64,000 bases of DNA, taken from NCBI RefSeq assembly GCF_000648235.2, contig NZ_AP017977.1:496001-560000 (forward strand). Direction: 5' to 3'. Origin of the DNA: Neochlamydia sp. S13. Its GTDB lineage: Bacteria; Chlamydiota; Chlamydiia; Chlamydiales; Parachlamydiaceae. This document shows, piece after piece, positions 1 through 64,000 of the stretch. Under the pieces are notes generated by a model, which did no database searches, was not told the DNA's origin, and worked only from the letters and a program-made list of their open reading frames with translations. The stretch's first letter is position 1. Each line of letters opens with the position of its first letter. The translations under genes were made by a program, and so were the position numbers.

Positions 1-183
1 AGTATAAAATATGCCATCGCTCAATGGAAAGCATTGCAAGCGCCACGTCCATCTGCTTACCTCCCCCAGGAGGGGCCGACCACGACAACACAAGCCACTG
101 ACAGTCAATGTAACTTGAGCGACACGGCATCAATAATAAGTGGTGCAGCACAAATTGCTGGTACTGTATTTAGTGTGCTCTAA
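1..183 (+). CDS. C-terminal end of an unidentified protein (partial)
   Basis: Frame 1 is open from the first base to a TAA at 181-183, giving the last 60 residues of a gene that begins outside the window. The tail has a Pro/Thr-rich stretch followed by a small hydrophobic, Ala/Ile/Val-rich end (IAGTVFSVL). No domain is recognisable in so short a piece. It could be the end of a secreted or membrane-associated protein or a relic; the open frame alone is modest evidence. Confidence 0.4.
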   Translation, partial: SIKYAIAQWKALQAPRPSAYLPQEGPTTTTQATDSQCNLSDTASIISGAAQIAGTVFSVL

Positions 184-1466
184 GCGATAGAATTCTGTTT
201 GCCCTAATCACAACAAATGGATAGCTTTAATTACGATTGCAGATTGAAATGGGCAAACAGTCTAACCCTACTTCTGAATATAAGAGAAAAAATTCCTTTA
301 AATAATCCATTTTCCTATAAGCCCACTTTATGGTGGGAGTAGAGACTTAGCTTACAAGTCGGAGGTGTATGTAGATTTGTCAAGCGAAGAAGGCGAGCGG
401 CTTGGGATAATTCTTAGACCTTAATGGTTTTGCTAGGGATAGGTGTGGGCGAATTATAAAGAATTTTTAAGTAAAAGGCCTTGGCTTTACAGCCTGGAAA
501 ATAATCCAAAATGTTTTGATATTGGATTAACTGCCCTCACTTTTGTGGAATAAAAAGGCTTCGCCAGGCAAAGTACTTGATGCTTATTTGATTATAAAGG
601 GAAGAGCAAAAGCATGGATGGGATAAACATTGTTAAGGAATTTGTAGGAAACTAACTTAGCAAGTACTCAATTATAGGCTTAGCCGCTAACCAGCCGAGG
701 CTTGACGAATATAGAATATAACAGCTGCCGTAAGCTTTTAATAGATAAAGATAACCTCTAAAATGCTAAGGCAAGCTTAGTTTTAATGGGAGTGGATTTT
801 TTTTAGCTCATGACAATAGGGCAAATATTTACTTTAGCTATTCCACAGGATGAGCCATCGTAAGGTTGTTAAAAAATATTTTAAAGCGCTAATTAAATAT
901 TTTATATCTTTATTTTTTAGGACTTATTATTAAAGGGATATCAAGGTCTAGCGCGCTTGTTCTAACAGTCTTGGTGATAGGACTAGCTTTAAATGATAAA
1001 AAGCATTATGCCTAAGATAGGCCAATGAATCTCTGGGTAGGTAGCATTTTATTTCCTCTCAACCTACCGAATGGCTATGCAGCGAAAGGGAATAAGCTAT
1101 AAAATTTATTTTGTTTTTTACAGGGAATAAGCTGTTTGTAGACGTAAAATAGCTTGTATGTTGGATAAGAGGCCGATGAAAATTTTTTAACAAAGAATCC
1201 ACTGATCAAAAGTCATAAATAATTTCCAATAATTATTTAAGGGTTTTAGTGATTTAAGTGCTTGATAGTAAGGTGAATTTATTGATGCTGCTAACAGCTT
1301 TTAGAAAGTAAGATAAGCAGCGAGGGCTGTATACAAAAAAGTTGAGGTAGACATAATAAAGGATCTTGTATATCAATAAGATGAGCCTAAAGAAGGCCCA
1401 TCTAGGTAAAGATTGTAAATTATCTTAAAAAAGTATAACATTTTATGAATAATAAGATGGTCGTTT
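184..1466. other. Gene-poor stretch of 1.3 kb
   Basis: No frame on either strand carries a convincing gene. The DNA is AT-rich with scattered stops in all frames and looks like decayed sequence. I see no tRNA, no clear terminator after the partial gene, and no recognisable relic. The TPR gene to the right must be transcribed from somewhere in its right end, but no consensus promoter stands out. Confidence 0.5.
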
Positions 1467-3551
1467 ATGGATAATGACATTTCAATTTCTAAAAAGCTGC
1501 AAGAAATTATAGAAAAAGAAGCTTTCGATTTATTAGATAGCTTCACCGCTTCCTATAACCTCCATTCTTTAAGGAATGAGGAAAAAATTCTTTTAGCTAA
1601 ATTATTCATTAAAAAAGGTGAGTTAGAACTTAAAAGAGGAAGTGTAAATTTCCATGAGAGTTTTGCCTTGGCTGAAAGCCTCGCTCCTTCTAATGCTACT
1701 ATTTATTTCCTTAAAGGAAAGGTTTTTGCTTCTCAAAAAGAAAATGCTCGCTGTCTTGCTGCTGCCATAGAAGCTTTTGCCCAAGCTATTGCTATCGATG
1801 CTAACTTTTTTGAAGCCTACTTAATGAGGGCGGAAACTTTAATCTTAAGTGGTTTATTTCATCAAAATCCTTATTATTTTCAAAAAGCTCAGTATAAGTT
1901 TCAGGCAGGGTATGCCCTGTTAGAAAACCAGCCCGTAGAAGTTAAATCACATTTTTTTTGGAAATGGGGATTAAGTTGCTACCTTATGGGCCTTTCTTCT
2001 GAAGAGCCTATAGACTTTCATCAAGCTATCCAAAGATATCGACAAGCCCAGCAATTAGGCCACCAATGTGCAGATTTTTGGCAGGATATGGCAGAAGCCT
2101 TAGTGGAACTCAGCGAGCTTATCAAACAGCATAAATATTGCGAAGAGGCGGTGGAGTACTATCATTTAGCTGTTTGTGAAGAGCCTGAAAGCTCCGATCG
2201 ATGGCTTAAGCTTGCTCTTTGCTATGAGAAGCTCTACGAACTTAAGGGTGATTTGCAGCATTTCGAACTTGCTCAAACTGCTTTTGAGGAGGCTTCCAAG
2301 GGGCAGGAAGCTAACTTTTTCTTATGGCTGCGTTGGGGGAAACTCTATTTAAATGCTTGTAAGCTACAAAAAAACCCTACTTATAATGTTGCTTGCATTG
2401 AGAAATTTACTAAAGCTGCCGAAATTGACCCCGATCATCCCTTACTTCTTGCTTTCGGAGGTGAGGCTGAAATGATTTTCGGCATACATACTGAGTCTCT
2501 TGCTCTTTTGCATTCAGCAGAGCACAAGATTACGCGTAGCCTTAAATTAATTCCTAAAAATCCACACATTTGGGCCTTATATGGTGCTTGCTTAAATGAG
2601 CTCGGGCGCTACTTTAGTGAGGAAAGCTATTATGTGCAAGCGGTAGATAAATTCCAGCATGGGCTTACTCTTCAAAAGCAAGATCCTGCATTATGGTATG
2701 GCCTGGCCACCTCGTATTTTTATATTGGTGAATATTGGAATGATTCTCAGCAAGTGGAAAATGCTGTTAACTGCTTTCAAAAAGCTTGCGATTTAGGAGG
2801 ACAATCTTCTTTTCAGTTTTGGAATGATTGGGGCTTAGCTTTAATGAAGCTTTCGGAGCTTACAAATGACAAAAATTATTTGGAAGCAGCCATCCAAAAA
2901 TTTGAGAAGGTGATTAATCTACAGGAAGAAATTTTTTATCATCGGCATTATGAACCTGAATGGCTTTATAATTATGGCTGTGCCCTTGATTTTTTAGGGG
3001 ATTTTTCAGAAGAGGTTTCTCATTATGAAAAAGCCATCACTGTTTTAAATAAAGCTTTAGAAATGGATCCCAATTTTACGAATGCTCGCTATAATTTAGC
3101 CGTAACTTTATCCCATCTAGGGGAAGCGACCTCAGATGTAGATATTTTGCACAGCGCTATTGAACATTTTCGAGTGGTCTTGAATATAGATATCGAAGAT
3201 GAAATGGCTTGGAATGATTGCGGATTAGCTTTTTTAAATATAGCAGAATTAGTGCATGAAGAAATTCGTCCAGAGCGCAGTAAAACTTATTATCAGGAAG
3301 CCGAGCAGAAATTTATGCATGCGTTGGCGCTAGGCTGTGCCCACACGTTTTATAATTTAGCTTGTATGCATTCTTTATTACAGAACTATCCTTCGGCTAT
3401 GCATTATTTAGAGCGAGCTGAGCAGGCGGGAACGCTGCCAGCCTTAGAAGATATGCTTAATGATGAATGGTTAGAAAATCTAATTGACACGCCTGCTTTT
3501 AGGCAATTTATCTCTCACATTGCCTCTAAACAAAACCATCTAGAAGATTGA
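1467..3551 (+). CDS. Large tetratricopeptide-repeat protein
   Basis: This 694-residue protein is built almost entirely of TPR-like helix pairs, with recurring elements such as W-x-x-x-G, A-x-x-x-F-x-x-A and blocks ending in D-P near residues 320-330, 530 and 590. There is no signal peptide or membrane segment, so a cytosolic or type III-secreted scaffold is plausible. TPR proteins mediate protein contacts; no catalytic motif is visible. The ATG at 1467 is used because the frame is closed shortly upstream; the ribosome site is weak. It stands alone, with 304 bp before the repair operon. A chlamydial housekeeping TPR protein is as likely as an effector. Confidence 0.8.
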   Translation: MDNDISISKKLQEIIEKEAFDLLDSFTASYNLHSLRNEEKILLAKLFIKKGELELKRGSVNFHESFALAESLAPSNATIYFLKGKVFASQKENARCLAAAIEAFAQAIAIDANFFEAYLMRAETLILSGLFHQNPYYFQKAQYKFQAGYALLENQPVEVKSHFFWKWGLSCYLMGLSSEEPIDFHQAIQRYRQAQQLGHQCADFWQDMAEALVELSELIKQHKYCEEAVEYYHLAVCEEPESSDRWLKLALCYEKLYELKGDLQHFELAQTAFEEASKGQEANFFLWLRWGKLYLNACKLQKNPTYNVACIEKFTKAAEIDPDHPLLLAFGGEAEMIFGIHTESLALLHSAEHKITRSLKLIPKNPHIWALYGACLNELGRYFSEESYYVQAVDKFQHGLTLQKQDPALWYGLATSYFYIGEYWNDSQQVENAVNCFQKACDLGGQSSFQFWNDWGLALMKLSELTNDKNYLEAAIQKFEKVINLQEEIFYHRHYEPEWLYNYGCALDFLGDFSEEVSHYEKAITVLNKALEMDPNFTNARYNLAVTLSHLGEATSDVDILHSAIEHFRVVLNIDIEDEMAWNDCGLAFLNIAELVHEEIRPERSKTYYQEAEQKFMHALALGCAHTFYNLACMHSLLQNYPSAMHYLERAEQAGTLPALEDMLNDEWLENLIDTPAFRQFISHIASKQNHLED

Positions 3552-3855
3552 AGGCCCTCACGAGGAGATAAAGAAACTAAAAAAGCTGTAAGATGAATAA
3601 AGGTAAGATGCTAGCTAGCCAAAGAACTGCCTAATTTAGAATTTTTACTTAAGTAATTTCTAAATATTCTCCTTTGCTTGGATACTTAGCTTAACTATTG
3701 GTCCATTTAAGGAGAGAAAAAGATAGCTTTAGCAAGGGATTTGCGGTTGGTTAATTTATTTAATTCCTTTAAGGATTGTGGGGCTAGATAAGAAAACCGT
3801 AGATGCCAGCAAAGAAGCTTTTGCACGTTAAATTTATTTACTGGCAAAGGTCTAA
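3552..3855. other. Intergenic gap before the repair operon
   Basis: About 300 bp with no gene I can support. It probably holds the promoter of the ligase-associated operon, but no clear -35/-10 pair is visible. Confidence 0.4.
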
Positions 3856-4860
3856 ATGAGAATTCCCTTAGAAGTGAGACGGGAGGGATTATATTGTTGC
3901 CCTGGGCAATTTTATATTGATGCATGGAAACCCGTGCCCTTATCTATCATTACCCATGCCCATGGAGATCATGCCTATCGCGGCCATCAACATTATATCG
4001 CTTCAAAAGATTCTAAAGATTTACTGCTACATAGATTAGGAAGTCATATTTCGTTACAGGTGCTTTCCTATGGTGAAAAGATAAAAATAAAAGATTGTTG
4101 GGTATCGCTTCATCCGGCAGGTCATATTTTAGGCTCTTCGCAAATACGTATAGAAACAAGTAACACCGTTACCGTTATCTCCGGCGATTATAAAAGAGCT
4201 TTAGATCCCACTTGTCAGCCTTTTGAAACATTAGAATGCGATATATTTGTCACCGAATCTACCTTTGGCTTGCCTATCTATCGCTGGCAAGATAGTTTGG
4301 AGATAGCTAAGGAGATGTTTGAGTGGTGGGAACAAAACAAAGCCCACAATCACCCTTCCATTATTTATTCCTATTCATTAGGAAAAGCCCAACGTATTCT
4401 CTCTTTATTAAAGTCTTTTACAGACCAGCCCGCCTATTTGCATGGAGCTATGATGCCATTGACGAAAATCTATGCAGAAAAGGGGATTGAAATGCTGCCC
4501 TTTATTGCCTGTAGTGAACAACCAAAAGGCTATACATTCTCAAAAGATCTGATTTTAGCGCCTCCTTCTGCCGCAGGCTCACCTTGGTTAAAACGTTTTC
4601 CTCACTTTCGTGCAGCTGCAGCTTCTGGATGGATGCTGGTAAGGGGAGCCCGTAAAAGGAAAGGCATGGACCAAGGATTTGTGCTATCCGATCATGCGGA
4701 TTGGGAAGGATTAATACAAACGATTAAGCAGAGCCAAGCTAAAGTTGTGTTAACTACTCATGGGAACACTGATGTACTAGCAAAATATTTGCGTGAGCAG
4801 CTGCATGTGGATGCTAGGGAATTAAGAGGATTAGATGTGTTAGAGGAAGAGATCGATTGA
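3856..4860 (+). CDS. Ligase-associated DNA exonuclease (metallo-beta-lactamase fold)
   Basis: This 334-residue protein has the MBL metal-binding signature HAHGDH at residues 34-39, a second conserved block H-P-A-G-H at 86-90 followed by ILGSSQ, and SGDYK at 109-113. These are features of the CPSF/SNM1-like exonuclease family found beside bacterial ATP-dependent ligases. By family knowledge it is expected to trim DNA ends during repair. Its stop codon overlaps the TTG start of the ligase gene (bases 4857-4860), so the two are translationally coupled. It is the first of four genes, exonuclease-ligase-helicase-phosphoesterase, that always occur together in this cluster. Length is normal for the family. 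The specific substrate is not visible from sequence. Confidence 0.88.
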   Translation: MRIPLEVRREGLYCCPGQFYIDAWKPVPLSIITHAHGDHAYRGHQHYIASKDSKDLLLHRLGSHISLQVLSYGEKIKIKDCWVSLHPAGHILGSSQIRIETSNTVTVISGDYKRALDPTCQPFETLECDIFVTESTFGLPIYRWQDSLEIAKEMFEWWEQNKAHNHPSIIYSYSLGKAQRILSLLKSFTDQPAYLHGAMMPLTKIYAEKGIEMLPFIACSEQPKGYTFSKDLILAPPSAAGSPWLKRFPHFRAAAASGWMLVRGARKRKGMDQGFVLSDHADWEGLIQTIKQSQAKVVLTTHGNTDVLAKYLREQLHVDARELRGLDVLEEEID

Positions 4861-6449
4861 AAAATTTTACGGAATTGTTTGATCTGATTGATCAAACTTC
4901 ATCAACTAATGAAAAGCTACGCTATATGGAAGAATACTTTAAAAAAGTTCCTTCCGAAGATGGCGCCTGGGCATTATTTTTCTTAAGTGGACATAGGTTA
5001 AAAAGGTTAATAGGCTCTAAGACTTTACTCTCCTGGTGTGGAGAAATTACCCAGTTGCCAGCCTGGCTGATTGAAGAATCCTATGCTTCAGTAGGGGATA
5101 CTGCCGAAACAATATCTTTATTGTTAGAGCAATCTTGTAGTAAAAATCATTTGATTGATTTGCCTTTGTCTGCCTGGATGGAAAACCTTATTCTACCTTT
5201 AAAGTCCAAGAAAGAGGAAGAGCAAAAAAGTGCGGTTGTAGAAATTTGGAAGAGCCTCAGTAAAAAAGAGATTTTTATCTTTAATAAAATTCTTACAGGC
5301 GGCTTTCGCATCGGTGTTTCCCAGCTATCGGCTATTAAAGCTGTAAGCCAAGCTCTTCAGGTACCGAAAGAAGTGCTAAGTCAACGCGTCATGGGTCATT
5401 GGCAGCCTACTGCCAATTTTTTTGATAGCTTAAGGGTTGTTGAAGAAAAAAATAACTATTTAAACCCTTACCCTTTTTACCTAGCTTCGCCTTTGGAAGG
5501 TAACTTGGAAGCTTTGATCCATCCCCATGAATGGCAGGCAGAATGGAAATGGGATGGTATCCGCGCGCAAGTTGTTTTTAGAGAAAAAGCAGCAGCTATT
5601 TGGTCGCGTGGTAATGAGCTTATCTCTGATCAATTTCCTGAGATCCTAGAAGGAATACAAAAATTTCCCCATGGAACAGTGCTAGATGGCGAAATCCTTG
5701 CTTATGAGAATGAAACCCCTTTATCCTTCGGGGTATTACAAAAAAGGCTAGGAAGAAAAGCCCCTTCCAAAGCTATCCAAAAAGAAGCTCCTGTCGTATT
5801 TATGATTTATGATCTTTTAGAATATAACAATGTAGACCTTCGAAAAGAAGCTTTAATCAATCGGCGTAAGATTTTAGAAGAATTAGCAGAAATTCATCCG
5901 AAATTTCTAATCTCTCCTCTCATTGCTTTTAACGCGTGGGAGCAGATCCATGAAAAACGCTTAATGGCTAAGCATACTTTAACCGAAGGGATTATGCTTA
6001 AACGCTTGAACTCTCCCTATGGTACAGGGAGGCAAAGAGGAAATTGGTGGAAATATAAAATAGATCCTATGACCATCGATGCCGTCCTTCTTTATGCTCA
6101 AGCGGGTACAGGTAGAAGAGCAAATTTATATACAGATTATACTTTTGGAGTGTGGCATCAGCAGGAACTCATTCCTATCACTAAAGCCTATTCGGGATTA
6201 TCTCAGCAAGAAATTGATAAGCTCGATCGATGGATTAGGCGTAACACCGAAGAAAAATTTGGCCCTGTGCGTAAAGTGAAAGCTGAACAAGTTTTTGAAA
6301 TAGCTTTCGAAGGCATCCAAAGTTCTAAAAGGCATAAATCGGGGATTGCTCTACGTTTCCCTCGCATTGCTCGCTGGAGAAATGATAAACCTTTTACTGA
6401 ATGCGACACCCTACAACAAATTAAGCTAGAATTTTTGAATGAGCAATAA
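4857..6449 (+). CDS. ATP-dependent DNA ligase (ligase-associated repair cluster)
   Basis: The 530-residue protein carries the ATP ligase motifs: the nucleotidylation lysine K231 in KWDG (231-234), LDGEI at 276-280, FMIYDLL at 315-321, TEGIMLKR, and the motif V region W-W-K-Y-K-I-D. The N-terminal helical domain (about 1-190) and C-terminal OB domain match the LigB/LigC-like bacterial form with an extra DNA-binding domain. It seals nicks using ATP; chlamydiae normally rely on an NAD-dependent LigA, so this is probably a second, repair-specific enzyme. The start is a TTG at 4857, supported because the first residues (MKNFTELFDLID, then TSSTN) match where family members begin, and because it overlaps the stop of the exonuclease. 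It overlaps the helicase gene by 11 bases. Confidence 0.93.
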   Translation: MKNFTELFDLIDQTSSTNEKLRYMEEYFKKVPSEDGAWALFFLSGHRLKRLIGSKTLLSWCGEITQLPAWLIEESYASVGDTAETISLLLEQSCSKNHLIDLPLSAWMENLILPLKSKKEEEQKSAVVEIWKSLSKKEIFIFNKILTGGFRIGVSQLSAIKAVSQALQVPKEVLSQRVMGHWQPTANFFDSLRVVEEKNNYLNPYPFYLASPLEGNLEALIHPHEWQAEWKWDGIRAQVVFREKAAAIWSRGNELISDQFPEILEGIQKFPHGTVLDGEILAYENETPLSFGVLQKRLGRKAPSKAIQKEAPVVFMIYDLLEYNNVDLRKEALINRRKILEELAEIHPKFLISPLIAFNAWEQIHEKRLMAKHTLTEGIMLKRLNSPYGTGRQRGNWWKYKIDPMTIDAVLLYAQAGTGRRANLYTDYTFGVWHQQELIPITKAYSGLSQQEIDKLDRWIRRNTEEKFGPVRKVKAEQVFEIAFEGIQSSKRHKSGIALRFPRIARWRNDKPFTECDTLQQIKLEFLNEQ

Positions 6450-8850
6450 AGAATTAGCTTTCATTCTGGATTGGTTAAAAATAAAAGAATGGAGCCCTCT
6501 TGCCTTTCAGCAAGAAGCTTGGAAAGCATTTTTTGAAGCAAAGGATGGGTTAATTTCCGTCCCTACGGGGGCAGGTAAGACCTACGCAGCTTACCTTGCC
6601 GCTTTATCCCACCTCCATCATCATCGAGCTAAAGGTGTGCAAATCCTTTATATTACCCCTTTAAGAGCCTTGGCTAGTGACATTCAACTAGCTCTTCAAC
6701 AACCTATTCTTGATCTTAAGCTTCCCTATCGAGTAGAAAAAAGAACAGGAGACACCACGACAAGCCGAAGAGTTAAACAAGCTAAAAATCCTCCGGAGAT
6801 TTTGCTGATTACCCCTGAAAGTTTGGCGCTAGTGATAAGCAATGCAGGAGCCAAGGAGCAGCTTGCCCACTTACAGGCCATTATTATCGATGAGTGGCAT
6901 GAACTTTTGGGAACAAAACGTGGTGTCTTACTAGAACTTTGTATAGCGCGTTTAAAAAGCTGGAGTAAAAGTGTAAGGATATGGGGGCTGACAGCGACGC
7001 TTGGCAATCTGGAGGAAGCCGCTCAGGTTTGTGTAGGCATAGATCGTAAAGCTTCTTTGATTGTGACTAAGATGCCAAGGGAAGTTATCCTAGAGACTTT
7101 ATTACCGAGTAGCGTAGAAAAGCTGCCGTGGGCAGGAAAATCGGGTCTAGGCATGCTTCCCTATGTCCTTGCTAAGCTCTCTCCTCACCAATCGACCTTG
7201 ATATTTACCAATACTCGCTCGCAAGCCGAGCGCTGGTATCAAGCAATAGAAGAGGCTAAACCTGAGTGGAAAAATTTAATAGGTTTGCACCATAGCTCTA
7301 TCGACAAAAAAGAAAGAGAACTCATTGAACAACGTCTGAAAGAGGGGATCCTGAAATGCGTAGTGTGTACTTCTTCGCTGGATTTAGGAATTGATTTTTC
7401 TCCTGTAGAGCAAGTGATTCAAGTAGGATCGCCCAAAAGTATTGCCCGTTTATTGCAAAGAGCAGGTCGTTCCTCTCACCGTCCTCTTACTCCTTGCCGC
7501 TTGTTTATTGTTCCTACCCATGCTTTAGAGATTGCTGAATTGAAAAGCTATCGTAAGGCCTTACAGCAGCAGTTGATCGAAAATCGTATGCCCTTGACGC
7601 ATACATTCGATGTTCTTATCCAGCACTTAGTGACTTGTGCGATTGGTGGAGGATTTAATAAAGATGAAATGTTTAAAGAGATTAAAACGACCTATGCCTT
7701 TAAAGATTTAACACTAGAAGAATTTGATAGCTGCCTAGAATTTTTAATTCATGGAGGGAAAGCTTTAACGGCCTATCCTGAATATAAAAAGCTTGTGATA
7801 GAAGAAAATCTTTATAAAGTTGTCGATAAAAAAATCATTCAGTTTCATCGCCTAAATATCGGTACGATCACCTCTGAGCCTCATATTCCTGTGAAGATGG
7901 CTAATGGAAAATCCTTAGGGATCATTGAAGAAAATTTTTTATCCAGCTTGAAAAAAGGCGATCGTTTTTTGTTTGGGGGACGTCTCTTAGAACTTATTCA
8001 ATTTCGTGACCTAACAGCTTATGTGCGCCTTAGTAAAGGGGTGCCTAAAACTGCCGCCGTATGGCGCGGTGGCAGGCTTCCATTTTCAGCTCCTTTAGGA
8101 AAAATGTTAAGAGAATCTTTAAATCCCTCTCCAGAGATCTACCCGGAAAATGCTTTTTTAGAGCAAATTCTTGCCATACAAAAAAAGCTTTCCTCTATTC
8201 CCCACGAAAATGAGATGCTTATCGAGAGTTTAAAATCACGAGAGGGCTGGCATCTTTTTTTTTATCCTTTTGAAGGCAAAGCTGTCCATCAGGGACTTGC
8301 TTATATTATTGCTTCCCGCTTATCTAAAAGTAACCATGGTACATTTACCTTAAGTTCTAACGATTACGGCCTTGAAATTCTTAGCTGCGCGCCTTTCCAC
8401 GAAGAAATTTTAAATAATGCTTTATTTGCTTTCGATAAGCTGGAAGAAGAGATCACCTCGCTTATCAATCTTCATGAGCTAGCGCGCTCTTCTTTTCGAG
8501 ACATCGCCCGCATTTCAGGGCTTATTTTTCAAGGCTATCCAGGTAAACATAAAACTCATCGTCAAGTGCAGGTGAGTAGTAGCTTGCTCTATGAAGTTTT
8601 TAGTAAATATGACCCCTCGAATTTATTAATACAACAGGCAAAAAGTGAGGTAATCCATCAGCAGTTTGAGTTAAATAGAATTTTGCAAGTATTGAAAAGA
8701 TTATCCACCTCCCTTATCATTCTTACGCACCCCCCCAAATTAAGTCCATTGGCTCTGCCTCTTTATATAGAAAGAGTGAGTGGTCATCTTACCAATGAAA
8801 CTTTAGAAGAGCGTATTGAGAAAATTAAAAGTAGCTGGAAAAGAAAATGA
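6439..8850 (+). CDS. Ligase-associated Lhr-like DEXH-box helicase
   Basis: The 803-residue protein is a superfamily 2 helicase. Walker A is PTGAGKT (42-48), the DEXH box reads DEWH (151-154), motif III TAT lies at 185-187, and the C-terminal RecA domain has the motif VI block Q-R-A-G-R-S-S-H-R. The rest (about 400-803) is the winged-helix and Lhr core region. This is the short Lhr form that accompanies ATP ligase and exonuclease in bacterial repair clusters; it unwinds DNA or RNA-DNA hybrids with ATP. It starts inside the ligase gene (11-base overlap) and its TGA overlaps the ATG of the next gene (ATGA at 8847-8850), so the whole operon is coupled. No key motif is missing. Confidence 0.92.
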   Translation: MSNKELAFILDWLKIKEWSPLAFQQEAWKAFFEAKDGLISVPTGAGKTYAAYLAALSHLHHHRAKGVQILYITPLRALASDIQLALQQPILDLKLPYRVEKRTGDTTTSRRVKQAKNPPEILLITPESLALVISNAGAKEQLAHLQAIIIDEWHELLGTKRGVLLELCIARLKSWSKSVRIWGLTATLGNLEEAAQVCVGIDRKASLIVTKMPREVILETLLPSSVEKLPWAGKSGLGMLPYVLAKLSPHQSTLIFTNTRSQAERWYQAIEEAKPEWKNLIGLHHSSIDKKERELIEQRLKEGILKCVVCTSSLDLGIDFSPVEQVIQVGSPKSIARLLQRAGRSSHRPLTPCRLFIVPTHALEIAELKSYRKALQQQLIENRMPLTHTFDVLIQHLVTCAIGGGFNKDEMFKEIKTTYAFKDLTLEEFDSCLEFLIHGGKALTAYPEYKKLVIEENLYKVVDKKIIQFHRLNIGTITSEPHIPVKMANGKSLGIIEENFLSSLKKGDRFLFGGRLLELIQFRDLTAYVRLSKGVPKTAAVWRGGRLPFSAPLGKMLRESLNPSPEIYPENAFLEQILAIQKKLSSIPHENEMLIESLKSREGWHLFFYPFEGKAVHQGLAYIIASRLSKSNHGTFTLSSNDYGLEILSCAPFHEEILNNALFAFDKLEEEITSLINLHELARSSFRDIARISGLIFQGYPGKHKTHRQVQVSSSLLYEVFSKYDPSNLLIQQAKSEVIHQQFELNRILQVLKRLSTSLIILTHPPKLSPLALPLYIERVSGHLTNETLEERIEKIKSSWKRK

Positions 8851-9488
8851 TAACGATAAAAATCCGTGGGCAGACTATTCATTTGTTACCGCAAAGGGCT
8901 GCTTATTGGGAAGAGAATAAAGCTTTGATAGTCGCTGATATTCACCTCGGAAAAGCAGCCACTATGCAAAGAGCGGGAATTGCTGTACCTGAAGGGGCTA
9001 TGGATCAAGACTTGATCAACCTTAAAAATATAATCGAACATACAGGCGCTCAACGCTGTATCGTGGTAGGCGATCTTATTCATGCCCAAAATGGCCTCTC
9101 TGAAGGCGTGCAATCAAAATTTGGCGAGTGGCTTTCTATCATCAATTGCTCAGTAGATCTTATCCTGGGCAACCACGATCAAGCGTTAAAAAATTATATG
9201 CCGGCAAGCTGGAAATTACAGGTCCATCAAGAATACTTGGCGATCAAGCCTTTTTACTTTAACCATTTTCCTATAACCATAGAGAACCACTTTGTTTGGT
9301 CAGGGCACCTTCACCCTCAAATTTTACTCAAAAGTAGGCACGATCAGCTAAATTTGCGCTGCTTCCAAATTTCCGACTCTCTAGCTGTTTTGCCAGCCTT
9401 CAGCGATTTTGTAGGAGGTTCTACTGTCTCTAAGAATGCAGACAATCGCATCTTTGCACTAGCCGGTAAAAAGGTGGTCGAAATATAA
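8847..9488 (+). CDS. pdeM: PdeM-like ligase-associated metallophosphoesterase
   Basis: This 213-residue protein has the calcineurin-like metal-binding motifs in order: D-x-H at 31-33 (DIHLGK), GDLIH at 75-79, GNHD at 108-111 and GHLHP at 153-157. The C-terminal block L-P-A-F-x-x-F-x-G-G is typical of the ligase-associated subfamily. Members act as phosphodiesterases or nucleases and are assigned to DNA damage response through genome context. It is the last gene of the four-gene operon, coupled by an ATGA overlap to the helicase. Nothing after it looks cotranscribed; IS and TPR debris follow. Confidence 0.9.
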   Translation: MITIKIRGQTIHLLPQRAAYWEENKALIVADIHLGKAATMQRAGIAVPEGAMDQDLINLKNIIEHTGAQRCIVVGDLIHAQNGLSEGVQSKFGEWLSIINCSVDLILGNHDQALKNYMPASWKLQVHQEYLAIKPFYFNHFPITIENHFVWSGHLHPQILLKSRHDQLNLRCFQISDSLAVLPAFSDFVGGSTVSKNADNRIFALAGKKVVEI

Positions 9489-9527
9489 GACGTGCAAGCC
9501 CTTATTGGTTGCCGATTTAGCAAAGCC

Positions 9528-9809
9528 TTAATCTGGTTCTTTGATCTTTAAGTTGAGCATTCCGTGGGTCGCTTTATTGATAGATTCAATTGCCTTTTTA
9601 AAATTTCTCAGTGGAAGGGTAGAGATCATCTATAATGTTCTACTAGAAAGACGGCTATGCTGTTTAATCCTACAAGTTTAAGCCCATTTCTGCGTGCTAG
9701 CGAAATATTTTTCTGTTTTCTCGAGACTTCCTTGTCTTTGGCAAATTTCCCCTAGATTGTAAAGCCCTTTTGCAATATGCGAATCCCGACTTTGACAGTT
9801 GCATACATT
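9528..9809 (-). pseudogene. Fossil of a TPR (kinesin-light-chain-like) protein
   Basis: On the minus strand, bases 9809-9678 read as a clear TPR unit (residues G-L-Y-N-L-G-E-I-C-Q-R-Q-G-S-L-E-K-T-E-K) before a stop. A second open piece at 9629-9528 (beginning MISTLPLRNFKKAIES, ending in a stop) could be the former C-terminus of the same gene. The two parts are not in one frame. This looks like the tail of a decayed TPR gene; chlamydiae of amoebae have many such proteins. The assignment of the second piece is inference. Confidence 0.4.
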
Positions 9810-9820
9810 CGAAACATTTA

Positions 9821-10423
9821 ACCTACATTCCGCAGGTCAAAATAATAGCGTGATATTATTTTTCTAATAATTCTTAAGGATTGGCTGAAGTCCTTTTTAA
9901 GAAAAAACTACCTTTGTTCCTCTTAAAGCAAAGAAAAAGAGGATATAAACAATGCAAGAGTATAGTAGCAAAGATCTGGACCACTTAGGAATTGTTTCTG
10001 CCATGGGTGACAAAATTAATTGAGTGAGCATGATAGATCAGCTAATTCCTCCTGTTCTCCGAGCTATTATAGCAACAGGAGAAGGTGCCAAATTAATGGT
10101 CATCAATGGATTAGGTTTTACTTTGCCTCCTTTAGCTCTAGAGCACAATTTTGTGCAAGTCAATTTATGGAGCGATTAGTAGGGAGGCCATGTAAGTCTG
10201 GAAATGTATCTGATGATCGTTTAGGTAGAGCTCTAGACCGCTGCTACAAATAGGGATGTGATGCTATTTTTTCAGCCATTGCCAGGCAAGCTTGAATTTC
10301 TTAAAATTAAAATCTCCCTCAATCACTTTGCTTTAAAATACAAAATAATCCTTAAAGCCAATCAGATGGTTTATCAAGAACTATAAACTTTACAGATAAA
10401 TGGCGTTGTTGCGGAAGGTGAGT
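9821..10423 (+). pseudogene. Decayed, internally deleted IS1634-like element
   Basis: An ATG at 9952 opens a frame that resembles the start of the intact transposase at 15062-16687: both have D-H-L-G-(I/L)-V near residue 9 and then V-I-N-G-L-G-F or I-L-N-G-L-G-F. The frame is broken by TGA at 10021 and TAG near 10177; the match resumes in another frame around 10219-10290 (L-G-R-A-L-D-R then a stop, then A-I-F-S-A-I-A). The middle and C-terminal transposase are absent. ACCTACATTCCGCAG at 9821-9835 and TTGCGGAAGGTGAGT at 10409-10423 form imperfect inverted termini (11 of 15), and the left one matches the right end of the intact element at 13 of 15. So this is a ~600-bp deletion derivative. Confidence 0.7.
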
Positions 10424-10479
10424 AAATAAAGAAGGGACTAGGAAAAAGAAAAGGCATCAATAAATCGCCTGCTTAGCAT

Positions 10480-10524
10480 AGGCAGAAAAAGTATTCAGGA
10501 GATACTTTCTCTGCCTTTCTTTTT
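10480..10524. terminator. Hairpin downstream of typA
   Basis: AGGCAGAAAAAGTAT (10480-10494) and ATACTTTCTCTGCCT (10502-10516) pair over 15 bases with one mismatch around a 7-base loop. A T-rich run (TTCTTTTT) follows on the plus strand, so as an intrinsic terminator it points rightward. It lies 14 bases past the typA stop and may also end that leftward transcript, although no U-run follows in that direction. Confidence 0.6.
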
Positions 10525-10530
10525 ATAAGT

Positions 10531-12333
10531 TTACTTACGTTTACGTTCTTGTTCGGTAAGAAAACGTTTACGCATACGAATAGCATCAGGGGTAACTTCG
10601 ATCAGTTCATCGTCTTGAATATAGTCGATTGCTTGCTCGAGAGTAAATCTACGGGCAGGCACTAGAATAACGTTCTCGTCACTGCCGGAGGCACGCATAT
10701 TCGTTAGCTGTTTGCCTTTAGAAACGTTGACCATCAAGTCATTATCGCGGCTATTTTCGCCGACGATCATCCCCTCATAAATATCATCACCTGGTGAGAC
10801 AAACATGGTGCCTCGATCTTGTAAGTTGAAAAGCGAGTATCCTGTGGCTTTTCCTGGAGCCATAGAGACTAATACTCCACGCAGACGACCAGGAATTACA
10901 CCTTTCCATGGGGAGAAGTTTTCAAAGATAGAGGTAAGAATCCCTAAGCCGCGTGTTTGGGTTAAAAATTCATTACGGTAGCCCATTAATCCCCGTGTAG
11001 GCATTAAGAATTCCATACGGGTGATTTTATGCTCATCGGTATCCAGATGCTGCATTTCCCCTTTACGGCGGGATAACTCTTCGATCACTGTACCAGCATA
11101 TTCCTCAGGTACTTCAATATGCACACGTTCCATCGGTTCATGCTTTTCACCCTCGATTTCTTTAATCACGACGGTAGGCTTAGAGATACTAAATTCAAAG
11201 CTTTCGCGGCGCATTGCTTCAATAAGTACGGCCAAATGCAATTCACCTCTTCCAGCGACAGAAACTTTTTCATCGGTGGCGTCAATACGTAAGGAAATAT
11301 TTGCTTTTTTCTCTTTTTCTAGCCGCTCACGGAGTTTGTTCATAGTTACATGCTTACCACTACGACCTACAAAGGGGCTGTTGTTGACTGTAAAGTCAAT
11401 AGAGACGGTAGGCTCATCCAGTTTGATAGGAGGAAGGTGAACAATTTTACTTGGATCGGTAAGGGTATCGCCGATCATGATCGAAGGGATTCCGGATAAA
11501 ATTACAATATCGCCTACAGAAGCTTCTTCGAGTTCAATTCTTTCTAGGCCACGAAAGCCTTCTATGCGGGAAATCGTTGATTTTGTCTGCTTGCCAGAAG
11601 CATCAATATGGATGACCTGTTGGCCTTTTTTAAGTGAGCCTTCTAAAATACGTCCTGAAGCTTGGCGGCCTAGGAAGTCATCATAATAGATGGTAGAAAC
11701 TTGCATAAGAAAGGGATTCTCAAGGTCCCCTTTAGGTTCAGGAACTGCATCGATAATCAATTCAAAAAGAGGACGCATATCCTCTCGAGGATCATTAACA
11801 TGTTGGGTAGCAAATCCTGATAACCCTGAGGCATAGCAATAGCGGAAATCTAATTGTTCGTCAGTGGCCCCTAGCTCATTAAAAAGATCAAAGGTAAGAT
11901 CTAAAACTTTGTCGGGATTGGCATGGGGACGATCGATCTTGTTAAGAACGACAATAGGTTTTAGACCCATTTTAAGAGATTTAGATAACACAAAACGCGT
12001 TTGGGGCATAGGGCCTTCTTGTGCATCGACTAGCAATAATACGGAGTTAACCATTCCAAGAATTCGTTCCACTTCCCCAGAAAAATCCGCGTGTCCAGGC
12101 GTATCGATAATATTGATTTTGAAATCCTCAAATTGAACGGCAGTGTGTTTAGCAAAGATTGTAATTCCCCGCTCTTTCTCTTGATCATAGGAATCCATGA
12201 TACGTTCGGGTATTTGTTGATTATCTCGGAAAATATTGGACTGCTTAAGTAAGGCATCCAATAGAGTGGTTTTTCCATGGTCAATGTGAGCGATAATGGC
12301 TATATTACGAATCTTATTCTTTGATGGCATCAT
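10531..12333 (-). CDS. typA: Ribosome-associated GTPase TypA/BipA
   Basis: The 600-residue protein is a full-length translational GTPase close to the usual ~607. G1 is AHIDHGKT (15-22), followed by the switch II block [12 protein letters not shown] and NKIDR (G4). The order GTPase, domain II, EF-G-like domains III/V and the BipA C-terminal domain is intact. It binds 70S ribosomes and is linked in other bacteria to stress and 50S assembly. Two ATG codons are adjacent at the start (12333 and 12330); either could be used. It is a single gene, divergent from mgtE with a 191-bp gap, and followed by a hairpin. Confidence 0.95.
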
Positions 12334-12524
12334 AAAGGTATACTTTTGTGAATTATTAATATGAAACTTATTAATGCTAACACGCTTTAAGTATACATTT
12401 CAATGCTTAAAGTATTTTTTGCAAAACTAGAGAGCGTTTTATGTTGTTTAAATTACTATCTAGCCTTTAAACTGAATAACCCTAAAGCTAATAACTTCTC
12501 TCGGAGATTCGATGTGGAGGCGTC

Positions 12525-13991
12525 TTGGAAGCTACAATTCATAATAAAAAAGAAGATAATGACGAAGAACATGGCTATACTTTTAGCTTATTAGATTCAA
12601 AAAGAAGCCATCTCGATGATGTATTAAATGAAAAGCTTGAAGATGCTTTTCATCAGCATACCTCTGATATTCTTTTGCATGATGTAGCTAAAATTGCTAG
12701 CCAGCATGATCCCATTGATATGGCCCACGCCGTAACCCGTTTGCCTCCTCAGGCGCGTGTAATTGTCTATGAAAATCTTCCGGATTTGAATGCCAAAATT
12801 ATCTTTATGATCAATACGAGCAGCTCTACCCGTTCTGCAATCTTTCGGCAGATTGATGATAGCGAAATTAAAAGTTTGATAGAAAAAATGCCTCCTGATG
12901 AAGCAGTCTGGATCTTAGACGATATGTCTGATCGAAGAATGAGAAGAGTCTTTGATCTTTTAGAACCCAAAAAAGCACAACGTATTAAAGAGCTTCAAAA
13001 GCATGACCGCCATAGTGCAGGTCGCTTAATGACAGACGAGTTTTTTGCTTTTCATATGAATACTACAATTGGGGAAGTGTCCGCTTATATTCGGGATAAT
13101 CCCGGGATAGAGTTAACACGTCGAATTTTTGTTTTGAATGATGAGGGCCAGCTGGTGGGTTATGTACCGGGTCGAAATCTTATTGTAAATCCTCATTATC
13201 TGCCTTTGCGCCAAATCATGCGTCCAATTTTGCAGAAAGTCACTGTAGATGTTTCTCGTGATGAAGTGGTAGATGTCGTGGAGCGTTATAAAATTCCTGC
13301 CTTGCCTGTTGTGGATGAAAATGAGCATTTAAGAGGAGTAATTACCTATGAAAGTGTAGTAGAGGCCATGGAAGATATTGCCGATGAAACGATTGCTAAT
13401 ATTGCTGGTACTGCCGAAGATTATAGGGAGTACGAACCTATTTTAAAAAGATTTTTAGGAAGAGCTCCTTGGCTGATGGTGACTCTATGTGCAGGCTTAG
13501 TTTCTACCGGGGTCATGTCTCATTTTTATGATCGTTCTTGGTTTGCTTTACTACCTTTTTTTGTGCCTCTCATTACGGGTATGTCGGGTAATGTAGGGAT
13601 TCAGTGTAGCACTATCCTCGTACGAGGATTGTCAACAGGGGATATTTCTCCCGGATATAAAAGTGAGGCTATTAGCCGTGAGCTTGCTATAGGCTTACTG
13701 ATTGGATTAGTATTTGGTTTAATTTGTGGAACTGTAGTCTATCTGCTTAATTACTTTGGAGTGCATCATCTTCAGGCTGATCCTTTATCCTTAGGGATTA
13801 CAGTTTCTTGCGGAGTGTTTGGGGCCTGCTTAGCGGCAACAATGCTAGGCTCTTTTTCGCCCTTCTTTTTTGTGCGGTTTGGTATCGATCCTGCGGTTGC
13901 TTCTGGACCTATCGTCACAGCTTTCAATGATGTATTATCCACTTTGATCTTTTTTCTCTTTGCTCGCTTAGTTTATGCTTTCATTACTTAA
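12525..13991 (+). CDS. mgtE: Magnesium transporter MgtE
   Basis: The 488-residue protein has the MgtE layout: an N-terminal helical domain (about 55-160), a CBS pair (about 165-285) and five membrane segments from residue 310. The pore signature P-L-I-T-G-M-S-G-N-V-G-I-Q lies at 348-360 with the following R-G-L. It is a Mg2+-gated channel of the inner membrane; the cytosolic domains sense Mg2+. The start is the TTG at 12525, decided by a GGAGG at 12516-12520 and by the lack of any in-frame ATG before the conserved domain (first internal Met near residue 66). Spacing of four bases is short but workable. It is transcribed away from typA. Confidence 0.93.
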   Translation: MEATIHNKKEDNDEEHGYTFSLLDSKRSHLDDVLNEKLEDAFHQHTSDILLHDVAKIASQHDPIDMAHAVTRLPPQARVIVYENLPDLNAKIIFMINTSSSTRSAIFRQIDDSEIKSLIEKMPPDEAVWILDDMSDRRMRRVFDLLEPKKAQRIKELQKHDRHSAGRLMTDEFFAFHMNTTIGEVSAYIRDNPGIELTRRIFVLNDEGQLVGYVPGRNLIVNPHYLPLRQIMRPILQKVTVDVSRDEVVDVVERYKIPALPVVDENEHLRGVITYESVVEAMEDIADETIANIAGTAEDYREYEPILKRFLGRAPWLMVTLCAGLVSTGVMSHFYDRSWFALLPFFVPLITGMSGNVGIQCSTILVRGLSTGDISPGYKSEAISRELAIGLLIGLVFGLICGTVVYLLNYFGVHHLQADPLSLGITVSCGVFGACLAATMLGSFSPFFFVRFGIDPAVASGPIVTAFNDVLSTLIFFLFARLVYAFIT

Positions 13992-14066
13992 AGGAAAAAG
14001 CAAACTTTGATAAGCGCTCACAGTTTTTAAATTTACAAGCTTAAGAGGCCTTAAGGAAGGAAAATT

Positions 14067-14768
14067 ATGCCTAAAATTGCAGGAAAAGATGTGAAAGAGT
14101 ATCTTACTTTGCTTAGCGTCAATTTAGTAGTAAAGGTAAAAAATCTTCGAGAATATGTAAAGGTTATCTATCGTTATTATCGCAAGCTTTCCTACGCGGT
14201 AGTGGATAGCTCACTTCTTCTTATGTATCTTTTTGATAATCCCTTTACAGTCAGCCGTCGCTATTTTTCTTGCCGTTCAGATAGCGAAGAATACATTTAT
14301 GGAGAAACACCTTTAACCACATTAGAAAAAATTTCTAAAGAAGCGCGTATTCATTCCCAGGATCTTGTCATTGAACTAGGGTGTGGGCGTGGCCGTACCT
14401 GCTTTTGGCTACAAAAGTTTACAGGCTGCCGTGTGGTAGGTTTGGATATGGTTCCAGATTTTATTCTTCGTGCTAAGCGTATTCAGCATAAATTAAAAAT
14501 TACCCATTTAGAATTTAAGCAAGAAAATTTTTTATTAGCAGATCTTACTAAAGCTTCTGTCATCTATTTGTATGGTACTTGTTTAGAAGCTCAAACCATC
14601 AAAAGGTTAATTGAACAGTTAAAACAGTTAGCAGCAGGTACACGCATCATCACGGTCAGCTATCCTCTAACTGACTATACCGAAGAGCCTACCTTCGAAA
14701 TTATGAAACGTTTTTCAGCACCTTTTACCTGGGGGAAGGCGGACGTTTATATTCAAATTAAGAAATAG
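14067..14768 (+). CDS. Class I SAM-dependent methyltransferase
   Basis: The 233-residue protein has a glycine-rich SAM-binding loop VIELGCGRGR (101-110) and the acidic residue of motif II in GLDMVP (125-130), the classical Rossmann methyltransferase pattern. Residues 1-60 form an N-terminal extension with a basic, amphipathic and partly hydrophobic stretch that may contact membrane. The substrate cannot be read from the sequence. AAGGAAGG lies about 8 bases before the ATG. It follows mgtE by 75 bp on the same strand and may share its transcript. Confidence 0.8.
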   Translation: MPKIAGKDVKEYLTLLSVNLVVKVKNLREYVKVIYRYYRKLSYAVVDSSLLLMYLFDNPFTVSRRYFSCRSDSEEYIYGETPLTTLEKISKEARIHSQDLVIELGCGRGRTCFWLQKFTGCRVVGLDMVPDFILRAKRIQHKLKITHLEFKQENFLLADLTKASVIYLYGTCLEAQTIKRLIEQLKQLAAGTRIITVSYPLTDYTEEPTFEIMKRFSAPFTWGKADVYIQIKK

Positions 14769-15060
14769 CTGGCAATAAGTCATGAAAGAATAGCAGAAAA
14801 ATTTCTCTTTGGCGTGCGTGAAAGTGATTTAAATTGCTAATTCATAAGAGAAGCTAACCAAAGTTGTGCCTCTATATATTTTTTATTGCCACGTAGGTAA
14901 TCATTTAAAGATCATGCGAAGGTGTCTTTTAAACCATAAGCTTTTATGTTAGGGGATCTAATATTCAATCTACACTCTTTCTCCCCCTTCGGCTTGATAA
15001 TTCTTAAGGTAGGCTTAATCAAGCAGAAAAGTGGAGAAAAAAACTTAAGAACCGTGATTT

Positions 15061-16782
15061 CTCACCACATTTCAGAATAATAGAATTTTTGGTAAGGAGG
15101 CCCTAAGCATCTAAGGATAATTCTATGGCGTTCTTTCAAATTGGTAATTTGCAATTTTTTATGGTCAATAAAGACCATATGCAGGCCTAGGAAACAGAAA
15201 AACACCCAGCGTGTGGTTGGCTTTTGCGTAGGTTTCTTAAGCTGATTTAAGAAGTTCTCACCATTTTCTCGCAATTTTTCTCGAATTTTATATTCAAGCG
15301 CAGAATAGACTAAAAGGCATAGAGTCATTACCATTAAAAGAGCTTCTATTCTTTCTGGCTTTTTTAGAAAGAAAGAAGAGACTAGGAAATCGGGACTTTT
15401 CAAGAATCTAAATCCTCTTTCTACACTTTGCTGTGCTTTATATGTTTTCAAAACTTCCTGAGCAGGAAAAGCGATTACATCCATATCATTAGTTGCTAAG
15501 ATGAAAAACCCTTTACTCCTCTCTAACTCTGCTTTGTTAAGCAAAGAGCAGGCTACTGTGCCTTCTAGGTGATAGCTAAGTATAGAAGGTGCTTGCCCAG
15601 CTTTTGGTCGACCAGATGTAGTATGCTTTTGAGTTGCTATAACTTGAGGTTCTATAATTTGTATATATTTAAGCTTTTTTGCAAACTTATCTAATTGGCG
15701 CTTAGCATCATTGGGGCATGAAAACTCTTGCTTTATAAACTTAAAGAAAGCTTTGGATTCTTTCTCACTGCCCTTAAGATAATGCTTGGCTAAAGTGCGG
15801 CATTCTCTTTGATAGGCCGCTTGGCTAAAGATAACTACCCATCTTTGTTCAACACCGGCATAGCAAGAGGTACTTTCAAAAGCTCGATAGCCTTCTGTTA
15901 TTTCTACCGTCTTGTCGTAAGGCACTTCAAATATGAGCTCTTTAGCCTCTTTGATTTGCATGGGTACACGCGTGACAAATAAGCTTTGTTCTTCTTTAAG
16001 AACTTGTAAGGTAGCTGGCGTATAAAGAGCACTGTCTCCTACTATATAACGATTCTCTACCGCTTGCCGAAAGCTTTTAAGATGTTCGCCAACAATTTGC
16101 GTAAAGGCGGCCTTATCACTGCTATTGCCATCAGCCGCTTGCATGTATAAAGGAATATTGCCTTCATTGGAGGTGATAAGCTGCAAGACGGCTTGATTTA
16201 AATCAGGCCTATGGTCTCTACTGTAGCCTTGCACTAGGCGAATGCATGCTTCTCCTTGTTCTAATAGGCTCTCATAGTTTCCATCTACGTGAAAGCTTGT
16301 GGCATCTAAATGTAAACTTTTTACTTGGATGCCAAGCACTTTGATTGTATGTAAAGCTATTTTAGTAAAAAGCTCGGTCACTCCCAACTCAAATAACTTA
16401 TCCAGCGCTCTCCCCAAAACATTATCATCAATCTGCTCGGGAATGACTGGCGTACCTAGCAAATGATCGATGGGTTTATCTTCAAAGTACTCAGAATACA
16501 TGTAAAGCGTCCGACTTACAAATCCCAATCCATTTAAGATCATGCATTTAACAGCTTGCCCATAGGTTAAATGCTTATTCTTCGCCTGGTTACCTACTGC
16601 TTGATCAATAAGGTCAACTAACCCTATCTCCTCACACATTCCAGCTACCAATCCTAAATGATCGACGTTTTGCGTATCTATCTGCATAACTTTTAGTCGT
16701 TTAGTTTAATCCCTTAAAGAAAACATCTTACTCGATTAGTCTTCAAAATTCCTAATTATTTTTTTTGCTGAGGAATGTAAGT
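15061..16782 (-). mobile_element. IS1634-like insertion sequence, ends approximate
   Basis: An intact transposase gene is bounded on the right by CTGAGGAATGTAAGT (16768-16782), whose complement matches the left end of the fossil element at 9821 (13 of 15). On the left, CTCACC then ACATTTCAG (15061-15075) overlaps the transposase stop and shares the terminal GGTGAG (complement) with the right end of the fossil. This gives an element of about 1.7 kb. The left end is a poor inverted match to the right end, and no target duplication is evident, so the ends are tentative. Confidence 0.5.
15062..16687 (-). CDS. IS1634-family DDE transposase (DUF4277 N-terminus)
   Basis: The 541-residue protein appears complete. 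Its N-terminal 110 residues show the DUF4277 pattern (D-H-L-G-L-V-A, I-L-N-G-L-G-F, L-G-R-A-L-D-K). Candidate catalytic residues are D128 in L-H-L-D-A-T, D218 in V-G-D-S-A-L-Y and E423 in V-E-R-G-F-R-F, which fit the DDE order of IS1634/IS4-type enzymes. It cuts and joins element ends. The gene is uninterrupted, unlike the fossil at 9821-10423, so it may be active. No accessory gene lies inside the element. Confidence 0.9.
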   Translation of the reverse strand: MQIDTQNVDHLGLVAGMCEEIGLVDLIDQAVGNQAKNKHLTYGQAVKCMILNGLGFVSRTLYMYSEYFEDKPIDHLLGTPVIPEQIDDNVLGRALDKLFELGVTELFTKIALHTIKVLGIQVKSLHLDATSFHVDGNYESLLEQGEACIRLVQGYSRDHRPDLNQAVLQLITSNEGNIPLYMQAADGNSSDKAAFTQIVGEHLKSFRQAVENRYIVGDSALYTPATLQVLKEEQSLFVTRVPMQIKEAKELIFEVPYDKTVEITEGYRAFESTSCYAGVEQRWVVIFSQAAYQRECRTLAKHYLKGSEKESKAFFKFIKQEFSCPNDAKRQLDKFAKKLKYIQIIEPQVIATQKHTTSGRPKAGQAPSILSYHLEGTVACSLLNKAELERSKGFFILATNDMDVIAFPAQEVLKTYKAQQSVERGFRFLKSPDFLVSSFFLKKPERIEALLMVMTLCLLVYSALEYKIREKLRENGENFLNQLKKPTQKPTTRWVFFCFLGLHMVFIDHKKLQITNLKERHRIILRCLGPPYQKFYYSEMW

Positions 16783-16809
16783 AAGAAGGTCGAGGGGCAA
16801 CAAAGCCTT

Positions 16810-17424
16810 TTATAAAGAGCTATTGGGATTCATGTTTTGCCAATGATAATGATCAATCTGGAAAGTTAGCATCAGTATAAGCAGACGATAATCGATAGCC
16901 TGTTCGCGGAACAAAGTAGGATCTAGGATCTCCACCGTCCAATCATCTTTTAAGCTAAAAAAATGCCTCCATAGGTAGGCAAACACTTGATGGGAAGCAG
17001 GGTCGATAACGGTATATTTAGTGCCGCAAAGATTTATCTTTGCTGAAGCAGCATGATAGCCATCTGCACGATATAGATCGAAAATGGGGAAAAAGTGAAC
17101 AATTTTTTCTTCTACTTTTCCTAATAATTGTTCGTCTCCATCATAAATGTCAAGGCTGGCTCCCCAATCAAAAAAACTCATATAAGCTTTTGCTTGTAAT
17201 TTATTATGGGCATCATAAAACAAATAATGGGAAGCTCCTTCCTTAATATGCTTACGATGCACAGTTCCCATGGGCTGATCTTTAGAAAGAATATCGAAAG
17301 TATGGGTAAGAGAAATCCAATGCTGTCTAATAAAAAATTTTGAAGGGATCTCTTCGGCTTGAATGGTTAGCTTGTTAAAAGCTACAAAGAAAAGTAGAAG
17401 GATGATTAGCTTTTTTTTTAGCAT
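16810..17424 (-). CDS. Secreted LURP-one/Tubby-like hypothetical protein
   Basis: The 204-residue product starts with a typical signal peptide: MLKKK, then a hydrophobic core to about residue 20, with Q-A-E as a possible cleavage region. The mature part has regularly spaced beta-strand patterns (H-T-F-D-I-L, G-T-V-H, L-D-I-Y-D-G-D, G-K-V-E-E-K) reminiscent of the LURP-one/scramblase-like fold, in which a 12-stranded barrel surrounds a helix. That fold call is inference from pattern only. TAGCCTCC before the ATG on the plus strand is a good ribosome site (GGAGG on the coding strand). It stands alone next to the IS element. Confidence 0.65.
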   Translation of the reverse strand: MLKKKLIILLLFFVAFNKLTIQAEEIPSKFFIRQHWISLTHTFDILSKDQPMGTVHRKHIKEGASHYLFYDAHNKLQAKAYMSFFDWGASLDIYDGDEQLLGKVEEKIVHFFPIFDLYRADGYHAASAKINLCGTKYTVIDPASHQVFAYLWRHFFSLKDDWTVEILDPTLFREQAIDYRLLILMLTFQIDHYHWQNMNPNSSL

Positions 17425-17701
17425 GTAGCCTCCTTAGATAGAATGGTAAATAGCAAGTGGGCTACCAACAATTTAAGTTTATTTCTTTTTAAAAGTCGAT
17501 GAATTTTAATTGCTGGAGTAGGCTTTAAAATTTAATGGGGGTAGAAAAATTAATTAGAAGCTGTCTATGCAGGCCGCTAAGCTTGCTGCCTGTATTAAAA
17601 TAATGGTTAGGGGATAGGCTTTTAGGTTGTTTTATAATTAAAAGTCACCTTATAATTAGTTTTTCGAGAAGCGTTTATAGGATCAAGTAGGGAGCGAGTA
17701 C

Positions 17702-17959
17702 ATGAAATTTATTTTATATTTTATTTTCTTTGGTTTATTGTTTTACGTCATCGCTTTATACTTTCCTGAAGCATTCCAAACGTTAGTTTCTTGGGCCGAT
17801 AAAGTCTTTGCTTTTCTTCAAAATTTATTTATAGCAGCTATAGACAAAGCAAATTTAATGATGTCTACCCCTCCTGCCATTCCTGAACAACCTGTTCATT
17901 TTGAGGCTCCTCAAGAGCTAGCATGCCTATGGAATTACCCTTCCTCATCTAGCTTATAG
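17702..17959 (+). CDS. Small single-span membrane protein
   Basis: The 85-residue product has one strong hydrophobic segment at about 4-24, then an amphipathic helix (25-55) and a Pro-rich tail. The order suggests an N-terminal anchor with a soluble tail. A GGGAGCG stretch about 6 bases before the ATG is a fair ribosome site. No family is recognised. It could be a real small inner-membrane protein; length and start context are the only support. Confidence 0.5.
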   Translation: MKFILYFIFFGLLFYVIALYFPEAFQTLVSWADKVFAFLQNLFIAAIDKANLMMSTPPAIPEQPVHFEAPQELACLWNYPSSSSL

Positions 17960-18814
17960 GCCTTTTGATTAATAATTCTATGGATTTATCCAGGCAATAT
18001 TGAAGATTGGTTATTAATGAGAGATAGCCTCTACGCAAGGGAATCTTAAAAAAGTATCCCTGACAATTACGTTCTTTGCCCTTGTTGGTTTCGTCATAAC
18101 TTTAGAGCCTCCTGCTTTCGAATATTTTAACAGAATGGCTATGTCTACAGGTAGCCGTAAAATCAGGGTTTTTTCTGAGTAGCTTCTTCTGAAAGCTTCT
18201 TCTTAAATAAAGAGGAAATTTTTCTCAAACAAGGGGAGATATTTCCTCTTATCAATAAATCGTAAATGCTTTCTAAGGAAGAAATCCTTAGGATAGATGG
18301 TAGTACCCGTGATAAGCGCTTCCCAACCCTATAAGGATAGCTTGTCATCTTTTCGTTTTGTATGTCCAAAAGAATTGACTCCTTTATTGTAAGCGACTTC
18401 CTCAGGAACTTTTATAGTTTTTCCATTCAAAAACCTAATGAATGGCTAGAGGGGGTATCTCTTGTGCTTAACCCTCCTTTTCTTCTCTGAATTATCTTAA
18501 ATAATTTGTTTCATACCAACCTTATAGATCCTTGATAAGACAGGTTAGTAAGACTAACTAAGGGGGAGGTAAGGTAGGCTCTTAAGCATATTATTGAAGG
18601 TATCCAAACAGGCTGAGGGCTAGCCCTTGGTTTTAACCTAGGATTTCTAGCAGCAAAAGGTTCTCTAAAGCTGTAGAGGCGCTAGTTAAAATAAAGAAGG
18701 CTTTATTTCCTAAAAGAAAAGGGCGCCTTAAAATGGGCTGCTCAGGTAACTAAAGTTACATCCCAGTATGCAGGAAATTGCTACTAGGATGTGCCTATCT
18801 CTCTATCTACAAAT
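17960..18814. other. Gene-poor stretch of 0.85 kb
   Basis: Short open pieces occur on the minus strand (for example 18163-18369, 68 codons) but have no recognisable motif. A neighbouring minus frame is also open for about 25 codons just upstream, which suggests a decayed gene rather than a working one. I see no RNA gene here. Confidence 0.4.
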
Positions 18815-19342
18815 TTATAACGCGTCTCGCTTTTGAAGATCGCCTCTAGAAGCATGGCAAGTAGGCCCGGGCTGAAAGCACCGAGCTAGTGTGAATTTTC
18901 CATACTGTGCCCTTTCAATACTTGCATATAGTTTTCTACCGTTATAAGGAGTAAATATTCCATATATAGCTGCTAATTCAAGGCCAACCAAAGCAACAGG
19001 GGGCGTTACAACTCTTAATAAATCTTGCCCAGCATCTTTCAACCTTCCTGTAAAGGAATAGGAGTTTTCTGTTGCTTTACCTGTCCAGAAGTGGGAAAAA
19101 GAAGCTAATTTCATAATTCGATAAGCTGTATTTACCAAAGAAGCAAGTGAATGAACGATAGGTGTACCCAGAATAAGTAGGAAACATTTAAATCTAACAC
19201 TGTTTTTAGGCTCATTCCAATATTTTCTACCTGTACTTGTATCAATTAAATATTTCGGACTCCCATCGCTCCATTTTGCGCTATCAAGGGCTGGTTTCCA
19301 TCCATTAATTAATTGAAAATTTGCTAAAGTTGTACTAGCCAT
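18815..19342 (-). CDS. Hypothetical membrane protein, chlamydial type
   Basis: The 175-residue protein has two hydrophobic segments at about 52-75 and 112-134, separated by a 35-residue Ser-rich loop, and a C-terminal tail with a basic Y-A-S-I-E-R motif and C-F-Q-P. The tail resembles what I recall from uncharacterised proteins of environmental chlamydiae, but I cannot name a family. The segments are too far apart for the bilobed domain of a classical Inc protein. An AGGA about 10 bases before the ATG fits a ribosome site. The upstream 130 bp is very AT-rich and probably holds its promoter. Confidence 0.6.
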   Translation of the reverse strand: MASTTLANFQLINGWKPALDSAKWSDGSPKYLIDTSTGRKYWNEPKNSVRFKCFLLILGTPIVHSLASLVNTAYRIMKLASFSHFWTGKATENSYSFTGRLKDAGQDLLRVVTPPVALVGLELAAIYGIFTPYNGRKLYASIERAQYGKFTLARCFQPGPTCHASRGDLQKRDAL

Positions 19343-19903
19343 TTATTGTTTTCCTGTTATTTAAGCGTTAAATTATTGTCTATTAAAAATAATATGATAA
19401 TTAACCTTTTTAATAAATAATTAATTTATATATGTTACATTCATTATTTTTAAATAAATAAAAAATAGTAGACTACCTTAGGTGTTATTGCGTAAGTGGT
19501 CATGGGGGGCAAAAATGCTTAAAATATTGATGCTCAGAAAACAATGTAAATTAGGAAATGTAGTAAATAGGAAAAACAGCTATTTACAAGCATTTTTTGT
19601 TTTGCAGATGCCCGCAGAATCGCGTCTAAAGCTGGGCATACCCCGTGACCGCTTACAAAAAAAAGCCTACAGATTATTTATCAAGGCCATGGCTTATAAA
19701 GCTTTACAAAGACGGCTTACGAATCGTTCCCTGGAGTTTTTCTCAGATTTAATCGATGGAATAATAACATGTGCTTATGATTCCTGGAAGCCCTCAGCTT
19801 AGTTTATTCGCCAAAAAAAATGATGGGTTGACTTGCAAGCTTAGAGTAGAACGTGAAGCGGTGTTAGGTTGTCTTCCTATCCAATCACTCCCTTTAATAA
19901 AGA
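19343..19903. other. AT-rich gap with doubtful small frames
   Basis: The left 140 bp is extremely AT-rich and likely promoter DNA for the leftward gene. A plus-strand frame at 19482-19802 (106 codons) lacks any recognisable motif and a good ribosome site; I do not count it as a gene. Nothing else is supported. Confidence 0.4.
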
Positions 19904-21031
19904 CTAATCTTTTGCTTGAGCTATACTTAGCGTCTTTCTTGCAAATATTTGTGTTACAATATTATAGACCGTTAAAAGCATAAGAAAAGGATAACACACC
20001 TTTAAAATAGGGATTAGAAAAGCAGAAATGCCTGCAAATTGTAGATTGGCTACAATGAATGTAGCAAGAAGGGTACCTATTAATGCTGCTTTGTAGCTAA
20101 TTTTATTTTGAAAAACTGTATGGCTAATAAAGTCTGCAAATACATTAGAAAGAGCGATGGCGGTAGTCAGGCAAGCTAGCGCAATGGTCGAACATACCCA
20201 AATGCCTGCCGAAGGGCCTATTATCTCCATCGTAATTGCTCCTAATAACTGCTCGACGCTTTCTACTTTTAATTTGGCGCTATGAAAAGAGGCAACATAA
20301 CTAAAGCCTATATAAGTAAGGGCTAAGAGAAAAGCACCTAGCGCACAAGATTTTAAGCCGATTTTCACTAGACTTTCTTGAGGATATAAAGCAAGGGTGT
20401 TTTTTAAGGAATTAAAAATGATGGAGGAAAAGAACAAAGCTGCTAACAAATCCATAGTATTATAGCCTTCTTTTAGCCCTTCTAAAAACACTGTTAAAGA
20501 AGGTTGCTGTTGAGGGGAAAAGGAAGATACTTCGGCTGTTAGCAGCCCTTTAGTAATAATATAGGCTAAAGATCCTAACAATAGAGGCGTTAAAATATAT
20601 CCCAACCATTCCATAATATATCTTTTCTGATAGGTAAAGAAGAAGATAAGCCCGCAGGCAAGAGCGTTAAATGCTACCGGAGAGAAATCCCCTACAGACA
20701 TTTTTACTGTAGAGGAGGCTAGAGCGATGCAACGGGGCAGTGAACCTAAGGGTCCTAACAAGGTAATGATAAACAAAGCTATTAAAAACCCTGGAAACTT
20801 TCCTAACACCGCAAAATAGCGTTTGTGATCTCCCTCGAAAAGGAGCATGGCGAATAATCCCCCAAAAGGTACAAGCACAGCCGTAATCAGCAAACCTAAA
20901 ATAGCAAAAAATGTTTTGTCTTGAGCATAATGCCCGATAACAAGAGGAAAGATCACATTTCCTGCCCCGAAAAACATGGAAAACATCGCAAGGCCTGTCG
21001 CTATAGTTTTAAGATGAAGAGATATTTTCAC
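19904..21031 (-). CDS. brnQ: Branched-chain amino acid carrier BrnQ
   Basis: The 375-residue membrane protein has about 11-12 hydrophobic segments and the LIVCS-family opening: M-F-S-M-F-F-G-A-G-N-V-I-F-P at 17-30. A second family block G-P-L-G-S-L-P-R lies near 94-101. It imports leucine, isoleucine and valine with a cation across the inner membrane, a step obligate intracellular chlamydiae depend on. It is slightly shorter than typical members (~430), and ends soon after the last hydrophobic segment. It is monocistronic, with a 650-bp gene-poor region upstream. Confidence 0.92.
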   Translation of the reverse strand: MKISLHLKTIATGLAMFSMFFGAGNVIFPLVIGHYAQDKTFFAILGLLITAVLVPFGGLFAMLLFEGDHKRYFAVLGKFPGFLIALFIITLLGPLGSLPRCIALASSTVKMSVGDFSPVAFNALACGLIFFFTYQKRYIMEWLGYILTPLLLGSLAYIITKGLLTAEVSSFSPQQQPSLTVFLEGLKEGYNTMDLLAALFFSSIIFNSLKNTLALYPQESLVKIGLKSCALGAFLLALTYIGFSYVASFHSAKLKVESVEQLLGAITMEIIGPSAGIWVCSTIALACLTTAIALSNVFADFISHTVFQNKISYKAALIGTLLATFIVANLQFAGISAFLIPILKVCYPFLMLLTVYNIVTQIFARKTLSIAQAKD

Positions 21032-21684
21032 CGTTTTAGCTCCCTATAAAATGGTCCCTCTATGAAATAATTAAAGGGAGGTGATTTTTTATTATTTTTT
21101 CGCTCGATAATAAAGATAGATAAGAAACGTTAGATGTGCGCGTAGCGCACCACTAGGACACTCAATAAGAATAGTTTACTGGAAACCAAATAAGGTAAAA
21201 TAAGATTTTTCATAAGAATAATAATAGTTGTTAATAAGCTATTAAGTCAAGCAATATTTGTTCTCTGTTATTGGCTTTTTTATACTACAACTGTGCTATC
21301 TAAAGGATTGTATAAGAGGGTAGTAAAATGTAGGCTCGGATTTTCTTAAGTTTGATTGGGATGAGAGCCATCGAGAGTGCAAATGCTGGAAGGAAACTAA
21401 GGGAAAGAAGGGCTAACCTGAGAACATGGATGGTGAAAAAGTTAAGGAAAAATAAAACATTATTTATAATTTATTTGCTAAAAAATATTAAATAAAAAAG
21501 CAAGGATAGCTTGCTTCAAACTCAAGGCAAAGAGAGTAATAATATAAAGAAATATTTTATTTCTATTGCATTAGAAGGCTAGCATACGATTTGGCCATCT
21601 CTTCTCTTAAATAAGCTGATCAATCTACCTATTAATAAAGGTGGGAGATGTTGTGCTAATTTTAAAGGCACAAAGGGGTCTCAT
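21032..21684. other. Gene-poor stretch with a GC-rich palindrome
   Basis: No gene is supported on either strand. A perfect short hairpin, GTGCGC-GTA-GCGCAC at 21136-21150, stands out in AT-rich DNA. It has no T-run and could be a repeat relic or protein site. The brnQ promoter should lie at the left end. Confidence 0.4.
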
Positions 21685-22869
21685 TTAACATACAAACGGC
21701 TTTTTTAATCTATTTATAGCTAGCATAATATTATTACGTGTTCCAAAAGCTGTAAAACGTATAAATCCTTCTCCTGAGGGGCCAAAACCTGAGCCAGGTG
21801 TGGTAATGATGTGATAGTTTTCCAGTAAAGCTTGAAAAACCTCCCAAGATTTGCGATTTTTAAACCGTACCCACAGGTAAGGGGCATTAGTTCCGCCATA
21901 CACTTCCCAGCCCTGTTGTTCAAGAGCTACTTTGATTAGTTGGGCATTTTCCAGATAGAGCTGGCAGGTTTTTTTCACTTCCTGGAGGCCTCTATCTTCA
22001 AGAACGGCCATCCCACCTTGCTGAGCTATATTGGAGGCCCCATTAAAAATAGTAGTAGTCAGACGTTGCCAATCTGCATTTACTGGAGTTCCATCTTCAT
22101 ATTTTAAGGCTTGAGGGATGATTGTCCAGCCAAGGCGTACTCCGGTGAAGCCTGCAAGCTTAGAAAAAGAGCTTACTTCGATGGCCACTTCTTTGGCGCC
22201 TGGGATTTCAAAAATAGATTTGGGTAAAGAAGGGTCTTGTATAAAGTTGGCATAGGCAGAGTCAAATAAGATAATCGTTTGATTGCTTTTAGCAAAGTCA
22301 ACTAATTTGGTTAATTGATCTTTTGTAGCTACAGCTCCTGTAGGGTTATTAGGGGAACAAAAGTAAATGATATCTGTGCGAGGTGTTCTTTCTAGATCGG
22401 GGAAAAAATTATTTTCAGGAGTACAAGGCATGTAAACAATATTGCTTACTCCTTGGATAATACTGCCATCTACATAAACAGGGTAAGCTGGATCTTGAAT
22501 AGCTACCGATACATGCTTTCCCAAAAGCATCTGAAGGCGGCCTATATCGCACTTGGCGCCATCAGAAACAAATACTTCCGAGGAGGAAATGCGATTAAAA
22601 TAAAGTTGAGAAGCGATACGCTCGCGAAGCTCATTAAGCCCTTGTTCAGGTCCATAGCCACTATAACCTTGGATGGTTCCCAATTTCATAGCTTCTTGTG
22701 ACATGGCATGAGCAATAGAAGAAGGAATGGGTTCTGTTGTATCACCAATTCCTAGACTGATCACCTCAGCTTGAGGATGATCAGAAATAAATTTAAGCTT
22801 ACGCTTATGGATTTCAGGAAATAAATATCCGTTACTAAGCTTTGCAAAATTAGCGTTTCTTTTTATCAT
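21685..22869 (-). CDS. dapL: LL-diaminopimelate aminotransferase
   Basis: The 394-residue PLP enzyme converts tetrahydrodipicolinate directly to LL-diaminopimelate, the shortcut route known from plants and chlamydiae. The PLP lysine is K237 in S-S-F-S-K-L-A-G-F; other fold-type I blocks are C-S-P-N-N-P-T-G (171-178), the D-x-A-Y region near 203-206, and R-L-G-W at 245-248. It starts four bases after the asd stop, so asd and dapL form an operon feeding diaminopimelate for peptidoglycan and lysine. No residue appears missing. The length is slightly below the typical ~410. Confidence 0.95.
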   Translation of the reverse strand: MIKRNANFAKLSNGYLFPEIHKRKLKFISDHPQAEVISLGIGDTTEPIPSSIAHAMSQEAMKLGTIQGYSGYGPEQGLNELRERIASQLYFNRISSSEVFVSDGAKCDIGRLQMLLGKHVSVAIQDPAYPVYVDGSIIQGVSNIVYMPCTPENNFFPDLERTPRTDIIYFCSPNNPTGAVATKDQLTKLVDFAKSNQTIILFDSAYANFIQDPSLPKSIFEIPGAKEVAIEVSSFSKLAGFTGVRLGWTIIPQALKYEDGTPVNADWQRLTTTIFNGASNIAQQGGMAVLEDRGLQEVKKTCQLYLENAQLIKVALEQQGWEVYGGTNAPYLWVRFKNRKSWEVFQALLENYHIITTPGSGFGPSGEGFIRFTAFGTRNNIMLAINRLKKPFVC

Positions 22870-22873
22870 ATCG

Positions 22874-23950
22874 TTAGTTTTTTATATAACCTTGTTGGTA
22901 GACTAGCTCAGCAGTTAAGATCCCACCTCCAGCTGCTCCTCGAATCGTATTATGAGAAAGAGCTGTAAAACGGTAATGAAAAAGAGGGCATTCTCTTAAG
23001 CGTCCTGCTACTATAGACATTCCATTGCCTTCAAGCCTATCTAAACGAGGCTGAGGCCGATCTTTTTCGTCATGATAAACAAGAGGGCAAAGGGGAGCAG
23101 AGGGTAGATGAAGGTCTTGAGGGACTCCTTTAAAAGTCTGCCAGGCTTGCAAAATATCTTCTAAGGAAGGTTTAGTAACAAATTCTACTGAAACGCATGC
23201 CATATGGCCATCTAGTACTGGAACGCGATTACAGGTTACAGAGAGCGAAATACCTGAAGCATTGACAATCCTATCCTCTTGAATGTTTCCCCAGATTTTT
23301 AAAGGCTCACTTTCAGATTTTTGTTCTTCGCCCTCAATGTAGGGAATAATATTGTCTTGGATAGCGTAAGATGAAACCCCTGGATATCCAGCCCCGCTTA
23401 CTGCTTGCAGGGTAGTCACCATTAGTTTTTTAACCTGAAACTTTTGATGCAAAGGTTGTAAAGGAATCATATAGCTTTGAAGGGAGCAATTCGGCTTGAC
23501 AACAATGCAGCCTTGCGCCCAACCCCGATTTTTTTGTTGTTCTTTAATCATGCTCAGATGATGAGCATTAATTTCAGGGATTAGGAGGGGAACATCAGGA
23601 GTGTTACGGTGATAAGAAGCATTAGACATAACGGGTAAGCCAGCAGCCGCATAACTTTCTTCATATAGCTTAGCAATAGGGGAGTCCACAGCTGAAAAAA
23701 CGAGGCTACAATCTCGTTTGCATTGCTCAATATTTTCTATGGAATAAACAGGAAGTTTTCCGTGTGTTTCGCTAAGAGGCGTATTAGGAAGCCAGCGGTT
23801 CTGAACTGCTTCTACATAGCTTTTACCAGCTGATTGCTTTGATGAGGCTAGGAAAACCACTTCAAACCAGGGGTGCTTAGACAGTAATTGTAGATATTGC
23901 TGGCCAACCATACCTGTTGCACCTAAAATGCCTACAGGAATCTTTTTCAT
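22874..23950 (-). CDS. asd: Aspartate-semialdehyde dehydrogenase
   Basis: I place the start at the ATG at 23950 (358 residues, MKKIPVGILGATGMVG) rather than at the far upstream start at 24073, because the NADP loop GATGMVG then sits at residues 10-16 as in the family, and AGGGAAA lies just before it. The catalytic Cys is C155 in K-P-N-C-S, and the proton acceptor is H249 in L-D-G-H. The block S-G-A-G-Y-P-G marks the archaeal/yeast-like class, which chlamydiae use. It makes aspartate semialdehyde for diaminopimelate, lysine, methionine and threonine. dapL follows after a 4-bp gap. Confidence 0.95.
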   Translation of the reverse strand: MKKIPVGILGATGMVGQQYLQLLSKHPWFEVVFLASSKQSAGKSYVEAVQNRWLPNTPLSETHGKLPVYSIENIEQCKRDCSLVFSAVDSPIAKLYEESYAAAGLPVMSNASYHRNTPDVPLLIPEINAHHLSMIKEQQKNRGWAQGCIVVKPNCSLQSYMIPLQPLHQKFQVKKLMVTTLQAVSGAGYPGVSSYAIQDNIIPYIEGEEQKSESEPLKIWGNIQEDRIVNASGISLSVTCNRVPVLDGHMACVSVEFVTKPSLEDILQAWQTFKGVPQDLHLPSAPLCPLVYHDEKDRPQPRLDRLEGNGMSIVAGRLRECPLFHYRFTALSHNTIRGAAGGGILTAELVYQQGYIKN

Positions 23951-24834
23951 ACAAGTTTCCCTAAAGTGAATAGGGGAGATTATAGACAATAAGGCTATTT
24001 TTAGGAATATGAGAATAGGATCTTTTGTAAAACATAGGATTTGACCCTTAATGTGTGATGTGCATGGTTTCAATTTTTTCTCTTCTGCATAAAAAAGGGG
24101 AAAAAATAATTAATTTTTAGAGAAAAAGAACGATAATGGGATGGTAATAAGCGGAAAGCGATTTCACATAGTGTGACTAAGAATTTATCTCATTAATGAA
24201 CGTTCTATAATTAGCCATGTTTATTCATCTTTCTTGTGTAAAAAGAGAGGGACAAGAGATCGATTAGGGATATAAAGGAAAAAGCTTGCCTGTAGTTTTT
24301 GAGAATCTTGCTGCCAATGGAGATGAACGCCAAATGGTGGAACTCTTAATTAATCAAGCCCAGCAGCGCATCGATAAAAAAAAGATTTGTGGGAGCTTTT
24401 TCATCTAGCGTAAGCAGATAGAGAGGAGAATGCTGAATACTTAAGAGATAGGCTTGTTAATACGGGAAATTTTTTCTTGGATCTATAGAAGAAAAAAGCC
24501 TGAAAAAAACGGCTACAGAATGTTAGCTTTAATCTAAACGAAAAAGCTGTAAAGAAAATTTCGACAAATCATAGCTAGATCGAAAGAAAAGTAGAAGATT
24601 GGCAAATATTTCTTACCCTTAGTTTAATAGCTTCTTAGATAGATCAATTGTTGGAGTAGGTTTAAGACGTCTTAAAAAGAATTTTAAGAATATTTCATTT
24701 AATAGCGGGATTCTAAAGGTGAGAGTAAAGTTATGAGCTTAGGAGAAATAACTTGACAAAGTGTTCAAGAAATTATTAGCTTGTTATCGAGCTTTGGAAT
24801 ACTTATAAACTTTTAAACATACTAGGTGAATAAC
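23951..24834. other. Gene-poor divergent region
   Basis: This holds the promoters of the leftward asd-dapL pair and the rightward oxygenase, but I cannot fix either. The only coding trace is the short ankyrin-like relic at 24286-24408. The rest has stops in all frames. Confidence 0.4.
24286..24408 (+). pseudogene. Possible ankyrin-repeat fragment
   Basis: A 40-codon open piece starting at a TTG reads L-A-A-N-G-D-E-R-Q-M-V-E-L-L-I-N-Q, which fits the core of an ankyrin repeat (A-A-x-x-G-x-x-x-x-V-x-x-L-L). It ends at a TAG with no continuation. It is most likely a relic, or chance resemblance. Confidence 0.3.
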
Positions 24835-26082
24835 ATGAGCACCCCGATCAATTATCAGGCCTCTACACAATTTCAGACTGATTTATATAATTCTTCTTTA
24901 GCCTTGCCAAATGCAACACCAAGAAGTAGTCCTACCGATTCTATAGCTAAAGCAGAAAAAAGAGATGAACTCTTTCCTTCTTCTGTAGTTGTGAATCTAC
25001 CAACTTTAATTATTGATAATGCTCCTGTTCCTTTATTTGATCTTATTGAATTAGAGCGAGCACAAGGAGAGCAAAGAAAAGCAATTATCAAGCAATTTGG
25101 TGATGGACTTAAAGACGTAGGATTTGTGGCCATTAAAGCCGAATCATTAATTCCTTTGATTGAAGCTGCCCACATTGAGATGGAAAAATATTTTTCTCAA
25201 CCTTTAGAAGAAAAATTAAAAGACCGTCGTGCCAGTCACGTTACCGGTTTTTCTGAACGTGGGAGAGAAACTGCCGCAGGAGCCAAGGTAGCAGATCTTA
25301 AAGAGACCTATTTCATTCCGCCTAATTATGATACCTGGCCTGAGAATTGGCCCCAAAACCCGCCAAAATTTAAAGAAATCATGTCTGGTTATCATAAGGA
25401 ACTTACAAAACTAGCCGCTTTATTTATGGGATATCTGGCTGAATATTTAGAAGAACCAACTGAAGATATCTCTAAGAGTATTAACGATGCTTTTAATTTG
25501 CTTCGTTTAGCGCATTACCCATCGCCCAGGCCTGAAGATGAGCCTCAAGCTGTTTGGGCAAGTGCACATGAAGACTTGAATGCATTGACTTTGCTTCCTC
25601 CTTCTACAGTCCCTGGGTTACAATTAATGACCAAAGAAGGAGAATGGAAAGCGGTAAATATCCCTCAGGGCTATCTTATTGTAAACACTGGAGAGCAACT
25701 TCAACTTAAAACGGCAGGATTAATACGTGCCACTCGTCACCAGGTCGTTAATCCAGGGGGTAAATATGCACGCCAGAGACGATTTGCTAGTATCTTCTTT
25801 GCATCTTGGTCGTCTGAATTTTCTTTACAACCTTTTGCAACTTGTATAGATAAAGTCACCGCAGGAATGCCTGCGAGAGAAAAGGAAGAATACATGAAAA
25901 ATTTTCCTAATATCACTGTGCAAGAAAATCTTGACTCAAGGCTCATAGAAATGGGCACTATTTCTAATCCTTCAATGGAATGTATCAAAGAATTACGTCA
26001 AAAAGGGCTATTAAGAAGGCCTCCTGAAGAGCTTATAGCACTTTACCCTTCTATCTTTTCAGATGAACAAAAAGGAACTTAA
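24835..26082 (+). CDS. Isopenicillin-N-synthase-like 2OG-Fe(II) oxygenase
   Basis: This 415-residue protein carries the double-stranded beta-helix iron site: H-x-D in S-A-H-E-D (H248, D250 when counted from the alternative GTG start at 24826), distal H305 in A-T-R-H-Q-V, and the 2-oxoglutarate-binding R-F-A-S at 319-322. The N-terminal P-V-P-L-F-D-L and V-G-F blocks match the non-haem dioxygenase N domain (DIOX_N). Members oxidise small molecules, but nothing shows the substrate here. A 55-residue Ser/Thr/Asn-rich N-terminus precedes the domain and is unusual; it could be a secretion signal. The ATG at 24835 is preferred over the GTG because of its spacing from AGGTG. It is monocistronic with a long terminator. 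Confidence 0.85.
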   Translation: MSTPINYQASTQFQTDLYNSSLALPNATPRSSPTDSIAKAEKRDELFPSSVVVNLPTLIIDNAPVPLFDLIELERAQGEQRKAIIKQFGDGLKDVGFVAIKAESLIPLIEAAHIEMEKYFSQPLEEKLKDRRASHVTGFSERGRETAAGAKVADLKETYFIPPNYDTWPENWPQNPPKFKEIMSGYHKELTKLAALFMGYLAEYLEEPTEDISKSINDAFNLLRLAHYPSPRPEDEPQAVWASAHEDLNALTLLPPSTVPGLQLMTKEGEWKAVNIPQGYLIVNTGEQLQLKTAGLIRATRHQVVNPGGKYARQRRFASIFFASWSSEFSLQPFATCIDKVTAGMPAREKEEYMKNFPNITVQENLDSRLIEMGTISNPSMECIKELRQKGLLRRPPEELIALYPSIFSDEQKGT

Positions 26083-26102
26083 CCATTAAAGTTTAAAAAA
26101 TA

Positions 26103-26180
26103 AAAATAAGAAGAGGTTAAACGCAAGCTTATGAGTAAAAAATAGTGAAAATAAGCTGTTTACTCCTCTTATTTTCTTTC
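26103..26180 (+). terminator. Terminator of the oxygenase gene
   Basis: AAAATAAGAAGAGGTTAAAC (26103-26122) pairs with GTTTACTCCTCTTATTTT (26158-26175) with small bulges; an inner stem AGCTTAT/ATAAGCT (26126-26132, 26151-26157) extends it. The 3' side is T-rich (CTTATTTTCTTTC). It lies 21 bases past the stop. Confidence 0.65.
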
Positions 26181-26304
26181 AGGTTTTCTTAAAAACTTTG
26201 CTTTGATTTGTAAAGCTGCTTCTTTAAGCTAGTCAGAAGATGAGCTAAAATAATGCTGTTTAAAAAAATCTAGGCAAATCCATCATTCTTGGGAGGAAAG
26301 GCCT

Positions 26305-28425
26305 TTATTCGACGATACAAAAGCCTTCTTCATAAATAGGGCCAGTTTTACCAATTTTTAATTTATTCTGAAAAAATTCGCGATAAACTTTCAGTCCTTG
26401 TTGGGCATTCTGGATGCAGTAAAAGCAATTAGTAATCCACTCCGAGCCTTTGATCGTGCCGGTGGTATAATTTAACTGGAAGCGGCTGGTAATTTTTTGT
26501 CTCCAATAAGCGGGTTCTCCAAATAACAACACAGGATTTGAAGGAACTGAACCGACTTTCCGGCGCACTTCCTCTAAGGAATATTCAAAATCTGTGCCAA
26601 TTCCACCTTCTAAAAAGATAGGAAAATCGAGATTAAACTCTGCTTGGCGCTCTACAAGTTTATCTAAGCGATAAGTCATTTTAGCGTCTATATAAGGATT
26701 TTGCCGCTGTTCATTGACCACCGTCTGAGGACCTGCTCTAAAATCTACTATATTAGCGCAAGAAAGCATCTGGTATTCTTGTGCGACCCGATTTCCTACC
26801 TCCATAGCCCCAGGCCCACCGCCCGTAATTAAAGCAAGAGGTGTATCTTTTTTTAGCAAAGGATGATTCATTTCTTGGCGCATTTCTATGACGCCTTTTA
26901 GAAGTTTCCTTAGCTCAGTTTCAAAATTTCCTTCAAGTAAGTTAGAGCCATAAATACCGAATACTGTAGAGTTTAGAAAAGTTTCGATTTTTCCAAGAGG
27001 AACGAAGAGCCCTGAGTCATAGCCGGGCTTTTGCACAAATTGTAGAACCTTATGGCTAGTTTCATCTACCCAAAACACGGGGATGGCAAACTTATTAAGA
27101 TCGTGTAAAAGAGCACGATCTTCTGCAGAAAAAAACTCTAGATGGGATTGGGAGGCATATTGAAAATATATTCCTTTAAGACATCTTTGCACTTGATCGC
27201 TTAATAACATACGTTTCATGAAAGGAGAGGGAAAATAACGAGTAAGGAGGATACCTTGGCTCGTAATACTTGAATCATCGATAGCTTTTAAAAAGGGATA
27301 AGAGGGCTGTTGCTCAATGAAACGTTCGACCATGAGTGCTTGCCTAGCTCCATGGCCCCATTTGGGAAATTCTTGAAAACGTGACGTGCGTGTAATCCAG
27401 GTTTCTGGTTTAAGATTGAGAAATTGCTCTCCTTTTACCACAAATACTGCCGCACGATTTTCTATAGGCTTAGGTGCAGTTTTAAAAGCTTCAAAAAGTA
27501 CATGAGTATCTTCTAGACAAGACTGTAGCTGATCACGATCAGAAAAATACACATGTTCGCGGTAAGGTTCTAAAGTATAAAATTCTAAAGGAATATCGGT
27601 AATTTCTCTTTGACTATTGCCATACAATTCATAAACGTCACCTGAAGCATAGGTATCAGGCTGGAGAACCGATGCTGTTGTGTGCTGGACTTCGGTAGAA
27701 AGAAGTTCTTGGGCTACATGGCCAAAAACCGTTCTAATATGTAAGGGTAAAGTGCGGACAAGTAAAAGCTCATCTTTGTTTACCTCTCGGGGCTGATCTA
27801 GCTCCCATTCTTGGTGAAGTTTTAAGATTTCCCGCATACTAAGAGAGGATTTTAATGCTTTTGCGACGGTAGGAAGGAAACCATGAATGGTCGAGGCATA
27901 TTCACCCCGCCCTTTTAGTAAGGATAGGTAGGCTACCGTCCGCCCATCCACTTTATCTAGGATTAAATGATCACTTCCATGTAATCCTCCTAATGAAAGT
28001 AGAGGCCTTCCCCATCGATCAGAGCGCCCAAACATGCGCAATAAATAATCAGGATCACGCACACGACGACGCTCATCCGCAGCAAAGAGGCGACCAATGG
28101 TTGCTCCCACTTCAATTTGTTTAAGCATTTCCGCGCCTATCTTTCCGAGGGCGGAAAGATGAACTTTAACTTCAGCACAGCCATTTTGCTTATCCAATTG
28201 ATATTCAATGCCTATACCATTTACCCCTAATTGCGCAAGCGTGCTTTTGATATTAAAGAAGATATGATTTAAATCTATCTCGAATCCAACAAAGAGTGAA
28301 GGTATTTGATTAATAAAAACTGTTGCCACTCTAGTGTTTTCATTGATAGGCCCTAAATGTGTAATTATACCGTCGGGAGTGACTAAATCTAAATACTTTG
28401 TTTCAAGAAATAATTGGCTATTCAT
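26305..28425 (-). CDS. Large protein with LOG-like Rossmann C-terminus
   Basis: The 706-residue protein ends in a nucleotide-binding domain (about 525-690) with GGGPGAME at 535-542 and F-L-E-G-G-I-G-T-D-F-E-Y-S-L-E-E at 604-619, which resembles the P-G-G-x-G-T-x-x-E motif of LOG/lysine-decarboxylase-like proteins with Pro replaced by Glu. The first 520 residues show no domain I can name; they are soluble, with a D-R-R-R-V-R-type basic region near 118-124. No signal peptide is present. From memory, Chlamydia has a protein of this size beside MYG1 and HIT, so this is probably a conserved chlamydial gene; the match to a specific locus is unverified. GGAGGTG lies just before the ATG. Confidence 0.7.
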   Translation of the reverse strand: MNSQLFLETKYLDLVTPDGIITHLGPINENTRVATVFINQIPSLFVGFEIDLNHIFFNIKSTLAQLGVNGIGIEYQLDKQNGCAEVKVHLSALGKIGAEMLKQIEVGATIGRLFAADERRRVRDPDYLLRMFGRSDRWGRPLLSLGGLHGSDHLILDKVDGRTVAYLSLLKGRGEYASTIHGFLPTVAKALKSSLSMREILKLHQEWELDQPREVNKDELLLVRTLPLHIRTVFGHVAQELLSTEVQHTTASVLQPDTYASGDVYELYGNSQREITDIPLEFYTLEPYREHVYFSDRDQLQSCLEDTHVLFEAFKTAPKPIENRAAVFVVKGEQFLNLKPETWITRTSRFQEFPKWGHGARQALMVERFIEQQPSYPFLKAIDDSSITSQGILLTRYFPSPFMKRMLLSDQVQRCLKGIYFQYASQSHLEFFSAEDRALLHDLNKFAIPVFWVDETSHKVLQFVQKPGYDSGLFVPLGKIETFLNSTVFGIYGSNLLEGNFETELRKLLKGVIEMRQEMNHPLLKKDTPLALITGGGPGAMEVGNRVAQEYQMLSCANIVDFRAGPQTVVNEQRQNPYIDAKMTYRLDKLVERQAEFNLDFPIFLEGGIGTDFEYSLEEVRRKVGSVPSNPVLLFGEPAYWRQKITSRFQLNYTTGTIKGSEWITNCFYCIQNAQQGLKVYREFFQNKLKIGKTGPIYEEGFCIVE

Positions 28426-28970
28426 ACACCTCCTAGCAGAAGGCTGATCATATGAACCTGTCTAAAATTAGTCAATGTCACTGCTTATGTAAAAAAATGT
28501 GAGCAAACGCTTAAAAATCTTATAGAGCAAAAAGGAGGCACAGATTTTTAAGTACGTTCTTTGTACGCCAATTTACATAAATGCTTTACTTTTAGATCCA
28601 TTTTTTGTGAATATTGTGTTTATAGCCTGTCAATAAAGTAAGAAGCAAAGAGAAAAAAATGCTAGCCTTTTATCTTCAATGGCAGCTTTTTCTTTCTTCT
28701 TTTAAATTAAATCTCTCATATTTAATGGATTAAATTTACAAGTACAAGCAGTACTCCAGCGTACAGAAAGCTTTTTCAAAGCAAAAAGACAACTTTAATA
28801 GAGAATAGTTTTGTTTATAAGTTATCGTGTCTTTTAAAATAGCGAAAAAAAAATCACCCCTAGTTTATTTGAGCTAAAGTTTAAACAAGCCTTCGGATTT
28901 TGTTTTAATAAAAATTTTGCTTGTGACATAATTTTTTCCTTACACCAGATCAAGATAGCAAATTTAATTT
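28426..28970. other. Gene-poor divergent region
   Basis: About 545 bp between two divergent genes with no supported gene. It should carry promoters in both directions. I see no RNA gene. Confidence 0.4.
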
Positions 28971-29846
28971 ATGAATAATCAAAAGCTTCCCAGAAGCGTA
29001 GGAACCCATAGCGGGACTTTTCATGCTGATGAGGTGACTGCTTGTGCTCTTTTACTTCTCTATAATTTAATCGACCGTGAGCAAATTATACGCACAAGAG
29101 ATCCTCAGCTTTTAAGTCAATGCGAATACGTATGTGATGTGGGTGGATGCTATGACCCTGAGAATAAATTGTTTGATCATCATCAAGCAGATTATCAAGG
29201 AGCCATGAGTAGCGCAGGAATGGTTCTTCTTTATCTTAAAGACCAACATATTATCACCCCTAAAGAGTATGATTGCTTTAATGCAAATCTAGTTTTGGGA
29301 GTGGATGCTCATGATAATGGTAGAGATCCGCAAATTTATGGCCTGTGTACTTATTCTACCATTATTTCTAGCTTTACCCCCATTAAGCAGGATGCCGATG
29401 AGGCCACACAAGATAAAGCTTTTTTTGAGGCTCTTGATTTTGCTTATCAATATCTTAATCGTATACTTAATCGATTTAATTATATTCTTTCTTGCCGAGA
29501 AATTGTTTCTAGAGCGATGGAAAAGAAAGACGATTGTCTAATTTTTGAGAAAAATATTCCTTGGTTGGAATTGTTTTTTGAATTAGGGGGAGTTAATCAT
29601 CCGGCAAAATTTGTGATTATGCCCGCAGGACCGCATTGGAAATTGCGCGGCATTCCTCCTACCTATGAAGATAAAATGAAGGTACGCTCTCCTCTTCCTA
29701 GTGAATGGGCCGGGCTCTTAGAAGAGGAATTGAAAGAGGTGAGCGGGATAAAAGGAGCCATTTTTTGTCATAAAGGAAGATTTATCTCTGTATGGGAAAC
29801 TTACAACGATGCATTAAAAGCTTTAAATTATGTACTTAAAAAGTAG
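28971..29846 (+). CDS. MYG1-family metal-dependent hydrolase/exonuclease
   Basis: The 291-residue protein has the MYG1/UPF0160 signatures G-T-H-S-G-T-F-H-A-D-E (11-21), F-D-H-H-Q (68-72) and V-D-A-H-D-N-G near 110-116, which supply DHH-like metal ligands. The eukaryotic member is a 3'-5' RNA exonuclease; the bacterial role is not settled. A HIT-family gene follows after 11 bp, and the same neighbour pair is known in Chlamydia, so a shared nucleotide-related role is plausible. The ribosome site is weak. Full length. Confidence 0.9.
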   Translation: MNNQKLPRSVGTHSGTFHADEVTACALLLLYNLIDREQIIRTRDPQLLSQCEYVCDVGGCYDPENKLFDHHQADYQGAMSSAGMVLLYLKDQHIITPKEYDCFNANLVLGVDAHDNGRDPQIYGLCTYSTIISSFTPIKQDADEATQDKAFFEALDFAYQYLNRILNRFNYILSCREIVSRAMEKKDDCLIFEKNIPWLELFFELGGVNHPAKFVIMPAGPHWKLRGIPPTYEDKMKVRSPLPSEWAGLLEEELKEVSGIKGAIFCHKGRFISVWETYNDALKALNYVLKK

Positions 29847-29857
29847 ACAATAAAATT

Positions 29858-30196
29858 ATGACAACCAATGTTTTTGCACAAATTATAGCGGGTAAAATTG
29901 CGGTAGACAAAGTATTTGAGAATGAACGCATTCTGGCTTTTAAAGATATTCATCCCGTAGCACCCGTGCATATTTTAATTATTCCAAAAAAGGAAATTGC
30001 TGACCTTCAATCCGTCCAAGTAGAGGATTTGCCTTTAATTAGCGAGATTGTACAAGTAGCTCAGCTCTTAGCAAAAACACACCATATTACTGAAGGTTAT
30101 CGGTTATTAACTAATAATGGGGCCTTAGCAGGACAAACGGTTTTTCACTTACATTTTCATTTGATAGGAGGACGTAAGCTAGAAACGCTAGGATAG
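29858..30196 (+). CDS. HIT-family nucleotide hydrolase
   Basis: The 112-residue protein has the histidine triad H-L-H-F-H-L at 97-102 (H97, H99, H101) preceded by A-G-Q-T-V and the earlier V-A-P-V-H-I-L-I-I-P-K block at 34-44. This is the Hint branch, which hydrolyses phosphoramidate or acyl-nucleoside monophosphates. It is 11 bp after the MYG1 gene and most likely cotranscribed. Length is normal. Confidence 0.93.
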   Translation: MTTNVFAQIIAGKIAVDKVFENERILAFKDIHPVAPVHILIIPKKEIADLQSVQVEDLPLISEIVQVAQLLAKTHHITEGYRLLTNNGALAGQTVFHLHFHLIGGRKLETLG

Positions 30197-30745
30197 CAAT
30201 AATTTTTTACTCAATGAAAAAAGTTTTAAAATGGATAAATACATTAAGCTTTTAGCTTACTTGATAGAGCCGCGGGCAGAATATAAACTTTATCACATAA
30301 AAGATTGAACAGCCCAGCGATGCTGGAGTTGCCTTCTACTCGTTCGAGTTTATCCTCTGGGAAAAATTAAAATTTTATTAATAGAGAGTACAGAATTTAT
30401 AGTCAAAACGTTGCTTTCTTACTTAAAAGCTATTCTAGTGAAAGAAAAAGCGGTTTTTAAATAAAGCTGTTTGCTTTATTTCTATAGAAATTCACCAGGA
30501 TATTCTACCTACCCTTAAAAAATTTCTTTGCTATCGTAAAGAAATTATAGTTTGTAATGATTATCTTTAAAATTTATGCCCTTCATGCGCAGCTTTTTAG
30601 GCGCTAAAGTGAAAAATGGTTGCTGTAAAGCAAGCCTTAAGACTACACAGTAATGGCGTTTTAACGCGTATAAAAGATGCCAAAGTGGATGTTTATAAAA
30701 ATGATTTTTTAATTAAATTATAAAGTAAGTAGCTAGATTTTATTT
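30197..30745. other. Gene-poor gap
   Basis: About 550 bp without a supported gene; short open pieces have no motif. No strong terminator follows the HIT gene. The HEAT-repeat gene probably has its promoter at the right end. Confidence 0.4.
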
Positions 30746-32482
30746 ATGCGAGAAATAATTTTTTGGATAGGATGTACCCTTGCCTTCCTCTGCCCAGCAG
30801 CTGGCTATGGAAATGAAGAAACATATGTCCAAGCGGTCCATGCCCATTTACGCATTAAAGACTTTGGATCGGCTAGCCAAGAAGCTAAAGAAGGCCTTTA
30901 TTTATTTCCTTATAGTAAACAATTATGGGCAGCCTATATTAAAGCCCTTGCTAAGCAGGGTAATGAAAAAGAGATGCTGGCTACATGGAAAAATTATATA
31001 GAAATTTTTCCTGAGGAGAAAAATAATCGAGCTTTAATAGAAACTTTAGCTTGGGGAGTGATCGAGCATGCTACTTTTTCTTCTTTACCTACCATTCGAT
31101 TCATGTCCATCCTTTCTGCCTTTTTTTCTCAAGATGTAAAAGGTATTAAAATTTTATTAAAAGGACTTAAAGATAAAAATTCTGCTTTGAGGAGTGCTTC
31201 TGCTCAAATGAGTGCGCATTGCCGTGACCAAGAGATTAAAGAGGAAATCCTTCGCTTATTCCGTGAAGAAACAGTTTGGAATGTAAGACTGCAAGTGATT
31301 CGTACGCTTGGTTTAATGAAAATGAAAGAAGCCAAGCAAGAATTGTTGGCTTTATTACAAAAAACTACCACCCCGGCGGAAGAAACCAGAGTAGTTATTG
31401 AATCTCTAGTCAATTTATGGGGCGTTGCTACCCGAGAAGATATTTCTCGTTTAGCAAAAAATAAACGTGCGGCTTTGCGCTTGTTAGCCTGCGAAGTGGT
31501 CGCGCATTGTGATATGAAAGATGCTATCGATTTAATTATACCTTTAATCAATGATTCTCATGCGCAAGTGCGCCAGGCGGCCTTGTGGGTGAGTGGTTAT
31601 CTACGCATTCAAGAAGTTAAAGGAGAGTCATTACTGCTGATAGCAGAAAAAAAATTGGAAGATATTGACCCTCTAGTTGGCATAAAAGCCGCTTGGCTAC
31701 TGACATTAAATAATTCTCTAAAAGGCCAAGAAGCTTTTACAAAATGGTTAGAAAGCTCTAGTAGAGATGTACGTATTGTAGCAGCGGCAAACTTGGCGGC
31801 TTGCGGAAAATATGGCTTTCCTTTAATCGAGGAGCAATTTAAGAAATCAACAGATCCTTATGTAAGGATAAACTTAGCTTTAGGGCTAATTAGTCAGCGT
31901 GTAGAAATTCAAAAAGCATGCCAGGCTTTATATCAGGGCCTTGCCCATCTTAAAGAAAAATGGTCATGGGATGAAAAAAGTCATGTGCGTGCTCTTATAC
32001 CTAATCGCCTGAAGCATTCAGATGACCCTGATATTTCTCCTGCTATTATAGATCAAATCACTCGACTTGAGATTCTGAATATTTTGGCTATCATGAGATA
32101 TCCGCAAGCCCAGCAAGCCATTAAATCTTTTCTGGAAGAAAAAACATGGGGTATTACCGCTATGGCCTCAGCAACTTTGCTGTCTGAAGGCGATCAAATG
32201 GCCTTAGACCTAGTGCAAGATCTTTTGAATGACGAGGATGTACAAGTGCGTGTGCAAGCTGCTTTAATAATGGCAAGGTGGGGCAAAAGTGAGACAGCTT
32301 TGGAAACTTTATCAAAAGCTTTTCCTGGAGTGGATAGAGAAATGAAAGAGCATATCTTAGAAGGTATCATGCATGTATCTTCGCCCCAGTCAATACCGTT
32401 CCTTCTTGATTGCTTACAAGATCCTTATCAATCGTTAAGGGTGATTGCTGCCGCAGGGCTTATTATGTGTTTATATCATTAA
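30746..32482 (+). CDS. Exported HEAT-repeat protein
   Basis: The 578-residue protein begins with a hydrophobic signal-like segment (about 3-20, ending in A-A-G-Y-G) and a TPR-like pair (about 25-90). From residue 125 to the end it consists of HEAT/PBS-lyase-like repeats, recognisable by D-x-x-x-x-V-R-x-x-A-A (for example D-S-H-A-Q-V-R-Q-A-A near 270 and D-V-Q-V-R-V-Q-A-A near 505). Such solenoids bind partners and have no enzymatic site. It follows the MYG1-HIT pair, in line with Chlamydia-like gene order as I recall it. Location is likely periplasmic or outer face. Confidence 0.8.
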   Translation: MREIIFWIGCTLAFLCPAAGYGNEETYVQAVHAHLRIKDFGSASQEAKEGLYLFPYSKQLWAAYIKALAKQGNEKEMLATWKNYIEIFPEEKNNRALIETLAWGVIEHATFSSLPTIRFMSILSAFFSQDVKGIKILLKGLKDKNSALRSASAQMSAHCRDQEIKEEILRLFREETVWNVRLQVIRTLGLMKMKEAKQELLALLQKTTTPAEETRVVIESLVNLWGVATREDISRLAKNKRAALRLLACEVVAHCDMKDAIDLIIPLINDSHAQVRQAALWVSGYLRIQEVKGESLLLIAEKKLEDIDPLVGIKAAWLLTLNNSLKGQEAFTKWLESSSRDVRIVAAANLAACGKYGFPLIEEQFKKSTDPYVRINLALGLISQRVEIQKACQALYQGLAHLKEKWSWDEKSHVRALIPNRLKHSDDPDISPAIIDQITRLEILNILAIMRYPQAQQAIKSFLEEKTWGITAMASATLLSEGDQMALDLVQDLLNDEDVQVRVQAALIMARWGKSETALETLSKAFPGVDREMKEHILEGIMHVSSPQSIPFLLDCLQDPYQSLRVIAAAGLIMCLYH

Positions 32483-32588
32483 AAATTTTAACCTCTGATG
32501 CTTAGTTGAATGGAGTAGTAAGGATCCTAAAAAAAATTAAGCTTACTTATAGGATGATAAAAAAGGCTTTTTTTATTAGCAAAAAATT

Positions 32589-34229
32589 ATGAAAAAAAAT
32601 TTTCTTGTGGCATGCCTATCTTTTATCATCCTCTGTTGTTTGTGGGAGTTAACGAGTCAGTATTTTATTCAATATCAATTCGTTTTACCTTCCTTATCCT
32701 CGATCGTCGTTCAGATGTGGCAAAGCTCAGATCTTTTTATTATGAATAGCAAGGTCACCTTGCGAGAAATGGCAGGGGGCTTTTTATTGGCTTTAATTAT
32801 GGCCTTTCCTTTAGCTTGGATCATGTATCTTTATAAGTCTGCTAGGACAGTTCTGCAGCCCTTTTTTGTAGGGCTTCAATCAATTCCAATGTTTACTTTA
32901 GCCCCTATTATGATCGTATGGTTTGGATGGTCTGATATGTCCATTATCTTACCTACGGCCCTGATGATTTTTTTTCCTCTTACCCTCAATATCTATCAGG
33001 GGTTAATGAGCACTCCACAGGATTTACTTGATTACTTTCATATCAATCAGGCTACAAGATGGCAAACATTTTCCAAATTACAGCTACCTTATTCCTTGCC
33101 CCATATTTTTGCGGGATTTCGGATCGCGGCAGCCGGTGCTGGAATTGGTGCCATAGCAGGGGAATGGGCTGGTGCACAGTCAGGCCTAGGGGTACTCATG
33201 CTAAAAAGCCGAAGGGCTACAGAACTTGAAATCACATTCGGAGCCCTTCTTTGCCTGATTATGGTTAGCCTCTTGCTTTATAGTGTCATTGCTTACACGG
33301 AATACCGTTATAATAAACATCAAACGATGAAGGGATGGGTAATAGGGCTACTCTTAACTTTCATAGGAATAATAGGAGCTTTTCCTTCTTCCATGCAAAC
33401 TGTATTGCCTAAAAAGCAAGTCCTACGTTTATTACTAGACTGGTTTCCCAATAGCAATCATGTGCCTATTTATGCAGGCGTACAAAGAAAAATTTTTGCT
33501 AAGCATGGTATTCAATTACAGATCATAGAACTTAATGATCCTTCGGATAGCGTACCCTATCTTACATCGGGAAAAGCAGATTTAGCTCTTTACTATCTAC
33601 CCGACCTTATTCAGGCTCAGCAAAAAGGTGCTGGTGTGAAATTAGCAGGCGTTTTAGTAGGCCAGCCATTGAATAGTTTTATTTTCCGCCAAGGAGAGGG
33701 AATAAGCTCTCCTAAGGATTTGTCCGGCAAAATCATTGGTTATAGCTTAGGGGGTAACAATCTAAAAGTATTACAGCGCTTATTGCATGCTAATCATCTA
33801 CTTCCTAAGAAACTTATCAATGTAAATTTCGATCTTGTCACGCTCTTAGCCAATCGGCAAGTCGATGTCATTTATGGAGCTTTTTGGAATATTGAAGGTG
33901 AACATCTTAAAGCGTTAAATATAAAAAACTCTTATTTTAAAGTAACGCAATTGGGTCACCCTGTTTACAGCGAATTGATTTTTATCAGCCGACATGACTT
34001 TAATAGGTTAGAGGCTTTTAAACTAGCAATGCAGGAAAGCATTGATTACTGTAAAGCTTATCCTGAAGAAGCTTTTGAACTGTATGCTCATCATCACCCT
34101 GAAAAAAGCGCTGCGACCTTTAGATGGGAAAAACAGGCGTGGCTAAACACAGTTCCAACCTTGGCAGAATCGCAGCAGATTCCAAGGCAAGAGTGGGTTT
34201 ATCTAAAAAGGTGGATGGAAGAGTTATAA
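32589..34229 (+). CDS. Fused ABC permease and THI5/NMT1-type binding protein
   Basis: The 546-residue protein joins two parts. Residues 1-240 are a binding-protein-dependent permease of the SsuC/ThiX type with about six spans and the EAA-like loop near 165-195 (S-L-P-H-I-F-A-G-F-R-I). After an extra span at about 250-265, residues 280-546 are an NMT1/THI5 substrate-binding domain: L-L-D-W-F-P-N-S-N-H-V-P-I-Y-A-G at 282-297, the signature of pyrimidine (HMP) or thiamine-precursor binders. The fusion tethers the binding protein to the permease in the periplasm. No ATPase gene is adjacent; the best partner is at 43027-43758. Substrate is inferred from the family. Confidence 0.85.
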   Translation: MKKNFLVACLSFIILCCLWELTSQYFIQYQFVLPSLSSIVVQMWQSSDLFIMNSKVTLREMAGGFLLALIMAFPLAWIMYLYKSARTVLQPFFVGLQSIPMFTLAPIMIVWFGWSDMSIILPTALMIFFPLTLNIYQGLMSTPQDLLDYFHINQATRWQTFSKLQLPYSLPHIFAGFRIAAAGAGIGAIAGEWAGAQSGLGVLMLKSRRATELEITFGALLCLIMVSLLLYSVIAYTEYRYNKHQTMKGWVIGLLLTFIGIIGAFPSSMQTVLPKKQVLRLLLDWFPNSNHVPIYAGVQRKIFAKHGIQLQIIELNDPSDSVPYLTSGKADLALYYLPDLIQAQQKGAGVKLAGVLVGQPLNSFIFRQGEGISSPKDLSGKIIGYSLGGNNLKVLQRLLHANHLLPKKLINVNFDLVTLLANRQVDVIYGAFWNIEGEHLKALNIKNSYFKVTQLGHPVYSELIFISRHDFNRLEAFKLAMQESIDYCKAYPEEAFELYAHHHPEKSAATFRWEKQAWLNTVPTLAESQQIPRQEWVYLKRWMEEL

Positions 34230-34444
34230 TACGCTTTTGAACTACTTCTTATGCAACCCCCTACTTTATAAAAGTCCTTTCGTTGAAGAAAAGGACAGCT
34301 TGCAGAGGGCTAAATATTTATGCTAATTTTTTTAAAGCTATAAAAATAATTTAATAAAAAGTTTTTAATTAAGCTATTCTTCTTGATACTTCTCCAGCTC
34401 ATTTATCTAAAAGCGAAGTTTTGTTTATTTAGAAGCTTTTTTAA

Positions 34445-34480
34445 GTCCCCCGGCATTCCTAATAAAAAGAATGACCGGAC
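34445..34480 (-). terminator. Possible hairpin after the thioredoxin gene
   Basis: GTCC...CGGCATTC (34445-34458) and GAATGACCGGAC (34469-34480) form an imperfect GC-rich stem 16 bases past the stop on the minus strand. No U-run follows directly, so termination is uncertain. Confidence 0.35.
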
Positions 34481-34495
34481 AACTTATGAGCTGTT

Positions 34496-34939
34496 TTAAT
34501 GACCAAAATAGCTTTTAATCATTGAAGTTAGCTGGCTTTTATTCACAAATCCAGAAGATCGACCAAGCTCTTTGCCGTCCTTGATAAAAATAAGCGTAGG
34601 AAGAGCTTGAACATTGAAATGATCGGATAAATTTTTTTGCTCATCAGCATTGAGTTTAGCAAATAGATAACGGTTACCTAATTCCTTGTTCAATTCCTCA
34701 AAAATAGGAGCCAGTTGCTTACAGGGGCCACACCAATCAGTATAAACATCTAGAATGATAGGCAAAGGATTGTTAAGAATTTGGTGAAAATTATCGGCGT
34801 TTAAGTAGATAATCGATGAAGCAGGTCTGCTTTGTCTTACTTGAGACGGTTGGGAGACTCCATGTCTAACAGAACTAGGAGCCGCGACTAACAGTGAGCA
34901 ATTTAAAAATATAGATAGAGACGCTAATATTTTTTTCAT
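34496..34939 (-). CDS. Exported thioredoxin-like protein
   Basis: The 147-residue protein has a signal peptide (MKKILASLSI, then a hydrophobic core, with cleavage likely after V-A-A at 18-20), a 20-residue Ser/Gln-rich linker, and a thioredoxin domain with W-C-G-P-C at 69-73 and the cis-proline block A-L-P-T-L near 112-116. The WCGPC site suits a reductant or oxidoreductase for thiols in the periplasm, relevant to the disulphide-linked chlamydial envelope. GGAGG lies before the ATG. It is not linked to an operon. Confidence 0.9.
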   Translation of the reverse strand: MKKILASLSIFLNCSLLVAAPSSVRHGVSQPSQVRQSRPASSIIYLNADNFHQILNNPLPIILDVYTDWCGPCKQLAPIFEELNKELGNRYLFAKLNADEQKNLSDHFNVQALPTLIFIKDGKELGRSSGFVNKSQLTSMIKSYFGH

Positions 34940-36119
34940 GTTTTACCTCCTTGTTTTGTTTATTACTTTAGCAAACTTTCATCATTACAAGCTATTTTAA
35001 ATTACATATTATCTTTAGTGCCAAACCGATTATCAGCTAATAGCTATTTAAACTTCGCTTGATGGGTAGCTACTCGTCGAATAAGTACCTTAAATTGTTG
35101 ATCTTTAGTGAGAGAAGGCTACCTTTTCTCCTTTTTTAATTTTCAGGTTTTAAGAATGCATGCCTTTTCCGACTTCTTCCCATTCTATCGGAAAAGTATG
35201 GTCCTCATAGCCAATAAGGCTTGAAAGCGAACTAATACCTTTCGTTTGCTCTTCGAGGATATCGCTTCCATCTATAGGGAGGCTTTACTTCTATATTTAT
35301 CATCAATGCTCCCTCTTTGTCTTGTTCTAGATGGCGTGCTTGCTTTATAACAACTTGCTATAGTTCTTTTAATCCCTAAGGGTCGCTATTAAGAAAGCAG
35401 GGAGCCGAAACACCTAAAAAGCTAGATAGTGTTCTAGCTGTCGCTTATGAGTTTCAGTTGGTCAAGGCAATCGTTATAAATGTCCAAGATGATTTGGCTT
35501 CATTTCTTTATTCTATTTTCAAAAATAGTACGTCTACCGAATAATTTTTCCAACGCCTCTGCACGTCAGTTGAGTGCTTTAGTGGCCAATCTTATGATTA
35601 TTGAGCTAACAAAAAGTGTAAAGACTGCTTATAGAGATGGCGTTTATGATAGATAAGCTTTCTACTGCTCAACTCATATTCGAGGTGTAAATCTTTTAGA
35701 ATCTCTATCATGAAGAGGAAAGCTAGGTTACGAGATGGGCAAGCGAGAAGAAATGACTACTTTGAAAGCCATTCAAAGTTTTGGCAAAAGGATCCCTGCC
35801 AGGCAGCTTTGGAAGAACTTTGAGGGTACCTAGAAGATGCTTACCGAAACGGTAATGTATCGTTTTAAAAAAACTTTGGAAGAGGTTGGCGTTCTATGAA
35901 GCTAGCTTTTCAGCGAGCAGGACTTTATGTTAAGGCTTTTAGCTAGGAAAAGGATGAAGAAGCTCAAAATTCTTAAAAAGACAATAGGCATTAACTTAAA
36001 GGGGGTAAAGCCTGATATAACCCCTATAATTTAACCAAACAAAATAATAGATCATTTACTTAACAAGGCTGGGCCCTCTACTAGATAAGGAATCAGAAAA
36101 GTAAATTTTTATAGAAAAA
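34940..36119. other. Decayed sequence left of the island
   Basis: No intact gene. The minus strand at about 35150-35270 reads as the end of a lost protein (I-D-G-S-D-I-L-E-E-Q-T-K-G-I-S-S, ending in G-M-H-S and a stop). The part from about 35640 to 36090 resembles, in the same orientation, the sequence at about 42655-42995 on the other side of the island (shared TTATGATAGATAA and ATTTACTTAACAAGGC-like blocks). This looks like remains of a repeated, probably mobile, element. Confidence 0.5.
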
Positions 36120-36347
36120 TCAAACTAAAAAACATATATTTTTATTTTAATTAATAAATATAGGGCTTATAGTTAGCCGCGGATGAATTTTTGAATTAAA
36201 GCTTGAAAAGCAAGGATAGCTTATAAACGCTTGCCTATAGCTTCTTGCTAAAAATAAATCCTCGATATTTCCTAGATTGATTAGATTGTTAAATAATGAA
36301 AGCTTTGCTATTAGCCTTATAAAACATTAAAGAAAGGGTTTAACCTT

Positions 36348-37808
36348 ATGCAAGTTCAAAATCTCTCTCCCCATCCTCTATCAAATATTTCACCTGAAAT
36401 TCCTGTATCTGAGATTTCCCCCGAGGTCCACAAGATGTTACAAAATCCTGAACTTTACGACATGGTACAGGGTACTCTATGTGGCCGATTGATTAAATTG
36501 CTCCTAGCACGCTGTAATACCACTCTAGAAAAACATTTATATGCATACAAAGCTAAGGGAATTATACTCTCAAAAAGGCTAGGAACCGTATGGGGAATAG
36601 CCCAAGCCACAGATAATCAAGAAGCCCTCGATATACTTTATAGGTATAATCCTAACTTAGCTTCCATCTGCCATATTAAACTTATGGCTCATCGATTTGG
36701 TATTGTGGGTAAAAGCCAAATAAATGGGCAGTCTTTTGACTTGGAAGGTTCTGATCACCGCATTACCTTTCACGCTCTTTATACTTCCCTTAAACAGCAT
36801 CTAGATGTTACTGAGCAAGAGCTCATTCTTCCTATTATTGAAATGATCCTAAAAGTTGAAAAAGATCCTCATACAAAGGATCAAATTCTTATAGACGCCT
36901 ATCATCAAGGCAAAACAATTTTTTTACCTTTAATATTTAAGCTAGCCACAGCCGGCCACATCTATGGTTTTCTCATTAAAGGCAACCGGTTAATCAAGCT
37001 GAATAAAGGACTTCATGAAGACCTACCCACTGGCTTACATGTTTATAGAATAGCTGACCCTTCTAAGATTAATATTGAATACATTCATAGATTATTGAAC
37101 ACGAATGCATTAATAACTTATTTTGAAAAAGGTGTGGATAAAGAACTGGGTCTTATTCACGACCGCTATATTCCTACTACCCTTCAAAGAGGAGGATTCT
37201 GTTCTTGGTCTTTAGCCAAAATGGCTTTACGCGGAAGCTTTATTTTAGAAGGGATTGAAAATGAAGAAATAAAATATAAAAAATGGAGTCAAGCCGATCG
37301 TTTTGCCACAGTCATTGATTATCTAAAGCAAGAAAATGTAGATCCTCACTTAATCGCTTCTCTATGGTGCAGAACTAAAGACCAAAAAATTAAAGAAGTT
37401 TTGGAAGATAGATTAACAACCACGCATATAGCCAATGAAAAATCCACGCCCCTTCATTTAGCAGCAGAAAGCAATAACTTTTCAGTGGTAGAAAAGCTAT
37501 TGATGGATGGAGAAAATATCCATAGAGAAGACGCTGAAGGCTGGACACCCTTAATTGCCGCAGCTTGCCAGGGCCATGTTGAAATGGTGGAATACCTGTT
37601 GGAAAGAGGAGCCCACGTTAATAAAACGGGCAAGACAGGCCTTAATGCTTATTGGCATCTATTATCTCAACAAGGTGAATGCTCTAAAAACCCTAAAATG
37701 GAAAACCGTATTAAAAAGGTCAAGCAATTATTAATAGAGAAAGGAATTGACACCGACCTTTCCAATGGTTTTAGATTGATGGCTCAACGCCATGCGAAAG
37801 GATTTTAA
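36348..37808 (+). CDS. Ankyrin-repeat protein, copy 1
   Basis: The 486-residue protein has two clear ankyrin repeats at about 366-398 and 399-431 (T-P-L-H-L-A-A-E, then T-P-L-I-A-A-A-C-Q-G-H) and a degenerate third to about 470. The first 360 residues are a domain I cannot name. It contains G-x-C-S-W at 283-287, which sits in a helix-like context like a cysteine-protease nucleophile, but no matching His/Asp can be fixed. There is no signal peptide; a type III effector is possible. About 88% of residues match copy 2 at 40524-41984, and the C-terminal third is nearly identical. Its stop overlaps the stop of the kinase fossil on the other strand. Confidence 0.85.
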   Translation: MQVQNLSPHPLSNISPEIPVSEISPEVHKMLQNPELYDMVQGTLCGRLIKLLLARCNTTLEKHLYAYKAKGIILSKRLGTVWGIAQATDNQEALDILYRYNPNLASICHIKLMAHRFGIVGKSQINGQSFDLEGSDHRITFHALYTSLKQHLDVTEQELILPIIEMILKVEKDPHTKDQILIDAYHQGKTIFLPLIFKLATAGHIYGFLIKGNRLIKLNKGLHEDLPTGLHVYRIADPSKINIEYIHRLLNTNALITYFEKGVDKELGLIHDRYIPTTLQRGGFCSWSLAKMALRGSFILEGIENEEIKYKKWSQADRFATVIDYLKQENVDPHLIASLWCRTKDQKIKEVLEDRLTTTHIANEKSTPLHLAAESNNFSVVEKLLMDGENIHREDAEGWTPLIAAACQGHVEMVEYLLERGAHVNKTGKTGLNAYWHLLSQQGECSKNPKMENRIKKVKQLLIEKGIDTDLSNGFRLMAQRHAKGF

Positions 37809-37937
37809 AAATTTTGCTTTTGCATTCTCTGCAGCCTTTCTACCACTTCATCAATCGTTAATAATAATGGGTCAGGGTCGCACATTTTTATGAAGAGTCT
37901 TTCTAAATCCATCTTCGTTTGTTGTTTCAGCTCCTTA
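37805..37937 (-). pseudogene. 3' remnant of a Ser/Thr kinase gene
   Basis: On the minus strand this encodes K-E-L-K-Q-Q-T-K, D-L-E-R-L-F-I-K-M-C-D-P-D-P, then T-I-D-E-V-V-E-R-L-Q-R-M-Q-K-Q-N-F and a stop. That matches the last ~43 residues of the intact kinase at 38527-40527. Everything upstream is missing, and the remnant begins at a join with transposase sequence. Its stop overlaps the ankyrin stop exactly as in the intact module. Confidence 0.85.
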
Positions 37938-38189
37938 TGAAAGTAGATTGCTGTATTTCCAGGTCTCCTTTTACCATTTTAAAAGCTAATCTTATTTTAG
38001 CTAAATCTTTATGCCAGTTATACGCTTCTTGCTTGTTCACTTCTTGGCAAGTAAAGCCTTTTTTGATCATATAGCAACCATCTAGTTTAGCATATCCAGC
38101 TAGCATTTTTGGATCATTGGTTAATTTCACATCCTTTCTGAAATTCTGTTTAAATTGTCGTTTTAGCTTAAAATTTTCTTTTCGAGAAG
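37934..38189 (-). pseudogene. Transposase C-terminal fragment
   Basis: The minus frame carries L-A-G-Y-A-K-L-D-G-C-Y-M-I-K and K-D-L-A-K-I-R-L-A-F-K-M-V-K, the C-terminal pattern of IS4/IS1634-type DDE transposases (usually L-D-G-C-Y-V-I-K-T and D-L-A-x-V-E-x-A-F-R-T-M-K). The catalytic Glu position of that motif appears as Arg. The frame ends at the join with the kinase remnant. An insertion or deletion event by this element probably destroyed the second kinase. Confidence 0.7.
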
Positions 38190-38526
38190 TTTAATTGTCA
38201 GTTGCTACATATAAATAAGAAGTAGTTAATTTGAATAATCATGCGTTTTAAATCAGCTTATTACGCAAATATATGTTTAAAAAATATTGCTTGTTAATAA
38301 ATTAACTGTTTATTAGTTGAGTTTTTTTATAAAAATTAATAACGTTTTTTTTATTACAAACTGATTGTTTTTTTTAATACATAATGAAGTGATTGTTAAT
38401 TTTTAATAACTTACAATTATTTACTTTTAATTTTAATAAATAAATTGTTTTAACAATTATATTTATAATTTATAATTAAATTATTGGTAAATTTGTTTGT
38501 TTAATAATAATTAATAAAGGATAGTT
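38190..38526 (+). promoter_or_regulatory. Very AT-rich upstream region of the kinase gene
   Basis: About 340 bp of extremely AT-rich DNA, with repeated TTAATAA and TTATTA blocks, precedes the kinase. It must hold its promoter. Composition this extreme often accompanies acquired or effector genes, but no single -35/-10 pair can be picked with confidence. Confidence 0.4.
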
Positions 38527-54390: not shown

Positions 54391-57300
54391 ATGTTGAAAA
54401 GGCCGCCGCAACGCATGAGTTTTATCAATAAAAAAGAAATTATTGATCTTCCGAACCTTATTGAAATCCAAATAAAATCTTACAATCAGTTCCTTCAAGC
54501 TAATAAGTTCGCGGATGAGCGCGAAAATATCGGTTTGCAGGAGGTGTTTAGCGAGCTGTTTCCTATTAAGTCTTATGACGAAAAGACTATTTTAGAATAC
54601 ATCTCTTATAGCCTTGGTGTTCCTAAGTATACTCCCGAGGAGTGTATTCGCCGAGGAATTTCTTATAACGTCACGCTAAAGGTTAAGTTCCGTTTAACAG
54701 ACGAGACAGGGATCAAGGAAGAAGAAGTGTACATGGGCACTATCCCTGTAATGACGGATAAAGGTACCTTTATTATTAATGGTGCTGAGCGCGTAGTTGT
54801 TTCTCAGTTGCATCGCTCTCCTGGAATTAGCTTTGAGCAGGAGCGGCATACAAGAGGAAATGTTATCTATTCTTTCCGCATTATTCCTTATAGGGGAAGC
54901 TGGCTAGAAGGCGCATTCGATAGCAATGATCTTATCCATATCTACATCGATCGTAAGAAAAGACGTCGTAAGATTTTGGCCACAACTTTTATTCGTGCTT
55001 TGGGATACTCGACCAATACAGATATTATTGAAGAATTTTTTAGCACCCGCAAAGTTAAGATTAAAAACGAAAAAGAATTTGTTAAATATGTAGGTAAAAT
55101 CCTTGCGCAAGACGTTATCGATGAAGATAGTGGTTTAATATTTGGTAAAGCAGCAGAAAAATTAACTACAGCCATGTTAAAGCGAATGATAGACTCAGGT
55201 ATTGAAGTTATTCGTATTGCTGAAGATGCCGATGAAACAAGCCCTATCATTAAAATGTTAGCAAAGGATTCTACAGATTCCTATGAATCAGCTCTGAAAG
55301 ATTTTTATCGCAAAATTCGTCCTGGTGAACCTGCTACTTTGTCGAACGCCCGTTCTGCTATTATGCGTTTATTCTTTGATCCCAAGCGCTATAATTTAGG
55401 CCGTGTAGGTCGTTATAAGCTTAACTCAAAATTGGGCCTGGAGCTTACTGATGAACAGCTCCAAACAGTCACTCTGACGAAAGAAGATGTGATTGGTGCT
55501 TTAAAGTATTTAATTCGTCTTAAGCAAGGTCGCGATGATGTTAATATTGATGATATTGACCATTTAGGTAATCGTCGCGTACGTTCTGTGGGCGAATTAA
55601 TTCAAAACCAATGTCGTATTGGCTTGGCTCGTATGGAGAAAATTATTCGAGAAAGAATGAATCTTTTTGATCTGTCTTCGGATACCTTGACTCCTGGCAA
55701 AATTGTTTCCGCAAAAGGCCTTTCGGGTGTGCTTAAAGACTTCTTTGGTCGCTCACAATTGTCTCAGTTTATGGATCAAACTAACCCCATTGCTGAGCTT
55801 ACCCACAAACGTCGTCTTTCTTCGCTTGGACCTGGCGGCCTGAATCGAGACCGCGCTGGCTTTGAAGTTCGCGACGTGCATACAAGCCACTATGGAAGAA
55901 TTTGCCCCATTGAAACTCCTGAAGGCCCGAATATTGGTCTAATTACCTCTTTATCTTCTTTTGCTAAGATTAATGAGTTTGGTTTTATTGAAACCCCTTA
56001 TCTAATTGTGCGAAATGGCATAGTCACAGAAGAGATCGAGTACATGACTGCAGATCAAGAAGAGCGCTGTGTAATTGCCCAGGCTTCTGCTACCCTGGAT
56101 GAACATAATATGTTTGCTGATTCAATCGTATGGGCACGTTATCGCAGTGAACCGCTAGAAATTGAATCATCCCGAGTTACTCATATGGATGTTTCCCCCA
56201 AACAGTTAGTCTCTATTGTGACAGGATTAATTCCTTTTCTTGAACATGACGATGCTAACCGGGCTTTGATGGGCTCTAACATGCAACGTCAAGGTGTACC
56301 TTTGTTAAAACCTGAAGCGCCTTTGGTAGGAACAGGATTAGAAGCAAGAGCTGCAAGGGATTCTGGCGCCGTGGTAATAGCGCAAGAAGAAGGGGTTGTG
56401 GAGTATGTGGACGGTACAAAAATTGTCATTTCTCCTTTGGATAATCGGATGGAGAAAAAAGTTTATCTGTTGAAGAAATTTTTACGTTCTAACTCCGGTA
56501 CCTGTATTAATCAGCAACCGCTTGTAGAAGTAGGAGATAAAATAAAAGCTGGCGATGTAATTGCCGACGGACCTGCCACAGACAAAGGTGAAGCTGCACT
56601 TGGGCGTAACGTACTGGTAGCCTTTATGCCTTGGTTTGGCTATAACTTTGAAGATGCCATTATCATTTCTGAAAAATTATTACGTGAGGATGCTTTCACT
56701 TCAATTTATATCGAAGAGTTTGAATTAACAGCTCGCGATACGAAATTGGGTAAGGAAGAGATCACACGCGACATTCCTAACGTATCAGAAGAGGCTTTAC
56801 TTAATTTAGGAGATGATGGTATTATACGCATAGGTGCTGAGGTAAAGCCAGGCGATATTCTCGTTGGTAAAATTACACCTAAGTCTGAAACTGAACTTGC
56901 TCCCGAAGAAAGATTATTACGCGCGATTTTTGGCGAGAAAGCGGCCGATGTAAAAGACGCTTCATTGACAGTGCCTCCCGGCACTGAAGGCGTAGTCATG
57001 GATGTAAAAGTCTTCAGCAGGCGAGATCGTTTATCTAAAACCGATGATGAATTAGTTGAAGAAGCTTCTCGTTTGAAAGATATTCAAAAAGAATACAAAG
57101 CTAAGCTTAATGAAATTCGTATAGAAAGGCGCGAACGTTTAGGGGCCTTGCTATTAAATGAAATGTCTCCAGGTACTATTGTTCATCGCAAGACTGCGGA
57201 AGTTGTTCTCGAAGAAGGTTCTTTAATTAATCAAGAGATGATTGAAGCAATTGAAAAAGAGAACATTGAAGATCTTCTGACGCCTGATAATGAACTTTTC

Positions 57301-58155
57301 CAAACGCTTAAGCAAATTCTGCATGATTACACGATCGCCATGCAAACCTTGGACACTCAGTATAAAACTGAAGTAGAGCATATGAGGAAGGGGGATACTG
57401 ATTTAGACCCCGGTATTATACGCCAAGTTAAAGTTTACGTAGCTTCTAAGCGTAAATTACAAGTGGGAGATAAAATGGCAGGCCGCCACGGTAACAAAGG
57501 GGTGGTCTCAAGAATTGTGCGGGAAGCTGATATGCCTTATATGGAAGATGGCCGGCCCATTGAAGTCATCCTCAATCCTCTTGGAGTGCCTTCTCGTATG
57601 AACATGGGTCAGCTTTTTGAAACTCACTTAGGTTTTGCGGCTCGTGCTGCAGGAATCTGGGTGCAAAGTCCTGTTTTCGAAGGTTTTCCAGAAGAAAAAA
57701 TCTGGGAAATGATGAGAGCACAAGGAATGCCAGGAGATGGGAAATTTTATCTCTACGATGGATGTACAGGCGAACGTTTTGATAACTCTGTAGTAGTAGG
57801 TTACATTTACATCTTAAAGCTCTCTCACTTAGTGGCTGATAAAATTCACGCACGCGCCGTAGGACCTTATTCGTTGGTTACACAACAGCCGTTGGGTGGT
57901 AAGGCACAAATGGGAGGGCAGCGCTTTGGTGAGATGGAAGTTTGGGCGGCTGAAGCTTACGGTGCAGCACATGTGTTGCAAGAGTTACTTACGGTTAAAT
58001 CGGATGACGTGTCGGGACGTACAAGTATATACGAATCGATTGTTAAAGGTGATAATTTGCTTAAAGCAGGAACACCCGAATCCTTTAACGTTTTGATAAA
58101 AGAGATGCAAGGCTTAGGCCTTGATGTTCGCACAGAATCCGTGATAACTGAATAG
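54391..58155 (+). CDS. rpoB: RNA polymerase beta subunit
   Basis: The 1254-residue subunit is the usual chlamydial length. The rifampicin cluster is at 453-479 ([20 protein letters not shown]); the residues most often altered in resistance (Q459, D462, H472, R475, S477 here) are the sensitive-type ones. C-terminal [10 protein letters not shown] and the final Q-P-L-G-G-K-A-Q-x-G-G-Q-R-F-G-E-M blocks are intact. The ATG at 54391 fits chlamydial N-termini; GGGAG precedes it. rpoC follows after 21 bp. Confidence 0.99.
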
Positions 58156-58176
58156 ATTTATTAAGAGGATACAAGC

Positions 58177-61100
58177 ATGACAGACAATCAAAGAGATGAG
58201 CAGCAATTTGATAAGCTCACGATCAAAATTGCATCTGATGATATCATCAGAAATCAATGGTCGCGTGGAGAAATTAAAAAGCCTGAGACGATTAATTATC
58301 GAACTTTTAAGCCTGAAAAAGGTGGTTTGTTTTGTGAAAAGATTTTCGGTCCTACACGCGATTGGGAATGCGCTTGCGGAAAATATAAAAAAATCAAGCA
58401 TAAGGGTATTGTTTGCGATCGGTGTGGTGTCGAGGTTACTCTCTCCAAAGTACGTCGCGAAAGAATGGCCCATATTGAATTAGCTGTACCAGTCGTGCAT
58501 ATTTGGTTTTTCAAAACTATGCCTTCGCGTATTGGAAATGTTTTAGGTATGTCTTCCACCGATTTAGAAAGAGTCATTTATTATGAAGAGTATGTAGTTA
58601 CAGATCCAGGTAATACAGACCTTGAGAAAAAACAATTGCTCAACGATGTCGAATACCGAGAAGCTCAAGAACAATATGGCCGAGATTCTTTTAAAGCTAA
58701 AATGGGTGCTGAAGCTGTTGCCGATTTGCTGGCTACAGAGGATTTACAATCTGTTTTAGTTGAGTTGAAAGAAAAACTACGTAAAACTAAATCCATGCAA
58801 GCGCGCATGAAGTTAGCTAAGCGTCTTAAAATTGTAGAAAGCTTTGTTTCCTCTACTAATAAACCTGAATGGATGGTCATGGCATGTGTACCTGTCATTC
58901 CACCTGATTTAAGACCCCTTGTTCCTTTAGATGGTGGTAGATTTGCGACCTCTGATCTTAACGATCTTTACCGTCGCGTAATCAATCGCAATAATCGTCT
59001 TAAAGCTATTCTTAAGCTAAAGACCCCTGAAGTGATTATCCGTAACGAAAAACGTATGCTGCAAGAAGCTGTAGATGCTTTGTTTGATAATGGCCGTCAC
59101 GGACATCCAGTGATGGGAGCTGGTAACCGCCCTCTCAAATCCTTATCAGAAATGCTTAAAGGTAAACAAGGACGTTTCCGCCAAAATCTTTTGGGTAAAA
59201 GGGTAGACTACTCGGGACGTTCAGTGATTATTGTGGGCCCTGAGCTAAAGTTTAACCAATGCGGTTTACCCAAGCTAATGGCTCTTGAATTATTCGAGCC
59301 CTTTATTGTGAAACGCTTGAAAGATTTAGGCTATGTTTATACCATACGCTCTGCTAAAAAGATGATTCAACGTCATGCACCCGAGGTGTGGGACGTGTTG
59401 GAAGATATCATTAAAGGGCATCCTGTTCTACTCAACCGGGCACCTACCTTGCACCGCCTAGGTATTCAAGCTTTCGAACCGGTACTCATAGAAGGAAAAG
59501 CTATCCGCATCCATCCTCTAGTTTGCGCTGCATTTAATGCTGACTTTGATGGAGACCAAATGGCCGTTTATGTGCCTTTATCCATTGAAGCACAATTGGA
59601 AGCTAAGCTTTTGATGATGGCTCCGGATAATATCTTCTTGCCTTCCTCGGGTAAACCCGTAGCTGTCCCTTCGCAAGATATGACCCTCGGCCTTTATTAT
59701 TTAATGCATGATCCTCTTTATTTCCCTGAAGAGCATGGACAGAAAATACGTATCTTCCGAGACGCTCAGGAAGTGTTAATGGCTTTAAATGCTAGCGGAA
59801 GTTATAACTGGTATGAAGACGAAAAAGGTGGCAAGCGTATTGATAATGAAGCCACTAATAAAGTGCATTACAGCCGTGGCGTTCGTATTCATGAGTTAAT
59901 CAAAGTTAGAACAGAAGCAGGTATTATTGAAACTACACCTGGACGGGTACTTTTCAATATGATTGTACCTAAAGAAATGGGTTTTCAAAATTATAGCTTG
60001 CCTAAGAAAAAGATGTCAGAGCTAGTCATGGATTGTTATAAAAAAGCTGGGTTGGAAGCCACAGTACGTTTTCTTGACAATCTAAAATCCTTAGGTTTTT
60101 CTGAAGCCACCAAAGCTGCTTTATCGATGGGAGTATGCGATGTACGCATTCCTGAGATTAAAGGTAAAATTTTACAAGAAGCTCATGAGCGTGTAGCCCA
60201 AGTTAAAAAGCAGTATGAAGAAGGGATTATCACCGATGGAGAGCGACACTCTAAAACTATCAGTATTTGGACAGAAGTCTCTGAACAAGTTTCTGAAGAA
60301 TTATTTAAACTTGTAGGAGAAGTCAAAGACTCCAAACGTAACCCTTTGTATATGATGTTAGATTCCGGCGCACGTGGTAACAAGTCACAGATTAGGCAGT
60401 TAGGTGCGTTGCGTGGTTTGATGGCAAAGCCGTCAGGCGCAATTATCGAATCGCCTATTACCTCAAACTTCCGCGAAGGGTTAACTGTTCTTGAATATTC
60501 GATCTCTTCTCACGGTGCCCGTAAAGGTCTGGCAGATACAGCTTTAAAAACTGCTGACTCCGGCTATCTTACTCGTCGTTTAGTTGATGTGGCCCAAGAT
60601 GTGATCATCACCGAAGAGGATTGCGGAACTTTAAATGGTATTGAAGTATCGGCTATTAAGCAAGGGCAGGAAGAGTTATTGCCTTTAAAAGATCGTATTT
60701 TCGGCCGTACTGTCTCTGATGAAATTTATCTGCCCGGGGATAGCACAAAATTACTGGCTAAAGCAGGCGATATTTTGACTATTCTACAAGCTGAGGCTAT
60801 TGATGACTCAGGTATTGAGCATATTAGGATTCGTTCGGTGTTAACCTGCGAAACACGCCGGGGAGTATGTTCAAAATGCTACGGCCTTAACTTGGCAAAT
60901 GGGCGAACTGTTGGGCAGGGTGAAGCAGTAGGTATTATTGCCGCGCAGTCTATTGGTGAGCCTGGTACACAGTTGACCATGCGTACTTTCCACTTAGGTG
61001 GTATCGCCTCAGCAAGTGTAAGCCCTGAGATTATTACCGAACAAGAAGGAATAGTCATCTATACGGATCTTCGCGTTGTACAAAATGATGAGGGATTGTG

Positions 61101-62376
61101 GATTGCTTTGAACAAAAATGGGTCTTTAAACATTGTCCGAGATGAAGGACGAACGATTGAAGAATATAAAAAATTGCTTAGCACAAAATCAATTGAAGCT
61201 CTTCAAACTTTCACGGTAGAATTGGGTACAAAAATTTTAGTGCCCGATGGATCAAAAGTGAAACTAGGTAAGAAAATTGCTGAGTGGGAGCAACATAATA
61301 TTCCAATTATTTGCGATCGCCCGGGCTACGTTAAATATGAAGATCTTGTGGAAGGTATCTCTACCGAACGAGATGTTAATAAGCAAACGGGTCAGACGGA
61401 ATTGGTTGTCAAGCAGCACCGTGGTGAGCTTCATCCTCAAATTGTAATCTACGCCGATAAAGAATGTACAGAGCTTGTAGGTACTTATCCTATTCCTTCT
61501 GGAGCTATTATTTCCGTAGCTGAAGGACAATATTCTAGTGGTGGTAAGCTTCTTGCTAGATTGCCTCGTGGAGCCTTGAAAACGAAAGATATTACAGGGG
61601 GTCTTCCTCGTGTGGCTGAGCTCTTTGAAGCTCGCAAGCCGAAAGATTCTGCGGAAATAGCTAAAATTGACGGGGTGGTAGATTTTCGTGGTGTACAAAA
61701 GAACAAGCGAATAGTCGTAGTGCGTGATGAAGTATCAGGAATGGAAGAAGAACATCTCATTTCTCACACTAAGCACTTAATCGTTCAGCGTGGCGACCAT
61801 GTTATCAAAGGCCAACAGCTGACTGATGGCATAGTCATCCCTCATGAAATTCTTGAAGTGTGTGGGGTACGGGAACTACAGAAATATCTTGTTAATCAAG
61901 TACAAGAGGTTTACCGTCTCCAAGGTGTGGATATCAATGATAAACATATTGAGATTATTGTACGCCAGATGCTCAAAAAAGTGCGTGTGCTGGATCCAGG
62001 CGATACAAGTATGTTGTTTGGTGAAGAGGTAGACAAACGAGAATTTGAGCAAGAAAATAATAAGGTGATTAAAGAAGGCGGTAAAGCCGGGCAAGGAGTT
62101 CCTGTCCTGTTGGGTATTACAAAAGCTTCATTGAGCACCGAATCCTTTATTTCAGCTGCTTCTTTCCAAGATACTACCCGTGTATTGACAGAAGCTGCTT
62201 GTGCAGGCAAGACTGACTATTTGATGGGCTTTAAAGAAAACGTCATTATGGGACACATTATCCCGGGCGGAACAGGCTTTGCCTATCATAAGCGAGTTAA
62301 AAAGTTTGTCGACAAAGAGCACGAGGAAGAGTTGTTGTTTGACTTTGAAGATGAACCTGTAGAAGTTTCTGTGTAA
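58177..62376 (+). CDS. rpoC: RNA polymerase beta' subunit
   Basis: The 1399-residue subunit has both zinc sites (C65, C67, C80, C83 and C816, C891, C898, C901) and the catalytic Mg site N-A-D-F-D-G-D-Q at 454-461. Bridge and trigger helix blocks ([17 protein letters not shown]) are present. AAGAGG lies 12 bases before the ATG. It ends the operon at a strong terminator. Confidence 0.99.
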
Positions 62377-62447
62377 AATAATAAAGCTTCTACCTTCACT
62401 GCCTTTAAAAAGAGGGAGTGATTCTCTACCCTCTGCCAAGCGTATTA

Positions 62448-62490
62448 ACTATCCATCAAGAGTCTATACTTGATGGATAGTTTTTTTATT
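62448..62490 (+). terminator. Intrinsic terminator after rpoC
   Basis: ACTATCCATCAAG (62448-62460) and CTTGATGGATAGT (62469-62481) form a perfect 13-bp stem with an 8-base loop, followed by TTTTTT. It is 71 bases past the rpoC stop. Confidence 0.93.
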
Positions 62491-62984
62491 TAGCAAGAAG
62501 TTAAAAAGCTTATCTTTCTTTCTAGTCGCCTTAATACCACGACAGCTTAGATAACTCTCTTTTTTAAAGTCATGGCTACTAGGTCTAATTTAAAGTGTGT
62601 ATTTCAAAGAGTATTCGTTTTATCCTCATTAGCTTAAAGTTTATCCCAAACTATTCTTAATCATAAACTTTTAAATAGCTTGATGCGCCGCCATAGAGTT
62701 TGGAAAGTTGCCGCTAATAGGAATGAGAAATAAAATGGACTGATTTTTGTAGTAGAGGGATGGGTTTTTTATGGCACGATTCTATTTTTAATTTTGCAAA
62801 TGTAAACAAATATTTCCAAGCTTTTTAAGCAAAATTTTTTTGCTGCTCCTTTGCCTTGTAGGTCCTAACCAGGCTTATCGTTTTGCTACTGCTCTTTTAA
62901 TCCAGGAAAGTTGTGCGGAAAGATAGACAAAAAAGATAGACACTAAAGAGAAAAACAAGCTTTACCCACCTATGAAAAGCTTAT
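62491..62984. other. Gene-poor gap between convergent rpoC and tal
   Basis: About 500 bp without a supported gene, with stops in all frames. No RNA gene is seen. It lies between two converging transcripts. Confidence 0.45.
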
Positions 62985-63044
62985 AGGTAGAAAGTTTATA
63001 AAGTTTTTAGATAGAATTTGAAAAAGACTTTAAACTTCCTACCT
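62985..63044 (-). terminator. Long hairpin downstream of tal
   Basis: AGGTAGAAAGTTTATAAAGT (62985-63004) pairs with ACTTTAAACTTCCTACCT (63027-63044) apart from a 2-base bulge and one mismatch. It is 24 bases past the tal stop. A second stem ACCTAT/ATAGGT (about 62968-62988) overlaps it. No clean U-run follows on the tal strand. Confidence 0.5.
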
Positions 63045-63068
63045 CGATTGACTAGTGTTAGTAGCTAC

Positions 63069-64000
63069 TTAGAAAGATAAGCTATAGCTATCAGCCATAT
63101 ATTGCTCGAGTTTAACCAAATCTTCAGCAAATTTGCGTATACCCTCAGCTAATTTTTCTGTAGCCATCGCATTGTCATTTAACATTAAACGAAAACTTTT
63201 CTCATCCAGATTAATTTTTTCTAAGTTCAAATGACGAGCTTGATCAGCATTAAGCTTACGAGGAACAGGGCCTTGAGTATTTTTAAGCTTTTCTAAAAGA
63301 GAAGGGGCTATTGTTAGCAGATCGCAGCCGGCAAGTTCAAGAATTTCATCGACATTGCGGAAACTTGCACCCATCACTTGCGTTTTGTATCCAAATTTTT
63401 TCAAGTAGTTGTAAATTTGGGTAACGGATTGCACACCTGGATCTTCTGAAGGTGCATAACTACTTGCATTTTCATTCTTTTTATACCAGTCTAAAATGCG
63501 CCCTACAAAAGGAGAGATAAGGGTAGCTTTAACGTCCGCACAAGCTATTGCTTGTGGTAAGCTGAATAATAAAGTCATATTACAATGAATGCCTTCATTT
63601 TCAAGTTCTTGCGCTGCTCGTGTGCTTTCCCAGGTAGAAGCTAATTTGATAAGCACGCGTTCCTTTTTGATCCCTGCTTCTTCATATAATTTTATAAGAG
63701 TATGTGCTCTACGAATGCTCTCATCCCTATCAAATGAAAGGCGGGCATCCACTTCCGTTGAAACTCGTCCGGGAACAAGTCGTAAAATTTCTACCCCAAA
63801 GTTAACGAATAACTTGTCCATCATCAAAGTACGCATTTCTTTAGAATTGGCAGCTTTCTTTTTAGCGTATTGGACAGCGTCATCAAGCAAATGTTTATAC
63901 TGCGATTGCTGGGTAGCAGCCAAAATTAAGGAGGGATTAGTTGTAGCATCTGTAGGGGTAAACTTTTTTATAGTCTCAATGTCGCCCGTATCTACCACAA
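63069..64000 (-). CDS. tal: Transaldolase (5' end cut by the window)
   Basis: The frame runs to the window edge; the apparent GTG start at 63998 is internal, because V-V-D-T-G-D-I-E normally lies about 15 residues into the protein. At least 310 residues are present. The blocks T-D-A-T-T-N-P-S, Schiff-base lysine in [16 protein letters not shown] and G-A-S-F-R-N identify class I transaldolase of the TalB type, which shuttles three-carbon units in the pentose phosphate pathway. It lies next to rpoC as in Chlamydia, but on the opposite strand. Confidence 0.96.

Follow-up and report, generated by a model that had tools for sequence, protein, structure and literature searches.

The closest described relative of the locus studied here is the ligase-associated cluster of the P. 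putida type, which comprises LigB, Lhr-Core, MPE and Exo (TIGR04120–04123). A scan of genome contigs yielded 590 confirmed stretches, the best 80 of which are the named loci of this study; 40 of these 80 carry the four genes in the same order, and 19 carry a two-gene form of exonuclease and ligase (EXO-LIG), as found on Phaeobacter and Sinorhizobium plasmids. LigD-type NHEJ ligases are likewise ATP-dependent accessory ligases. Among chlamydiae, the P. amoebophila genes pc0951 (exonuclease) and pc0948 (metallophosphoesterase) are listed singly among unique genes in a section of PMC3899948 that describes no cluster; the spacing of the locus tags suggests that they probably represent the same cluster in another chlamydia.

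The window analyzed here, a 64,000-nucleotide stretch of the Neochlamydia sp. S13 genome, contains a cluster whose family scores identify it as the established ligase-associated DNA damage response cluster and not as a new kind of system. As in the P. putida type, all four families scored above their cut-offs and the phosphoesterase matched the nuclease MPE; the window cluster differs in its chlamydial host and its compact, overlapping junctions, and its alleles differ in belonging to a chlamydial clade, in a phylogeny discordant with the genus and in changing insertion sites. It shares its first two genes with the EXO-LIG form but has all four. In our judgment, it is probably an intact, selected four-gene repair cluster that was gained as a block, belongs to a chlamydia-specific clade exchanged between genera, and encodes a putative repair pathway.

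Identity and Organization of the Cluster

Family calls were based on the NCBIfam equivalog cut-offs TIGR04122, TIGR04120, TIGR04121 and TIGR04123. The first gene, EXO (3856–4860, + strand, 334 aa), encodes a ligase-associated DNA damage response exonuclease of the MBL/beta-CASP nuclease type (TIGR04122, 438.8 bits versus a cut-off of 325). It is followed by LIG (4857–6449, +, 530 aa), a LigB-type ATP-dependent DNA ligase (TIGR04120, 587.1 bits versus 400) whose TTG start overlaps the EXO stop, then by LHR (6439–8850, +, 803 aa), a DEXH helicase of the Lhr-Core type (TIGR04121, 1038.5 bits versus 850), and by PDE (8847–9488, +, 213 aa), a PdeM/MPE-type metallophosphoesterase nuclease (TIGR04123, 212.4 bits versus 150) that matched the MPE structure 6nvo with an E value of 1e-35. 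The preliminary description of this DNA had proposed a complete ligase-associated repair operon in which every junction overlaps, and both points were borne out: an intact EXO-LIG-LHR-PDE cluster occupies positions 3856–9488, and the overlaps of 4, 11 and 4 bases (4857–4860, 6439–6449 and 8847–8850) agreed exactly. The genes are adjacent and co-directional, in the order seen in clusters elsewhere, and the overlaps suggest that the cluster is probably transcribed as one unit with coupled translation. Promoter and terminator scans gave 10 promoter matches against a shuffled mean of 15.1, and 11 terminator matches against 7.0 (sd 3.4); neither result was given weight.

The catalytic motifs were intact in all four window proteins, namely HAHGDH in EXO, KWDGIR (residue 231) in LIG, TGAGKT and DEWH in LHR, and DIHLGK/GDLIH/GNHD/GHLHP in PDE. 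The LHR domains (DEAD, Helicase_C, WH_Lhr and DEAD_assoc) and its length fit Lhr-Core. The domain scan of LIG detected DNA_ligase_A_N, A_M and A_C and no primase-polymerase domain, which sets it apart from the LigD ligases. LIG is the only PF01068 match in the genome, and the same genome encodes an NAD-dependent ligase (TIGR00575, 787.7 bits), as had been presumed earlier. Between the source genome (G000) and its close relative G094, dN/dS was 0.04–0.09 in all four genes, and the cluster dS (0.23–0.32) resembled that of the flanking genes (0.23–0.29). By these substitution rates, the window copy is under selection.

Insertion Sites within the Genus

In the window, the cluster lies between a TPR-repeat gene (1467–3551, +) and a convergent typA/bipA gene (10531–12333, −; TIGR01394, 881.1 bits), with mgtE (12525–13991, +; TIGR00400, 236.4 bits versus 232.75) as the conserved neighbor on the far side of typA. 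We sought typA in 12 genomes and located it in 11. The TPR gene adjoins typA in genus-mates without a cluster at this site: the distance is 0.95 kb in G093 and 3.45 kb in G095, and it is 0.36–1.4 kb in G098, G099, G103 and G071, which also have no cluster there. No trace of cluster remnants was found in the TPR-typA gaps of G093, G095 and G098. Reciprocally, G000 and G094 show an empty site where G093 has its cluster, and in G095 other genes fill that position. Since the intergenic DNA does not align, the insertion boundaries could not be placed.

Four members of the genus, with RpoB 94–99% identical to the reference, carry three diverged cluster alleles at three sites. Within one genus, G000 and G093 share 94.5% identity in RpoB and 49.5% in the cluster; for G083 and G100, of different genera, the values are 82.7% and 81.6%. 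Retention of different members of a set of ancient cluster copies by different lineages would yield divergent alleles at separate loci with no transfer needed, but each of the 22 ligase carriers has exactly one ligase above the TIGR04120 cut-off, many independent losses would be demanded, and the cluster of G083 and G100 is about as similar as their RpoB. We consider such hidden paralogy very improbable. Under our preferred explanation, the ancestor of this species and G094 would have gained the cluster as one block between the TPR gene and typA, most likely after the split from G093 and G095, which have other alleles at other sites. The gain of an entire repair operon at a locus that genus-mates still have empty indicates that the family is not sealed off from exchange of repair genes.

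Neither an integrase nor a transposase turned up within the cluster, and a Pfam scan of the nearest genes at the chlamydial loci revealed none directly beside the clusters, with two exceptions. One, between PDE and typA (9967–10283, +), is the decayed remnant of a DUF4277-type IS transposase, detected by tblastn as two segments with 36.5 and 33.9% identity (E 4e-12) to the intact transposase at 15062–16687, which carries DUF4277 and DDE_Tnp_1. The other is a decayed tyrosine integrase near the G093 cluster, which we rejected as the vehicle because it lies beyond the adjoining tRNA-Met, on the opposite side of the tRNA, and because the same integrase occurs in G095 without a cluster there.

Distribution among Chlamydiae

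A ligase above the TIGR04120 cut-off was present in 22 of 232 genomes of the phylum, and many other chlamydiae showed weaker matches below it. The premise that such accessory repair is rare therefore holds for the phylum but not for Neochlamydia's own family (f1), in which 16 of the 21 good-quality genomes carry the ligase. LHR and PDE were jointly absent from five of the 22 carriers (G091, G095, G099, G101 and G102), which in this respect resemble the EXO-LIG form. In G095 and G103 the EXO gene is broken, either as a pseudogene or through an assembly error. EXO-LIG can thus persist without LHR and PDE, and the ligase is the defining gene of all 22 carriers; the intact, shortened and lost versions offer a natural test of which genes are required.

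The possibility that the families' last common ancestor had the cluster, with the patchiness due to loss and rearrangement, would accord with the frequency of the ligase in f1 and with the grouping of most chlamydial rows in one clade (below). It is opposed by the empty sites with conserved flanks, the three sites and diverged alleles within one genus, the mutual rejection of the cluster and RpoB trees, and the nesting of a member of another family within f1 alleles, and we regard it as very improbable. Carriage of the cluster in all Chlamydiae with a congruent phylogeny, which the preliminary description had named as the outcome pointing to ancestral inheritance, was not what we found.

Phylogeny of the Cluster

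For AU tests of the four genes against one another and against RpoB, the main species proxy, we used the 14 of 22 carriers whose four genes lie together on a single contig (RpoB gave no match in G101 or G073 and partial pieces in G069, G070, G088 and G089). The RpoB tree was rejected by each of the four genes (p-AU 9e-7 or less), all of which accepted one concatenated cluster tree, and the RpoB data likewise rejected the cluster trees. In the LIG tree, a single clade was rejected for genus g1 (p-AU 2.8e-10) and for g27 (p-AU 8e-141). Over 91 pairs, the Spearman correlation between cluster and RpoB identity was 0.06–0.12; that between the identity of LIG and of the other three genes was 0.69–0.89. 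The genes conflicted in detail: LIG data rejected the EXO tree (p-AU 0.004) and the LHR tree (0.006), LHR data rejected the EXO tree (0.016), and EXO, LIG and LHR data each rejected the PDE tree. Together with the patchy presence and the reciprocal empty sites, this discordance of all four genes with RpoB upholds the earlier proposal of acquisition by transfer, which is well supported by these comparisons.

The LIG tree comprised 22 chlamydial ligases, 32 named outside ligases (of 79 named non-chlamydial loci; L168 and L170 were omitted because they duplicate L162 and L139), together with 12 further PVC ligases; the LHR and EXO trees had 18 and 30 outside rows. Chlamydial rows formed one clade for 20 of 22 LIG (support 100/100), 15 of 15 LHR (100/97) and 17 of 19 EXO (91/92), and G148, of another family, nested inside f1 alleles in all three trees. 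By their tree position, the G091 and G102 ligases are a separate entry outside the 20-row clade. Since this main clade could also stem from a single ancient acquisition and subsequent exchange, the trees do not settle how many transfers took place. Alleles of the clade would have moved between chlamydial genera, and its members would repeatedly have been lost or shortened to EXO-LIG.

A common donor for the four proteins had been suggested as a check, and the outcome was divided: a shared four-gene history was recovered, but the search pointed to no particular donor outside Chlamydiae, and EXO and LIG need at least two entries. In the donor search, whose sample included no Bacteroidota and represented alphaproteobacteria by three plasmid loci, the outside neighbors differed from gene to gene with weak support; for a further tree of this search, L139 was dropped for its long branch and three plasmid rows were added. 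An accessory, patchy system whose ligase occurs on 73 plasmid records of other bacteria might have been imported recently and directly into this species from a non-chlamydial donor. However, the nearest relatives of the window proteins were chlamydial in every tree built, the best outside EXO among the matches listed was 55% identical, and the GC (39–43%) and GC3 (33–42%) of the cluster are similar to those of neighboring genes, so that this origin appears extremely improbable. Carriage by phages or viruses was also rejected, as EXO had no match in 50,697 phage records and none of 20 pattern stretches in viral contigs was confirmed.

Predicted Function

By analogy with relatives, Lhr-Core would translocate 3' to 5' and open the damaged duplex, MPE would cut the exposed single strand, EXO would trim it, and the ATP ligase would seal it, in a pathway running beside the NAD ligase. 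An anti-phage defence system, by comparison, would account for the patchy, mobile behavior, and LHR matched the helicase model SngC (246.5 bits), but LHR scored far higher with TIGR04121, and EXO, LIG and PDE matched no PADLOC model at 1e-5. Since PADLOC matched LHR only, with helicase models at the family level, the genes were not assigned to any one defence system; we rejected this reading as highly improbable.

The AlphaFold2 model of EXO (mean pLDDT 94.0) gave archaeal CPSF and TTHA0252 as the best folds (VIA-align, Z 29–30), and by sequence EXO matched Ysh1 at 3.5e-16 versus SNM1A at 5.6e-7. SNM1A ranked 48th in Foldseek, behind better-scoring RNase-type beta-CASP proteins, and was absent among the best 50 VIA-align matches listed, an absence that excludes nothing. 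SNM1/DCLRE1A was thus not the closest by sequence and fold, and EXO was not placed with the SNM1-type DNA beta-CASP nucleases. Beta-CASP enzymes of the RNA type are distinguished by a histidine in their last motif; His280 and His302 of EXO align with Ysh1 histidines and are invariant in 29 EXOs. These RNase matches and shared histidines would fit a cluster acting mainly on RNA:DNA hybrids or ribonucleotide-containing lesions, and not on ordinary DNA lesions or cross-links, as would the preference of a mycobacterial Lhr for RNA:DNA hybrids noted in a passage of PMC7437997 and in the title of a work cited by PMC8301817. Against this stand the NCBIfam family names, which refer to DNA damage response, and the fact that a common fold reveals no substrate. 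Moreover, P. putida MPE is reportedly, according to one paper, a single-strand DNA endonuclease. We regard the RNA role as possible, though on balance unlikely; the RNase-like fold nevertheless makes the substrate of this widespread cluster a testable matter. Rather doubtful, to our minds, is the broader idea that the whole accessory operon circulates like a cassette among these obligate intracellular bacteria, transferred as one block from genus to genus and inserted at fresh chromosomal sites with no apparent integrase of its own. Such a cassette would frequently be lost or replaced, and its RNase-type beta-CASP nuclease might serve to mend RNA-containing or hybrid lesions instead of ordinary DNA damage.

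Other repair genes were observed beside several chlamydial clusters: umuDC adjoins the cluster of G086, an Fpg-like gene adjoins that of G095, and a LigD prim-pol gene lies near the G101 ligase. These neighbors were counted in favor of the preferred explanation of an exchanged repair cluster.

Four-Gene Repair Cluster of Neochlamydia sp. S13

The window carries four genes on the forward strand, each scoring over the curated cut-off of its NCBIfam equivalog: EXO, an exonuclease (3856-4860, TIGR04122); LIG, a ligase (4857-6449, TIGR04120); LHR, a DEXH helicase (6439-8850, TIGR04121); and PDE, the nuclease PdeM (8847-9488, TIGR04123). The successive genes overlap by 4, 11, and 4 bases, and the preliminary description was right in every coordinate. 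The motifs of all four products were intact. EXO gave a predicted fold with a pLDDT of 94, the top PDB match of LHR was the ATP-dependent DNA helicase 5v9x (E 1.5e-58), and the sole PDB relatives of PDE at E 0.001 were 6nvo and 6nvp, two entries for the nuclease MPE, which we take, from a paper title, to be the P. putida protein. The GC contents of the four genes were 39–43%, versus 38.8% for the window. An intact DUF4277/DDE transposase was found at 15062-16687, and a decayed relative of it adjoins the cluster at 9967-10283. The genome (G000; 2.82 Mb, two contigs, window at C1:496001-560000) contains an NAD-dependent ligase alongside the cluster ligase, and no second PF01068 ligase was found in it.

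Distribution among Chlamydiae

Among 232 genomes of the phylum, LIG was over the cut-off in 22, EXO in 19, PDE in 17, and LHR in 15, the last count leaving G070 (832 bits) and G085 (a contig-cut piece) below the cut-off. Twenty of the LIG carriers belong to the Parachlamydiaceae, sampled by 38 genomes (G000 and G067-G103); the remaining two are G029 (family f5) and G148 (family f24). In genomes of good quality (completeness ≥90%, contamination ≤5%), LIG was present in 18 of 137, namely 16 of 21 within the family and 2 of 116 outside, demonstrating that the cluster is usual in the Parachlamydiaceae and rare elsewhere. In a sample of the phylum of G232 (Verrucomicrobiota, judging by the title of L139), LIG was over the cut-off in 12 of 240 genomes. 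A PdeM-like frame of 90.8 bits, below the cut-off of 150, occurs at G030:C28:82311-82907, in a genome without a LIG match over the cut-off. A literature search, with most subscription papers outside its coverage, found no account of this cluster in chlamydiae; pc0951 and pc0948 of P. amoebophila are given among unique genes in PMC3899948.

Phylogenetic and Positional Evidence for Transfer

In the RpoB tree, our main species proxy, G000 grouped with G094, joined next by G093 and last by G095, all of one genus (RpoB identities to G000 of 99.2, 94.5, and 93.6%, respectively). The TypA identities to G000 agreed with this grouping (G094 100, G095 90, G093 88, other genera 77–81%). The LIG proteins of G093 and G095 were only 53 and 57% identical to that of the window despite the shared genus. 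In the LIG tree, this genus and genus g27 were each scattered over three places, and G100 (g27) was sister to G083 (genus g17; 100/99). The AU test on LIG rejected monophyly of both genera (2.8e-10 and 8e-141, respectively), and more weakly a single clade of all 22 chlamydial LIGs (0.0169). A main chlamydial clade was recovered for LIG (20 rows, 100/100; 100/99 with alphaproteobacteria added), EXO (17 rows, 91/92), and LHR (15 rows, 100/97), with G091 and G102 outside it in both LIG and EXO.

In AU tests on 14 genomes, all four genes rejected the RpoB tree (EXO 9e-7, LIG 9e-43, LHR 2e-48, PDE 3e-37) and accepted the concatenated cluster tree (0.23, 0.139, 0.494, and 0.255, respectively), while the RpoB data rejected each cluster tree, the concatenated one at 4e-53. 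Over 91 non-independent pairs, the Spearman correlation of identities was 0.06–0.12 between cluster genes and RpoB and 0.69–0.89 between LIG and the other genes. The single-gene trees conflicted in detail (LIG data were at odds with the trees of EXO, 0.0038, and LHR, 0.0056; LHR and PDE data with that of EXO, 0.016 and 0.048, respectively; and the PDE tree was rejected with the data of all three other genes), and exact unity of the cluster is thus not shown. Carriage by all Chlamydiae with congruent trees, which would have meant ancestral inheritance, was not seen, given the 22 LIG carriers and the rejected RpoB tree.

The flanks of the cluster differ in nearly every chlamydial genome, being common only in G071/G072, G091/G102, and, on the left side, G000/G094; the clusters of G000 and G069 both have typA-mgtE nearby, and those of G095 and G098 have SDR/DUF892 genes. 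In the eleven typA-region stretches compared, the TPR gene and typA, which flank the cluster in the window, adjoin without it in G093 (0.95 kb), G095 (3.45 kb), G098, G099, G103, and G071; no TPR homologue was found in the stretches of G096, G097, and G069. The gaps of G093, G095, and G098 held no cluster remnants (best cluster-protein match, E 0.065). These cluster-free sites, together with the rejection of the RpoB tree by four genes, supported the proposed acquisition by transfer. Transfer itself is no novelty, as PMC9816063 already reports extensive gene gain by this route in Chlamydiae.

G094 carries the cluster at the same site, PDE and typA there being 10 kb apart; this interval encodes a TPR-rich protein of 1292 aa with matches to F-box-like and DUF294 (L045 14814-18692). 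In G069, of another genus, the cluster lies beside typA in the opposite orientation (L043: 2298-11011), making this neighbourhood a possible insertion hot spot. The G093 cluster is placed 5' of a tRNA-Met, whose neighbouring gene is ~0.4 kb away in G000 and G094; in G095 the site is occupied by other genes. In this G093 stretch (L055), the tRNA-Met (14052-14126) lies ~110 bases beyond the cluster and is followed by a decayed tyrosine integrase (14278-15273), at whose equivalent place G095 has a 357 aa open frame (L199 7570-8643). In G000 (L200, C1:1694000-1713999), 43-base repeats of the tRNA-Met 3' half at 1816-1858 and 7488-7530, each followed by a homologue of an integrase N-terminal part, accompany the tRNA-Met at 8699-8773, and resemble a pair of tandem integration scars at a single tRNA.

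Between G000 and G094, dS was 0.23–0.32 for the cluster and 0.23–0.29 for TPR, TypA, and MgtE. This similarity, with dN/dS of 0.089, 0.041, 0.058, and 0.058 for the four genes, suggested that the cluster has probably been inherited vertically since the split of these genomes, under purifying selection.

Full, Split, and Shortened Copies

The full set was present in 16 of the 22 carriers, over two contigs in G084 and G085 and on a single contig in 14, including G089, whose PDE is truncated by a contig end, and G070, in which two OMP beta-barrel genes separate LIG and LHR (L056: 7041-8295). G103 has LIG-LHR-PDE with EXO spread over two frames; only EXO-LIG is present in G091, G099, and G102; and in G101 EXO-LIG spans two contig ends. 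G095 has LIG and an EXO broken into several frames, which may be an assembly error, because an unrelated gene of this genome is also frame-broken. Among the best 80 of 590 confirmed stretches (79 from outside and L088), 40 were four-gene, 19 EXO-LIG, 7 EXO-LIG-LHR, 12 EXO alone, 1 EXO-PDE, and 1 EXO-LIG-PDE, the shorter classes being upper bounds owing to contig ends and stretch limits.

Proposed Mechanism

LigB ligases usually share an operon with Lhr, a putative nuclease of the MBL fold, and a phosphodiesterase, their target damage being given as not known in PMC10140301; 3' to 5' translocation on ssDNA is described for the Lhr-Core proteins of M. smegmatis and P. putida, and MPE has an active site like that of Mre11 (PMC7437997). 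In the proposed repair pathway, LHR would open the substrate, PDE would incise it, EXO would trim, and LIG would seal. By both sequence and fold, EXO resembles beta-CASP RNases more closely than it does SNM1A, so action on RNA or on a hybrid is a genuine alternative. Repair genes adjoin some chlamydial copies, namely umuDC (G086), LigD prim-pol (G101), and an Fpg-like gene (G095), which is consistent with the proposed repair mechanism. The umuD- and umuC-like genes of G086 (L048 16364-18139) adjoin EXO and are divergent from it.
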